DNA of 64,000 bases from Utricularia gibba (Eukaryota > Streptophyta > Magnoliopsida > Lamiales > Lentibulariaceae). The notes below the pieces were generated by a model, which had not been told where the DNA came from, did not search any database, and saw only the letters and a program-made list of their open reading frames with translations. How positions within the stretch are numbered: the stretch's first letter is position 1; each line of letters begins with the position of its first letter. Where the stretch lies: NCBI GenBank assembly GCA_002189035.1, contig NEEC01000004.1:5394001-5458000 (forward strand), written 5' to 3'. A program made the position numbers and the translations under genes. Shown in pieces: positions 1 through 64,000 of this stretch.

Positions 1-3000
1 GGTAAGAACAATTGGGATAACCGTGGTCGTGGTAGGGGACGTTGGTCCTATCGAGGGAGAGGTTCAGGGCGTTGGAATTCATCTAATGACGTGAAGGAGA
101 ATGCCTCCTTTCATCAGAACAGAGGACGTGGGAATTGGCGCGGAAGAGGTGGTCATGGCAAGCAAAATGGGGGCATTGATTCTAAGAAAAATAAGGCTAA
201 TGTAGAATGTTATACATGTCATAAGAAGGGCCATTACTCTTGGGAGTGTCATAATGCGGAAGAGCAGAATAATTTGCTTGTCGAACATACAGAGGAGACT
301 ACTGAATCACCTATTTTATTGATGGCTAAAAACGTGTCCAACGATGATATTGCAAGTTGGTACCTAGATTCTGGAGCCAGTAATCATATGACTGGGCACA
401 AGAGTTTGTTTTATACCCTTGAAGAAACGTATCGTGGCCTAGTTCATCTTGGAGATTCTACAAAGATCACTGTGAAGGGAAAAGGCGATGTTCTTTTTTC
501 TCTAACGGATGGCAGTCATAAATTAATTTCAGATGTTTGGTATGTTCCTGGTTTACGGTATAATATCTTGAGTCTTGGCCAGTTGTTGGAAAAAGGCTTT
601 ACAATGCTCTTAGAAAATCGACAGTTGCTGTTGATGGACATCAATAAGAAAGTCTTAGCATCCGTAAAGATGAAAGAAAACAGAATGTTTTCATTAGAGT
701 GTAACTCTGTTTTCCCAACATGTCTGAAAATATGTTATAGGCAAGAAGCTTGGACATGGCACCTACGGTTTGGACATATTAATTTCCAAAATTTGAGGAA
801 ACTTGGAAGCAACAAGATGGTCAAAGGTTTGCCTGTGATTTCACATCCAAACCAGATATGTGAAGGGTGTGTTCTTGGCAAACAAACTCGGACTGAAATT
901 CCAAAGGTGACATGGTCGCGTGCTACAAAACCTTTAGAGTTAATCCATGGAGACGTATGTGGACCGATCAAACCTCCCACGATCGGTCACAACAATTATT
1001 TTCTCCTGTTTGTTGATGATTTCAGCAGGAAAATGTGGATTTATTTCATGAAGAATAAATCGGAAGTCTATGGACTCTTCAAGGAATTTTTGACGATGGT
1101 TGAAAAACAGAGCGGCTTATCAGTCAAGTGCTTAAGAACAGATCGAGGAGGTGAATTTACTCCTAACAGTTTCATTGATTTTTGCAAGTCACTTGGGATA
1201 CACAAGTCTCTGACCGCAGCTAAGACACCACAACAAAACGGTGTTGTTGAGAGGAGGAATCGCGTCATTCTTGATATGGTGAGATGCCTTCTGAAAACCA
1301 AACAGATGCCCAAGGAGTTTTGGGGTGATGCTGCTGCCACATCAGTTTATATTTTGAATCGAACCCCATCCCGAAGTGTAGTGGGAATGACGCCGCAAGA
1401 AGCATGGAATGGAATTAAACCATCAGTTTCTCATATGAGAATTTTCGGATCCATTGCCTATGTACACCAACCGGATGATGAACGCACGAAACTGGACGAC
1501 AAAGCTCAAAAAATGGTGTTTATTGGCTATGATCAGACCTCAAAGACTTATCGCTTATTTGATCCTAAACTGAAAAAGGTTCGCTTGAGTAGGGATGTCA
1601 CTTTTGATGAATCTTCAAGCTGGGACTGGAAGTCTCTTTCAGACAATGATCCTTCATATAAGTCTTTTGATTTTAATTGGGAAATAGAAGGACGAGAGCC
1701 ATTGATGGATGATGCTGAAGCCATTAATCATCCTATCTCTCATGAAGAAGAAACAGAGTCTCCTGTGGATACGAGAGTTGAAAATCCATCAGTGGTGAAT
1801 AGAGGTCATAGATCAAGGAGACTTCCAAGCCGTTTTACTGATTTTGCCGTTGATCTACCGCCCTCGTTGTTACCCGAGACGAGCCATGATCTGTTACGTG
1901 AGGTTCAGAACTTTTCTCATTTCTGTCTTTTTGTTGAGACAGAGCCTCTGGACTTCTTTGAAGCTGAAAAATCCCCTGATTGGCGTACTGCAATGGATGA
2001 GGAAATCCATGCGATAGAGAAGAATCAAACTTGGAGTCTGGTGGAGAGGCCTTCTGATAAGACCGTCATAGGTGTAAAATGGGTCTATAAAGTGAAGCGG
2101 AAGGCAGATGGAAGTGTGGATCGATTGAAAGCAAGGTTGGTTGCCAAAGGGTACAAACAGAAAGCTGGGATTGATTATGATCAAGTATTTGCTCCAGTGG
2201 TGAGGATGGAGACAGTGAGGATTCTTCTTGCATTAGCAGCTCAACTTAAATGGTTTATTTGGCAGTTGGATGTTAAATCGGCTTTCTTGAATGGGATATT
2301 GGATGAAGAAGTGTTTGTGGAACAACCATTAGGATATATCAAGAAGGGAAATGAAGACAAAGTTTTGAAGTTACACAAATCCCTCTACGGGTTGAAACAA
2401 GCACCACGTGCTTGGAATCAGCGCATTGATGCATATCTCAAAGGCATGGAATTTATTCAATGTCCACATGAGCACTCCTTGTACATCCGACAGAAGAAGC
2501 TCACAGAAATGATGATCGTGTGTATCTATGTTGATGATTTATTAGTCACTGGAGGGAGTGAGTCTGAGATTGCAAAATTCAAGAAGAATATGAATGAAGA
2601 ATTCGAGATGACCGATGCTGGAAAAATGCATTTCTATTTGGGTATTGAAGTGAAGCAATCAGCCCAAGGAATTTTCATCACTCAAAAACGTATGGTGCAG
2701 AATTTGTTGGCAAAGTATCATATGGGTGACTGCAACTCGGTTGAGACCCCTTCAGAATTTAATCTGAAGTTGAGTTCCAATGATCCTTCGAAGGAAGTGG
2801 ATGTTACAGCCTTCAAAAGTTTAGTCGGCTCCTTACGGTATATAACCAGCACAAGGCCAGATATTTTATTTGCTGTAGGGTTAGTCTGCAGGTTTATGGA
2901 GAAACCCAGAGAGACCCATCTCAGAGCAGCCAAGCGGATCCTTCGATATCTGAAAGGAACATCAAATTTCGGGATATGGTATGGGGTTTCTGAACCTTTT

Positions 3001-3477
3001 GATCTTGTGGGTTTTAGTGACAGTGATTGGGCTGGAAATGTTGATGATTCCCGAAGTACAACTGGGTTTGCATTTTTTCTGGGTGAATCTGCAATTGTGT
3101 GGAATTCTAAGAAGCAACCCATCGTTACCTTGTCAACATGCGAGGCTGAGTACGTTGCTGCCAGTGCTTGTGTTTGTCACGCAATTTGGCTGAGGTATGT
3201 TCTTCAGAACCTCGGTTTGAAAGGTGAGAAGCCAACGGTGGTGCATATTGATAATAAATCCGCGATTGCTCTTGGTAAAAATCCTGTTTTCCATGCTCGT
3301 AGTAAGCATATTGGGACTCGGTTTCATTTCATTCGTGATTGTGTGAAAGATGGACAGATTGAATTGTGTTATGTTAAGAGTGATGATCAAATAGCAGATA
3401 TCTTCACTAAGCCTTTGAAGATTGGGGCTTTTCTGCGTTTGAGGAATCTGCTTGGAGTCAAGAAGCTTCTTGTTTAA
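1..3477 (+). mobile_element. Ty1/copia retrotransposon Gag-Pol polyprotein, 5' partial
   Basis: One frame stays open from the first base to the stop at 3477, so the start lies left of the window. It encodes, in order, an RG-rich Gag tail (about 1-210), a CCHC zinc knuckle (C-x2-C-x4-H-x4-C, about 217-258), the aspartic protease motif DSGASNHM (about 367-390), a GAG-pre-integrase segment (about 740-870), the integrase core (about 910-1500), reverse transcriptase with YVDDLL (about 2527-2545), and RNase H with the copia ending IADIFTKPLK. The order integrase before reverse transcriptase makes it copia rather than gypsy. No stop or frameshift interrupts the visible part, so the insertion is probably young. 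A purine tract and the 3' LTR follow directly. Lineage within copia not assigned. Confidence 0.95.
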
Positions 3478-3484
3478 GGGAGGA
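3475..3484 (+). other. polypurine tract of the copia element
   Basis: A purine-rich run (AAGGGAGGA) overlaps the polyprotein stop codon and directly precedes the LTR. This is the expected primer site for plus-strand DNA synthesis. Confidence 0.7.
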
Positions 3485-3742
3485 TGTTGAAGATACACAA
3501 GAAGACTTCTGCCGACTGATTGTTGGAAGTTAGTATGGTTATAGAATAATAGGTTGTTGTAACTGCTTGTAGCAGTTTTATGTTTTAGATAAGGATGATG
3601 AATTACTATTTAATGTAGACAACTCTAAGGTGGTTTAATAGAAAATACATTTTCTGGAGCAAGTGTTGTTTTCGTTGCTCTTACTCTGGTTTTGAAGTAT
3701 CTTGTTGTGTTCTTCTCTTCTGTTTTTACTCCTCATCCAACA
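3485..3742 (+). repeat. 3' LTR of the copia element
   Basis: The segment starts TGTTG and ends CAACA, a 5-bp inverted terminal pair with the canonical TG...CA, right after the polypurine tract. Length is 258 bp, within the short range usual for copia LTRs. The matching 5' LTR and target-site duplication lie outside the window, so the outer boundary is inferred from the terminal motif only. Confidence 0.75.
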
Positions 3743-5707
3743 GACATCTCATGGTGCCTAATCCACAAATATAAAGTATGTTCCGTACACATTATCAAAA
3801 TGAGAATAAAATTTAAAGCCTTCTAAAAAATTTCAAAAAAGGTTCCAAAAGGAAAAAAAAAAAAAATGTCTTGTTGTAATATTAGAAATTCAGTTGTAAC
3901 AGTACATAAATAATATTTTTACTCCTTGTATAAAAAAGAGAATTTGAGAATTATTCTGTATTTACTCTTTTTTGGACGATTCTTCTTCGTTTGTGAACAT
4001 CATCACCTTGAATTATTGCGTTCGGATTCGTCCCCGGCCCCTGGACACAATAACTTTCAGCATTGTGTTGGTCGCGAAAGAAAAGCAGGGTTATTTTGCA
4101 TCTTCATCCAGTGACGACCAACGATTTTCTTTCTTTTCCCGGCGAGAAACCATGTGGCAAAGCAGTATCATGATGGCTTGAATTGGTGTTAGTTGTTGCT
4201 TCTGAAACTGGGTTTTACTTGCCCCTATGATCCTCGGAAGCTTCCACTAGTGTGATCAAGAGGCTTGACATTGAGGGGCGATGAGGAGATGGGCATGAAC
4301 ACAGACGTATAATGAGATAGCAGTAGAAGGAACGTGGCTCGTCGTTAGCTGCAGTTATCAGATTGCGTTGCCTCTCGCAGTCCTCCACTGCATCGCGTTG
4401 TTAATGTCATTTATTACCACAGAATGAGTACCTCATGCACGTTAGCAATCTTAATTAACAACAGCGTTACGTAGAGTGGGCTACGTCATGTCGTTTTTAC
4501 GCTCGACCCTAAATAATGTGTTGTAATAATCCACAACCATATCATGGTAGTTTAATGCTCACAGATTCTGCTTCAAGCTATGACTAAACACCCTAGGGAA
4601 TCAACCAATCTCTAGCGCAGTTCTTCAACTTTCTCACACGCAGTTACCCGCTTGCCCACAGACTGCACATTTGGCACCAAGGATTCTGATTTCTGAACAG
4701 AAGAGATGTCATTCGGAACCCAATGACATCCCTCCTGCTCATCGGATCCTGAGCTTGAACACAAGATCTGTAGCGGGAGTGGCTAGGACATGAACAACCG
4801 CGGTGGTTGGGCGTAGGGCTGTAATAATCTGCGTGATCTCGGAGATGGGAAGAAGAAGACAAGGGTGAAGTTGCAAGGAATGCTAGGCGGTGGTGAGTGT
4901 AGGGTGATGGCCACTTGGAGGGAGACGCCTGGTCCCTGAATTTATTCACTGCGCACACCTTTTCAAACACGTCTGCATCCTTTCCCACCCCACCCAACCT
5001 AACCTCCAGCTACTTGCCCGATACACTGCAGCAGGATGCGCATTCTGGAATCGAAGGAGCTCCAAAATTACCCATTCATCGCGTCATCAATGGGATTCCA
5101 GGAAGAGATTTTAGGAACTCGGTTTTGTTCAGATACAGTAGGGTTGGTGAAGATGCTGGCTTTATGTCCCATCGTCGTCAGCAGTACATGACATCAGCAA
5201 CTTATTTTCCTTTTATTTATTTTTTTTAATTTCTGTATATTTTTAAATTAGGAGCCCTAAACCACCACAGGGATTTTTCTCAGATGCACGTGCCGAGGCC
5301 CAAATTGTATTGGGCTCTTTCGGCTTTGCATTGGGCTTAATTCACATTATACATAACTGCTCATGCCTAAAAGTGGATTTTGCACGGGAGGCCCGCCCAT
5401 TAATTCACCCTTCTTTTTATAGCATGTAAATCGAGGCAAATCCAGAATTCTAGTAATTATGGGCCGTTCAAAGAAAAAACTGAAAGTAGTGGGATCGCAT
5501 TGTAATTATTGGAAGATGGTGTCCCCAGGTTTGAATAGTGAACAAATCCTTCGTGTATGCTCAGATGAACAATCCCAAGAAACTGCAGATTGAATGAATG
5601 GCGCAGTGAAGGTAGAACGTAACTCCTACAAACCTCTGGCATTCCTTCATTGAATTCCAAATCTCTTCGCCTGCTGTGACTAAGTGTGAAACTGCTCTTC
5701 CCCTGTC
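3743..5707. other. intergenic region, no gene seen
   Basis: Only short, unrecognisable reading frames occur here. The right end is the upstream region of the EC1 gene. A low-complexity A-run sits near 3850. Confidence 0.5.
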
Positions 5708-5715
5708 TATATAAG
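5708..5715 (+). promoter_or_regulatory. TATA box of the EC1 gene
   Basis: TATATAAG lies 47 bp upstream of the EC1 ATG, implying a very short 5' leader of about 20 nt. Confidence 0.6.
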
Positions 5716-5761
5716 CAGCTTATCATCTAGTGGATCATGTAAAAAGCAAGCCTTGGAAACC

Positions 5762-6154
5762 ATGGATTCCACGTCCAAGCTACTTCCAGTTCTTATTGTT
5801 CTCTGCCTGTTTGCATCATCCAACACCGCAACGGGCAGGAGGCTCGATATGAAGCCACTGTCTTCGTTGTCGTCTCTGGCAGTCCGACTGAAGTTGGAGG
5901 AAGTGGAGGGATCATCTAATTGTTGGGACTCTCTGCTGCAACTCCAGTCCTGCACTGCTGAAGTCCTGCTGTTTTTCCTCAATGGTGAGACATATCTAGG
6001 GCCGGGTTGCTGCCGGGCAATCAAAGTGATCGAGCACGAGTGCTGGCCGTCCATGCTTGGTTCCCTTGGCTACACATCGGAGGAAGGAGATGTCCTACTT
6101 GGCTACTGTGATGCTAGCTCTGCTGTGCCGCCGCCACCGCCTAAGACTCACTGA
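5762..6154 (+). CDS. EC1: egg cell-secreted protein 1-like (EC1, prolamin-like/DUF1278)
   Basis: Intronless gene for a 130-residue protein. Residues 1 to about 22 form a signal peptide (Leu/Val-rich core, then SSNTATG). The mature part carries the six-cysteine EC1 pattern: NCWDSL, SCTAE, GPGCCRAI, ECWPSM and GYCD, followed by a Pro-rich tail ending PPPPPKTH. In Arabidopsis EC1 proteins are stored in egg-cell vesicles and released on sperm arrival to activate sperm fusion competence; that role is inferred from the family. The ATG at 5762 was chosen because the frame upstream has only a TTG and the TATA box is placed correctly for it. The gene is convergent with the kinesin, with 163 bp between stop codons. 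Confidence 0.9.
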   Translation: MDSTSKLLPVLIVLCLFASSNTATGRRLDMKPLSSLSSLAVRLKLEEVEGSSNCWDSLLQLQSCTAEVLLFFLNGETYLGPGCCRAIKVIEHECWPSMLGSLGYTSEEGDVLLGYCDASSAVPPPPPKTH

Positions 6155-6317
6155 ACATCTCGCTCTAACATATTGTTGCACTGAAGTAACAGATGTGTAG
6201 TTTTCTAAATTTCTAATGTAATAAGCTTTTACCCCACGGTTCTTGATATTCTGAAGATCAAAGTGAACCAGTAAAACTTAACTTGCAACAGCATGAACTT
6301 CACAACAAAACTTCCCA

Positions 6318-9300
6318 TCACAGAACAGACATCAGGCTGCTTTTAAAACTACATATTCCCATGCGAGACTTGGGAGCAAGCTTGAGGTTGAAAATATCTT
6401 CAGAAGGAAGGTGGCCCGGTTCAATAAATCCGAGCAGCTTTGCAACAAGATATGCACTTCTTGTAGCATGATCGATGCTATCGGTTTTGCTCCATACCTG
6501 GTGAGCCAACTTTAGCCTTCTCACTTTGGTGTTGAGATCAATTCCCCACTCCAGAAAGAGGGACTCACGCTCTTGCTCTGAAAACTTCTTCGACATCTGA
6601 TGACTCAGCATTCGCCTCTCTTGACGTAGTGCACTGGCGCTGTTCTTCGTGGAAAATATATCAAATTACTGAGAGAAGGAGAAGCAAGTCTGATGACTAA
6701 CTTGCCTGGAAGAACGTGTTAGGCACCTTAGATTTGCTTTAGCTGTCACCCCACGAGGGGATTTATCTTCCAAGAACTTGATTCTCCTGATTTCCAGCTC
6801 CATGTATATGGCATCGGCAGGATCCCTCGGAAAAGCAAGAAAAAGTACGTTCTGTGTGCGAGTGATATATTGTAAACATGCCAAAGCTGAATTATTTCTC
6901 TCTGGAGTCTTTTGAACTCAATTGGCCAACTGGTAAGTCCTCTTAGCTCATCTTTGTTCGCAGATGCTTCCGTGACATTCAATGCTGTATGCTCACCCTC
7001 CTTCGATGAACCATCTTCTACCTGCACAAAAGATTCCAAGTAAGAGAAATGATACAAAAAGACAAGCAGGTTCTCTAGTTTCCTGTGTTGTGGTCATGAG
7101 CATTTAAAACCTTTGCATTTGGGGTGTTGATTTCACTGTCAAGTGTAATTTCTGGAAGCATTTGAAGGTACTTTCTTGATAAAATTTCCTCACAAGGAGC
7201 TTCTTCAGATACATGTATTTCAATTTGACCAATCTCAGTTTCTTTCTCAAATCTCTTGTATTCGCTCATTTTTAGAGGAGAAGCTGTTTCTCTGCTGATA
7301 CTTTCTGTGCAGCTTTTGCATCTGGTTAGCTTCAAGAATACACCATCCATCTTAAGCCGATGCCTTGAAGGCTGAATTTCCAGAGATGCAATATCAAGGT
7401 ATTGAATGGAGCTGTACTTTTTCCCATTCGGTGTACTGGTGCTCGATGAAGTTACACTTCCCTTCACTTCATCATCGTCCTTTAAGTCCGATTTCATCGA
7501 AGCAGAGTCTTTCATCGGAGGACTAAATTCAGGAAGGCTGTTGGTAACATGTGCTTCAGCATGAAATCTCGGAACTGAATATGAGAAACTAGATCCTGGG
7601 CGCCTTCATGGCTGATATAATGGAGCTCCCTGCACTCATCCATGGCGATGTGGTTGCTTTGCAGCTCAATCTCGTCACCAACAGGACCTGCACACTCATA
7701 GTCACTAGAATGTGGGCTGCTTATTAAAGCCCTTGGACCCGCAGTGATGCCTGAATGCCCCTCACTGTATAAAACTTTAGCAAAATGATCCTTGAGCTGC
7801 TCCTACAAAGCATAAAAGCCTCTAGATCCTGGATTTCGGAATCTGGAGATGCCTGCACTCTGATTTGTGGGTAGTCTCTGGGTTCCATCTGAAGAGATGA
7901 ATCCGCAAATTGATCAACAGAGGAGAATGGCTGGTACATGAATAGGATACGTATGAATGAATAATTACATACTTGCATTGCGGCTCTTGCATCTCCTTCC
8001 AGCATGTCCAGACATTCTTTGACTTGAGATTGCGCAATGTCTCTTTGCAGAATCAGAGCTTTGATCTCCTTCTCAAGCTGCATGGAATAAAATAAACGTC
8101 AAATAAACACTCTGATTGAAGAACACCCCACCACCTTCACTCAAAAAAAACTTGATTTCAAGAAACATTATGATCAGTTACCCTGTCGATTTGAGTGTCT
8201 TTCTTCTTGATTATAATGGCATTGCTCGACTGGCTGTTCCTTAGCTCACTTTCTAGCCTTGCAACCTCCTTCTTCAAACGCCTCACTACTGCCTTATCTT
8301 TGACAGTGACATTGACTTGCACGTTCGCTGACATTTTCATGGTGCATTGTGCAAAGAGAAGTGTGTCATGAGCTTCCTCGATGCAACTACGAGCAGGGCT
8401 CATTGTGCAGATGAGAGCTGTCCGAGCATTTTCTCTATGAGATATATGCAGAAACCCCATTAACACAGAATCTCTGGAAGGGAAGTGACTACAGTATTCC
8501 TTGCTGCAAGGAGATGTACATATAACCATTAACGACAAAAGCCACACAAATGCATTGTTTGTAAGGGAGGATACTACACTAGTTACCTCAGCATAGGTGT
8601 GTCTCCTTCTGAATGCGGCAAACCATGGTTCATTTGGGAGCAATCATCCACTGTCGTGTGCTCAATAGCAGCCAGATCAACGAAGTCCTGGGATGAGACT
8701 AAGTATTATAAGTATCAAAATCAGTAGCTCCTTAACTGTCATCCTACAATTGCTGTTACAAAGAAAGCATACCAAAGAAGCAGCAAGTGTACAGATGTTA
8801 TTTCCCTTGCCCCGGAGCACCTTTTCCGAGCTTTCAACTGTCTGCAAGATAAAGTGAATGAAATATGTATGTGCTGCAGCTGCAAGAAAATGATGTTGCG
8901 GGAGGTGGAGACAAGTACCAGTCTGATTATATGTTGGGACAGAGGGCTCGTTTCATTAACCAATGCTTCCCCATTCCATTTTTCCTCTAGAAAATCCGAG
9001 CAGCAATTGAAAACAGGGTTCTGTTGAAATTCTTCACTGCAACAGAGTTCGAAAAGACTTACCTAGAAAGCTTGAGACCAGCTGAGTTGCATGATCTCTC
9101 TCCCTCAGTGTTTCTTCTTTAAAAATCTCCACCATTTTTCCTTTCTGTATATTTGTTTTTCGTAGAGGTTATCAGTTGATGACAAAATCATCCTATCCAA
9201 CACGAATGAAAGAAGTAAAAATACCGCTGGATCCAATGCAGAGTCACATGATACCCCCAAGGCAGACAACTTCAGGACAAAGTCTCTTTCTGGATGCTGA

Positions 9301-10017
9301 AACATTAAGCATCATCAGAATACGCCAAATCAGTTCATGAACTGTATCATCATTCATTGAGACTCACCTTTTCTAGATAGTCATAAATATCAGCGATAGT
9401 ATACACAATAATCCCCTTCAAAGTGTAAGTCTTTCCGCTTCGTGGTTTCCCGTAGACGAAAATGTTTGCTGAAGAGGGTAAGAAGTAAGTCAGGATTTAG
9501 TGCAGCAACAGAGACAAAACAAGTGCCCTTACAGTTCACCCCATTGACGACTGAAAGGACAACATCCTTAACTCCTTGCTCGTAAACATCAAGTGTTGAG
9601 CAATCATCCCTAAACACCCTATCTGAGAAGAAGACGTCAGAATCAGTATCTTAAAATAGCACACCCTTATCGAAAGCAATTCCCTCTTCTAGTTTTTTAT
9701 CCATTCGTTTCATATGGGATCTTATGTTTCGGCACACACATCTGGAGACCCAAAGAGGTAAGCATCACAGTAGTATTGAAGAATCAAGCAATCGGTAAGA
9801 GAATTCCCTCACCAAATGTGTATGAAGTGGGATACATCGACTTCTCAGATGCAAGAAAACTGAAATTCTTGCAGAGTATAGTATTCTGATTGATGCATTC
9901 CCAATCCGAAACATCGTTGTTCGTAATTTCTTCATCGTTTAAGGGCCTTATCCTGACTGACACAAAAGCCTTTTCCTTGTTCCCTATCATCATCGCCCCT
10001 TCACTCTCCATGATCAT
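6318..10017 (-). CDS. kinesin-7 (NACK/HINKEL-like), eroded motor, frame breaks in tail
   Basis: Multi-exon gene. Motor exons that join in frame with GT–AG sites: 10017-9813, 9622-9533, 9468-9368, 9296-9225, 9144-9063, 8986-8919, 8841-8773, 8687-8587, 8503-8182, 8077-7973, then from 7888. They encode the start FVSVRIRPLND, P-loop GKPRSGKT, and the neck-side block NARTALICTMSPARS. The tail (about 7060-6318) is the NACK_C/DUF3490 domain with SWPIEF, HRTYFFLLF and FLEWGIDLNTK, which in NACK kinesins accompanies phragmoplast function. Oddities: switch I reads NETSPLSQH instead of NxxSSRSH, switch II DLAAIE instead of DLAGSE, and the alpha4 segment is absent. The tail frame breaks near 6824 (FLLFRG to DPADAIYM), near 7600 and possibly near 7800. 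Start at 10017 is the first ATG after an in-frame stop. Confidence 0.8.
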
Positions 10018-11924
10018 GACAGAATCACGCCTTCCAAGTTTCTCAGGCGACCTCCGATCATCATCTTCTTGCAAGAAGGAATCAAAGAATCCTCGGAGGT
10101 GTTTAAGCACTTAAATCTTGGACTTCTACCGTTTCAACCATTTTGCACCGTGATTCGGAGGATACAAAAGGTCAATCTCGGATAACACAACACAAATAAC
10201 TGAAGACAGATTCGGTGCATGTGAGATGCCTGTCGGGATAAAAAAGTGTTCTTGAACAAGACCCATGGGAAAAAAGTCAATTCCTTTGATGGGGCTGATG
10301 TTTCTGGTGCGATGTCAAATCGGAGGCGACATCTGATTTGCACGGGAAACGGAAACCCAATTCCATTAAAGGACTAACACCAAAAAATCGTGCCTTTTTA
10401 TCATCTTTCAAGCAGTCAGGATCCTCCTCCCTACAAAATCCAGCCCCCGGAATGAATCTCCGTCAAAGATTCGTTTTTTTTTTATTTTCTAGAGAGTTAC
10501 GAATTATCATTTACCACCTCCCCGCTGATTTTCACCATTCCGATCATATCGGAGTTAATGGAGTTCAGGCAATCAGCTTCCATGCCTTTTCACTCCGAAA
10601 AGTAAAAAAAGGAAACATTTGGACAACGAACGCACGAAGATATTTCCGCAACCTGCCATAAATGATCATTAATTACACATTTAATATTCTCATAAAGTCC
10701 CATCATATATTTGGAAAATAATTATTTTTTATATTATCCTTAATTATACCACCACCAAAACAAAAACGAAACTGGGTGCTGACTTCAACTCAGTGGCAGG
10801 AGTGACTGCTGAGCCCGGACATGGTTTTGGCAAATTGCTGACGATTATAATTATATTAAATTTAATTCAATTATTATCATATATATTCATGATTGAAAAT
10901 GATAAAAACCCTAACTTTTTAAATATCAATTCCACCGATTTGGACGAATTATTCTTTTCCTTGTCTTAAAAATGACATCATTCAAGTTGATGAAATTAGA
11001 ATATTATGATTCTTTTTAATAGGATATGAAAGCTTGTTTAATATTAAAAAAAATTAATTACATGTTTATAATTATTGATATATAATACAATAGATAAATA
11101 TTCCATCACTTTTCTTATTTAATTATAAATATTTCTATCAAATACCATCAACAATACTTTGTATAAAACATATTCATATCTTTTCGAATCAATTATTTTA
11201 GTATAAATTAATTCCAACTATATTTAATACCATATACAATAAAAGGTACCACCAAAGTATAGCTGTATAGCTCTGTATGTGATGAAATCACGTCATTACC
11301 AACTGCCCTCATCTGTAAAAGACGACCGGCGAGAATCCACCGCATCCAGAACCCAGAAACACGATATACCGACAGAAAAGGGGCCCAGCCCAAGGCCTGA
11401 CCGAAGATCAACCAGGATGGACTCTTCCGTCACTCGCATCGGGTCTCCCTTAACTCCTTTAAGAAATGGGCTCTCTCCTGACAACTCCTATCCAACGGAA
11501 ATGATGGGCCACCCGCTGGATGAGAGAAGCAGAGCGCAGTTCAAGGCGGAAAGACACGCCGGGTGTTCTGTTCGTCTGTTCAGCTAACGCTAGTTGTTCA
11601 TCCGCCATAGTAACCTTTTCCTCCACGCAAACCTCCCCATCATAACTTTGTGCTGCTTAGTCTCAGCTTCTTGATTGTTGTTGCTGTTAGATTTTAGGAG
11701 TTTCTGAGGATATCCCACACTGGTAGCAAATGTGGAGGTTGTCTTCCTGGATGGAATTGGGTTCTGGGATGGTCTTATTATGGAGTATTCAAAGCAATCC
11801 AGTTTAGTTATACACAGTATATGATGTATTGTCCACCCCAGGGAGTACACACCATTACATGAGAACTGGGGTAGGCTACAACACCATCACCATTATTTCC
11901 TCCTGTCGAAAAAAGATGGGATTT
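10018..11924. other. intergenic region between kinesin and CYP84A
   Basis: Very AT-rich from about 10680 to 11220. The right end (about 11600-11924) is probably the 3' untranslated region of the P450 gene. No gene supported. Confidence 0.5.
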
Positions 11925-13507
11925 TTAGAAGATCTGGCAAAGCAATCGAGGAGTGGGGATTGCGACGAGCCTCTGTGCTCTAGGGGCCGTCAGCCCAAAC
12001 ATGTCATTCATGTCCAGTTCACTTGGCTTCATACCCTCCGGCAACTCCCATGTGAAACAGTGAAGAAGATGCGCCACAGCCATTTCCAACGCATGGAGTC
12101 CAAGCTGCATCCCGGGGCAGGACCGCCGACCCGACCCGAACGGAATGAACTCGAAGTTACTGCCCTTGAAATCCGGGGCCGCCTCGCTGAAGAACCGCGA
12201 CGGTTTGAATTCGTTCGGATACTGCCATGCAGTTGGATCGCGCCCGATTGCCCAGGCGTTGATCATGACCCGAGCATTCTTCGGGATATGGTATCCCGAG
12301 ACCGTCGCCGGGGCGGCGGTTTCGTGGAGGAGGAGAGGAATTGGGGGGTGCAGACGGAGAACCTCCTTCAAAGCGCAGCGGAGATAGGAGAGCTTCTCGA
12401 GATCAGCCTCCTCCACTTTGCGCTCTAACCCCACAACGGCTTCTAGCTCTTGCTGAACTTTGCTCAAATCCTCTGGACTTCTTATTAGCTCTGCCATTGC
12501 CCATTCTATAGCAGAAGCAACAGTTTCAGTTCCCCCAAACATCACATCCTGAAAAAATGCCCAAGTTAATAATTATAATACGGATTAGGATTTTGGATCA
12601 TTTATTTCACATTTACCATGATAATTGCCTTGATGTTATCCCTCGTCAGCTTCAGTGATTCATCTTGCTCTGAAACCTTTGATTGGTCACCGTGAAAGGC
12701 GAGCAACTCATCCACCATGTCGGTTTCGATTTGGTTCTTGTTGGCCGTCTTCTCCTTCTCCAGATGTTCATCGATAATTCGATCGATGAACCCGTCGAGA
12801 GACTCGCGAGCTGCGACGAGTCTCCGGTTGAGACCTTGAGGATCAATCCACCCGGGAAGCGGGAAAAAATCAGCGAGATTGAAGGCACCGAAGAGCTTGG
12901 AAAACTCCTGCATAATTTTGATGAATTCATCTTGGCCCACGTCAGAAACGGACCCGAAAGCAGCCCGGTAGGTGATATTCATCGTCAACTTGAAAACCAG
13001 TTCGCCGACGTTGACGGCAGCGCCGGAGCTAAGAGCCACCGCACGAATCATGGCGTCGACCTCATCCTTGACGGAATCCCACGACTCCGCCCTCTTCCGA
13101 CTGAACAATTTAATCACGCAAATCTTACGCATCTGGCGCCAAAAGGGTCCGTAGTGAGCGAACGCCATATCAGCTCTATCGTAAGTCAAGTAGCGTATGG
13201 CGATATTCGCAGGCCGGTTGGAGAATATGTTGTCGTGGATCTGGAGGACCTGCCTGGCGGCGTCGGGGCTGGAGATGGTGACCATGTGGAGGAACCCGAT
13301 GCGGAGGTGGAACACGCCGCCGTATTTCTCGGCAAGCTTCGCAAGTCCCCGGTGCGTCAGCTGGTTCATCATGCCCATGTTTCCGATAACCGGCCATCCC
13401 CGCGGCCCCGGCGGGTAACGCTTGCGATGAAGTAGTATTCGAAGCACAAGGATTGTGAGAATGGCGAAGACGAAGGCGAGTATCAGAGATATTTCTTTCT
13501 CCTCCAT
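11925..13507 (-). CDS. CYP84A: cytochrome P450 CYP84A, ferulate/coniferaldehyde 5-hydroxylase (F5H)
   Basis: Two exons, 13507-12617 and 12548-11925, joined between AIIM and DVMFGG, give 504 residues. Features in order: N-terminal ER anchor (about residues 8-26), Pro hinge YPPGPRGWPVIGN, I-helix GGTETVAS, ExxR in KEVLRLHPP, PERF-like FKPSRF, and heme loop FGSGRRSCPG with the Cys ligand. The sequence matches the CYP84A type, which hydroxylates coniferaldehyde or coniferyl alcohol at C5 on the ER surface and directs lignin toward syringyl units. Syringyl lignin formation is typical of angiosperms. The ATG at 13507 is used; the frame upstream holds only a TTG. A CA microsatellite lies just upstream at about 13574-13590. 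Substrate is inferred from family. Confidence 0.9.
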
Positions 13508-16503
13508 CTCCTCCTCCTGCACCACCACCAAACGTGGGCTATCTATCCATCCTCCCTAATGACGTGCTTCAGATATATACACACACACACAGTGAGAACG
13601 GGGGACGCCACCCCCCGGATGTCAACATTTCCAATTTTTTAATTCAATTTTGTCGTATTTAATAAAATATAATACGCACTCAATCCGTCCTTTTCCAAGT
13701 ATAAAGACCAAGGCAGAGAAGTCCCAACCCGACCCGTATACCCCTTTTCTTGGATAACCCGTTCTGACGTGGATGGACCCGCTCCCATCCACTCACCGTC
13801 ATTTCTTTGTAAGAGTTAGGTAATCATCTCCGGACAGAAAAATTCAATATCAATGACACGTGTCTCGTCACGCCTCCATCTAAAAATACATTATTTATTT
13901 TACGGAAAAGGGGGTCCCGATCTCACCCACCCCCCGCCCCCTTAAATGTAGGGTTTGCAAGAATGAATGGTCGACACCACGTTTCGTCAGCGATAATAGT
14001 TTCCAATTTGAACTACAAATATTAATTACATTACACACAATGAATTCCCAAGTTTGAAAATGGTTTAATTTTAGGGTTTTCGGACATAAATAGAATAAAA
14101 AAAAAGTTAAAAGGGAGTGTTTTATTTTTAAAATTCCTCCACATAAAAAAAGGCCCTTTTCTAGTTCTTTGCACCATAAATGATTCAGGACAGGAAAGGG
14201 TCGCCTCAGATCCATAATATTAAACCTCAAGTGGCTGGCGGTACCCTCCATCTTATATTTATAAATAATACCTAAATTAAAAATATTATGATTCAAGGTA
14301 CAATTTACTAGTAAAAAAACACTTCATACAATATAATATTTACCTGATCATTCATTATATTTAATATCTTGGCACAATCCTAGAAACTCAAGGGTAATGA
14401 TTAGACACACACCAAACGTGATTTAGGTACAAGCATGTGGTTATGGAACTATATGTTATAACTTTTAGATGGTGGATAATTAAGATCACCTTCTAGTCAG
14501 AAGTGTCATTACCCACAATTGTTTTGAATGATATTGTCCATTTCGAACATCCAACCTTCACGGTTTTACATTTTCTTTTTTTAGAGAAAAGATTTCATGC
14601 AAGATTAGTATAATCCCTCTAATTAATCACATTTACTACTCCATCTATAACCAATGTTGTATGATTAACCATCACTAGTAGCTTGGCCTTACAATAAGTG
14701 ACTGCGGATCCGAAAGGGTTGAGTCAAACGTCGAATGGGCGGCACGCGTAATTCAATTTGTGTGTAAGAGAAGAGGGTGGCGGTTCCCACGGTCCGCCGG
14801 ACAAGGCCGGGTCCTTGTCTGAAACGTGACTTTCCGATGTGTTGTACTCTTTTTTCAAACATTGATCCAGTTTTCAGTGAACAAGCTTCCTTTTTAAAAT
14901 GCCTAAAAAACCCAATTGTTGCTTTCTTATCTGTTGAATAGATTGCCCATGCTTTTGTGAGATGAAACTTGAAGGAAAGGAGTACTAAATTTAACTCTAC
15001 TTTTAGAAACGTGTATTTAATTATATTCTGATTTTTTAGAATCATTCTAATTTTATTTTAAATTAGAAAGAGTAAATGTTAGGTGAGAATTGATGTTGAC
15101 TACAAACTTACAAATATGTGGCCAAATTTTTTATAAATAATTACAGTTGTTATATTTTAAAATAAATATTAATTTTTATTTTAAAAGAAGAAATTCAAAT
15201 AAAGTGTTAAAATTTTTTATAGTAAATGATTCTTGTCTGATAATAAAATTGATTTTTAAATATTTGTTAAAAAACCTTGTATTTGGGACGGGAGCCCACC
15301 CCAACATGACTTCTCGTCCAACAACACCAACCAGGTTTGGTAATTAAAATTCACAATTTCCAGAGAAAAAAAACACACATGTCGTGAGGGGGGACAAGAG
15401 ACCCTAAGTGCCCCATGTGCATCCTCGGGGGGCTGCCTTTTTGCCAAATATTATAAAGTTTTATTTACAAATCTGATTTTGTTTATCTAAAATTTCTAGG
15501 ATTTAAGGATGTCCTCAAGAAGACTGAATTTTGTAAGTTCACACCCAAAGCGGTGCCCCGTCACCACCAACACCAACGTCTCATTGGTGGGCCCGCAGGC
15601 CCCATTCACTTGGTTGACAAAAATGCAAATTTTTTTTCCTTTTTTTAATGATTGCTTAATTTCGACGACATTCCCGCGGGGGCTGACGTAATAAACAATT
15701 AAAAAAAAGATAAATAGGTTGTGAATGGGCCTAGCCCAATTCATTCGCATAGCAGGCATGGGCTTGCACTGCTTTTACCAATTCGAGGCCCAGTGGCCCG
15801 CAAGCGTTTCAGAAATTGATTAATGAATGAGAAATTAGGGGATGCGGGTCCCACACCTCAATCAGAAATTGATAATGGTAGGATTAAATACACAATGTGC
15901 ATGCAATGCCCCTAATGTAATTCCTTCCTACATTATGAGTTTAATTAATACCTGCCCGCTAGACATCTAATTTTAATTAATGGTGCTGCCCATGAAATTA
16001 AATATCCATTAAATACCACAAAATCGCAGCAGCGGGCAGGGGGTACGTAGCCTGGCGCCTCAAACTCACACAGGGGACAAGGGCACAATTTTGTAGGATT
16101 TATTAATTAAATAAACTAGAAAAAATAAAATGAACCTTTTTTTAAAAAGGGAATGAGTTGTGAGGCCGTGAATAAATTTGGAGAAACTATTAATTAATTT
16201 AGTGGTATTCCCAGGAGCTAGCAGCTAGCTACAGTATAATTTATTAATTAATTAATTAATTATTCAGCCTATTTTTTGAATATATAAATTATCCACGTAG
16301 CTACTGATTTTGATGAGAAATGGATGTTTTTCGAAATGAGAAAAGAAAAGTAAAAAGGAAATAGTCAACAAAGCGAACGCCAAGATTCTAAGCAAAATGA
16401 GTACTGTCTTCCGAATCAGTTACACCACTGCCAACAATTTACACCGGAACTGCGTTCCGCCGCCGTACCGGATTAACCACTCTCTTCGTTCCGGTTTCAT
16501 TGT
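13508..16503. other. intergenic region between CYP84A and GATA genes
   Basis: AT-rich sequence with short simple repeats, including an ATTA/TTAA run at about 16241-16264. No reading frame resembles a known protein. The left edge is the CYP84A promoter. Confidence 0.5.
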
Positions 16504-17680
16504 TCAAAAGCTGGTAACCTTGGCAGCCTCCGTCTCCGTCTCCGTCTCTGTCTCTTTTTTGCGCCGCATCTCCATGACTTTGCGGTGGTTGTTTGAGTGA
16601 AGCTCGCTTGAGAAAGTGGGGCTACACGCCGGTCGGTACTCGGGCAGCAGGCGCCCCGATTTGTACCTCACCCCGCATGCATTGCAGAGGGTTTTAGAAC
16701 CCAGCGGCCCGGCCCGCCACTGTGGGGTCTTGGTCACGCCGCAATGACTACACCTCCTAGCTTGCACGGCGGCGCCAGAGTCCTCGGACGGTTTCCTTTT
16801 CTTCTTCTGAGATATAAAAGACGACGCCGATGACGACGAGGATGAGGATGAAGTGGCGGTTGACTCCGGGAACGAATGAGACAGCACGGGCCAGACGTGG
16901 CGGGGTCGTTTGGTTCGGGCCTTGGTTTGAACTCCGGAGACAAAACTGGGTTTGTCCTTGAGCGGAGACTCGGTAGAGGGGGGAGTTTGCAATGGTTTCG
17001 GTGGTAATTTTCCGGTGAGGGAGAAATCGGAAAATGAGTCCTCAACGAAATGGGAAAGCCATTCTAGACTCTCCAAGCTCTCCTCCTGAAGAAAAAGAAC
17101 AGTTTTTTGGGGGCTCCCCTTGCTAAAAAATGTTACTTTAAAGTAAACGAATTCAAAATTTCACTCACCGGCGGCATGAATACGCTGTCGGGAAGAGAAT
17201 TGTGCTCACTCTCGGACAAAATAGCATTGCTATGTTTCGGTTGTTTCTCTTGTGACAGTGGGGGAGGTTTGACGACGTTATCCTGCTGCACATTTTGGCC
17301 GGATTCTTCCAGTTTCTGCACCGGCTCTCCGGCATCGGACAACCAATGAGAGAAGTCCAACAACTCGTTGACGAACAAGTCATCCCCTGGGCCGCTGTAC
17401 GCCGATGCGGCGGCAGGGGTCTCCGTTTTACATAACCCACCGGGAGCTCCAAGCAAGCAGTCCATTCCCTGCAAACAAAAACCCCACAATCGAAAACTTC
17501 AGATTCAGCCACAAAAACCCATTTTTCATGGCAAGAATCCACAGAAAAGAAAAGCGTTTGGGTTTGAAGAAAGGAAAGAGGCAGAGGAGGACCCACCTGT
17601 GTAGCAATGATAGAGAGGCTAAAGCAAAGAGCAGATAAAACAGGAGTTGGGAAAAAATTGTAGCGAGGTCGGTAATGCAT
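16504..17680 (-). CDS. GATA-type zinc finger transcription factor (subfamily I)
   Basis: Core exons 17465-17169 and 17085-16504 give 292 residues from the ATG of [10 protein letters not shown]. The class IV zinc finger C-x2-C-x18-C-x2-C ([13 protein letters not shown] ... [14 protein letters not shown]) lies near the C-terminus and is followed by LLPEYRPA, the plant subfamily I pattern. An acidic N-terminus with [12 protein letters not shown] is the usual activation region. An upstream exon, 17680-17597, splices in frame to GGA-ATG at 17468 and would add 29 residues starting [11 protein letters not shown] cannot tell whether it is translated. The C-terminal repeat ETETETE comes from a microsatellite. 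Subfamily I members act in light, growth and cell-wall programmes; the target here is unknown. Confidence 0.88.
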
Positions 17681-19472
17681 TGAATGGGAGAGGAGTGGGA
17701 GATGGATTGAAAAACAGAGGTTTTAAAATCCGAATCCCTCAAATACCCCTAACATGACGCAGTCAGGAAGATAGAATCAGGGAAATAAAACCGTGAATCA
17801 GTTCAAAACACAAAAGAAAAAGGAAAGAAGAACAGCTAAATGGCAAGAGTAAAGTAAAGTTGTTGATAGCTGCATAGTCCAAATATCACTTGTAGTTATT
17901 GCACAAAATTAATATACAGCGGAGGTTGTACTCAGGCGAGTGGTTCACAGGGCAAACATATAATACTCCGGGCTCCCACCACACTTGAATGCAACGTTCA
18001 AGATACCCGTGCAAAGATTTAACTGTTTTCACCCCCTAGCCCTCATCCTTTTACCACCAAAGAAAATACAATATTTCATTTTTACACTTCACCTTAGCAT
18101 GTAAACTTTGAATCGGTGATGAACTTGAAGCGGCACATGCTCAATCTGATACGCCTTTTTCTGTTCTCGGGCGCTGAGCTCGTCACATGAGCTCTTGTGT
18201 TTGCTTCCGATGGTGCATCTGATGGAACGTAGCATGTAATAACAAAATAGCCTTCTTATCCTAAAAAGCTTTATTAAACATGACTGAATCTGGGAAGCAC
18301 CCTACATTCCTTGAATGTAGAAACTAGAAATCCAACGCATCAGCGGCAGCAATTGACATGGAACAGAGCAGGCCAAAAATGCACACCTACATTAATAGAT
18401 CCTTCACAGTCGATAGTGAGTGAAAGGTAAGTTCTATGCGTATAAATCTTTAGCCAAATACCAGGTCATATACATAACGAAGATAAAATTCAAATTTGAC
18501 GTATCAGGCTGAGGAACAGATTTGTACGCCAACCCTTATCAATGAAGAGCAAAACAAAGGTGGCCATTGAAGGCAAAGAGGTAGCGCTACTCCAAATGTT
18601 GGCACACAAGAATATTTTGCGAAAAAAAAAACACAAGGCAACCTCACCTAAACTAGAAGAAGAGCGCAGAACCAGAAAGCAGGAGGTGATGCATCATGTA
18701 CCATTGCAATCGAGACTTTGCAACATGAAAGAAAAGCATCGTTCAACATACAAAAGTGCCTTGTTTAACGTTAAAAAACGTTCTGAAGCATTTTAACAAA
18801 CACATAAGCTGCAATCCTCTCCACCATCTTTAATCATTAAAGCCTACAAAAGAATCCCAGAAAGGGCTACCCGGGACCCCAGACGTAATGTGGAAAATGG
18901 TCTTCCGTTGAGGCAATCGCAACAATTACCCTGAATACAGCGAATGATTATACACAACATAATAAGAATGTGACTTAATTTGATAGCAGGGATGGCCGGC
19001 TGAGAGACTGAAAGATTCTCACTTTCTGCAAATGGTCAGAATGTACTGCAAAGAAGTTGCGCCTGTGCTGATATGACATGTTACGATATTCTCGTATTGC
19101 TAAATTGCAGGATCATCACCATTTCTTCCGGCACAAGAGCATTTAGCGGGATGTTCCGGAGGAAAAATCTGATCTCACGCCACCGGATAGTGGAGCACAT
19201 TCCCGCGCTCTCATTGGAGCAAAGAAGCTCCCAATGCCGTCACATTTTTTTTATAAATAAAATAGTTAAATATCCTGTGAAAAAAAAAAGAAATTTCTGT
19301 AGAAAATGGGCCGTGGATTACTCAAATAATGGGCCACGATACAGCCCAAATCCACTCTCAAAAACCCGTTCCTCATTGGCCCACTTTGACTACCAAATTT
19401 GATTAGAGACTGCTAATTTTCCAGCATAGCCTATTAATTACCAGCCGAATAGTCGTCCTAGCAGAGAGTAGA

Positions 19473-19496
19473 TTAGGGTTAGGGTTAGGGTTAGGG
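19473..19496 (+). repeat. (TTAGGG)4 telomere-like tract
   Basis: Four perfect TTAGGG units followed by TAGG. The unit is the hexamer, not the seven-base TTTAGGG usual for most plants. It stands alone in unique sequence. Confidence 0.9.
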
Positions 19497-19829
19497 TAGG
19501 TTCCAACTCGTAGGCACATCAAACTGAAATACATGAATTATGTTGAAAAAAACAGTTACTATAATATTGGTGTGACTGGAAAAATGGGTTATTTACGTGC
19601 TTATTCCGGCAGGTTAGTTCCATGGGGTGGACTTCTCAGACGAGCTGAGGCGGAGGAGGCCATAGGGCCTGGTTTATTTCCTGTGTTGAATGATCAGACT
19701 ACTAGCAGGATCACCCACTGCTGTGTTTCTACATTCTCTTGCACTTTTGAATAAACAACATGATAATCCAGTAGAATGCATAGCTGATCCCATCCCAAGC
19801 AATTATATGAAGAAGACAGCTTTATCAAT

Positions 19830-20270
19830 GGAGGAGCCCCACCAGTGGTGATATTGAGCTAGCCCCTAAACCAAGCCTTAGCCCCCATCCCTAGAGTTGG
19901 GCTCATGGAATCAAAAGTTCCAGAGTTGCCCAGCTTTATTACATCATCCCCATTAACAGAAAGTCAAACCCCATCTTCCCACAGTGTACTAGAGAAGAGC
20001 CTGTGGATCCAAATGGGTCTACCGTAGAATAGCTCGGGTTACAGTGAATCCATTTCAATGGTAGATTGGATCCCTTGGTGTTCATGACAGACACAGTCAA
20101 ACATACACATGCCCTAAAGTTTTACGGGGTTTGACAGAAAAATAAGTTAGACCGTGGACTATCCCCTAGCGAAGAAGGTCTTGGATTAGGATAGAGGTTA
20201 GAGGAGACGCAACTGACTTCCATTGGTTTGGCTTAGACGTCTGGTTTTGGTATTAGGGATTCCAAGGTTT
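19830..20270 (+). repeat. diverged direct repeat, copy 1
   Basis: Shares ordered blocks with 20716-21135: CCAGTGGTG, a TAGCCCC-containing block, GCTCATGGAATCAAA, an AGTCAA-C-CCC block, GGTTTGACA, GACCGTGGA/GACCATGGA followed by a CCCTAG block, and TTTAGACATCTG-like sequence. Spacing between blocks is similar in both copies. No coding potential or terminal repeats recognised. Confidence 0.6.
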
Positions 20271-20715
20271 GGGGGTGATGGAACGCAGTCGTGATCAAAT
20301 ACCCCTATCACCCCGCTTATTAGAATATACAGAAGAAACCGAGAGGTCAACACCGGAAACACACAAAGGAGGGCGTTTGGATTCCTGCAAGTGGTCATCT
20401 CTTATTACATGCATAATGGATTTGCATTATCAGTATATAATTCACATGCTAAAAGTACTTGAATCAGGTTCTTGATCCAATTTCTTGTTTTCCCATTTGT
20501 TGAAAACACGGTTCTAAGTCCTGGTTTAGGTTCTGAAGGCAGCCCCCAGGTCTCGGGTAACATTCATCTATCTTCGCAGAGGTGTTATGGGGGAGGACAA
20601 GATCCAAACTTTGATCCCTCACCGTTCATTTTGAAACCAATCAACAGACACCAGTGTAATACTCTCCCTCATGCAACCCCATCTTGACAACTTCATTACA
20701 AAAAAATGAATAAAA

Positions 20716-21135
20716 ACCAGTGGTGGAAATGGAACTAGTCCCCTACACAAGCGTAGCCCCATCCTATAGAATAGATAGCTCATGGAATCAAAGTTTAGTT
20801 GCCCTACTTTGTTTCTTAATCTAAAATTACTAAAGTCAACACCCCTTCTCACTTCTTGATTCTGCATATCACTCCTTCTCCCCCGAAGAAACATCAGGGT
20901 TGCAATTCTTGCTCTCTGTTCATCTGCGAATTGTACCCTTATCCCCGACTGTTATCAGCAGTTGCAAGCGGGGGTTTGGTTTGACACAAAAGTTGCAGTA
21001 TAGTAAATCAGACCATGGAGTGTGCCCTAGTGGAGATCCTCTCCATTAGGGCAAGAGCTTAGAGTAGATGAATGGGAACCAAATGATTTCTAGTGCTGTA
21101 GTTTAGACATCTGCATTTGATCCTATTGTAAGAAA
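20716..21135 (+). repeat. diverged direct repeat, copy 2
   Basis: Second copy of the unit at 19830-20270, in the same orientation, offset by about 880 bp. The clearest shared words are GCTCATGGAATCAAA and GGTTTGACA. The origin is unknown: old tandem duplication or two copies of a dispersed repeat. Confidence 0.6.
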
Positions 21136-22621
21136 AAAAACAATATCATAGTGTTAGTGGGGTTCTCCTTCTAATTTATGTAGCATGTAGTTTAAAATGG
21201 ATAAGATTACACTCCTATTATTGTAATAACATAACTCTCTTTCAAATTTGAATCTCTTTCAAAAACTATGAAAAATAATTTTCAACTAGAAATTACTGGG
21301 AACATGTTATACTTTTGTAAACAAACGCTTCAAAATAATTTTATAAATCATATAATATTTCCTGGAAATATTTCTTATTTTTAACCCAATTTATGTTTTC
21401 ATAAGGAAAAAAAAGTTAAAATGTGATGAAATATTGATATGAAATTGTATTCTCAAGTCTGAATTATGAAATGGGCAAAAATGTAACTTCCCCACCTATC
21501 ACAGTACTTGCTGGCAGGGCGGCGGGGAGACCGCGGATGGGCAATTAATGGGACTCCACGGGCGTTCAAGTATTGGGTGGGAAGAAATGACTAAATCACC
21601 CTCCCCAGTTGGATACTATATTCAACTGCATAATTAAAAGCGTCATTACGAGAATGGTCCCCATGCAAAATCACTTAATCAGGAACATAATTGAGATCTC
21701 ATCTCCTTCACACAAGTCGTCTCCTTCTCCTTCTTCATTGTAATAATAATTAAATAATTCCCTGAATTATTGTTTTAACCCCAAACTTCCTATTTAATTG
21801 CCGCAAATTATGTTGTAGGTTGGAGTTACTGTTTATATTATTATTATTATTATTAAATTACTATTTTCAGTTACCTTTAAATATTGAATGTTCATATCAT
21901 TAGAAAAAATAGATTATTATAATATATACAGCTCCATTACTATCGCTTTCCGAACCCGGGGGTGAATTCAAACTCCATTGGTGTGGGTGACCCGACCCGG
22001 ATGGTGTGGGGCCGACACGTGAGATGGGAGTGGTAGTTGTTCATGATGAGGAGGAGGAAGAGTAACTAGGAGAGAGGTTTTGAAAGAAAAAAAAAAAGAG
22101 AGGAGTAAAGGATTTAAGCTTTGGAAGCAAAGGAACAGTTGCTTTTTGTAAGAACGATGGCGGCGGCGCAGAGCTCGTCTCTTTTAATGCTCCACACCTC
22201 CAATTCAAGAAGCTTCTGAGGGAAAAGAAAAGATGAAGCCCACTTTCGATCTCATTTAAATCCTCCCCTGGTTGCTGTTTCAAAGGAAAAGGAATCTGTT
22301 TCTTTTTCTGATTTTCAGAAACCGCGCGAGGTTGCGTTTGCTCTATTGCAGCCTGTACGGCTTCTCCTCATTCATTCGCAATTCAGAGCTTGTCTGTCTC
22401 CAACCCCATAATTCAAGAATCCCCGAAACAGTACCTGGAGGAAGAATTAAACGCCCGCATGCATTATTTTTCTTTTCTCCTCGGTTCATCATCTTCCCTC
22501 TCTTCTTTTCTACTTGTTTTGGTGGTTGTTTTGCAGCTAGAGTAGATTGTCGGTTCACAATTAATATCTACTAGAAACAAAAGCCCGATTTGAATTTCAA
22601 TTCAGAAATCCCAAAAAAGGG

Positions 22622-23983
22622 ATGGCCGGGTTTTTCTCGCTCTGCACCGGCGGAGGAGGAGCTGCGACCGCTGATCATGAGACCAGTGGCCATAACAACA
22701 ACACCAACAACAACGGAGAGATGAATCCGGAGAGCTGGTTTCTCTACAGGAATGAGGAGAATCCGTACAAAAGTTTCGAGCTTTGGCAACCGCAGCCGCA
22801 GCCGCAGCCTCAGGCTGAGAACTTCTTACAACGGGGTACTACTCTTCAGGATCTCTACGCTTCTGCTGGGGGGCTTGCAGTGGGTCCAGGAAGCGGGGGG
22901 TTCAGTATCTCCGGCGATCATTCTCCGAGATCGGGGTTTTTGATGATGAGGAGCAGCGGCGGGGTGGGATCAGTTGTCAGGATTGTGGGAATCAGGCGAA
23001 GAAGGATTGCTCGCACATGAGGTGTAGGACTTGTTGTAAGAGCAGAGGATTTCAGTGCTCCACCCATGTTAAGAGTACTTGGGTCCCGGCGGCGGTCCGA
23101 CGAGAGCGGCAACAGAGAATCGCGACGCTGCAGCAGCAGAATCAAAATCAAGAGCAGCGGCGAGAACGGGAGATCCCTCCCGGGGTTAAAGAGAACGGGA
23201 AAAGGCAAAGGGCTGAAGACACGAGCCCTGAGCATAACAACAACTCCCTTGTCTGCACTCGGATCGTTACATCCATGACAGGTGAATAAAAGGTTTCGCA
23301 TCTTGCACAGTAAAACCCTTTTGAAGCTTATTTGTTCTTCTTCTATCTTTGTCCTTTACACCAATGCTCGTTTTCTGTTCCTGACAAAAAAAAAATATAT
23401 TGTCAAGGATTGCACCCTATCTCCTTCCCTAGTTCCCAGTTACTACAACACTACTGGAGTTTTTTTTCCTTCCCTATCTTCAAACTCCATAGCTGAATCA
23501 GTTTCAGGAACCCTAGTGTCCATAGTTCATAGCCTTGTCTATGTGTCAGGGATTCAACTTCTCATGTTATTGCACACTTTCGTAGGGTTGGAGCTCGGGA
23601 CATTCCCATCGGAGGTAAGTTCGGAGGCCGTTTTCCGGTGCGTCCGTGTCACAACGTCCGATGACGGTGAAGATAAGTTAGGTTACCAAACAGCGGTTAA
23701 CATCTGTGGGCATGTCTTCAAGGGGATCCTGTACAATCAAGGAGTAGATAACCAGCAATACATGGCCGGTGATACTTCATCCGGCGGCGGGGGCAGTGTC
23801 ACCGCCAGCGGCGCTCAACAGCAACAACTCAATCTGATCACCGGAGGAGCCGGCACTGCTACATCTGACCCCAACACCTCGACCACACCCGGTACTTCCC
23901 CTTTCCTCGATCCTTCTCTATATCCACCTCCCATCAACAGCTTCATGGCTGGTAACCAATTCTTCCCGGCTTCAAGATCCTGA
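22622..23983 (+). CDS. SRS: SHI/STY-related (SRS) zinc finger transcription factor, with one frame break
   Basis: The ATG at 22622 opens [11 protein letters not shown], then [17 protein letters not shown], both typical of SHI proteins. The frame runs to about 22965, where it must shift to reach the RING-like finger ([20 protein letters not shown]) and [15 protein letters not shown]; one missing G in the run at 22966-22968 would explain this. Exon 1 ends at about 23280; exon 2 starts after TAG at about 23586 and reads [11 protein letters not shown], the IXGH domain ([21 protein letters not shown] where IGGH is common) and a Gly/Ser/Gln-rich tail to the stop at 23983. SRS factors activate auxin-biosynthesis (YUCCA) genes in leaf, stamen and gynoecium. 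Sequence as given would end at 23020, before the finger is complete. Confidence 0.85.
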
Positions 23984-25070
23984 GAACAACCGACACCAGA
24001 TAATCTACTTTAACCTTCTTATTACCATTCATTTTTTACCATGTACTCCACAGTAAAATCCAAGGTGAGGTTATAAGGCGTTTAAAGTAGAACAATGTGG
24101 ACACGCACTGATTTGGATGAAGCCCTTTAGATTATTTTTGAGTTGAATGCAGGAGCTGCATTGATTATTCTCATTTACATATCCCACATGAAGCTTCTTT
24201 GCTTACAGCAATGGCTGCCCCCTCCCCCACTTTATTTATTCTCTGCAGCAGAAAAAAAAAATGTTCTTAATTTCCCTCTCAAAAAGCCTTGAATGACGCG
24301 ACGAGATTGAAGAGATGAGCAGCTGCAGCTGCCCCTTTTAAGTCCTTTCATTCTTTTCGCTTGCCCCTTCTCAAACACGCGCACGCACAACCCTTTTCAC
24401 GTGCGTGCGCCAACCTCGGAGATGGGAAACAAATCAAACACTGTGAGGCAATCGAGAATGATATACTGAAAATTGAAATATATTAGAGAATATAATTTTT
24501 ATTTTTAATTTAAATAAACAACAGAGAATTGAAGGGTTATCATATCAAATGAATTGGGGAATGCAACATGGGAAACACAATTATGTTATGAATTTTGTTG
24601 GTAACTCAAATCAAAGTTACCAAATATACATTGAAATTAAGGATGAGATGAATGTAAATGATTATGCGTAAAACCCTTCAAGTGTAATGTATCATGTGAG
24701 CAACAATGTTTTAAAATTGGGTCGAATTCATCTATGATTTACTTATGCTTTTGAGTTAATAATGAGTTAAGTTGAGTTTAATATATTAGAAACAGGATAA
24801 AAACGAAATAATATAAGATTAAGTGATAAAACAGATTTATTGTATTTTTAATGTTTAAAAAATAGTTTATTGAATCTAAAAAAGTAATTTTTCAGTTTGG
24901 GCCGTAGTTAACTAAAATCTGGAACGTAGGTATGTTTTTAACGTGTTCCTCCCAGTTTGGACTCTATTTATAGGTTCGTTTACATTGGGCCCACATATCC
25001 GATAAGCAACAACTCAAATCGCGCCGTAAAGGCCCAATAGCACACGGTTTGTGGGCGGCCCTGTTGAATT
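23984..25070. other. intergenic region between SRS and AAA-ATPase genes
   Basis: SRS 3' region to about 24300, then AT-rich sequence. Both genes end toward this spacer. No gene supported. Confidence 0.5.
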
Positions 25071-26495
25071 TCATCCATCTTCAACAGAAGAATCTGCGGC
25101 CTTCTCCGCTTTGGCTTGATCCTCCTCCTCCACCTGATTCCTCCTCCGCATAATAAATTCAACCAGATCTTGAAGCGCCGCATCGGGATCATCGCTCTTG
25201 AGAAGCTGCTCTGCTGCTTCAGCTGGAGTCACATCGACACTGCGCACCAACCCAGCGATCTCTTTAAAACGAGGATGATCCCTGATCCCAAGATAGTTCA
25301 TAGCCAACACTTGGAATCCGCCGGCCCTGCAATACGACATGTTTATGTGCACGTCCATGCGCCCCGGTCGGAGCAATGCTGGGTCCAGCTTCTCGATGTG
25401 GTTTGTGGTGAAGATTATGATCCTTTCGGCGCCACAGGTGGACCATAAGCCATCCACCAAGTTGAGCAAACCAGATAGTGTAACTTTGCTTTCTTCAGAA
25501 TCGGTGCCCTTAGCTTCGCGGGTGGGACTTGAGTTTGCTCGATTGGCTAACTTCTTCTGCAGATCGATTGTGCAATCGATGTCTTCCACTACTAAAATAG
25601 ACTTGTTATCTGTGTCCATTAGCAGCCTTCTCAGATCAGAGTTGTTCTTCACTTGAGACAACTCCAGATCATAAACATCGAAGTTTAAGTAGTTAGCCAT
25701 CGCAGCGATTAAGCTGGATTTTCCAGTGCCCGGAGGGCCGTACAGTAGATATCCTCTTTTCCAAGCTTTTCCCACTTTCTTGTAATACTCTTTTCTTCTC
25801 ACGAAACGGTCAAGATCCTTCAAGATCCTATCTTTTTCGTCAGGCTCCATCGCCAGAGTATCGAATGTAGCAGGGTGATCAAATGCCACCCCTTGCCAGT
25901 AACAATCATCAGGGGTAAAAATCTGAAGTTTTTTATTCTGAATTTTGATGTTCTCGGCCGAATTCAAGATGTGGGGTAGGTAAGAATCGAACACTAGTTT
26001 TCTGTTCTTCTTCTTGAAAGTGAGCTCGAAGGATTTTACCTCAGATTTCGTGGCCGATCGGTGAAAGTAGTATCCGGGATCATGTTCAACTTGGGTGGAA
26101 ACAAAGACCCACTTAAATGTTTCCCCTTGGAATAAATCCACTACTTCTCCGCCGGGCTCCATGGCGGTGTTGAAGTCCTTGCCATTCTCCCATCGGCTGA
26201 TTTTCACGCGGCGAGCGCTGGGGCCAATTTTGGGGCCGAGATAGGTCGCCGCCGCCTCGTAGACTTCGTTTGTAACTAAGCCCTCGTGCTCCTTAATCAC
26301 GAGGGTCAAATCTTTGGAATATCGGCTGAAGAAGCCGCGAGTGGTGGAAATAACGTAGTTTCGGAACTCTGAGGGGAGAAATTCATTGGCTACGCTGCGG
26401 ATAACAACGGCGGTGGCCGCGAATGTGCCAGCGGCGGAGATGATAGTCTTTACGGTGGCGAAGCTGGAGGATGGGTTATCCGAAATGCGAGACAT
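25071..26495 (-). CDS. BCS1-like AAA-ATPase (AATP1/ASD family)
   Basis: Intronless, 474 residues from the ATG at 26495 (upstream frame has no ATG). Order: short N-terminal hydrophobic helix (about residues 14-32), AAA-associated N-terminal domain with the WENGKDF and YLPHIL regions, then the AAA module with Walker A GPPGTGKSS, Walker B ILVVEDIDC, and sensor/arginine-finger region FTTNHIEKLDPALLRPGRMD. An acidic/basic tail ends AADSSVEDG. Plant members are anchored to mitochondrial or ER membranes and respond to stress, senescence and pathogen signals; which membrane applies here cannot be read from sequence. It is head to head with the SABATH gene, with 645 bp between start codons. Confidence 0.9.
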   Translation of the reverse strand: MSRISDNPSSSFATVKTIISAAGTFAATAVVIRSVANEFLPSEFRNYVISTTRGFFSRYSKDLTLVIKEHEGLVTNEVYEAAATYLGPKIGPSARRVKISRWENGKDFNTAMEPGGEVVDLFQGETFKWVFVSTQVEHDPGYYFHRSATKSEVKSFELTFKKKNRKLVFDSYLPHILNSAENIKIQNKKLQIFTPDDCYWQGVAFDHPATFDTLAMEPDEKDRILKDLDRFVRRKEYYKKVGKAWKRGYLLYGPPGTGKSSLIAAMANYLNFDVYDLELSQVKNNSDLRRLLMDTDNKSILVVEDIDCTIDLQKKLANRANSSPTREAKGTDSEESKVTLSGLLNLVDGLWSTCGAERIIIFTTNHIEKLDPALLRPGRMDVHINMSYCRAGGFQVLAMNYLGIRDHPRFKEIAGLVRSVDVTPAEAAEQLLKSDDPDAALQDLVEFIMRRRNQVEEEDQAKAEKAADSSVEDG

Positions 26496-27140
26496 ACCCC
26501 AACCTTGTATCAAAACACAGATGCCCCAGGGGTATAAATAGAAATACAAATACAAATACGCAAACTTGGAGCCCAAGGTTCCTCCTACTGGAGGAGCAAG
26601 AGGACCATCAGAAACGCGGCTTGGACCTTTCAGTCAGCGAAGGCAACGAAGAAGATTCAACCCCGTGTTTTAGAAATTTCAAGATGTGCCCCTCCTGCTT
26701 TTCGAAATCACAAATGCGCCCCTTCTAGAATTACGGAAAATTGAAAAATCAACCCAAGATGGAGAGGGGGCTTCCACGAGGCAAGGAAAACATAAACAAA
26801 ATTTAATATTTAAAAATGGATTCTTCAATTTAATTATGATTTTTATTTAAATTATTTTTATAATAAAATAAATTGGTATGTTTACTTTTATTTATTATAA
26901 CATATAAATTTAAAAATGTTTTTCCGGAGTAATTCTTGATTCTTCCATATTCAAAAGGATCATCGCCATTCATTCTTCTCGGATCCATCGCTCTGCTCCG
27001 AGCCGGCCACGTGCCACACATCATCCCAAGTCAAATGTGGGATACAGCTATCCGTTTTCAGCAGGCCTTTTCGTCGAACACCTTCTGTGCTCAATCATTT
27101 GCTGCTTGCTGTTTCCTTTTCTTCACCCGAAGCCACTTCC
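26496..27140. promoter_or_regulatory. shared upstream region of AAA-ATPase and SABATH genes
   Basis: The 645 bp between two divergent ATGs must hold both promoters. A TATAAATA-like motif is at about 26532-26540 on the plus strand, close to the AAA-ATPase start; no other clear core element is visible. Confidence 0.4.
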
Positions 27141-28452
27141 ATGGATTTGCCGGATGTATTCCACATGAATGGAGGCCGAGGAACCACCAGTTACTCCCAG
27201 AACTCTTCCCTTCAGGTCGCACCTGGACCCAAGTTAGAGTTTCTTTTTTAGTTATGCTTCTTTGCTTGGGTTGAGCTGATCAAGCTACCCACTCTTCAGA
27301 GGAAGACTGTGGACAGAGTGATTCACGTAGCATCAGAGGCTTTAACTCGGATATATTTGTCAATGGGGCCAAAGAGGAGCTTAACGATGGCGGATCTGGG
27401 GTGCTCCTCAGGCCCCAACACGTTATCGGGGATCAAGAGGCTGTTAGAAACCATCCAGAAAGCAAGCGCGAGTGTCATGCAACCAGCCCCGGAATGCATA
27501 GTCTACTTGAACGATCTATTTACTAATGATTTCAATACCCTGTTTCGAGATCTGCCTGAGTTTTTCCAGGAGCTACGAGGAAACGATCTCCGGGTCTACG
27601 TCGGAGCTTATCCCGGTACCTTCTACGGCCGGCTTTTCCCGGATAAATGCCTCAGCTTCGTTTACTCCTTCAACAGCCTGCACTGGCTGTCAAAGGTGAT
27701 CTTCCCGAACCATGCTTGAATTTGATCCACTTGATTGGTTCATCGAAGAAAAAGAAAACTAATTTTTTTCATTAAGGATGCAGATTCCTCCTGGAATTTA
27801 TGATGAAAATGGCTTTTCCCTAAACAAAAACAGCATATACATATCCGAGAGAAGCTCCCCGCTGGTATCCCAAGCTTATTACAGACAGTTCAAGGAGGAT
27901 TTCTCGCTGTTCTTGCGATCACGGTCTGAAGAAGTGATTCCAGGCGGGAAAATGGTGCTCATGTTCCTCGGTAGAACTGGCCCTCGGCACTCCAGCAACG
28001 AGAGTACATTCTTCTGGGAGATTCTCTACCAGGCGTTTTCCGTCCTTGTTTCCCAGGTATGCTTCCTTGTAACTGAAATTAAAAACAAAAGCCCAGATAA
28101 TCGAGGTGTTTGGTACTAGGGTGAGATTCCTGCGGATAAACTAGAATCCTATGACGTCCATTTCTACGCACCATCTCTGGAGGAGGTGGAGGAGGAAGTG
28201 AGAAAAGAGGGGTCCTTCGAAATGGAGCTGATGGAGGTGTTTGAGGTGGAGAAGGACGCCGGAAACTGCCCTAGCTACGGCGCCGCCGTTGCCGGAGCTG
28301 TGAGGTCCATTCAAGAATCAATGATCTCACATCATTTTGGCGATGCAATATTGGATAAAGTGTTCGAAAATTTCGGGAGATTAGTTGACGAAGAACTATC
28401 CACGCGACATGTCCAAACCCCCACGGCGGTCATCGTTCTCACCAGACTTTGA
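27141..28452 (+). CDS. SABATH family carboxyl methyltransferase
   Basis: Four exons, 27141-27215, 27300-27695, 27784-28056 and 28120-28452, join in frame to give 358 residues. Exon 1 has the family start VFHMNGGRGTTSYSQNSSLQ. The SAM-binding motif MADLGCSSGPNT follows, then LNDLFTNDFNTLF, the YPGTFYGRLFP loop and SFNSLHWLSK, whose Trp stacks on the carboxylate substrate in this family. SABATH enzymes transfer methyl from SAM to carboxyl groups of salicylate, benzoate, jasmonate, IAA or similar acids, making volatile or inactive esters. The SFNSLHW variant of the usual SSYSLHW pocket means the substrate cannot be named. Cytosolic; no targeting signal. Intact. Confidence 0.88.
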
Positions 28453-29407
28453 CAGGAACAAGAAAACGGGAGGAGGAAGAAGTGACGCCATTGTCATCGG
28501 ATGTCTTTTAATTTTTTTATCTTTTTTGAAAAATACTTTTTAAGAAAAAAAAAAAATCACTTCAAAAGGCGTTGTAATCACGGTATATGAGCCTATAATT
28601 GTTTCAAACAATGGGCCAGAGCGCTTTTATAATGGGCTTTCTCTTGGGCTTGGCCTCAATCACAAACAACCCATTTTGATGATTCTCGTCCCAGGGGGGG
28701 CGGAGTTTTCGTTTGATTTTAGAAAATCTTTATAATATTTTGAGGCAATTATTTAAATCATGAATTTTGAATCCAGTAATTTCCTTTGGGATAATTATAA
28801 TCTGGTTTAAAAATATAATCTGGGAGCGAATTTGTAATTTTGCACTCTTACTAAACCACATTGAAATGTAAATTTGGCGTCCGTTGGTACACTGCAAGCT
28901 TTTTTCACACGTACGGTGTTACTCTCACTCTTCACGCCACACTCGGTCTCTCAAACTTCGGCACAGAGCTTCCGGCGATCGCCATCGGTATGTCGTTTTT
29001 CTCAGTGCTTCTTATTCATACAGTAGTGCATTTCTCCTGTGACGAATGCCTACTAGTTTTTCAATTGGAAGTTACTGATTTAAGGTTTGAGTTTGTTGCA
29101 TTTGTTTGATGTTTTTGTGCGGTTACCTTTGTATTCACGATTCGTTTAGGGCTTTAGTTTTACCGTATGATCATTGCTCGATATGATTCTATTGAATAGT
29201 CTGTGTTTGTATTTGCTTTGTTTCTGACTTGTGCGTCTGGGCATTTTTTTTCTTGTAAAGTGTGCGGAGTATTGCTGGCTTCGAGTTAGTGTTTTAATCA
29301 TTGCAACTTCGGTGATTTTTTTTCGGCACTTGTTTAATCTGGTGACTCGCTTTTGCTCCACCCCCGTGTGTTTTCTTACTGTGATAAATTGGCATATTTG
29401 AGAAGGT
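28453..29407. other. intergenic region and probable SGS3 leader
   Basis: Left half is non-coding. From about 28880 a CT-rich leader ends near CGCCATCG, followed by GTATGT and a T-rich stretch up to 29405, consistent with a 5' UTR intron just before the SGS3 ATG. Confidence 0.4.
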
Positions 29408-31572
29408 ATGAGTTCGAAAAGAGGTGATGGGAGTTCTTACAACAGTGGAAGAGGCACATCAGGTATCACCAACCCCACCAGCAATCACCTGCAACAAGAT
29501 TTCTCGGCTATGGATTTGCAGTCTTCTGATGGATGGGAGGTGTCTGGAAGGAAGAATAAGAACAAGAATGTGAGTGGTTCACAGCAATGGATTTCCCAGG
29601 GTTCTAACCCTAAAGCATGGGGTCATTCTGATACGGTCCAGAAATTAGGAATGCATAATCCTGGAGGCTCGGGAGAGGAGGTTGCACTCAAGCATCTCCT
29701 GTTGTGCAGTATGCTGATCCTAGTAAAGCTGCTGGAAGAGGGCGTCCTGCCACTGTTGGGCCAGTTCCCGTAATCTCTGCTCCTCTCAGCAAGGGATGGA
29801 ACTGGGCTGCTAAAACAGCTGCTTCTAAAGGAAATAACCATCCAGTGCAGAATGCTGATGATGGGGCACCGAAGTTCGATGACCCTGATGATGGAGAAGA
29901 ATCGGATGCTCTGACTGATACAGATGATGATCTTCTCAGTGACGAATTTGACTCCGATGGGAGCCCTAAAAGCCATGAAGCTAGGAAGCAGAACCGGTGG
30001 TTTAGGGATTTCTTCAAGTGCCTTGATGATTTTACAGTTGATCAAATCAATGACTCTGAGAGGAAATGGCATTGCCCTGCTTGTAAAGGTGGACCCGGAG
30101 CTATAGACTGGTATCGTGGGCTGATGCCACTTATTACCCATGCAAAGACAAAGAGATCGAAAAGAGCAAAGCTCCACCGGGAATTTGCAGGTCTTCTTGA
30201 AGAAGAGCTTAAATTAAGGGGACATCAGCAGTTCCAGCCGGTGAGATGTTTGGAAAGTGGAAAGGCCTAGAGGAAAGAGCTGACAGAGAGATAGTTTGGC
30301 CACCAATGGTGATAGTGATGAATACCCGACTTGAGAAGGACGAAAATGATATGGTTAACAATCACTTGATCATTTTCTGCAGTTAATCTTATTTTAGTCT
30401 TTTGACTTTTCTTTTTCTGAAAATTCTTGTAGTGGATAGGCATGGGAAATACGGAGCTACTGGACTACTTCAGTTCATATGCAGCATCTCGGGCCAAGCA
30501 CTCTTATGGACCTATGGGCCATCGTGGAATGAGCGTGTTGATTTTTGAAGCTTCAGCGGTCGGGTATGCTGAAGCTGAAAGGCTAAGCAAACATTTCGAA
30601 GATACAGGTCGAGATAGGCATGCTTGGGAAAGAATCAAGAGGCCCACGTACTCTAGTGGCCAACGCCAGCTCTATGGATACATGGCTGAGCAAAGAGATT
30701 TGGAAATATTCAACAGGCACTCAGCAGGTGTGGTGTGTTTTTGTGAATTTTTTTTGACGATTGCTGATGGTAGCATTAGTTTTCTCAAGGTCTGAAACGC
30801 TGTAGGTAAATCTAAATTGAAGTATGATATGAGGTCATATCAAGAAATGGTTGTTAACCAAATGAAGCAGATGAGTGAAGATAATCAAAAACTTATCTGG
30901 TACAAATCCAAGGCGAAGAAGGAACAAATGAGCAAACTGGCAGCAGAAAGTACAATGGGAGCAATGAGTGAGAAGCTACGGCAGGCAGCTGAGGAGAACC
31001 GTATCGTGAAACTGAGATCACAGAAACACCATGAGCAGAACAAACAAGAGGTATGCTACAAATTTTATTAGGGAATTTATCAACCCCACTTCATTGCAAA
31101 CTGCATTCTTTGTCATTTGGATGCAGATGGATTTCCAAGAGGAGTTCTTCACGGAGCAAATCCAGAAGCTGTACGAATCCAGGAACGCAAAAGAGGGAGT
31201 ACTGGAAAAAAGCCTACAAATTGAACGTGACAAAGTTTTCCTCTCCGAATCAACCGCATCTTCCGCTGAGGAGCGTCAAGTCAAGTAACAATTCTCACTC
31301 CCCCCCGATTGCTTCCTCGAGATCCCCGTCACGACCTTTGTTTCCTCTCATCCAGGGAACGAGAAATCGCCAAGTTCATTCAAATGCAGAACGACAGGGT
31401 GGATGAGTACCGTAGGAAGAAGGAAAAACTCATCAAGGCTCAAGAAGAGCGTAAGCTCGAGATGCAGCGGCGCCATCACGAAGAAATGATGTCTCTTGAG
31501 AAGCAGTTGGACGAGGAGTTCACGAAGCTGATCGAGGAATACAGCCCTCCCCAAGACCAGACCACTACTTGA
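29408..31572 (+). CDS. SGS3: SGS3, dsRNA-binding RNA-silencing factor, two frame breaks
   Basis: Exons about 29408-30354, 30434-30727, 30806-31050, 31127-31286 and from about 31357 to 31572. N-terminus is Gly/Asn-rich, then [12 protein letters not shown], an acidic stretch, the zf-XS finger ([18 protein letters not shown]), the XS domain ([13 protein letters not shown] ... [19 protein letters not shown]), and a long C-terminal coiled coil ending in a basic Glu/Lys-rich helix. SGS3 protects cleaved RNA in siRNA bodies and feeds it to RDR6 for tasiRNA and antiviral siRNA production. The frame breaks at about 29672-29680 (one A short) and 30218-30221 (one G short); with both corrected the family sequence is continuous, so sequence error is likely. 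As written, the first frame stops at 29773. Confidence 0.88.
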
Positions 31573-32914
31573 ACCAGTCACTGGAAGAAGCTTCCACATG
31601 GATCAACTTTTTGAACAGCAGCTTCTCATCGGTTGCTTGTTTTTGCTACACCCCCCATTGGCTCCAACTGTCTCATCTTTCCATTTTGGCTAGTGTGATG
31701 TTAGAAGGCTGTTGCATTGTCCTCAACAGCCGACCGGTCCGGTTCAATTCTGTCGAAAGAGGACACCTTTTTTGTAATGAAAAGTAGGGGACACGTGGCA
31801 GGTTTTGGGGTGGATAACACGGTGGCACTGGTTCAACGAAGTGGTCCAAGCATCTTCTTCTCCGATCCCTATCCCGATTCATTCTCACCCACAAAAGCTG
31901 TATACCAAGATTGGGCAGGTTACCGGACAATTATGCCCCTTTCACCGGATGATCCGGTTGCAGCCACAGAAAGGTAGAGGTTTTATCACACAGTTCCGGT
32001 TTCTTCTCCGTTGGGTGCCGAATCCGGAGGTCTTATTTTCTGCACTTTTTCTTTTTATCCGTTTTGTTTTGTCTTTTTTATTTCTTTCTTCCAAATTGAA
32101 AATTCCTGTCCACAAATCATTTTTTTCCGTTTTATTCAATCCACCTTTTCATCATTTTGCCATTCGGCTTCAGTACATACAAGTTTCGTTGCGTGACGTA
32201 TGTTCAATAAAGGTTGCTGTTTTTTAACATCTGGGTATTCCTGATCCGGAGTTGGATCAAAATTTCGGGTACTTTTTTTATCTCCTTGGGTTTTAGGTGG
32301 GTGTTTTTTGTACGAATTTGGATTTGTAGCTGAGGATTTCGCTTTTGTTTTCGTTGGTGATCGCGATCTGTTTGTCTCTTGTTTTGCTGATTGTTCTTGA
32401 TTCGTTCGGATGAGATCCGGGTCTTCTGTTATCTGGTTTTTGCTTGGGGAGAAATGGGGCATGATCTGAATTTTAATAGATCCATTGAATTCTAAGTTTA
32501 GCCATAAAAGCTACGTGAATGAACGAATCTTGGTAGATTTGCTATACTCGATTGATGAGCCGTTTTTCGATCATTCAGTTTTTCGCCATGGGGTTTCTAT
32601 GGGGTTTTCTTTTTTGTTTTCTATTCATTGGGTTGCCATCGTTTTTCAAAATCATGGGACTTGGAAAATCTGGTGTTTGGATTTGGAGGGTAATTGGTTA
32701 TGGTCAATGTCCGCATTTATTTTGGTAGGAGTGGAAGTTTAATGTCATTCCTGGTTATGATTGCGTGATGATGATTTCAGTAGGTATCTTGACCTATGAT
32801 TTTGGTGTTATTTATTTATTTATTTTTGTAACATTGGGCTAGAGATTGATGGAGTTTTTTTTTTTAAAAAAAAAAATGTAGCTTTGAAAGTGGCTACACT
32901 GTGCTGGAACTCTG
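31573..32914. other. intergenic region and probable TRP-gene leader
   Basis: SGS3 3' region, then T-rich sequence from about 32030 to 32890 that resembles leader and 5' UTR intron DNA of the next gene. No protein recognised. Confidence 0.4.
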
Positions 32915-35479
32915 ATGGTGTGTAAGAAAAGGCTGGAATTTGGGTTCATAGGCTATGGAACTCCAATGGTTCCCAGGGCTCCGAGATCGATGAGGGTAAT
33001 TTCGTGTTTTCAGTGCATGCTGGTGTTATTCTCTCATTTTAAAAATGACCACATCTATCCACAGAGAAAAAAATCAGGGGAAGACGAAAAGCTTCGTGCT
33101 TTTGAACTCCTTGCATCTGTTGCTGGAAAATTGCTGGAAGAGAGTGAAGGCTCTGCATCCAGCAATGCTGCTGAAATAAAACTTAATCTCGTGGGGGCAA
33201 TGAGAAGGAGATACCTAATATTGGTAAGGCTAGTTTCAAGTGTGAGAACGTTGATCGTGGAAGTTGTGATGAGAGTGTGTTTTTTCCTGAAACTTCCATT
33301 CAGGATCACTCTTATTCGCCTATAGTATCTGGCACCTCTGAGAAACTTGACAGTGACATGAAATTAGGAGTAAGGGAGGGGAAGAGCTCAAAAAACATTG
33401 ATATTAGTAACACAATTGGCCCTTTATATATCGACGAGCAGTTGCATCTTAAAGAAGAGTATGGATCTGAAGTGCGTTTGGCAGATGTAAAGGGTGAGAT
33501 AGAGGATCTGTCTGTAGCCAATGGACTGGCATTAAAGGATCACGTTGAGGGTTTTGTTACTAGCTCACTTAACTCTGAAAGTAGTGTACAGCTCCCATTG
33601 TACCGGGAACTCTTTCCTTGTGGTTTGCTTCAGAAGCACAGGAATAATGTAAAGCTAGGGATTAGGGATGATGACGAAAATTTTCCAGGGTTTAACAAAC
33701 GTTTCATTCAGAGGACTTTTAGGCCACAACCACGCACCGGACATCGTAGAGTAAGAAAGATGATGACATCTAGATACTGGAAAACAGCTCCAAAAATGAA
33801 GGATTGTGAAAGACTTTACACCACCACCAGTAAGTGGTTGTCAAGCTTCTATATATGCTTTTGATGTATTTTCGAATTTCTTTGTAGCCTGTTCAATTGT
33901 CCATCTTTATTGATATTAGTTATCTAGCTTCAGGTCAGGGAATGAACTCCTTCTACAAATGCAGAAGGAGCGTTTATTCACGAGAAAGATTTCAAAGAGC
34001 ACCTATTAAGAAGAGAGGGTTGTCTGATCACAGGTTTTCTGTTGCATTTGAATGCCAAGACAACAGCAGCAGTGTCTCGAAAATTCCTGGGAAAGGTATA
34101 GTGGAAATAATAACTGATAGTTTGTGATCTTTGGTGGAGATCACTGATTTTGTTCGGCCATTGTTCCGTGTAGTGGGTGATGGTTCTTCCACTTACATGA
34201 AAGTTCACTCAAAATCTAAGGAGCGTCATGGTACAACTTTCTTCCCACAGTCTGTTCCTAGTTTTGTGAGCTCTTGGAGGGTATTCTTATGCAGTTTCTT
34301 CTCGTTTCAGTGGCAGTTAGTATTAAGTCCTTTAAGGTGCCGGAACTCTATTTTGAAGTCCCTGAAAGTGCAACAGTGGGTTCCTTGAAGGTTGTCATTC
34401 AGAGAAAAATCAGTTTCAAGTTATGCAGATCCAAATAGCATTTAACTAAGCCATCTTTCTGCAGAGAACGGTATTGGAGGAAGTGACTGCAATTCTCGGT
34501 CGTGGCATACGCGTTGGAATAGTTTTTCAGGGAAAAAACATCAGAGATGACAACAGAACTCTGCTGCAGGTAGGAATTTCTCAGTATAGCGACCTTGACA
34601 ATCTGGGTTTTACGTTAGAGCCAAGCCTTGCTCACCTCCCTGCAAATCCTAAACCAGAACCTGATTCAGTGTACGTGATGCTACTTATTCAGAAATTCAA
34701 AAGTATGATCTTGACTTCTCCGATGAGCCATTTTAGGAATTGATAACTTTGTGAAATCAACAGGTCTCCTGCCACTCCAGTGATTGGTGATTCAGACCCT
34801 ATCAAACAGGACAGTGTGGCCAACAAGGAGCTTATGTCATCTTTCTCTAATCTAAGGCCCGCTGATGATAATGATATGTCAATCGATGGAACAGTTCCTC
34901 AGAGCATGGCATTGGTCCCTGTCGCTGATGCTCTTGCACCAGTTCTTATAAACCAGAAAGCGAAACCGAAACGCAGTGAGGTTGCACCGAGAAGGACTAG
35001 GAGGCCGTTCTCTGTTGCAGAGGTGGAAGCATTGGTTGAAGCAGTTGAACAACTGGGAACAGGGAGGTAAGACATGAAAGAACCTAAGCTGAAGTCCTCT
35101 AGGAAGCAAATCCATGATTTCATACGAATCTCAGGTGGCGTGACGTTAAAATGCGTGCTTTTGAGAATGCAGATCACAGAACTTATGTTGATCTGAAGGT
35201 ATGAACCATCATGCTACACCACGCATACCTTCAAACAAATAAGACAACCTTCTGTTTCTAAACTTTGGTCCGTTTGCGCAGGATAAGTGGAAAACATTGG
35301 TTCACACAGCCAGCATTTCCCCGCAGCAGAGAAGAGGGGAGCCTGTTCCGCATGAACTGTTAAATCGTGTTCTTTCTGCACACTCCTACTGGTCGCACCA
35401 TCAGTCCAAGCATGGGAAGCTGCAAGCCCTCGAGCCTCCGAGGATAGCGGATATACAAGAGGCTGCTGCAGGCGCATGA
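32915..35479 (+). CDS. telomere repeat-binding protein (TRP/TRF-like, Myb telobox), one frame break
   Basis: Exon 1 (32915-32995) gives MVCKKRLEFGFIGYGTPMVPRAPRS, exon 2 opens at 33065 with LRAFELLASVAGKLLEE. The frame must shift at the G run 33193-33197 to continue into the long exon ending near 33830 (RKMMTSRYWKTAPKMKD). Later exons encode SIKSFKVPELYFEVPESATVGSLK, a ubiquitin-like fold (AILGRGIRVGIVFQGKNIRD), and the C-terminal Myb telobox VEALVEAVEQLGTGRWRDVK ... TYVDLKDKWKTLVHTA, whose last exon starts at 35282. Plant TRP proteins bind TTTAGGG repeats as dimers through the Myb plus its extra fourth helix, and limit telomere length or act on telobox promoters. Nuclear. The gene is convergent with the RING ligase. 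Confidence 0.85.
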
Positions 35480-35803
35480 TGGATCTAGGAGTTCAGTTCT
35501 TCTCTTGTTCATTAGATATATATGATGAATACATACACTCCAGAAGTGCACATAGGCTGTGAATTATCGATTATCTGCTGATTCTTAGCATTAACTTCTT
35601 GTATAATTTTGTGGTTATGAAAGAATTTTTTTATCTGAAACCAAGTGTCTTTCCTAACATACTGCAATCTAGCACACATCAAAATCAGGTATATTCACAT
35701 GAAACACAGCATACAAGGTGCATCTGCACCATTGAAACACAGGACTCCTTCCCATTGGCTTAAGCTTGTAGATCTCAACATGGAGCCAATGCCACCATCA
35801 TCT

Positions 35804-36934
35804 TCAATACTCAGAGGCCCATCCATTAAATCTTCCAGATCTGGATCTTGCAGCAGCATTCCTCGGACTAATTCTGTAATCCAGATTGGAGGTGGAAGTA
35901 GATGACTCCCCTCTTCTAAACCCGAAACATGTGAATAAACCATTGAAAAAACCCCTCAGTCCACTTCTGTCCCTTGATATGCTGCTGTTACCTCCAGCAC
36001 CCCATGAAATCCTTCTAGGCGCACCCCCATTGCTGTTGAATGCACCATCCATTTCTGTGTAAACTAACGGGAATTCCCTCTCACCACCCCTCCTACCTCC
36101 TAAAAATCTTCCCACAGCAAAGCCCCCGCCAGGTAACCTCCATATGGTCAATCCAACCATCTCATCACCTTCACCTCTATTCAAATTTCTGATAACATCT
36201 CCCCCATCATTATCGGATGGCAACTCATGTCTGCAGACAGGGCAGGAATTCCTCAAAGAAAGCCAAGGAAAAATACAATCTTGGTGGTATAAATGTTTAC
36301 ATGGCATTTCCGTTGCCTCAGTTCCCAATTCAAAAGCGTCCTTACAGACAGCGCAGTGGGAATCAATTGCAATATGGTGCTCAGCAATCTCAATATTAGG
36401 CAATGATGCAATAGCTGCCTTGGACGCAGGGGGATGATGATCACCTCTTCCAATCCCATTCGCTTCAATGTGCGAAAGCTGATCCAATAATCGCTCAAAT
36501 CCGGACCCAAGTAAGAACTCAGACATGGCTGCAGGCAGCGGCCGTAGACCTGACCCCGCCCCATCATCATAAAACAATTCAAAACCACTGCCCACCTCCG
36601 CAGCCCCACCACCGCTGTCCCCTTGCCTCCGTAGAACGATGACTGGATTAAACGCAGTCCTGTCGACACCATTCCTGCGGCTTCTCCTAAGCATGGGGCT
36701 GGATCCAGAACCAGAACTTGACCCCGAACCCGCGAGAGGTACCGAATCGGATTCCGGAGACGTATACATCGCAGCACCCATAACGCGGCGTCTTCTGGAA
36801 TCGGGAAGCGAATTCCGGTGAGACCCATCCAGCTCCTCCACGAATCCGCCCCCACATTCCGGGCAAACAATGATTTCCTGTCTCCAAACCCTAACGAATC
36901 GATTGCATCTGTAACACCAATACGTCGACGACAT
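35804..36934 (-). CDS. RING-H2 E3 ubiquitin ligase with zinc ribbon and DUF1117 (RDUF-like)
   Basis: Intronless, 376 residues. N-terminal zinc ribbon YWCYRCNRFV ... CPECGGGF (residues 6-31), Ser/Gly/Arg-rich linker, RING-H2 finger CAVCKDAFELG ... MPCKHLYHQDCIFPWL ... SCPVCRHEL (about 193-235), then a C-terminal DUF1117 region with MVGLTIWRLPGGGFAVGRF. This order is that of Arabidopsis RDUF1/RDUF2, ABA- and drought-related E3 ligases that use E2 enzymes through the RING. All zinc ligands are present. TRP stop at 35479 and this stop at 35804 face each other across 325 bp. Confidence 0.9.
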   Translation of the reverse strand: MSSTYWCYRCNRFVRVWRQEIIVCPECGGGFVEELDGSHRNSLPDSRRRRVMGAAMYTSPESDSVPLAGSGSSSGSGSSPMLRRSRRNGVDRTAFNPVIVLRRQGDSGGGAAEVGSGFELFYDDGAGSGLRPLPAAMSEFLLGSGFERLLDQLSHIEANGIGRGDHHPPASKAAIASLPNIEIAEHHIAIDSHCAVCKDAFELGTEATEMPCKHLYHQDCIFPWLSLRNSCPVCRHELPSDNDGGDVIRNLNRGEGDEMVGLTIWRLPGGGFAVGRFLGGRRGGEREFPLVYTEMDGAFNSNGGAPRRISWGAGGNSSISRDRSGLRGFFNGLFTCFGFRRGESSTSTSNLDYRISPRNAAARSRSGRFNGWASEY

Positions 36935-38426
36935 CCAGATGCAATCAAATGCACAACTGTTCGTCGACTGTTTATCTTGAGAAATCTAACAAAAACGAGA
37001 AAAATTCTTTCGGAGGGTCATCCCCATCCATCCCTCACCCCCACTCCACCCAGTTGGGCGGCAATTGTAAATATGGTTAACTACAGGGACCAAAAAGTCG
37101 GCGTGCAATAAAGGCCCCTCGTAACTCTTTGTGTATCCGACAATCGGCGCCAAGTGGCTGAGCCCAATGGGTCGTCCTCCTTGTTTGGGCCACGTGGCCT
37201 GATCCACTTGTCCGTGAACCGGACCCACCAAGCCAGGCCCAGAACCACCGTTGCCGTACAGAAACCAGCCTCCAGTCGTCAGCTGTTAGCCCAAGAGAAT
37301 CTGGATTCTGGAGCATCTTCTTGGAAAAGTAGTATGTATTATGCTCTGGAGCGCCGCCGTTTCTGCGATGAAACACAAGCCTACTGAAACCATGACGGAA
37401 AACTGCGTAGATCGTCGTTTTGCAATGGGGTTTTGTCGGCCGGATTGCGATGGGGTGCTCTCCCAGTTAGGGAGTGATGCTCGGTGGGTAGGAATATCGG
37501 TGAAGGCAGGCCAACAACCAGATACATTTTCCTTGCCGGCCACCTAACTCAGACTACACACGACTTGCAATCGCATCTCTCGTAAACCACGTCATCGGAT
37601 ACATCAATGTCTGTCAATCATTCTAACACAATGAAAGTAATGGGGAACGAGAGCGATCATCAGGAATGATTGATGATGTGTTTGGTGAACTGCAGAATGA
37701 GTGCTATTAGAGGAAGGTACTAACCCTCAAGATCTTGTAGTGGAAAGTTCCGGTCAGTTGGTCCTTGGGAGAAGAAGACGATCCTAGATCTGGGTTTTAG
37801 GGGATGATTAGGTAGGATTTCCATCAGGAAATACATGACTGTAGAATTAATGCAGAAACAAAATACACTTCGTACCTTTGGGCCATCACTTGTCGTCAAT
37901 AATTCCCAACAAAAATAATCACCTTATCTGTGGTATCCATGGCGATCAGAACTTTTAAAGGACACGTATGAAACCTAAATCGGAATAAAATAGCGGCGCA
38001 TTAAGTAAAGTAAATACGTTATCATTACAGATCGATGATGAGACAGTCTTCAGTTTTATATCTGGTGGTTGTCAACTTTCATTTGACTTTGACCTGTTCA
38101 AATATCTCGATATGTAGGTGAACTTCCCTCCAACTGTTGCCGCGTTTTGGTCTGGAGACAGTTGAGGGGAGTGACCGAGTTCATCAATTAATGTGATTCA
38201 CTGATCTTCTGGATTCGAGGTGAATTAGGTCACCCCCCGCGTAGGACCCCCCAAACCAAATAAAAATCCAATCTTTGAAGAATTCGCGTAGCTTTCCGGC
38301 TGTGTCCAATGAACCCTTTAAAGAGGGTCTTCTTTTCCTAATATAAATATGCAGGAGCTCACCAGCAGGACCTTGGAAGAAGCCAGCATTCCTCAGGCTT
38401 CCTTTTGCTTTTCTGGATTCTTAATA
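36935..38426. other. divergent intergenic region between RING and GPAT genes
   Basis: Promoters of the RING gene (left) and GPAT gene (right). Several frames up to 99 codons are open but none resembles a protein. Confidence 0.45.
38342..38348 (+). promoter_or_regulatory. TATA box of the GPAT gene
   Basis: TATAAAT immediately abuts an ATG at 38349. Transcription would begin downstream of that ATG, so the ATG at 38427 is the usable start. Confidence 0.55.
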
Positions 38427-39985
38427 ATGATGGGGTCTGTGGTGGCAGAGTTAGAAGGCACCCTCCTGAGGGATCCCAGTGTTTTTTCATACTTCATGTT
38501 GGTCGCTTTTGAGGCGTCTGGGCTGCTGAGATTCGTGCTCTTGCTGCTTCTATGGCCTCTGATTCGCTTACTCGAAGCTTGCGGCAGAGGAGACGATGGA
38601 ATCAGACTAACCATCTTCGTGGCTACCGCGGGTGTTCCTTTTACGGAGGTTGAGAGAGTTTCCAATGCTGTCTTGACGAAGTTTCTGTACGATGACATTG
38701 AAATGGAGGCGTGGAGATTCTTCAGTTCTTACAAGCGCCGCGTCGTTGTAACCAAGATGCCGAGAGTTATGGTTGAGAGGTTTGTGAAGGAGCATTTGAG
38801 CGCAGATTATGTGGTTGGTAGTGAACTTGGAGTTAATCGATTTGGGTTTCTTACTGGGTTTGTCGAGAAGGAGTTCTCTTCTATTTCTGGGAAAGTTTCG
38901 GATTTGTTTAAAGATGAAGAGCCCAGTTTGGGCATGGGGAGGTCCGGCTATGGCGGATCTCTCTTTCTCAACCTCTGTAAAGTACAACTTCCTTCTTTCA
39001 GTTCTGAATTTCGCTTTGTCTTTTTCAAAGAAACTGATTTTCAACTGTTGGCATTTGACAGGAAAAAGTAAATCCCCCATTCGCAGTTCAGAATTCAGTG
39101 GCTGACGACCAAATCGTGAAGCCATTGCCGGTGATTTTCCACGACGGCCGTCTCGTGAAGCGGCCGACTCCGGCAATGGCGCTTTTAATCCTTCTCTGGC
39201 TTCCAATCGGAGTTGTGGTCGCGGCGGGCCGCATAATTCTCGGGCTGCTTCTACCCATGAATGCTCTCCCCGTCCTCGTTCCGTTAATGGGTGGGAAGTT
39301 AGTAGTGAAAGGAACACCTCTGCCGCCGTGCGCGCCGGGGAATCCAGGGTTTCTCTTCGTGTGCACCCACAGAACGCTACTCGACCCGGTGGTTCTTTCC
39401 TACGTTCTTCGACGGCGAATCCCCGCGGTGACATACTCCCTATCCAGGTTCTCGGAGATTCTGGCTCCGATCCCGACGATACGCCTAACCAGAGTCAAGG
39501 AAATCGACGCCGAGACAATTCGAAAAGAGCTAGAAAGAGGTGACCTCGTCGTCTGCCCTGAAGGAACAACCTGCAGAGAGCCATTCCTCCTAAGATTCAG
39601 CGCCCTGTTCGCAGAACTCACAGACAGAATAGTCCCCGTCGCCATCAACAACCGCGCCTCATTCTTCCACGGCACGACGGCGCGTGGGTGGAAAGCACTG
39701 GACGCCATCTTCTTCTTCATGAACCCAAACCCCGCTTACGAAGTCACATTCCTGAACCAGTTGCCCGTCGAAGCCACCTGCGCTTCAGGGAAATCCCCAC
39801 ACGAGGTGGCGAACGCCGTCCAAAAGATACTCGCGGGAACATTAGGTTTCCAGTGCACAAACCTAACAAGGAAAGACAAGTACCGCATCCTCGCCGGCAA
39901 CGACGGTACCGTCGGGCGGAAAAGCATCACGTGCAAAGACGTGGCGACGGCGATGAAGAAGACGATTGGTTGCTTCCGACAATAG
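38427..39985 (+). CDS. GPAT: glycerol-3-phosphate acyltransferase, GPAT5/7 (suberin) type
   Basis: Two exons, 38427-38981 and 39062-39985, give 492 residues. N-terminal half is the HAD-like phosphatase-type domain ([32 protein letters not shown]), followed by a membrane segment ([19 protein letters not shown]) and the acyltransferase motifs: [13 protein letters not shown]-like [41 protein letters not shown], and [16 protein letters not shown]. Land-plant GPAT4-8 are ER sn-2 acyltransferases making cutin or suberin monomers; sequence resembles the GPAT5/7 branch. GPAT5/7 lack phosphatase activity in the known enzymes because key HAD residues are changed; here the usual DxDxT is also not apparent ([11 protein letters not shown]). 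Start chosen from the TATA position and the usual family N-terminus. Confidence 0.9.
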
Positions 39986-41949
39986 CTGTAAATTGGTTAT
40001 AAAAAATCAGTGGGTGCCTACAATTTTTTTTGTTATATGATTTTAATGTCCGTTCTGGTCCCTATTCCATTTGCTTGTATCCAACATTTCCTTTCCACGA
40101 ATATACATACAATTAATTGATGCTTTTCATTCTTCACATCAAAATCACATAGGTTTTGTGCATCTGGGTATGTCGCCAGCTGCCCTTTTCATGCTCATAT
40201 TTCTTGATTGGAGGCCCCTTTGTCTTATTCCCATTCCCAGTCCACCACATTAATTATTTTTTCTTTTAAAATTCAGGTATGAAGCCATTTGCGTTTAATT
40301 ATTGGTTTGGAGGCAATAATTATTGAGTTTAATTATTGGGAGCATTATTATTAGGACTTGTTTGGTTGATGTGTTTTAGTTATTAGTGGGTTTAGATTAT
40401 TTGGGTTTAATTAAATCTAAATATGTAGGTATAAAAATACTCATATCCTTACTTGGGTATATATATATCCATATATGATTATATTATATGGGTATGTATA
40501 AAATGATTATTATACTCATGTATAAAGTATAATTATACCCACATACCAAACAACATAATTTTAGTAAATCTATCATAAACCAAACTTATACCCTCATATC
40601 AAACAACTAATTAGAGTTTTTGTGGGGGAGTTTTGCTATGTTGCCACCCCATCTCTTGACCACAGAAAAATGCTGACTTCCGGACAAAGGCCCAAGTGTG
40701 TGGGTTGTGGGAAGTGCCCTGACCGCTTGCCGGGAGAGCAGGTTGAGGTTACACGTAGGATCGAGTGTCGGGCGAGGCCAAGTGTGGTCGGGATGAGGAT
40801 AGATCCGATGCACCACCACTTTTATCTCTACGTTATATACTCTGTATGTGGGTATGACTGGTTTTATTTGTTATATAGTATGATCAAAATTTTACACGTA
40901 TAATGATCATTTTTTTCTTATATTTAAAATACAGTGATCATTTTTGTAATATATACCAATGGATAAGGAGAAAGCCATTGTCGAGCACTTTGATTTGGTG
41001 ATGATGATTCCCACATTGCACACATGCCTTTCCTTTTCGATGGCTGGTTGCATGTCATGAGGATGGATCACACAATTGCAGAATGCGGGGCTTAGTCTGA
41101 TTAAGAATGGACAGGGAATGTATGTAAATAGAATAAATTTTTTCTTTAATTTGATACTATATTTCATTTTTAAAAATATAAAATGTAAAATTATGATGAT
41201 TAAATATTAGGATAGTGAAATGTGTTTTATAGATAAATTTGATATCAATTATGAACTATATAAAAAAAATAAATAAAATTATCATATAAATTGCATATGA
41301 TAATTTTTTCTCAAAAATAAAAAATATTGATGAGCCTTAAATCGATATATGTAGCGTGGAGGTGCGTTTGGAAGGTACTCTTCAATCTCTGATTAAATCG
41401 ATCACTCTCCAGTGAAATACATCAAAAATGGTACCAAAGAAGGATCTTGACAACGAACGACAAATTGATAAATGTTAGAATTCGATTTGATCGATCTCTT
41501 TTATAAATATAAGGAAATCTGAGAAATAAGAGATTGGACTTTAAACATTCTTACTTGTACCTCTCTTGTTCTCATTGTTAGTGAAACCATTTTTTTGGTG
41601 AAATTCAACAATTCTGCAATTTTTCTGTTTTACGACAATTTCCATGATCCATGTGACTTTGCATTTTTCTTGCTCTCGCCATCATCTTAAAATCTGCATA
41701 TCCCAAACCGGATCCCGCCAAGCTCTATTCGCGATCGACATCCGGTTAAAACTAATCAGACCAATTTTCGATCTTAACAAATATAAAATTTTATAAATTG
41801 AATATTTAAAATAAATAATAGAAAGGATGGTGCACAAATCACAATGGGAACAAGGGCCGGGCCGGCCCAAAGATAACTATGTGCAACGAGGGAAGCTTTT
41901 ACAAGGAAAGGGGAGGGACACGACCCATGGTATGGTACGGAAGATGAGT
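39986..41949. other. intergenic region between GPAT and Rubisco activase
   Basis: AT-rich, with a probable MITE at about 40352-40615. No gene supported. Confidence 0.5.
40352..40615. mobile_element. MITE-like AT-rich inverted repeat
   Basis: Left end contains CTTGTTTGGTTGATGTG; the right end, read on the minus strand, contains TTGTTTGATATGAGGGTATA, and a related TTGTTTGGTATGTGGGTATA lies inside. The interior is TA-rich and could fold on itself. No coding capacity. Such short elements are common near plant genes; ends and target duplication are not resolved. Confidence 0.45.
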
Positions 41950-43780
41950 TCATTCGAATCTGTACAGGCAGCTACCATCATCGCTTCTCGCGGTGGGATC
42001 GAAATTGGCGGCTACGGGATCGGTGCAACCTTCCGGCACCGGAACCTGGACCTGTTGAGCAGCCTTACCTACACCGGGAACCGCAAGAGGTTACCGTTTC
42101 CGTTGCTGCGTCGAAAATATGGAAGGCGGATAAGCTGAACTAACCGTAGAAGGTTCCCCTCTCGATGGCGTCCTTGTTGGCGTCTCCTAGAGCAGCTTCG
42201 CTCAGATACTGGTCGGCGAGCTGGACCCGTTTCACATTCTCCTGCTCCTGCACCAGCATGTTGCCGTATTCCAGAAGCTTCTCCAGCGTCATCTGCGGCT
42301 GATTAAATGTCGGCGGCCCTTCCCTCGAGTTCACGAGCTTTTTCCCGATGCTATCGACGCCGACCTCGGCGACCCATTTTCTCACCTCGTCGTCGTATAC
42401 TCTTGCTCTCAGGGCGCCGAAGAAATCTGTGAATTAACTGCTTTGTTATTCAATTGAAACGGCGGGCGAATCAATGGGAAGATGGGAAGAATGGGGTCAC
42501 CGATAGATTGGCCGGGGAAGGTGTCGACGAGGGTGATAATGGCGGATTCCGGAATATTGTCCGATCGGAAAATTCCCGTGCAAACTCCGATTCTGTCTTC
42601 TCTGGTAGGCGCCCAATAGAATTTCTCCATACGTCCGTCGCGGATGAGTGGAGCGTAGAGGGTGGAGAAATCGTTGCCGGTGACGATGATCGGGACCCTG
42701 GGATTCTCCTCCTTGTTGTACATTCCGGGGAGCTGCACGTTTGTCGGATTATCCGCTATATTCATCAGTGTAGCGTTCACCATCTGGTTATTCACCGTAT
42801 ACTGTGTTGTGCCGCCGAGGCGCCCCGCGCCGGCGTCGAGATCATTGATAAAGAGACAGCACATTTTCCCTTTCTTGATTATATCCGCCGCCTCCCTGTA
42901 CCTCTGCCTTATCAGCTTCGCCGGCTCGCCGGCGTTGCCGCTCTCCAATTCTCCAGCGCTCATCATGATTGGGCTAGAGGTCCCAGTTCAGTAACACAAC
43001 AAATTCAGTTCTTGAATTTCCAGAATTTGAATCAGAACAGCAGGAACGGAAGAGTGTACTCACTTGATCCCCATCTTGGAAAAAACAAGCTCACATTGGA
43101 ATGACTTTCCCTGTCCTTTGCCTCCCCAGATACCCAGAATGAGGGGGACCTGTCAAAAGAAAGGAGCATTACAATCCCAGAGAAGCTTTGGCACATCACT
43201 CCGCCCCCCATGACTGTAAAAACATCAACCTTGATGTTGGGCAAGCTCATGTAGTTCTTGGAAATATGAACAACGAGTTTATCCAAGAAAGCAGGGGCTA
43301 TGTAGTAACCACTCATCATGTTATCCATCTTGTATTCACGGAGACCTTGGCTGATGTACTCATAGGAGCTGAGGATGGCATCGTGAGTTCCCGTTCCCGT
43401 CGGCCCTTGAAAGATCGAATCCACCATGCCGTATCCTCTGCCGATATCCTGCTGATCATCAGAGATGTCGGTTACAAGCCCCTTCCATCTATCCGTATCC
43501 GTCTGCTTATCCTCATCGCCCTCCGGAACCGCCTCCGCCACCACCCTGAACCCGCCTGAGGCGCTTTTCGGCGCGCATCCGAAGCTCAGGTTCCTGAGAC
43601 TGCTACCCAGAAAGGATGATGGACTGCGCAAGGCTACCAAACCGGATCCATTTTGCTTCAACTACATCAAGATACTGCTGGTATGAAAGTCTGGTGACTT
43701 TTAAAGCAAAAGAAATAAAAGGACCGCAGCCTTACCGCTACCCAGTTGACAACTCCGATGGTTGAGACGGCGGTCGGCAT
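41950..43780 (-). CDS. RCA: Rubisco activase, alpha and beta isoforms from one gene
   Basis: Exons 43780-43736, 43661-43230, 43149-43064, 42973-42501 and 42426 onward join in frame. Reading through to TAG at 42142-42140 ends ...GTFYG, the short beta form (440 residues). Splicing from 42145 to 42068 instead adds [13 protein letters not shown] ... CLYRFE, ending at 41950, the long alpha form (478 residues) with the two redox cysteines (EGC and GSC). The N-terminus [15 protein letters not shown] starts a chloroplast transit peptide. AAA+ motifs: Walker A GGKGQGKS, Walker [12 protein letters not shown]. It is a stromal ATPase that pulls inhibitory sugar phosphates off Rubisco; in Arabidopsis thioredoxin f acts on the alpha cysteines. 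All exons intact. Confidence 0.95.
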
Positions 43781-45038
43781 TCTATCTGGAATTGGGTTAT
43801 CCGATCCAGTTGGAAGATGAAGTAACAAGAAGGCAAGGTTTGTGGTGGATATAACCGTGGAACGCAGTGTGGCCACACAATACGGATTGAAAGGATATTG
43901 CACACTTTTCGGCCATATCCAATTGAGGACATGGAGTGGGCCCTGCTTAACAAAAAGATAGGGTGGGCCCAATCTCTTGTCGGAAGCCCACATCTGCAGT
44001 GAGGGCGCAGCCCAACACCACCCATTCGATTCTGAGCGCTCATTGTCACGTGACCGCCGTTCTTTAATTGACCGAAAGACGAGAAAGCAATTATCCGGAC
44101 AGCTGATGCCCATACACTGTTTCATCTGTCCCCACAGAAATGCGCTATTTTATTGTGATTAATTTTTTATTTAATTACATTAATTCCAGGGGTTAATCTT
44201 TTGTAGTTTTTTTTCAATGGAAAATTGATCTATTGCAGTTAGAAATTTGTAATGTTGGTTGGGGTTAGGGGAGGTGGTTTAGAGGAGGGGAGAAGGCGCA
44301 CGTGGTTTTGAGGGAAAACCATCGTAACTGTAACTGTGGGAATTTCGTGCGGAGAGATAATGGGAAACATGGGGTGCCCCTGGTTTTGGACGTTTTCTTA
44401 AGGGTAGCTAAAAAAGAAGTGTCTTGCTTTACTTACAGGATTGTTTGGTACTGCATGGTTAGAGATGGAAATTTTCTAGGGTGTGTGGTCTCTGGCCCTT
44501 ACATGATGTATAAGTGCTTAACGTGGGATTTTTCATGACTTGATCTGGATATTGGGCATCGTGTGTTTTGTTGTACGTTGCTTTGATACGTTTATTGTGA
44601 TGCTGTTGCCAAAAAGTCAAATTTGTGGGGGAAAAACTTAGGGTTCGTCTCTGATCTAGTAGTGTTCAGTGTTCACACCCTTTCTAAGCGTTGACCATTT
44701 GGTTATGATTTTCAGGATATCTGGATGCAGTGATTTACCAGCATTGAGAGGCAGAAGATCAATGACACTATCTTGATTGATTGTAGGTTTTCGAGTCAGT
44801 TTTTTGTATCGTAATTGTGGTTGATCTGCTTTCATACGCTATCTGATCTGCCTATGAAGTTGCTGATTCGTTTTACGAGTGTGTCTGTGACGTTTTTTAT
44901 GAGATGCATGGAGCAAAAATTTTATGTGTTTATTTTGTTGATCATTGGATAATTCCACCTGAGATCTCTTGTTATTGTTTTGGTTAAATTTGGCTCTTGA
45001 CACCTGTTATTTCTACCTTGGTTTTAATGTCAGTGAAG
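43781..45038. other. divergent region between RCA and JMJ genes
   Basis: RCA promoter on the left; on the right T-rich DNA with several GT/AG pairs that looks like the JMJ leader and a 5' UTR intron ending TGTCAG at 45032. No protein seen. Confidence 0.45.
44047..44095 (-). promoter_or_regulatory. G-box plus I-box pair upstream of RCA
   Basis: CACGTG at 44047-44052 and GATAA (minus strand) at 44091-44095 lie about 270-315 bp upstream of the RCA ATG. G-box and I-box pairs are typical of light-regulated rbcS and RCA promoters; function here is inferred. Confidence 0.4.
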
Positions 45039-48719
<3,681 letters not shown>

Positions 48720-49629
48720 CCATACCTTGGAAACTTGTACAAACTTCTGTTTAACAACTCCACTGATGATTTAAGTTTTGCTTTGAGAGAAGAAGACGAT
48801 TGACAACGACTCCAGATAGTATTCATGTTCATGCTGATTCTCTTGAGATAATTCCTTCCACCTCCTGATGAGATGTTTGAATCTGCAGCATTTTCTACAT
48901 TTAAAGAGCTGTACACTGTAGACTACTACTTTTTTTTTTTTCCCTTTTAGTGAGGTATGGGCACACACAAATGAAGGTAATTCTCAAAAGTGAAAGGTAG
49001 AAGAGTTTTCAGGAACAATGAATGATGTCTTCAGTGAGACAAAAGAACCAGGAAAACCTTCGGCCTGAGGTCGTGGGCCTTTCTAAAAAATGACACAAAG
49101 GCTGCTGAGTAATTAAGTGGGCTCTGATTGGCCCTTTTACGTAGGAGCATCCGCCCAAATAAACACATGGCCCTACCCAGCCCAGTAGATATGATGGGGG
49201 CTGGTACACCGGATTTGAAAGCTTCTCCCCGGTTTTGATGTCATCGACGATATTGCGATGTGTTGAACTTCCAATTTTCAAGTTTTTGATCAGTTTTTCT
49301 TTTTTTCAACTTGAGTAGCGGTTTTTTTTTTTCTAAAGGAGCAGTGATTTCAGTGTGAACAGAAACGTTCACGCCCGTTTCCAAGACGACCGTCGGAAGA
49401 CAACTCAGCGAAAAAGACGAAGGTGGTTATTCTCTTGTTTCTGTTTTGTGTAAGGAGATTGGGGTGAAGGTGCAGAAGGGTTCTGGAGAACCGCCCTGGT
49501 TTTTCAGCCGTCGGGATTTTCTAGCGAGCTTCTTGAATTGTCCCTAGGCGTGGAATTACAATGCTGAAATTCTGGGTGTAGGGGCTTCATTTGTTTCGTG
49601 TTGCTACGTTACATGCTTTCATTATGTAG
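48720..49629. other. spacer between JMJ and IPUT1 remnant
   Basis: JMJ 3' region to about 48950, then sequence without recognisable genes. Several GT/AG pairs upstream of 49630 could form a short 5' exon of the IPUT1-like locus. Confidence 0.4.
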
Positions 49630-50795
49630 GCTTCAGATGTGCCTGTTGGTTTTCAGCGTTCGGAAGAAGCTTATGTTACGCTTTTGTATGGAGATGAATT
49701 TATGCTCGGAGTACGGGTTCTGGGAAAGTCCGTTCGGGATTCGGGCTCCGAAAAGGATGCGGTTGCTCTGACTTCCGATGGAGTTTCCGATTATGCTAAA
49801 AAGTTGCTTCAGGAATCAGGTACTCTTATGAGTATTCGTCATTTGCGTATTCGTCATCATGTTCCCATATGTTGCTTTTTTTTTCATCAGATTCGAGCTC
49901 TTTGATCATACTAATTACCTATACCATAAGCTGACAACTGGTGGTTGGCGGGTGAGCTCCTTTGCCAATGGCTCCAATCGACAAGTATGCTGCGTCTGCT
50001 ACTTTGTTTTAGCTTGTGAAAACATTCTTCATACCATTTGATGTTGTATTTCCTCGATTGTTATCATTGTTAGGTCCTTATCTGCATCTATGTATCAAAA
50101 TGCAGCTTGCAGATGGAGCTCAGATTAAGATCCCCATTTTTCTTGGGGCAGTGTTAGTGGCTGTTTGTTTCATGACCGTTCTAGTGTCCCTTGTACTGTC
50201 CCTTATAATTGTTCCCCGGCAACTCATGCCATGGACTGGCTTTCTCCTCTTGTATGAATGGACATACATACATTTCTCCCTTCTCTTCGGAACTTACTTG
50301 CATGATGTCCGGCAGTGGGGAAAGCACATGGCGAACAGGAGCGCCTTCACGGCCTGAATCTTCAGATTATGACTCTGGGAAGGGTATATCTACCCACTAC
50401 TAAAACCCATGTTGACTGTCGTATCTAATGCATGAATATCCATTCATTCAGGCGTACGTCATTTCTCATCTTGTGATTCGGCTGCATGCTATTACGGGTG
50501 GGGATGGCATCTCTCGCCATTGTGGTTCCTCTTTTCCCTTCTCTAATGGGATTTAATGCAGTATTTGTAAGGTAATCTTTTACTTTCTATCATCATCTTA
50601 TGAGATTTGATTCGGATACATCCTGCGAACCAACATGTGTCCCACATATTGAGCATGGTTGACAGGCTAGGCATGATGGTAACAGGAGGCGTCGTCTTCG
50701 CTTCCTTCTTGGCCTACAAATCGGATTACCTTTCAATCCGAGCATTTTTTTGCGGGGCCGGAGTTTGCTGTGCTGGCTTTAGCCTCTCCGTGTAG
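49630..50795 (+). pseudogene. IPUT1: IPUT1-like (inositol phosphorylceramide glucuronosyltransferase) without GT8 core
   Basis: The first exon reads EAYVTLLYGDEFMLGVRVLG and SDGVSDYAKKLLQESG, the start of the GT8 domain, and ends with a GT donor at about 49820. The next recognisable exon, only about 70 bp on, already encodes the C-terminal part (DHTNYLYHKLTTGGWR), and the two exon phases do not match. Then come C-terminal membrane segments (FLGAVLVAVCFMTVLVSLVL; VPRQLMPWTGFLLLYEW). The DxD metal site and the sugar-binding core, about 300 residues in the family, are absent. The frame also breaks near 50335 (before APSRPESSDYDSGKG) and at 50500-50503. No in-frame ATG opens the first exon; an upstream ATG is followed at once by TAG. 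IPUT1 is an essential Golgi enzyme, so a full copy should exist elsewhere. Confidence 0.75.
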
Positions 50796-52151
50796 CCCTC
50801 ACAAGAGACTGGCCCCATGCTTGTGCTGATCCCTGCCCATCTCAATACCGCTACGAGGAATGCAATACCATAGCTGCAAATCCAGGTGCTGATCCCTGTC
50901 CATCTCAGACCGCTTGTTCTCCATCACCAAAACGTGTCATTATCCAGAAGTTAAAGCGTTTTGTTACCTTCTAATCAGTGATCAGTGGTGGGTCTTAGTT
51001 TGAGATAAGAGCAAGCCAGCTTACGTTCTCTAATTCAGCTTGTAGCTACGCAATGATGAAGCCCACTTGCAGCCCTTTTCCTCCATGTCTGCATAGGTGT
51101 GTTTTGCTCAGTTTATGGGATACCCTTTGTCACCCTCGAGGTACACTGTCGCACAAACTCGAGGGAGATGACAAGAAGAAAGAACCGTATCAGAAAGAAG
51201 ATGCAACAGTTGCAGAGCCCGTATCAGTGCTACTTCCAGGAAGTACCAACTGCTGTCACGTAGATGAATCATCCTTTTGAGCCGCTGGGGGCCATGAGGT
51301 TGCTTGCCTCTCCTCCCATGTGCACTACTTGATGAAGGCAGGGTCTTGTCCATGAGTCCAACATCTAATGTGACCTTTTTTTATCCCTCTGATCACGGCG
51401 AAGTAGTCTCCAATCTGAATGATTTTCAACTTAGAAAAAAAATTCATAAAATTTAAACTAACAATCAAAGAATTTGCTTAAACTAATTTTTTTTATTCTA
51501 ATAATGTGGGTTCCGGAGTTCGTGGATTCCGCTCAGGAGTTAAAAATGTGGGGGACCGTGAACTGTCCAAGCGTCGACCTGGAGTAAAAGCTTTGACTGT
51601 AGCATTTTTCTCAGCCATAAATAATATTAATTAATATTACTACTATTTTTTATCATAAAAATACTTAACTTCAATTTCATTCAATTATTCAATTTATAAG
51701 TCGTCTGTATTTTAAATAGTATCAGATTGCAAATTACTAGTATTAATATTAGGAAATGTACTTTTTTTAATACGTAGTAATCAGCAGCGTCATTGGTTGA
51801 TATTGTTGTGCGACTGCAGGGCAGAATTTGAATTCAATTGTGCACTGCGGGGACCGATTTAATGGCTTGAAAATGGAACGAAGCGGTTAATCTTTCAAAG
51901 TGACAATTTGATATTTTGATTCTGAATCAAGAATTTGTGGGCGTGAGAGCGTCGAGGCTGGTAAAACGAGACGTGGCGGAGTATCATGCACTGGACATAT
52001 TCCGTACCCTACGTAATGGCCCACGCAGACGAAGGCGCCCCCACGAATATTCCTTCGGAGATGCTGTTCCCTAACAACGTGCTCTCCCTCTCTATATAAC
52101 GGGGTTTATCCCTCTGAATCCGACGAATCGAATAGACGATCCAGAAATCAA
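50796..52151. other. intergenic region upstream of PPCK
   Basis: 3' sequence of the IPUT1 remnant, then AT-rich DNA and the PPCK promoter. No gene supported. Confidence 0.45.
52093..52099 (+). promoter_or_regulatory. TATA box of PPCK
   Basis: TATATAA lies 52 bp upstream of the ATG, after a CT-rich run. Confidence 0.6.
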
Positions 52152-53053
52152 ATGCTCGACTGCGGAACCCTAGAGAAGGACTACAGACTGTGCGAAGAGC
52201 TCGGCCGCGGTCGCTTCGGCGTCGTCTACCGGTGCTACTCCTTCGCGGCCGAAGATTTCTTCGCCTGCAAGTCTATCCACAAGCCTTCGCTCTCATCGGA
52301 TCCCGTCGATCGCCAGTGCGTCGACACGGAGCCTAAGATCTTGAGTTTGCTCACAGGTTGCCCGAATGTTCTGAACCTCCATGCCTTGTATGAGAACGAC
52401 GAGTACGTTCACATAGTCACAGATCTCTGCGACGGAGGCGATTTGTACGATCGTCTCTCCTGCGGCGAGCGCTTCTCCGAGGCCGAAGCCGCCGCGGTTT
52501 TCAAGCAAGTGATGGTCGCAATTGCTTGTTGCCACCGTCTAGGAGTGGCGCACCGGGATATCAAACCGGATAATATCTTGTTTGATTCCAGGGGAAGGGT
52601 GAAATTAGGTGATTTCGGATCCGCGGAACTGTTTGGTGTTACGGAGATAACTGGAATCGTAGGAACGCCGTACTACGTGGCTCCCGAGGTGTTGATGGGA
52701 TACGAATACAACGAGAAAGTTGATGTTTGGAGTGCCGGCGTGATTTTGTACATTATGCTCGCCGGTGTTGCTCCTTTTTACGGAGAGGGGCCGGCGGAGA
52801 TATTCCAGGATGTTCTCCGTGGAACTCTGAGATTTCCACCAAAGATTTTCAGATCTGTATCGCCTGAGGCTAAGGATCTGTTGAGAAAAATGATCTGTAG
52901 AGACGTATCCCGTAGACTCTCTGCAGAGCAAGTTCTCAGTAAGTGTTCAGTTCTTCAATTCTCTTCCTCCATGTCTGCTGTCCTCTGTTCTCAAAACTTG
53001 GAGCTCAATTTTCAGGGCATCCATGGCTGACATCAATGCCCCAAGCAGCATAA
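52152..53053 (+). CDS. PPCK: phosphoenolpyruvate carboxylase kinase (PPCK)
   Basis: Exons 52152-52938 and 53016-53053 give 274 residues, essentially a bare Ser/Thr kinase domain, as expected for this family. Landmarks: Gly loop LGRGRFGVVY, Lys in FFACKSI, HRDIKPDN catalytic loop, DFG in KLGDFGSA, and VGTPYYVAPEVLMGY, which is the PPCK/CDPK-type activation segment. No autoinhibitory region or EF hands follow, separating it from CDPKs. The small second exon (RHPWLTSMPQAA) is the conserved PPCK arrangement. PPCK phosphorylates an N-terminal Ser of PEP carboxylase in the cytosol and relieves malate inhibition; activity is set mainly by transcription and turnover, in C4/CAM plants by light or clock. 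Sequence alone does not show a CAM role. Confidence 0.9.
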
Positions 53054-53810
53054 AGCAAGTGGATATTATCCGGAAGCAAATGAAACAACAACAACCAACC
53101 AACACGTGGAGCAGGACGCGTCTGGGGAGGAATCGTGTGAAGGAAGACAGGAACGAGCTCTGAGTCGCTGGGGTGGGTCTGCTTTCGGATGTACGGTCGA
53201 GATCATGTTTTGCCGATGGGAAAATAAATAAATAATAGTAAAAATAGGCGTTGGGTACGGTAGTATAGTTTCCTTCCGTCTCATCATGCTTTTTTTTTTC
53301 ATACTGACGTTCAACCCAGCATATGGAGTGTGTTTTAAAGCTTGATGTGTGTGTTTTGAATAATTATGATATATTAATTATGGGGGAAAAAGGTCGTTAT
53401 ATAATTGCAACGACTTATGTAAACATAGGGGCCCACTTCGCCCGTACTTCAGATGTTTCTAGAATTAGGCGGTTCGAACGTTAACACGAACTGACACCTC
53501 TAAACCAGGACTTTTTACGTTTTGAATTTTCAAAAGGATCCACCATTGAATGTTGAATATTGATAGTAGTAGAGAGCTAGTGAGCGTACACATTACTATT
53601 TCTTATTCCCTAGTGGGCTGGGAGGTGAACACCGAGAGGAGACATGAACATGGGCTGGATCGCGTGGGCCTGTGGAGAGTATGTTCATGGGCCGACTATA
53701 ACCTTTATACTGATATATTTTTTGAGCAGGGGGTTCAACAACTGGTTGATATTTCCCACGCACCGTTGTGATCAGATAACGTTTTTAGTACACTCCGCCG
53801 GCGTTTAACC
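53054..53810. other. intergenic region between PPCK and RAF1
   Basis: PPCK 3' region followed by the RAF1 promoter. No gene seen. Confidence 0.45.
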
Positions 53811-55130
53811 ATGCTCGCCATCACCCCCCATATCTACCACCGTGCGCCGCCGTTAACGAGGTTCAAGCCGCCCAAGGTATTCTACGTATCAGCCCTCATT
53901 ATTCCTCCTTCCTCCTCCTCCTCCGCGTCTACGCAGAAGCAACAGCAGCAACTATATCAGCCTTTCCGGCGGCCGGCTCAACCTCTGCCCACCCGCTTCC
54001 GCTCCCTCGACACCAATGAAAAGATCGAGATTCTCGCCAGTAGATTAGGATCCTGGTTCGATTACGCTCCTGTGATTCCGTTGCTTCTTCAAGAAGGATT
54101 CATTTCAACCGCAATCGAAGAATTGACCGGAATCCCATCCGTCGAGCAGAACCGACTCGTCGTCGCGGCTCAGGTGCGCGAATCTCTAATTGAATTGGTC
54201 GAAGACGAAATCGTTTCGTTTTTTGACTCCCCTGGGTCGCCTGATATTCTGTACGAAATCCGAATCCTCAACACACCACAGCGCGCCGCCGCCGCGCGCT
54301 TCATTATATCGAATGAGTTCGAAGGGAAGCAATCTGCTGAATTGGCAAAATCGATGAAAGATTTCCCGCGAAGGTATGGTGACAGAGGGTGGGAGTGCTT
54401 TGATGCGGATTTGCCAGGTGATTGCTTGGCGTTCATGTATTACAGACAGGCCCAGGAGTACAAATCGGCGTCTTCGCTGGAGCTTAGCAAGGCAGCTCTG
54501 GAGAAAGCGTTGAAGGTGGTAGGCAGCGACAGAGCAAGGGAGAAAGTGATGGACGATTTGCTGGGTAGAGATGGGGGAGGGACGAACGACTTTGGCTCGG
54601 CTGATTCAGTGAGAGTTCCGATAGTTAGAATGGCCTACGGAGAGGTTGCAGAATCAAGCATAGTGGTAGTTTTTCCAGTCTGCCGGGCGGAGATGAGAGA
54701 GCTTGAGGTTGAGGATGCACCGTGGGAATGTGGAATGGGAGGGGAGTTTGGTGTGGTACAGGCAGAGAAGGGGTGGAGCCGTTGGGTGGTGCTGCCTGGG
54801 TGGGCGCCAGTAGCCGACTTGAAGAGAGGGGGTGTAGCCATAGCCTTTCCAAATGCCAGAGGAGTTCTGCCATGGAGGAACAGGAAGAGAGGTTTGGGTG
54901 AGGAGATTCTAGTTGTAGCAGATAGGAGCAGGAAAGAAGTGGAACTGGATGATCAGTTTTACCTGGTGGTGAGCAGCGGCAGCGTTGCTGGAGAAGCTCT
55001 GAAAGTCGAGAGAGGAGCAAAACTGAAGGAAATGGGAGTCAAGGTGAGCCTTGGCACTGTAGTTCTGGTTGTTCGGCCACCAAGAGAGGAACTGGATGAA
55101 CAAATAAGCACCATTGAAGACTGGGAATGA
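53811..55130 (+). CDS. RAF1: Rubisco accumulation factor 1 (RAF1), chloroplastic
   Basis: Intronless, 439 residues. N-terminal Ser/Gln-rich stretch (about residues 1-60) acts as transit peptide. The alpha domain follows (FDYAPVIPLLLQEGF; TAIEELTGIPSVEQN; YEIRILNTPQRAAAARFI), then a flexible linker with DDLLGRDGGG, and the beta dimerisation domain (VRVPIVRMAYGEVAESSIVV; WSRWVVLPGWAPVADL; FYLVVSSGSVAGEAL). RAF1 is a dimeric stromal chaperone that clamps RbcL dimers and assembles the L8 core before RbcS binds. The frame is intact with no unusual residues noted. It lies 757 bp after PPCK in the same orientation. Confidence 0.93.
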   Translation: MLAITPHIYHRAPPLTRFKPPKVFYVSALIIPPSSSSSASTQKQQQQLYQPFRRPAQPLPTRFRSLDTNEKIEILASRLGSWFDYAPVIPLLLQEGFISTAIEELTGIPSVEQNRLVVAAQVRESLIELVEDEIVSFFDSPGSPDILYEIRILNTPQRAAAARFIISNEFEGKQSAELAKSMKDFPRRYGDRGWECFDADLPGDCLAFMYYRQAQEYKSASSLELSKAALEKALKVVGSDRAREKVMDDLLGRDGGGTNDFGSADSVRVPIVRMAYGEVAESSIVVVFPVCRAEMRELEVEDAPWECGMGGEFGVVQAEKGWSRWVVLPGWAPVADLKRGGVAIAFPNARGVLPWRNRKRGLGEEILVVADRSRKEVELDDQFYLVVSSGSVAGEALKVERGAKLKEMGVKVSLGTVVLVVRPPREELDEQISTIEDWE

Positions 55131-55726
55131 AACCCTGAGCCACCCTCCATTAACAACTGCAAATGACTCTATGGTAACGTTTGTAATACCACACAACTGC
55201 TTTATCCATCACTCAAGCATTGCAGACAAACATTCAGTGGAATTAACCAAGCCATTGTCAACATTCCCCTTCGCCACCGGCTTCAACAGACTGCAAAGAA
55301 GGCAAGACATCAACCCCATTTCTCTTAAAAAAAAAACCAAATATAGCCTGTTGAAGCCCCAACCAAATTAGAATTCAGAGGCATATCTCGATTTACCATT
55401 CTGACCTCCTGAAACTGCCATCTCCCAAAGAGAGGAGAGCTAACTTACGGTACCCTTAGCTTGTAATTTGAATTTGTGAATTTAATTAATAATAACTGTT
55501 GTAGACAGGGTTGCATGACTTCATTTGCCAATCTCCTTGAATCTTGATCCATCGACTGACTCCTTCAGAGCAGTTGTTGTTTTTCTCCTCCATAAAGAAG
55601 ATGAATATGGAGGAAGGGTATCTTTTCTCTACATGAGCAAGAGACGGGCGTCGATCAGCATACGTGTGTTGGGAACACTGAGCAAGACATCTTCGCCGTC
55701 GCTGTTCCTTTTTTCTTGCGAGAAAT
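55131..55726. other. spacer between RAF1 and AHL genes
   Basis: RAF1 3' region and AHL leader; nothing else recognised. Confidence 0.4.
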
Positions 55727-56528
55727 ATGTCGGACTGGCGGTGGACCACCGGAGTTGAGCCACCTTCTTCCTCGTCAAACACCGATCCAGGCATATCCAT
55801 GACCCAAGTTCTCGGGGCTGGGAACCCCCCCTTCTCTTCAACCATCATCAGGAACCAAGAAGAAGAAACAGGGGATCCAAGAAGAAGTCCCAAACGGTTG
55901 AAGAGGAAGGAGACAGGGGACGATGACAGAGACAACAGCGAGGACCCGAAAATGGGAACCACGTTCCGCGGTGAAGGGCGGCTGCCGGGATCCAACAACA
56001 AGCCCAAACCACCGATTTCCGACCCGAGGGACATCCACAACGTGCTCTGCGGCCACTTTTTGGACTTCGCCCCCGGAACAGACATCTTTGAATCAATATC
56101 ACAGTACGCTAGAAGAATACAAAAGGGCGTTCATGTTCTCAGCGCCCACGGAACAATCTCCTATATTGCAATCCATCAGATATCGCCTCCTGGCACCGTC
56201 CGGACTTTTCGAGGCCTTTATGATATCCTTTCACTCACCGGAACTTTTCTTCCGCATTATGCTACAGGTTGTATATTTAAAACGCTAACCGTTTCGCATG
56301 ACGTTGCTTTTCACATCCCTTTCTTTTATAGGTTGCTATCCCGACTTGACTGCGCAATTGGCAGCCGGACAGGGCACGGTGGTGGGCGGCAGAGTGCTGG
56401 CACCTCTGATAGCAGGTGGACCAGTCAGGGTGATCGCTTCAGCGTTTGCCAAAGTCACCTACGAGCGTCTTCCGATGGAGAACCCACCGCACTTGGAACC
56501 TACGAGCAGTATGCAGAATCCCAGATAA
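55727..56528 (+). CDS. AHL (AT-hook nuclear-localized) family protein with altered AT-hook
   Basis: Exons 55727-56267 and 56332-56528 join in frame for 245 residues. A basic stretch ([13 protein letters not shown]) may serve nuclear import. At the place of the AT-hook the sequence is [17 protein letters not shown], where the family has RGRP-PGSKNKPKPP: the RGRP core is gone but the flanking KPKPPI is kept. The PPC/DUF296 domain follows ([60 protein letters not shown]). In AHLs the hook binds AT-rich minor groove and the PPC domain forms trimers and recruits partners. The intron within the PPC domain points to the intron-containing clade. The protein is short and divergent, but the frame is intact. 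Confidence 0.85.
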
Positions 56529-57453
56529 GCAAGGAATCCATTCCATGAGACCATTTCCACAATTAATTCCACCCCTGGCTCAAAACCATTCTGAACAGCA
56601 GCAAGAAAATCGACCTTTCTCCTTGTCAAACAAGCCACCGCTTGAAAGAATAACACCATTGGGTTGCAAATCTCTATGATGGCAAAACTTAGCATCATGA
56701 TCGGAGCGTTCATCAGTGAATCAAAACGGCATCTAGGTGTGGTGTGCTGCAATTAAAAACTCAAGCATACTCCAAAGGGGCCAATCCATTCCCAGCTGAC
56801 CTGCAAATTGATTTATTACAAATGCCAACCCCATTAGATACGAATAAGTTCGTTGTAAAACTACTATACAGTTATTTTGAGTAAAAGAAAAAGGAAATCA
56901 TGTAAGAATGACATATGCATTGCAATGAAAAAAGATGAAAAATTTCTCATTGGTGCTTATTGGATTTCCATTGAACCATTTTGTCAAACACCTGATATAC
57001 AAAGAAGCTCATGATGAATGATCTCAAATTTTATTGTTGATCATCCAAGCCAAACCTGCAAATCAGAAGATATACAACAACAATTAGCACCACTAAATCT
57101 AAATCAAAATTCCCCCAGGGGAAAGAGGAGCATTCATGGAACATTTTCCTTTCATACTAAAGAAAGAGGGTCAAACATATACATTTTTGGATTTGGAACT
57201 CCATTCTTTTCCCATTCATTCATAAAAATGGGGATCAGTTCTGTGAACAGTGAAGGTTGAAGGGGACCGGCGTTAAGAAATTCCAAGTAAATGCAGCGCA
57301 GTCAGTCTATCGACCAACCACACCCCGGCCGCCAATTCACTGACTATTTCCACGCACGCTTTGCCGCCCCTCGAGTGATCTCTCTCTATATTTTCCTTCG
57401 CACACATCTACACCTGCATTTTGTAGGACTACCACCAGAGCACTCGATCGTTC
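56529..57453. other. spacer between AHL and small secreted peptide gene
   Basis: No recognised gene. The right end has the CT-rich leader and a TATATTTT element near 57385 of the next gene. Confidence 0.4.
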
Positions 57454-57681
57454 ATGGCCGCTGCGATTCCTAAGCCATGCCTCCTTCTACTCACATTTCT
57501 CGCGATATCGGCGTCGGAGTCAAACTCCGCAGCCATGCGCCGTGGCGAATTGCCTCTACACGTGGACAAAACCCTCCTTATGCAAGTTCTTCCTAGGGGT
57601 TCGGTGCCCGCGTCAATCTCCAATCCTTGCACCTTCATCCCCCGCCGGAAACCGCCCACCGTGCCACGTCCGCCGTGCTAA
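57454..57681 (+). CDS. small secreted peptide, unknown function
   Basis: Intronless, 75 residues from a clear ATG. Residues 1 to about 25 (KPCLLLLTFLAISASESNSA) form a signal peptide. The mature part contains RRGELPLHVDKTLLMQVLPRG, then SVPASISNPCTFIPRRKPP and ends PRPPC. The combination LPRGSVP ... NPCTFIP with a basic, Pro-rich end recalls short plant peptide precursors with a conserved C-terminal box, but I do not recognise a named family. Two Cys remain after the signal peptide, so a single disulfide is possible. A TATA-like element and short leader lie upstream. Could be a hormone-type precursor or a cell-wall peptide. Confidence 0.6.
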   Translation: MAAAIPKPCLLLLTFLAISASESNSAAMRRGELPLHVDKTLLMQVLPRGSVPASISNPCTFIPRRKPPTVPRPPC

Positions 57682-59492
57682 CCGCCTTCCGCCTTCCTGC
57701 GGGGGTGCCCAGAAGAAATTCCCCCGGACTTGAGTTGGCCGACTGTCTACTCTCCTAAACCTTCATTTACATTTGTTTTATTTTTTAATAATCGTAAATG
57801 AAATTACACGCGCAACGCCTTTTTTTGTCGGATCGAAGTTAAATGGGCTGCCACAGTTTGGGCCTACCATCATGGGCTTTCTCCACGTGTAACCCAAGAT
57901 ATATATTTGTCCTTTTTCTTAATTTTTGAAAAGCAAAAATTGTGGGAAATGCAATATATTGAGTTTGTGTGTAGCAGAATTGAGAGAGGGGTGGGCAGAA
58001 GGCATGACATGGATTTTAAAGCTAGTTCCATCGCACTCACACGTTGATGTGATGGATAACATCAATCAAAAGTGGATTCAATTCATGCTATGCTCTGTCT
58101 ATTTAAATTTGTAATAAAATTGTATTTTTTTTAAAAAAATATTGTGAGGAGAGCGACCGTCCTTGTAGTAATTTGGACATGGGGGGTGCTGCTCCTTTTT
58201 TCATTCATATCCCAATCATTGAAGCTTTTTACCCGAACTCGGAAGCGAAGCGACAAGAGTAATTAAAGAGTGGTACTGGTACGGCTCTGCCTGCCACTTG
58301 CCAATGCAAGAGAAGAGATGAGATGAGGTGAGATGATTGACACACAGAAAAGAAAGAAGATTCTGCCGATGACCTTTATTTTTGCAGGCCACCACCTCCT
58401 CCTCCACGATGTTCCGACTCTGCTCTTTCCGCACACCCCCACAAGGAGTACTATCTCAGAGTGAATGCTCCCCTCCCCACCACTTTGTATTTATTTTCAG
58501 ATGTCATCATTCCAACTTGCCATACTTTAGATGCCTGTGGTTGTTGGAATTCACCCTGTGAAACTGAGGGTGATGTAGGACAGTCTAATGCAGTTGAAAT
58601 TTCACCCATATCAGGATTCACTGAATCATGTCGTTATGTTAGAACACCTACCATATACTCTTGTAGCAAATTTTGCCCACAGCTTATGCTTAAAATAAGG
58701 AGAGCTGGGTGGGGCGGGGCAAAGAGGGGGGGCATGGGACTCGGTCGGAGTAGGGACCGTGGGCTCAAAGTCCAAGGCACTGCGGTGTTTATCTTGGATT
58801 AAAATTTTTAGGGGGGTTGGTGCAGAGTTCGCAGACGCAATGCATCAGCTTTTTTTCTGTGGAGATTGCTCACAATTGCTAATAAAAAAATGGTTTCCTG
58901 CAACCACTGTCTCCTCTTGTCCTCCCCAGATTCGATTCTCTCTTCCTCCACTCGTTGATGCCGATCATTCACACCCAAGGTTTTTCTCTAATCCCGAGTC
59001 TGTTTTCAACCTCTTCACATTGGTAGTAAACATGAATCCATGGTATCATGTGTAATCAGTCATCCCGTGTGGAGTTCATAGAAAGAAAAAAAAAAAAAAA
59101 AACTCACAGGAGTAAGGACTATTGCTAAACAAAATTTACGAGTGATGTAGTTTCCCAGTTCGATCCCTCTCTTTACCTAAACAAAACTTCCTTTTAAAGG
59201 TGAAGACTTTTCTGAATTGTTCATAGTAATCCTACCATTGGTCATCAATATCTGCATGTATGAGATAAAGGGTGTTTTGTAGCATAAAAACAACAGGTTG
59301 AAGGGAAACTTTGGTTTCATTTGCAGAGCCATCTTATTGATAGATAGCTTTCACTGGTCAAAGTTATACAAATGGGGAAGGTGAGAGATATTTATCAGAG
59401 AGAGGGGGACTCAGTGTGTGTATTGTGTGTGTGAATTTTGGTGTATAAAAGGAGTGGTCTGCAACAGCACCTGATCCAGAAGCAGATGCAAG
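57682..59492. other. intergenic region upstream of GIF gene
   Basis: Nothing recognisable apart from low-complexity tracts (A-run near 59083-59101; GT-rich stretch near 59415-59432). Confidence 0.45.
59444..59450 (+). promoter_or_regulatory. TATA box of the GIF gene
   Basis: TATAAAA is 49 bp upstream of the first ATG, giving a leader of only about 20 nt. Confidence 0.5.
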
Positions 59493-60584
59493 ATGCAGAT
59501 GCAGCAGCCCAGGATTCCACCAACAGCAGCAGCAGCTTACTATCACACCAACAACATCACCACTGATCACATTCAGCAGGTTCTTCTTCTTCCTCTTCTT
59601 CTCCCTCTTTTTCCACCAGCTTTTCTTGTTTTCAGAAGACTTTTTTTGGTAGTATTCCTTCAAAAGAATACTTTACTGGTTTTCGATTGCTTTTTTTAAA
59701 AAAAAAAAATGTTTCTTTCTTATGAACAAGTTCCATGTCTCTTCATTAAGGATGTGTTCTCTTTCTGTTACTTTTTTTCTGACCTGCCCTCAAAATTTCA
59801 ACATTCCTTTTGTCACCCATAACTTTAAAATCTTCTCGGCTTATGACATCCATTGATCATGAAAGCTTAAAAAGAATAGGCAATGAACAGTAGAAAACAG
59901 GTAAGATCTTAATGCTTCAAAGGTGTTGCCTTGTGCAGTACCTAGATGAAAACAAGTCACTGATTCTCAAGATTGTGGAGAGCCAGAACTCTGGAAAGCT
60001 GAGTGAGTGTGCAGAGTAAGCTCTCAATCGTCTAGGGTTTTGTGGCTGAACTTGGTTTTTGAGAGAAGGGTTTGTGATAATTTTTGCCGTAGGAACCAGG
60101 CGAGGCTTCAAAGCAACTTGATGTACCTGGCCGCCATTGCTGACTCTCAACCTCACCTTCCTGCCATGCATTCTCAGGTATATTAATATTTTCAGGTACA
60201 CATCCTGTGGAGCCTTAACTCTCTCCCATTCCTGAGCAGTACGCGGGCGGTGGAATGTTGCAGCAGCCGGGCGCCCAATATCTGCAGCACCAGCAGGCGC
60301 AACAAATGGCTCCGCAGTCACTGATGGCGACCGCTCGCTCCTCCATGTTGTACGGGGAGCCGCCGTATCCGCCTTTGCAGCAGCAGCCGGTCCCTAGCCA
60401 GCTGGGAATGAACTCCGGTGGCAGCAATGGCCTGATGCTGCAAGGCGAGCCACTCTCCGGCGCTGGCGGGTTCCCTGATTTCGGCCGGGGCTTCCTCGGG
60501 ATGAAGCAGGAGTTCGTGAACGGGATGTCAATCGACGGCAGCGGCGACGGCGGTGAGAGCCTTTACCTAAAAACCGCGGACTAG
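59493..60584 (+). CDS. GIF: GRF-interacting factor (GIF/AN3, SSXT co-activator)
   Basis: Exons 59493-59579, 59939-60015, 60093-60177 and 60240-60584 join in frame to 197 residues. The SNH/SSXT domain spans residues 1 to about 75: MQMQQPRIPPTAAAAYYH, YLDENKSLILKIVESQNSGK, NQARLQSNLMYLAAIADSQP. The rest is Gln/Gly-rich (QHQQAQQMAPQ; PPLQQQPVPSQ), ending ESLYLKTAD. GIF proteins bind GRF transcription factors through SNH and recruit SWI/SNF remodellers to drive cell proliferation in leaves and flowers. Intron positions within SNH look conserved. The stop is 233 bp from the stop of the convergent membrane-protein gene. Confidence 0.92.
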
Positions 60585-60817
60585 CTGTTCGATGAAATTA
60601 CTGTTTGAAACACTGGTGCTGATTATGTTCTTAAGCTAGGAAACCCTCATCCTTAATGATGTATAAATCATTAGGACTTTTCCTTCATTGTCTACTTGGG
60701 TCGGATCCCATTATTGGGCCCGGCCTCCTAACCGGCCCATCATTATTACAAAATCGAAGCGTCCTCGTCAGCTTTTTTTTTCCTATTAAATAATAATAAT
60801 ATATTCAAAATGCATGA

Positions 60818-61834
60818 CTATACCAATACCACTTGCTCCTCCGACGGGAGTAGATCGGACCTGAGAGGAGCGAAATACGCAGACAGCAGAGCAGCCAACG
60901 AGGACTTGCCGATGATGCTCTCACTGCGATGCCCTTTGCAGACGAAGTAGGTGATGGTCTGGCCGACGAGGCCGAAGAGCGTAGAAGTCGAAAGCAAGAT
61001 CAAGCAAATCACACCAATTCCGATCCTCCTCCCAATTCCGGCACATCCGAAAGCCACAAGGAAGTTGAAAGCATGCTCTATCCCGAAGAGGCTGAGGCCT
61101 AAAATGAGGAACACCTCGCTTGCGATCCCCTTCGTCTTCCCCTTTGTCAGAATCTGGGTTTTAGTCACTGCGTTCACTCCACTGGTTTCCTCTAACACAG
61201 ACACCACACTTGCTAGATGCCAGAGTATGGTGATGTAAAAGTATCCTGATAAGTAGAGGAATGGGAATCCAAAGAGGAGGACTTTCCCCATGATGGGCTT
61301 CGACCAGAAGGGGACGACTCCCAGGATCAGAGCCACGAGGGCCACCATGTCATAAGCAAAAACAATGATGAAGCTCCGCAGAAAAGTATGTAGGAGGCGT
61401 TTCCCCACCTTGGGGACGACGTTCTTGCCCTTCACGAGGGGTATGTGGTATCCCGCATAGATACAAGCGACTGCGGAAATTGGGAAGAGGGCAAGGAGGA
61501 TGAAGAGCAGCCAGTGGGAAATTTTGAAGAAGATGAAAGCTGCCCATATTGTTGTCAACATGTTGGATATTCTTGTGTGGAGCTGAGTTCCTTGGGGAGC
61601 TGCATCAAGCATACACTGGTTATGGGCTATCTCCCTGAACATGATCTCACTTATCTCGATCTGTGCTAAGTAGAGAACGCAAAGAGGCAGGACAATGAAC
61701 AGTGAAATCTGTAAGAGAACACTTCTCCTGTGTAACACTACGGAGTCTATGATGCAGGCTTCGTGCTGTATGTCCAACAGACAAAGAAACAGAGTCTCTG
61801 GCTCGTCGCCTCCTTCCATACTCTCTAATGACAT
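60818..61834 (-). CDS. polytopic plant membrane protein, unknown function
   Basis: Intronless, 338 residues, ATG at 61834. About six hydrophobic helices: ISLFIVLPLCVLYLAQ, the WLLFILLALFPISAVACIY region, FIIVFAYDMVALVALILGV, VLLFGFPFLYLSGYFYITIL, AFNFLVAFGCAGIG, and GVICLILLSTSTLFGLVGQT. The N-terminus is cytosol-like and acidic. The sequence resembles a plant-specific family of uncharacterised multi-pass proteins (At4g19950/At5g44860 type); no transport motif is visible. Confidence 0.75.
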   Translation of the reverse strand: MSLESMEGGDEPETLFLCLLDIQHEACIIDSVVLHRRSVLLQISLFIVLPLCVLYLAQIEISEIMFREIAHNQCMLDAAPQGTQLHTRISNMLTTIWAAFIFFKISHWLLFILLALFPISAVACIYAGYHIPLVKGKNVVPKVGKRLLHTFLRSFIIVFAYDMVALVALILGVVPFWSKPIMGKVLLFGFPFLYLSGYFYITILWHLASVVSVLEETSGVNAVTKTQILTKGKTKGIASEVFLILGLSLFGIEHAFNFLVAFGCAGIGRRIGIGVICLILLSTSTLFGLVGQTITYFVCKGHRSESIIGKSSLAALLSAYFAPLRSDLLPSEEQVVLV

Positions 61835-62125
61835 CCAAAGAAGTGATTCTCCAGTTTAAAACGCAAAGTGCAGCGAAGCTGACTTCTTTTAAGGAGCATA
61901 AAGAGTAGCTAATTCTGTTGGCCATACCTCAGCTATAGAGCCTTACCCACGCTACTCTGAAATGTATGAGGCTATTGGATGACTACTCAATTATTACTCA
62001 TTTCAAGTCAACTGTTGTACACCAGTACACACTCCTACGCCCAAAAGAATTTTGGCCAACGAGAGAAGAGGTAAGCCATTCAACAGGCATGAACTCTGTA
62101 TTAAAGTTTACTTGTACATAGACAA

Positions 62126-64000
62126 TCACAAGTCTATGTATATCACAAGTGGTTCATTTCCCTGTTCAACAACAAAGGTCTTGAGCACCTTCCCAGTCGG
62201 GAGATCAACACGTGCTTCATATGATCCAAGGAATCCCCGAAAGGCAACCTGGCCTTCTTCGTCAGAGCATCCTTGAATATGAGTAGACCATTCCTTTTTC
62301 AGGGCGATGAGTCTTCTACCAGCTTCGTTGATATCTCCTTCAGCGTTCACTAGGTGAGCATTTTGCCTGCTCATGCACAACTCCCAGAATCCCCACAGCA
62401 CGACACCGCCAACAGCAGGGTGTGCAAAAGATTCACGGAGCATAACTTCAAGATCATCAGCTCTTATGTATTCATTGTCTGAAGCAACATCAAGCTCTGT
62501 GAACCAGATCGGAAGGCCAAGAGTAGATAATTTATCCAGTGCAGAGCATACTATGGAGCCAATTGGAGAGCTTGTATGCCCCTGTATACCTATTCCTCCA
62601 ACTGGCGCACCCTGTCCTTGCAGGCTTAGAATATGCTCAGTGTACTTCTCAGGTGATGATCTTGCGTCAAATCCATCCTCGATATTGTAATCGTTCACGA
62701 AAAGTGTTGCCGAGGGGTCCATCACACTTGCCCTCTTGAACATGGTAGCCCTGATTTCATCTCCGAGATGATCTTTGAAGAAGGAACCATGCAGCATCTC
62801 ATTGTTTACATCATAGTGCTTGAAATTTCCCGTGTACTTGGTAAGCAGGCTACTTAACCGGTTTTCGACTGCTGACATCATGTCGTTTTTGTTCAAACTA
62901 CGCACCCATGAAGGAACAGCTGATTCCACCTCCCAGAAGATGCAGTGGCCCCTAAGTTGAATGCCATGCGCGTTGCACAACTTCAACAAGTCATCAGCAT
63001 CTCTGTAATTCAAGTTCCCCTGCTGTGGCTCTGTCCAATACCATTTCAACTCGTTTTCAAATACTCCCCAGTTGAATGTCTTGGTGAAAAACTCGACATT
63101 CTCTTCATTATCTATGTAAGTCCTGTTAATGCATGACCCGATTGGGAAACTACTTTGAGTTTGCCTAATCTTCAATGAAATTCCCAGCAGTTTGGTGGGA
63201 TCAGGCGCTCTCAGCTTCAAGATAACATCACGCTTCCTTATCTGCAACATGTAAAGCTAAGAACTTGAGCTACTCTTAACGCATACAACGAGCAAAATCA
63301 AAATCATACCATGTTGATCTGCTTTGTTAGTTTTCGGTATCTCAGGCGTCGATCAACAGGAAAGATTTGAAGGCCAGCAAGCATTAAGTCAACACCAGGA
63401 TCAGGGCCCTGCGCATAGACCATTATCTTTGATGGTAGCTTCTCAATCCTGAAGGATCCCCCAATCTCATGCCATCTTCCATCATTACCACACTCAACTT
63501 GACCTCCATTGACCCATTGAGAATCAACATCCAGAGCAATATTAATGTTTTGAGCTCTCGTTGCCTGATTTCCAATCCGAACCCATGCAGACACTTGATA
63601 TGTCAAGTAAGGTTTCACCTTTTCAGTGATCATCTGAGCAGGGCCCATCCACGTCTGTGTACGATGTGTTACGAGTATGTAACGACCACTTAAAGGTTCA
63701 AGGACTCCGAGGGAATCTCTAGCCATCGGAGGAGCAACATGTGGGGAACCGCTTTGAGCACTAAGAGTGCAATCTCCCAAGGGGAACCATCCATTTGTTC
63801 CATCATAGAGATCGGAGTTAACAATGATATTGACACCAAAATCAACATTCTGGGGCCAAAGAGAAAGAGCAAGCATATCTCTTGATTAAATAAATCAAAG
63901 GATTATTCACTTTCATACAGGGTATAAGGCAACCATCTAACTATGTACCTCTGTGCCTGGGGGAGGCGGTGGAGGAACCTTTGCTGCGTGCTTTATGATG
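62126..64000 (-). CDS. GH10 endo-1,4-beta-xylanase with CBM22, 5' part beyond window
   Basis: Visible exons: 64000-63949 (ends HAAKVPPPPPPGTE, a linker after an upstream CBM), 63849-63310 and 63241-62126. The middle exon is a CBM22 module (SDLYDGTNGWFPLGDCTL ... VSAWVRIGN). The last exon is the GH10 barrel: general acid/base Glu in YDVNNEMLHG, nucleophile Glu in WFTELDVAS, plus LRGHCIFWEVE and VVLWGFWEL. It ends about 60 residues after the barrel (GKVLKTFVVEQGNEP). Homologues such as XYN1 act in secondary walls on xylan after secretion. Both catalytic Glu are present. The N-terminal exons and any further CBM22 repeats lie to the right of the window. Confidence 0.92.

Follow-up and report, generated by a model that had tools for sequence, protein, structure and literature searches.

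Kinesins without working motors are already known in yeast and animals. Vik1 and Cik1 are non-catalytic partners of the kinesin-14 Kar3 (PMC4338441), and KIF26A, a kinesin without motor activity, has a signalling role (PMC10585591). Among kinesin-7 proteins, NACK1 acts through a MAPKKK and activates the NPK1/ANP MAPK cascade (PMC6421500), and the over-produced tail of Arabidopsis KIN7.3 titrates separase (PMC10538751). A plant pseudokinesin, in the kinesin-7/NACK_C group or elsewhere, was not found in searches of open-access papers. Could a plant kinesin, too, have given up its motor and kept its tail? We analysed a 13-exon kinesin-7/NACK_C gene of Utricularia gibba, located on the minus strand at positions 6318-10017 of a 64,000-nucleotide stretch of contig NEEC01000004.1 (hereafter the window). 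In its best reading, to which we assign a probability of about 0.62 on the evidence of the sequence, the gene is protein-coding and specifies a motor-inactive kinesin-7 (a pseudokinesin) that would act via its neck coil and NACK_C domain. The product is probably a working, non-walking regulator or scaffold, and the gene not a simple pseudogene.

Gene model and the state of the motor

A genome-wide scan (100 Mb, 516 contigs) for NACK_C (PF11995) returned eight loci, together with a second contig of the window locus. The window haplotype is carried by contig C413 and the second haplotype by C376; the seven paralogues are named by contig as C142 (locus L050), C375 (L051), C304, C451, C98, C1 and C213. 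A Pfam kinesin scan of the genome matched exons of all seven paralogues but not the motor of the window gene, whose motor exons were placed with a purpose-written spliced protein-to-DNA aligner. In the model below, invariants are the 169 motor positions identical in all seven paralogues.

9813-10017, minus strand: exon 1, with the ATG, the beta1 RIRPL motif and MYPTSYTF; 12 of 14 invariants kept
9533-9622, minus strand: exon 2; 9 of 10 invariants kept
9368-9468, minus strand: exon 3, with the P-loop GKPRSGKT (GQTSSGKT in the paralogues); 11 of 17 invariants kept
9225-9296, minus strand: exon 4, EIYNExVRDLL block lost, 42 nt below the C142 length; 7 of 23 invariants kept
9063-9144, minus strand: exon 5, 82 nt, length conserved; 4 of 6 invariants kept
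8919-8986, minus strand: exon 6, with switch I NETSPLSQHIIRL, 68 nt, length conserved, changed by substitutions only; 7 of 15 invariants kept
8773-8841, minus strand: exon 7; 4 of 6 invariants kept
8587-8687, minus strand: exon 8, with switch II DLAAIE, L11/alpha4 (RLKEGCHINRSL) lost, 24 nt shorter; 9 of 31 invariants kept
8182-8503, minus strand: exon 9, with L12/alpha5/alpha6, the neck and the start of the coil; 28 of 47 invariants kept
7973-8077, minus strand: exon 10, coil LEKEIKALILQRDIAQSQVKECLDMLEG, resembling LEAEVKELTLQRDIAQSKVRDMLQALKD of C142
7111-7888, minus strand: exon 11, encoding the stalk; compared with C376 it has single-base gaps near 7597 and 7789
6706-7021, minus strand: exon 12, encoding the first portion of NACK_C (PF11995); compared with C376 it has a single-base gap near 6823; followed by a GC-AG intron
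6318-6639, minus strand: exon 13, encoding the second portion of NACK_C, with the stop codon

The motor exons form one open frame, as the original prediction had held, but number nine for motor and neck, with ten exons in 7973-10017, and not eleven. Exons 1-9 measure 163 (from residue EKAF), 90, 101, 72, 82, 68, 69, 101 and 268 nt (aligned part), compared with 163, 90, 101, 114, 82, 68, 51, 125 and 268 nt in C142, and the differences are multiples of three throughout. The eight introns of the motor have the same positions and phases (1,1,0,0,1,0,0,2) in the window gene and its seven paralogues, which together with the PF11995 domain places the gene in the plant kinesin-7 NACK_C subclade. Its motor splice pairs are all GT-AG, and frameshift-tolerant splicing of the motor gave the same model with no shift required. 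GC-AG introns occur at the end of exon 5 in C142 and C375, where the window gene has GT-AG; its own lies directly before the last exon.

The spliced protein scores 119.4 bits against the kinesin motor profile PF00225 (cut-off 29.3), where C142 reaches 324 bits, and 195.9 bits against NACK_C (cut-off 25). Its best solved relative is CENP-E (1t5c, E 5e-20). NCBIfam gave no match, and Rfam none within the window.

What has the head lost? The P-loop GKPRSGKT conforms to GxxxxGK[ST] and is kept, as predicted. The switches of an active motor are gone, and here too the predicted motifs were confirmed, on both haplotypes: switch I reads NETSPLSQH without SSRSH (NExSSRSHQ in the paralogues), and switch II reads DLAAIE without the GS of DLAGSE. 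On the microtubule-binding side (L11/alpha4/L12) the LKEGxxINRSL motif is absent, as predicted; alpha4 as a whole is not missing, for exon 8 is present, eight codons shorter and mostly substituted. A block is likewise lost after SAL, its size being 14 codons of the EIYN..DLL region of exon 4 (72 nt versus 114 in C142) and not the 24 or so residues first estimated. The gene still has RxRP and the P-loop, as well as the neck and the coil (LEKEIKALILQRDIAQSQV versus LEAEVKELTLQRDIAQSKV). Overall, 91 of the 169 motor invariants are kept, 67 are substituted and 11 are missing, whereas each paralogue, when left out in turn, loses 3-8; a loss of 78 lies far beyond chance. In the NACK_C tail 35 of 41 invariants remain, comparable to C213 (41 of 47). 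Alternative exons with normal motifs are ruled out: a search of the whole locus turned up no remaining exon with a normal switch I, switch II or alpha4, and the identical search detects them in C142.

Two haplotypes and the constraint on head and tail

C376 matches the window from 3743 to about 19503. Over 9.5 kb a single substitution and four one-base gaps separate the two haplotypes, every gap in a G/C run, and their motor DNA is identical. On C376 the gene is a single open frame of 877 codons, with no stop, frameshift or splice loss. On C413 the tail frame is broken by three one-base gaps near 6823, 7597 and 7789 (exons 11 and 12), all absent from C376, so that the intact frame originally claimed holds for the motor and for the whole of C376, but not for the tail in the window. 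Since the gaps outnumber substitutions and all fall in short homopolymers, they are most likely sequencing errors on C413; if real, they would create one null allele. Homopolymer error had already been dismissed as the source of the motor changes; these are substitutions and codon-multiple deletions found on both haplotypes. In each of C375, C98 and C1 a conserved motor exon stays in frame only with a one-base shift, which points to single-base errors remaining in the assembly. Such shifts sit in exon 8 of L051 and exon 9 of L052 and L053, highly conserved exons of otherwise intact paralogues; they are probably leftover assembly errors, liable to mislead gene prediction.

An LTR retroelement of 4.65 kb occupies window positions 1-3742 and extends upstream to C413:5393091. 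Its two 258-bp LTRs are identical, it is flanked by a GACAT target duplication and has a near-identical copy on C414; its insertion on the window haplotype is very young. C376 carries the empty site of this element and therefore looks like another allele, not a repeated assembly path.

Selection was estimated with a codon model in which neutral branch lengths were shared and the window branch was compared with the background. Synonymous sites are saturated, so the omega values, whole-branch averages with the seven paralogues as comparison, are rough. Window-branch and background omega were 0.133 and 0.106 in exons 1-3, 0.313 and 0.077 in exons 4-8, 0.235 and 0.052 in exon 9, and 0.173 and 0.168 in NACK_C. 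Omega = 1 was rejected in all four partitions (2dL 17-37), and only exons 4-8 and exon 9 departed from background (2dL about 20). Exons 4-8 and exon 9 are thus relaxed 4-5-fold, yet with omega below 1, while exons 1-3 and NACK_C evolve at the family rate. The comparison of motor and tail that the original prediction had called for accordingly confines the relaxation to those exons and finds omega near 1 nowhere. Separate fits gave a motor omega of 0.205 against a background of 0.081, and a tail omega of 0.211 against 0.137, the tail difference not being significant; in the tail-only fit omega = 1 was rejected just marginally (2dL 3.84). On a fixed tree, the branch of the window gene measures 0.90 for the motor, versus 0.18-0.20 in sister genes, and 0.57 for the NACK_C tail, versus 0.52.

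Do these figures describe a gene in decay? A duplicate becoming a pseudogene, its motor relaxed first and its tail to follow, ranks second among the readings and seems to us rather unlikely. Motor constraint is clearly relaxed, three gaps interrupt the tail on one haplotype, and redundancy with the seven other NACK_C kinesins is conceivable. Neutrality, however, predicts many stops, frameshifts and splice losses where the 877 codons of C376 have none: in simulations of neutral drift to 49-53% identity the motor alone acquired about 8 stop codons, the probability of none being about 0.0025, or at most about 0.003. The frame therefore most likely stayed open while the losses arose, with the first third of the head preserved in its own right. 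Early decay, one of the original suggestions, fits poorly with a motor that has fallen to 49% identity with its nearest paralogue yet carries no such lesion. NACK_C and exons 1-3 keep the family rate, and the tail gaps, all in G/C runs and more numerous than substitutions, are typical of long-read error, as the -1 shifts in conserved motor exons of C375, C98 and C1 also illustrate. Neither mark of a pseudogene, a disabled frame or an omega near 1, was thus found on C376; the three gaps belong to C413.

That the head is an altered motor still working with a degenerate set of switches is very improbable. The P-loop and N-terminal third are kept and omega is below 1 throughout the head, but the serines, arginine and histidine of switch I, the glycine and serine of switch II, EIYN..DLL and alpha4 are all lost together. 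An artefact, with the sequence wrong or the true transcript using other exons, is largely refuted, for although one-base errors exist in the assembly, the motor is the same on two haplotype contigs, a normal exon is nowhere in the locus, and the changes are of the wrong kind, namely substitutions and codon-multiple deletions.

Relatives and neighbours

The window gene groups with C142/C375 with an ultrafast bootstrap support of 39 for the motor, 72 for the tail and 75 for both combined, a moderate grouping; with these two genes it shares an exon 1 that is nine nucleotides longer and the MYPT motif. C304/C451 we provisionally take to be the NACK1-like pair, since they score best against a guide sequence for NACK1/HINKEL. 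Because its nearest genes are C142/C375 and not this pair, the window gene does not come out as a NACK1/HINKEL orthologue, and the role of partner or decoy in the NACK-MAPK pathway, as originally stated, is unsupported and serves as a lead only.

A recent whole-genome-duplicate origin beside C142 or C375 found no support, as neither the P450 gene nor the prolamin-like gene next to the kinesin has a copy at those loci. The prolamin-like (PF05617) secreted protein, presumably of the egg-cell EC1 type, lies at 5690-6154 on the plus strand, tail-to-tail with the kinesin. Its paralogue on C98 is likewise found near a NACK_C kinesin, at a distance of about 90 kb, which may reflect ancient synteny. 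The cytochrome P450, which we assume to be CYP84/F5H-like, lies at 11925-13555 on the minus strand and has a paralogue on C496 with 75% identity.

Predicted mode of action and comparison with known systems

In a kinesin, losing both switches and the alpha4 face would be expected to abolish hydrolysis and the usual microtubule binding. The head of the window kinesin, lacking these elements, may retain weak nucleotide binding but would have lost the ATPase cycle and the usual grip on microtubules. The protein is predicted to dimerise through its coil, and its NACK_C tail would bind its usual partners, the outcome being a scaffold, a competitor or a regulatory partner of the intact paralogues. 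We infer that it acts through the tail. A dead-looking motor joined to a conserved NACK_C was the core of the original prediction, and it has been strengthened by the codon model, the second haplotype and the search for hidden exons. A natural member of the family with a dead head and an intact tail would suggest that NACK_C has a job separate from motility, and would offer a ready-made separation-of-function protein for finding the NACK_C partner.

How does this putative pseudokinesin compare with proteins already described? Like C142 and C375, it has the family's intron positions and phases, the longer exon 1, MYPT, the coil and NACK_C; unlike them, which keep all motor motifs, it is without switches I/II and alpha4. 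With NACK1/HINKEL it shares the kinesin-7 class and NACK_C, but these are not its nearest paralogues, its own motor is inactive by sequence, and the MAPKKK link is one described for NACK1. KIF26A belongs to an animal family with another tail and lineage. The KIN7.3 tail, a kinesin-7 tail minus a working motor, is a precedent for motor-less tail action, although as an artificial construct; to our knowledge KIN7.3 has no NACK_C and belongs to another subclade. Vik1 and Cik1 resemble the window kinesin in having a kinesin-fold head without ATPase and a dimerising stalk, but they go with kinesin-14 and their heads bind microtubules, whereas the window gene has lost the usual microtubule face. By analogy it could, quite tentatively, be a plant counterpart of Vik1/Cik1, a non-catalytic kinesin-7 subunit forming pairs with one of the intact KIN-7 paralogues or keeping its NACK_C partner away from microtubules; if so, nature would have supplied a dominant regulator of cell division or of polarity.
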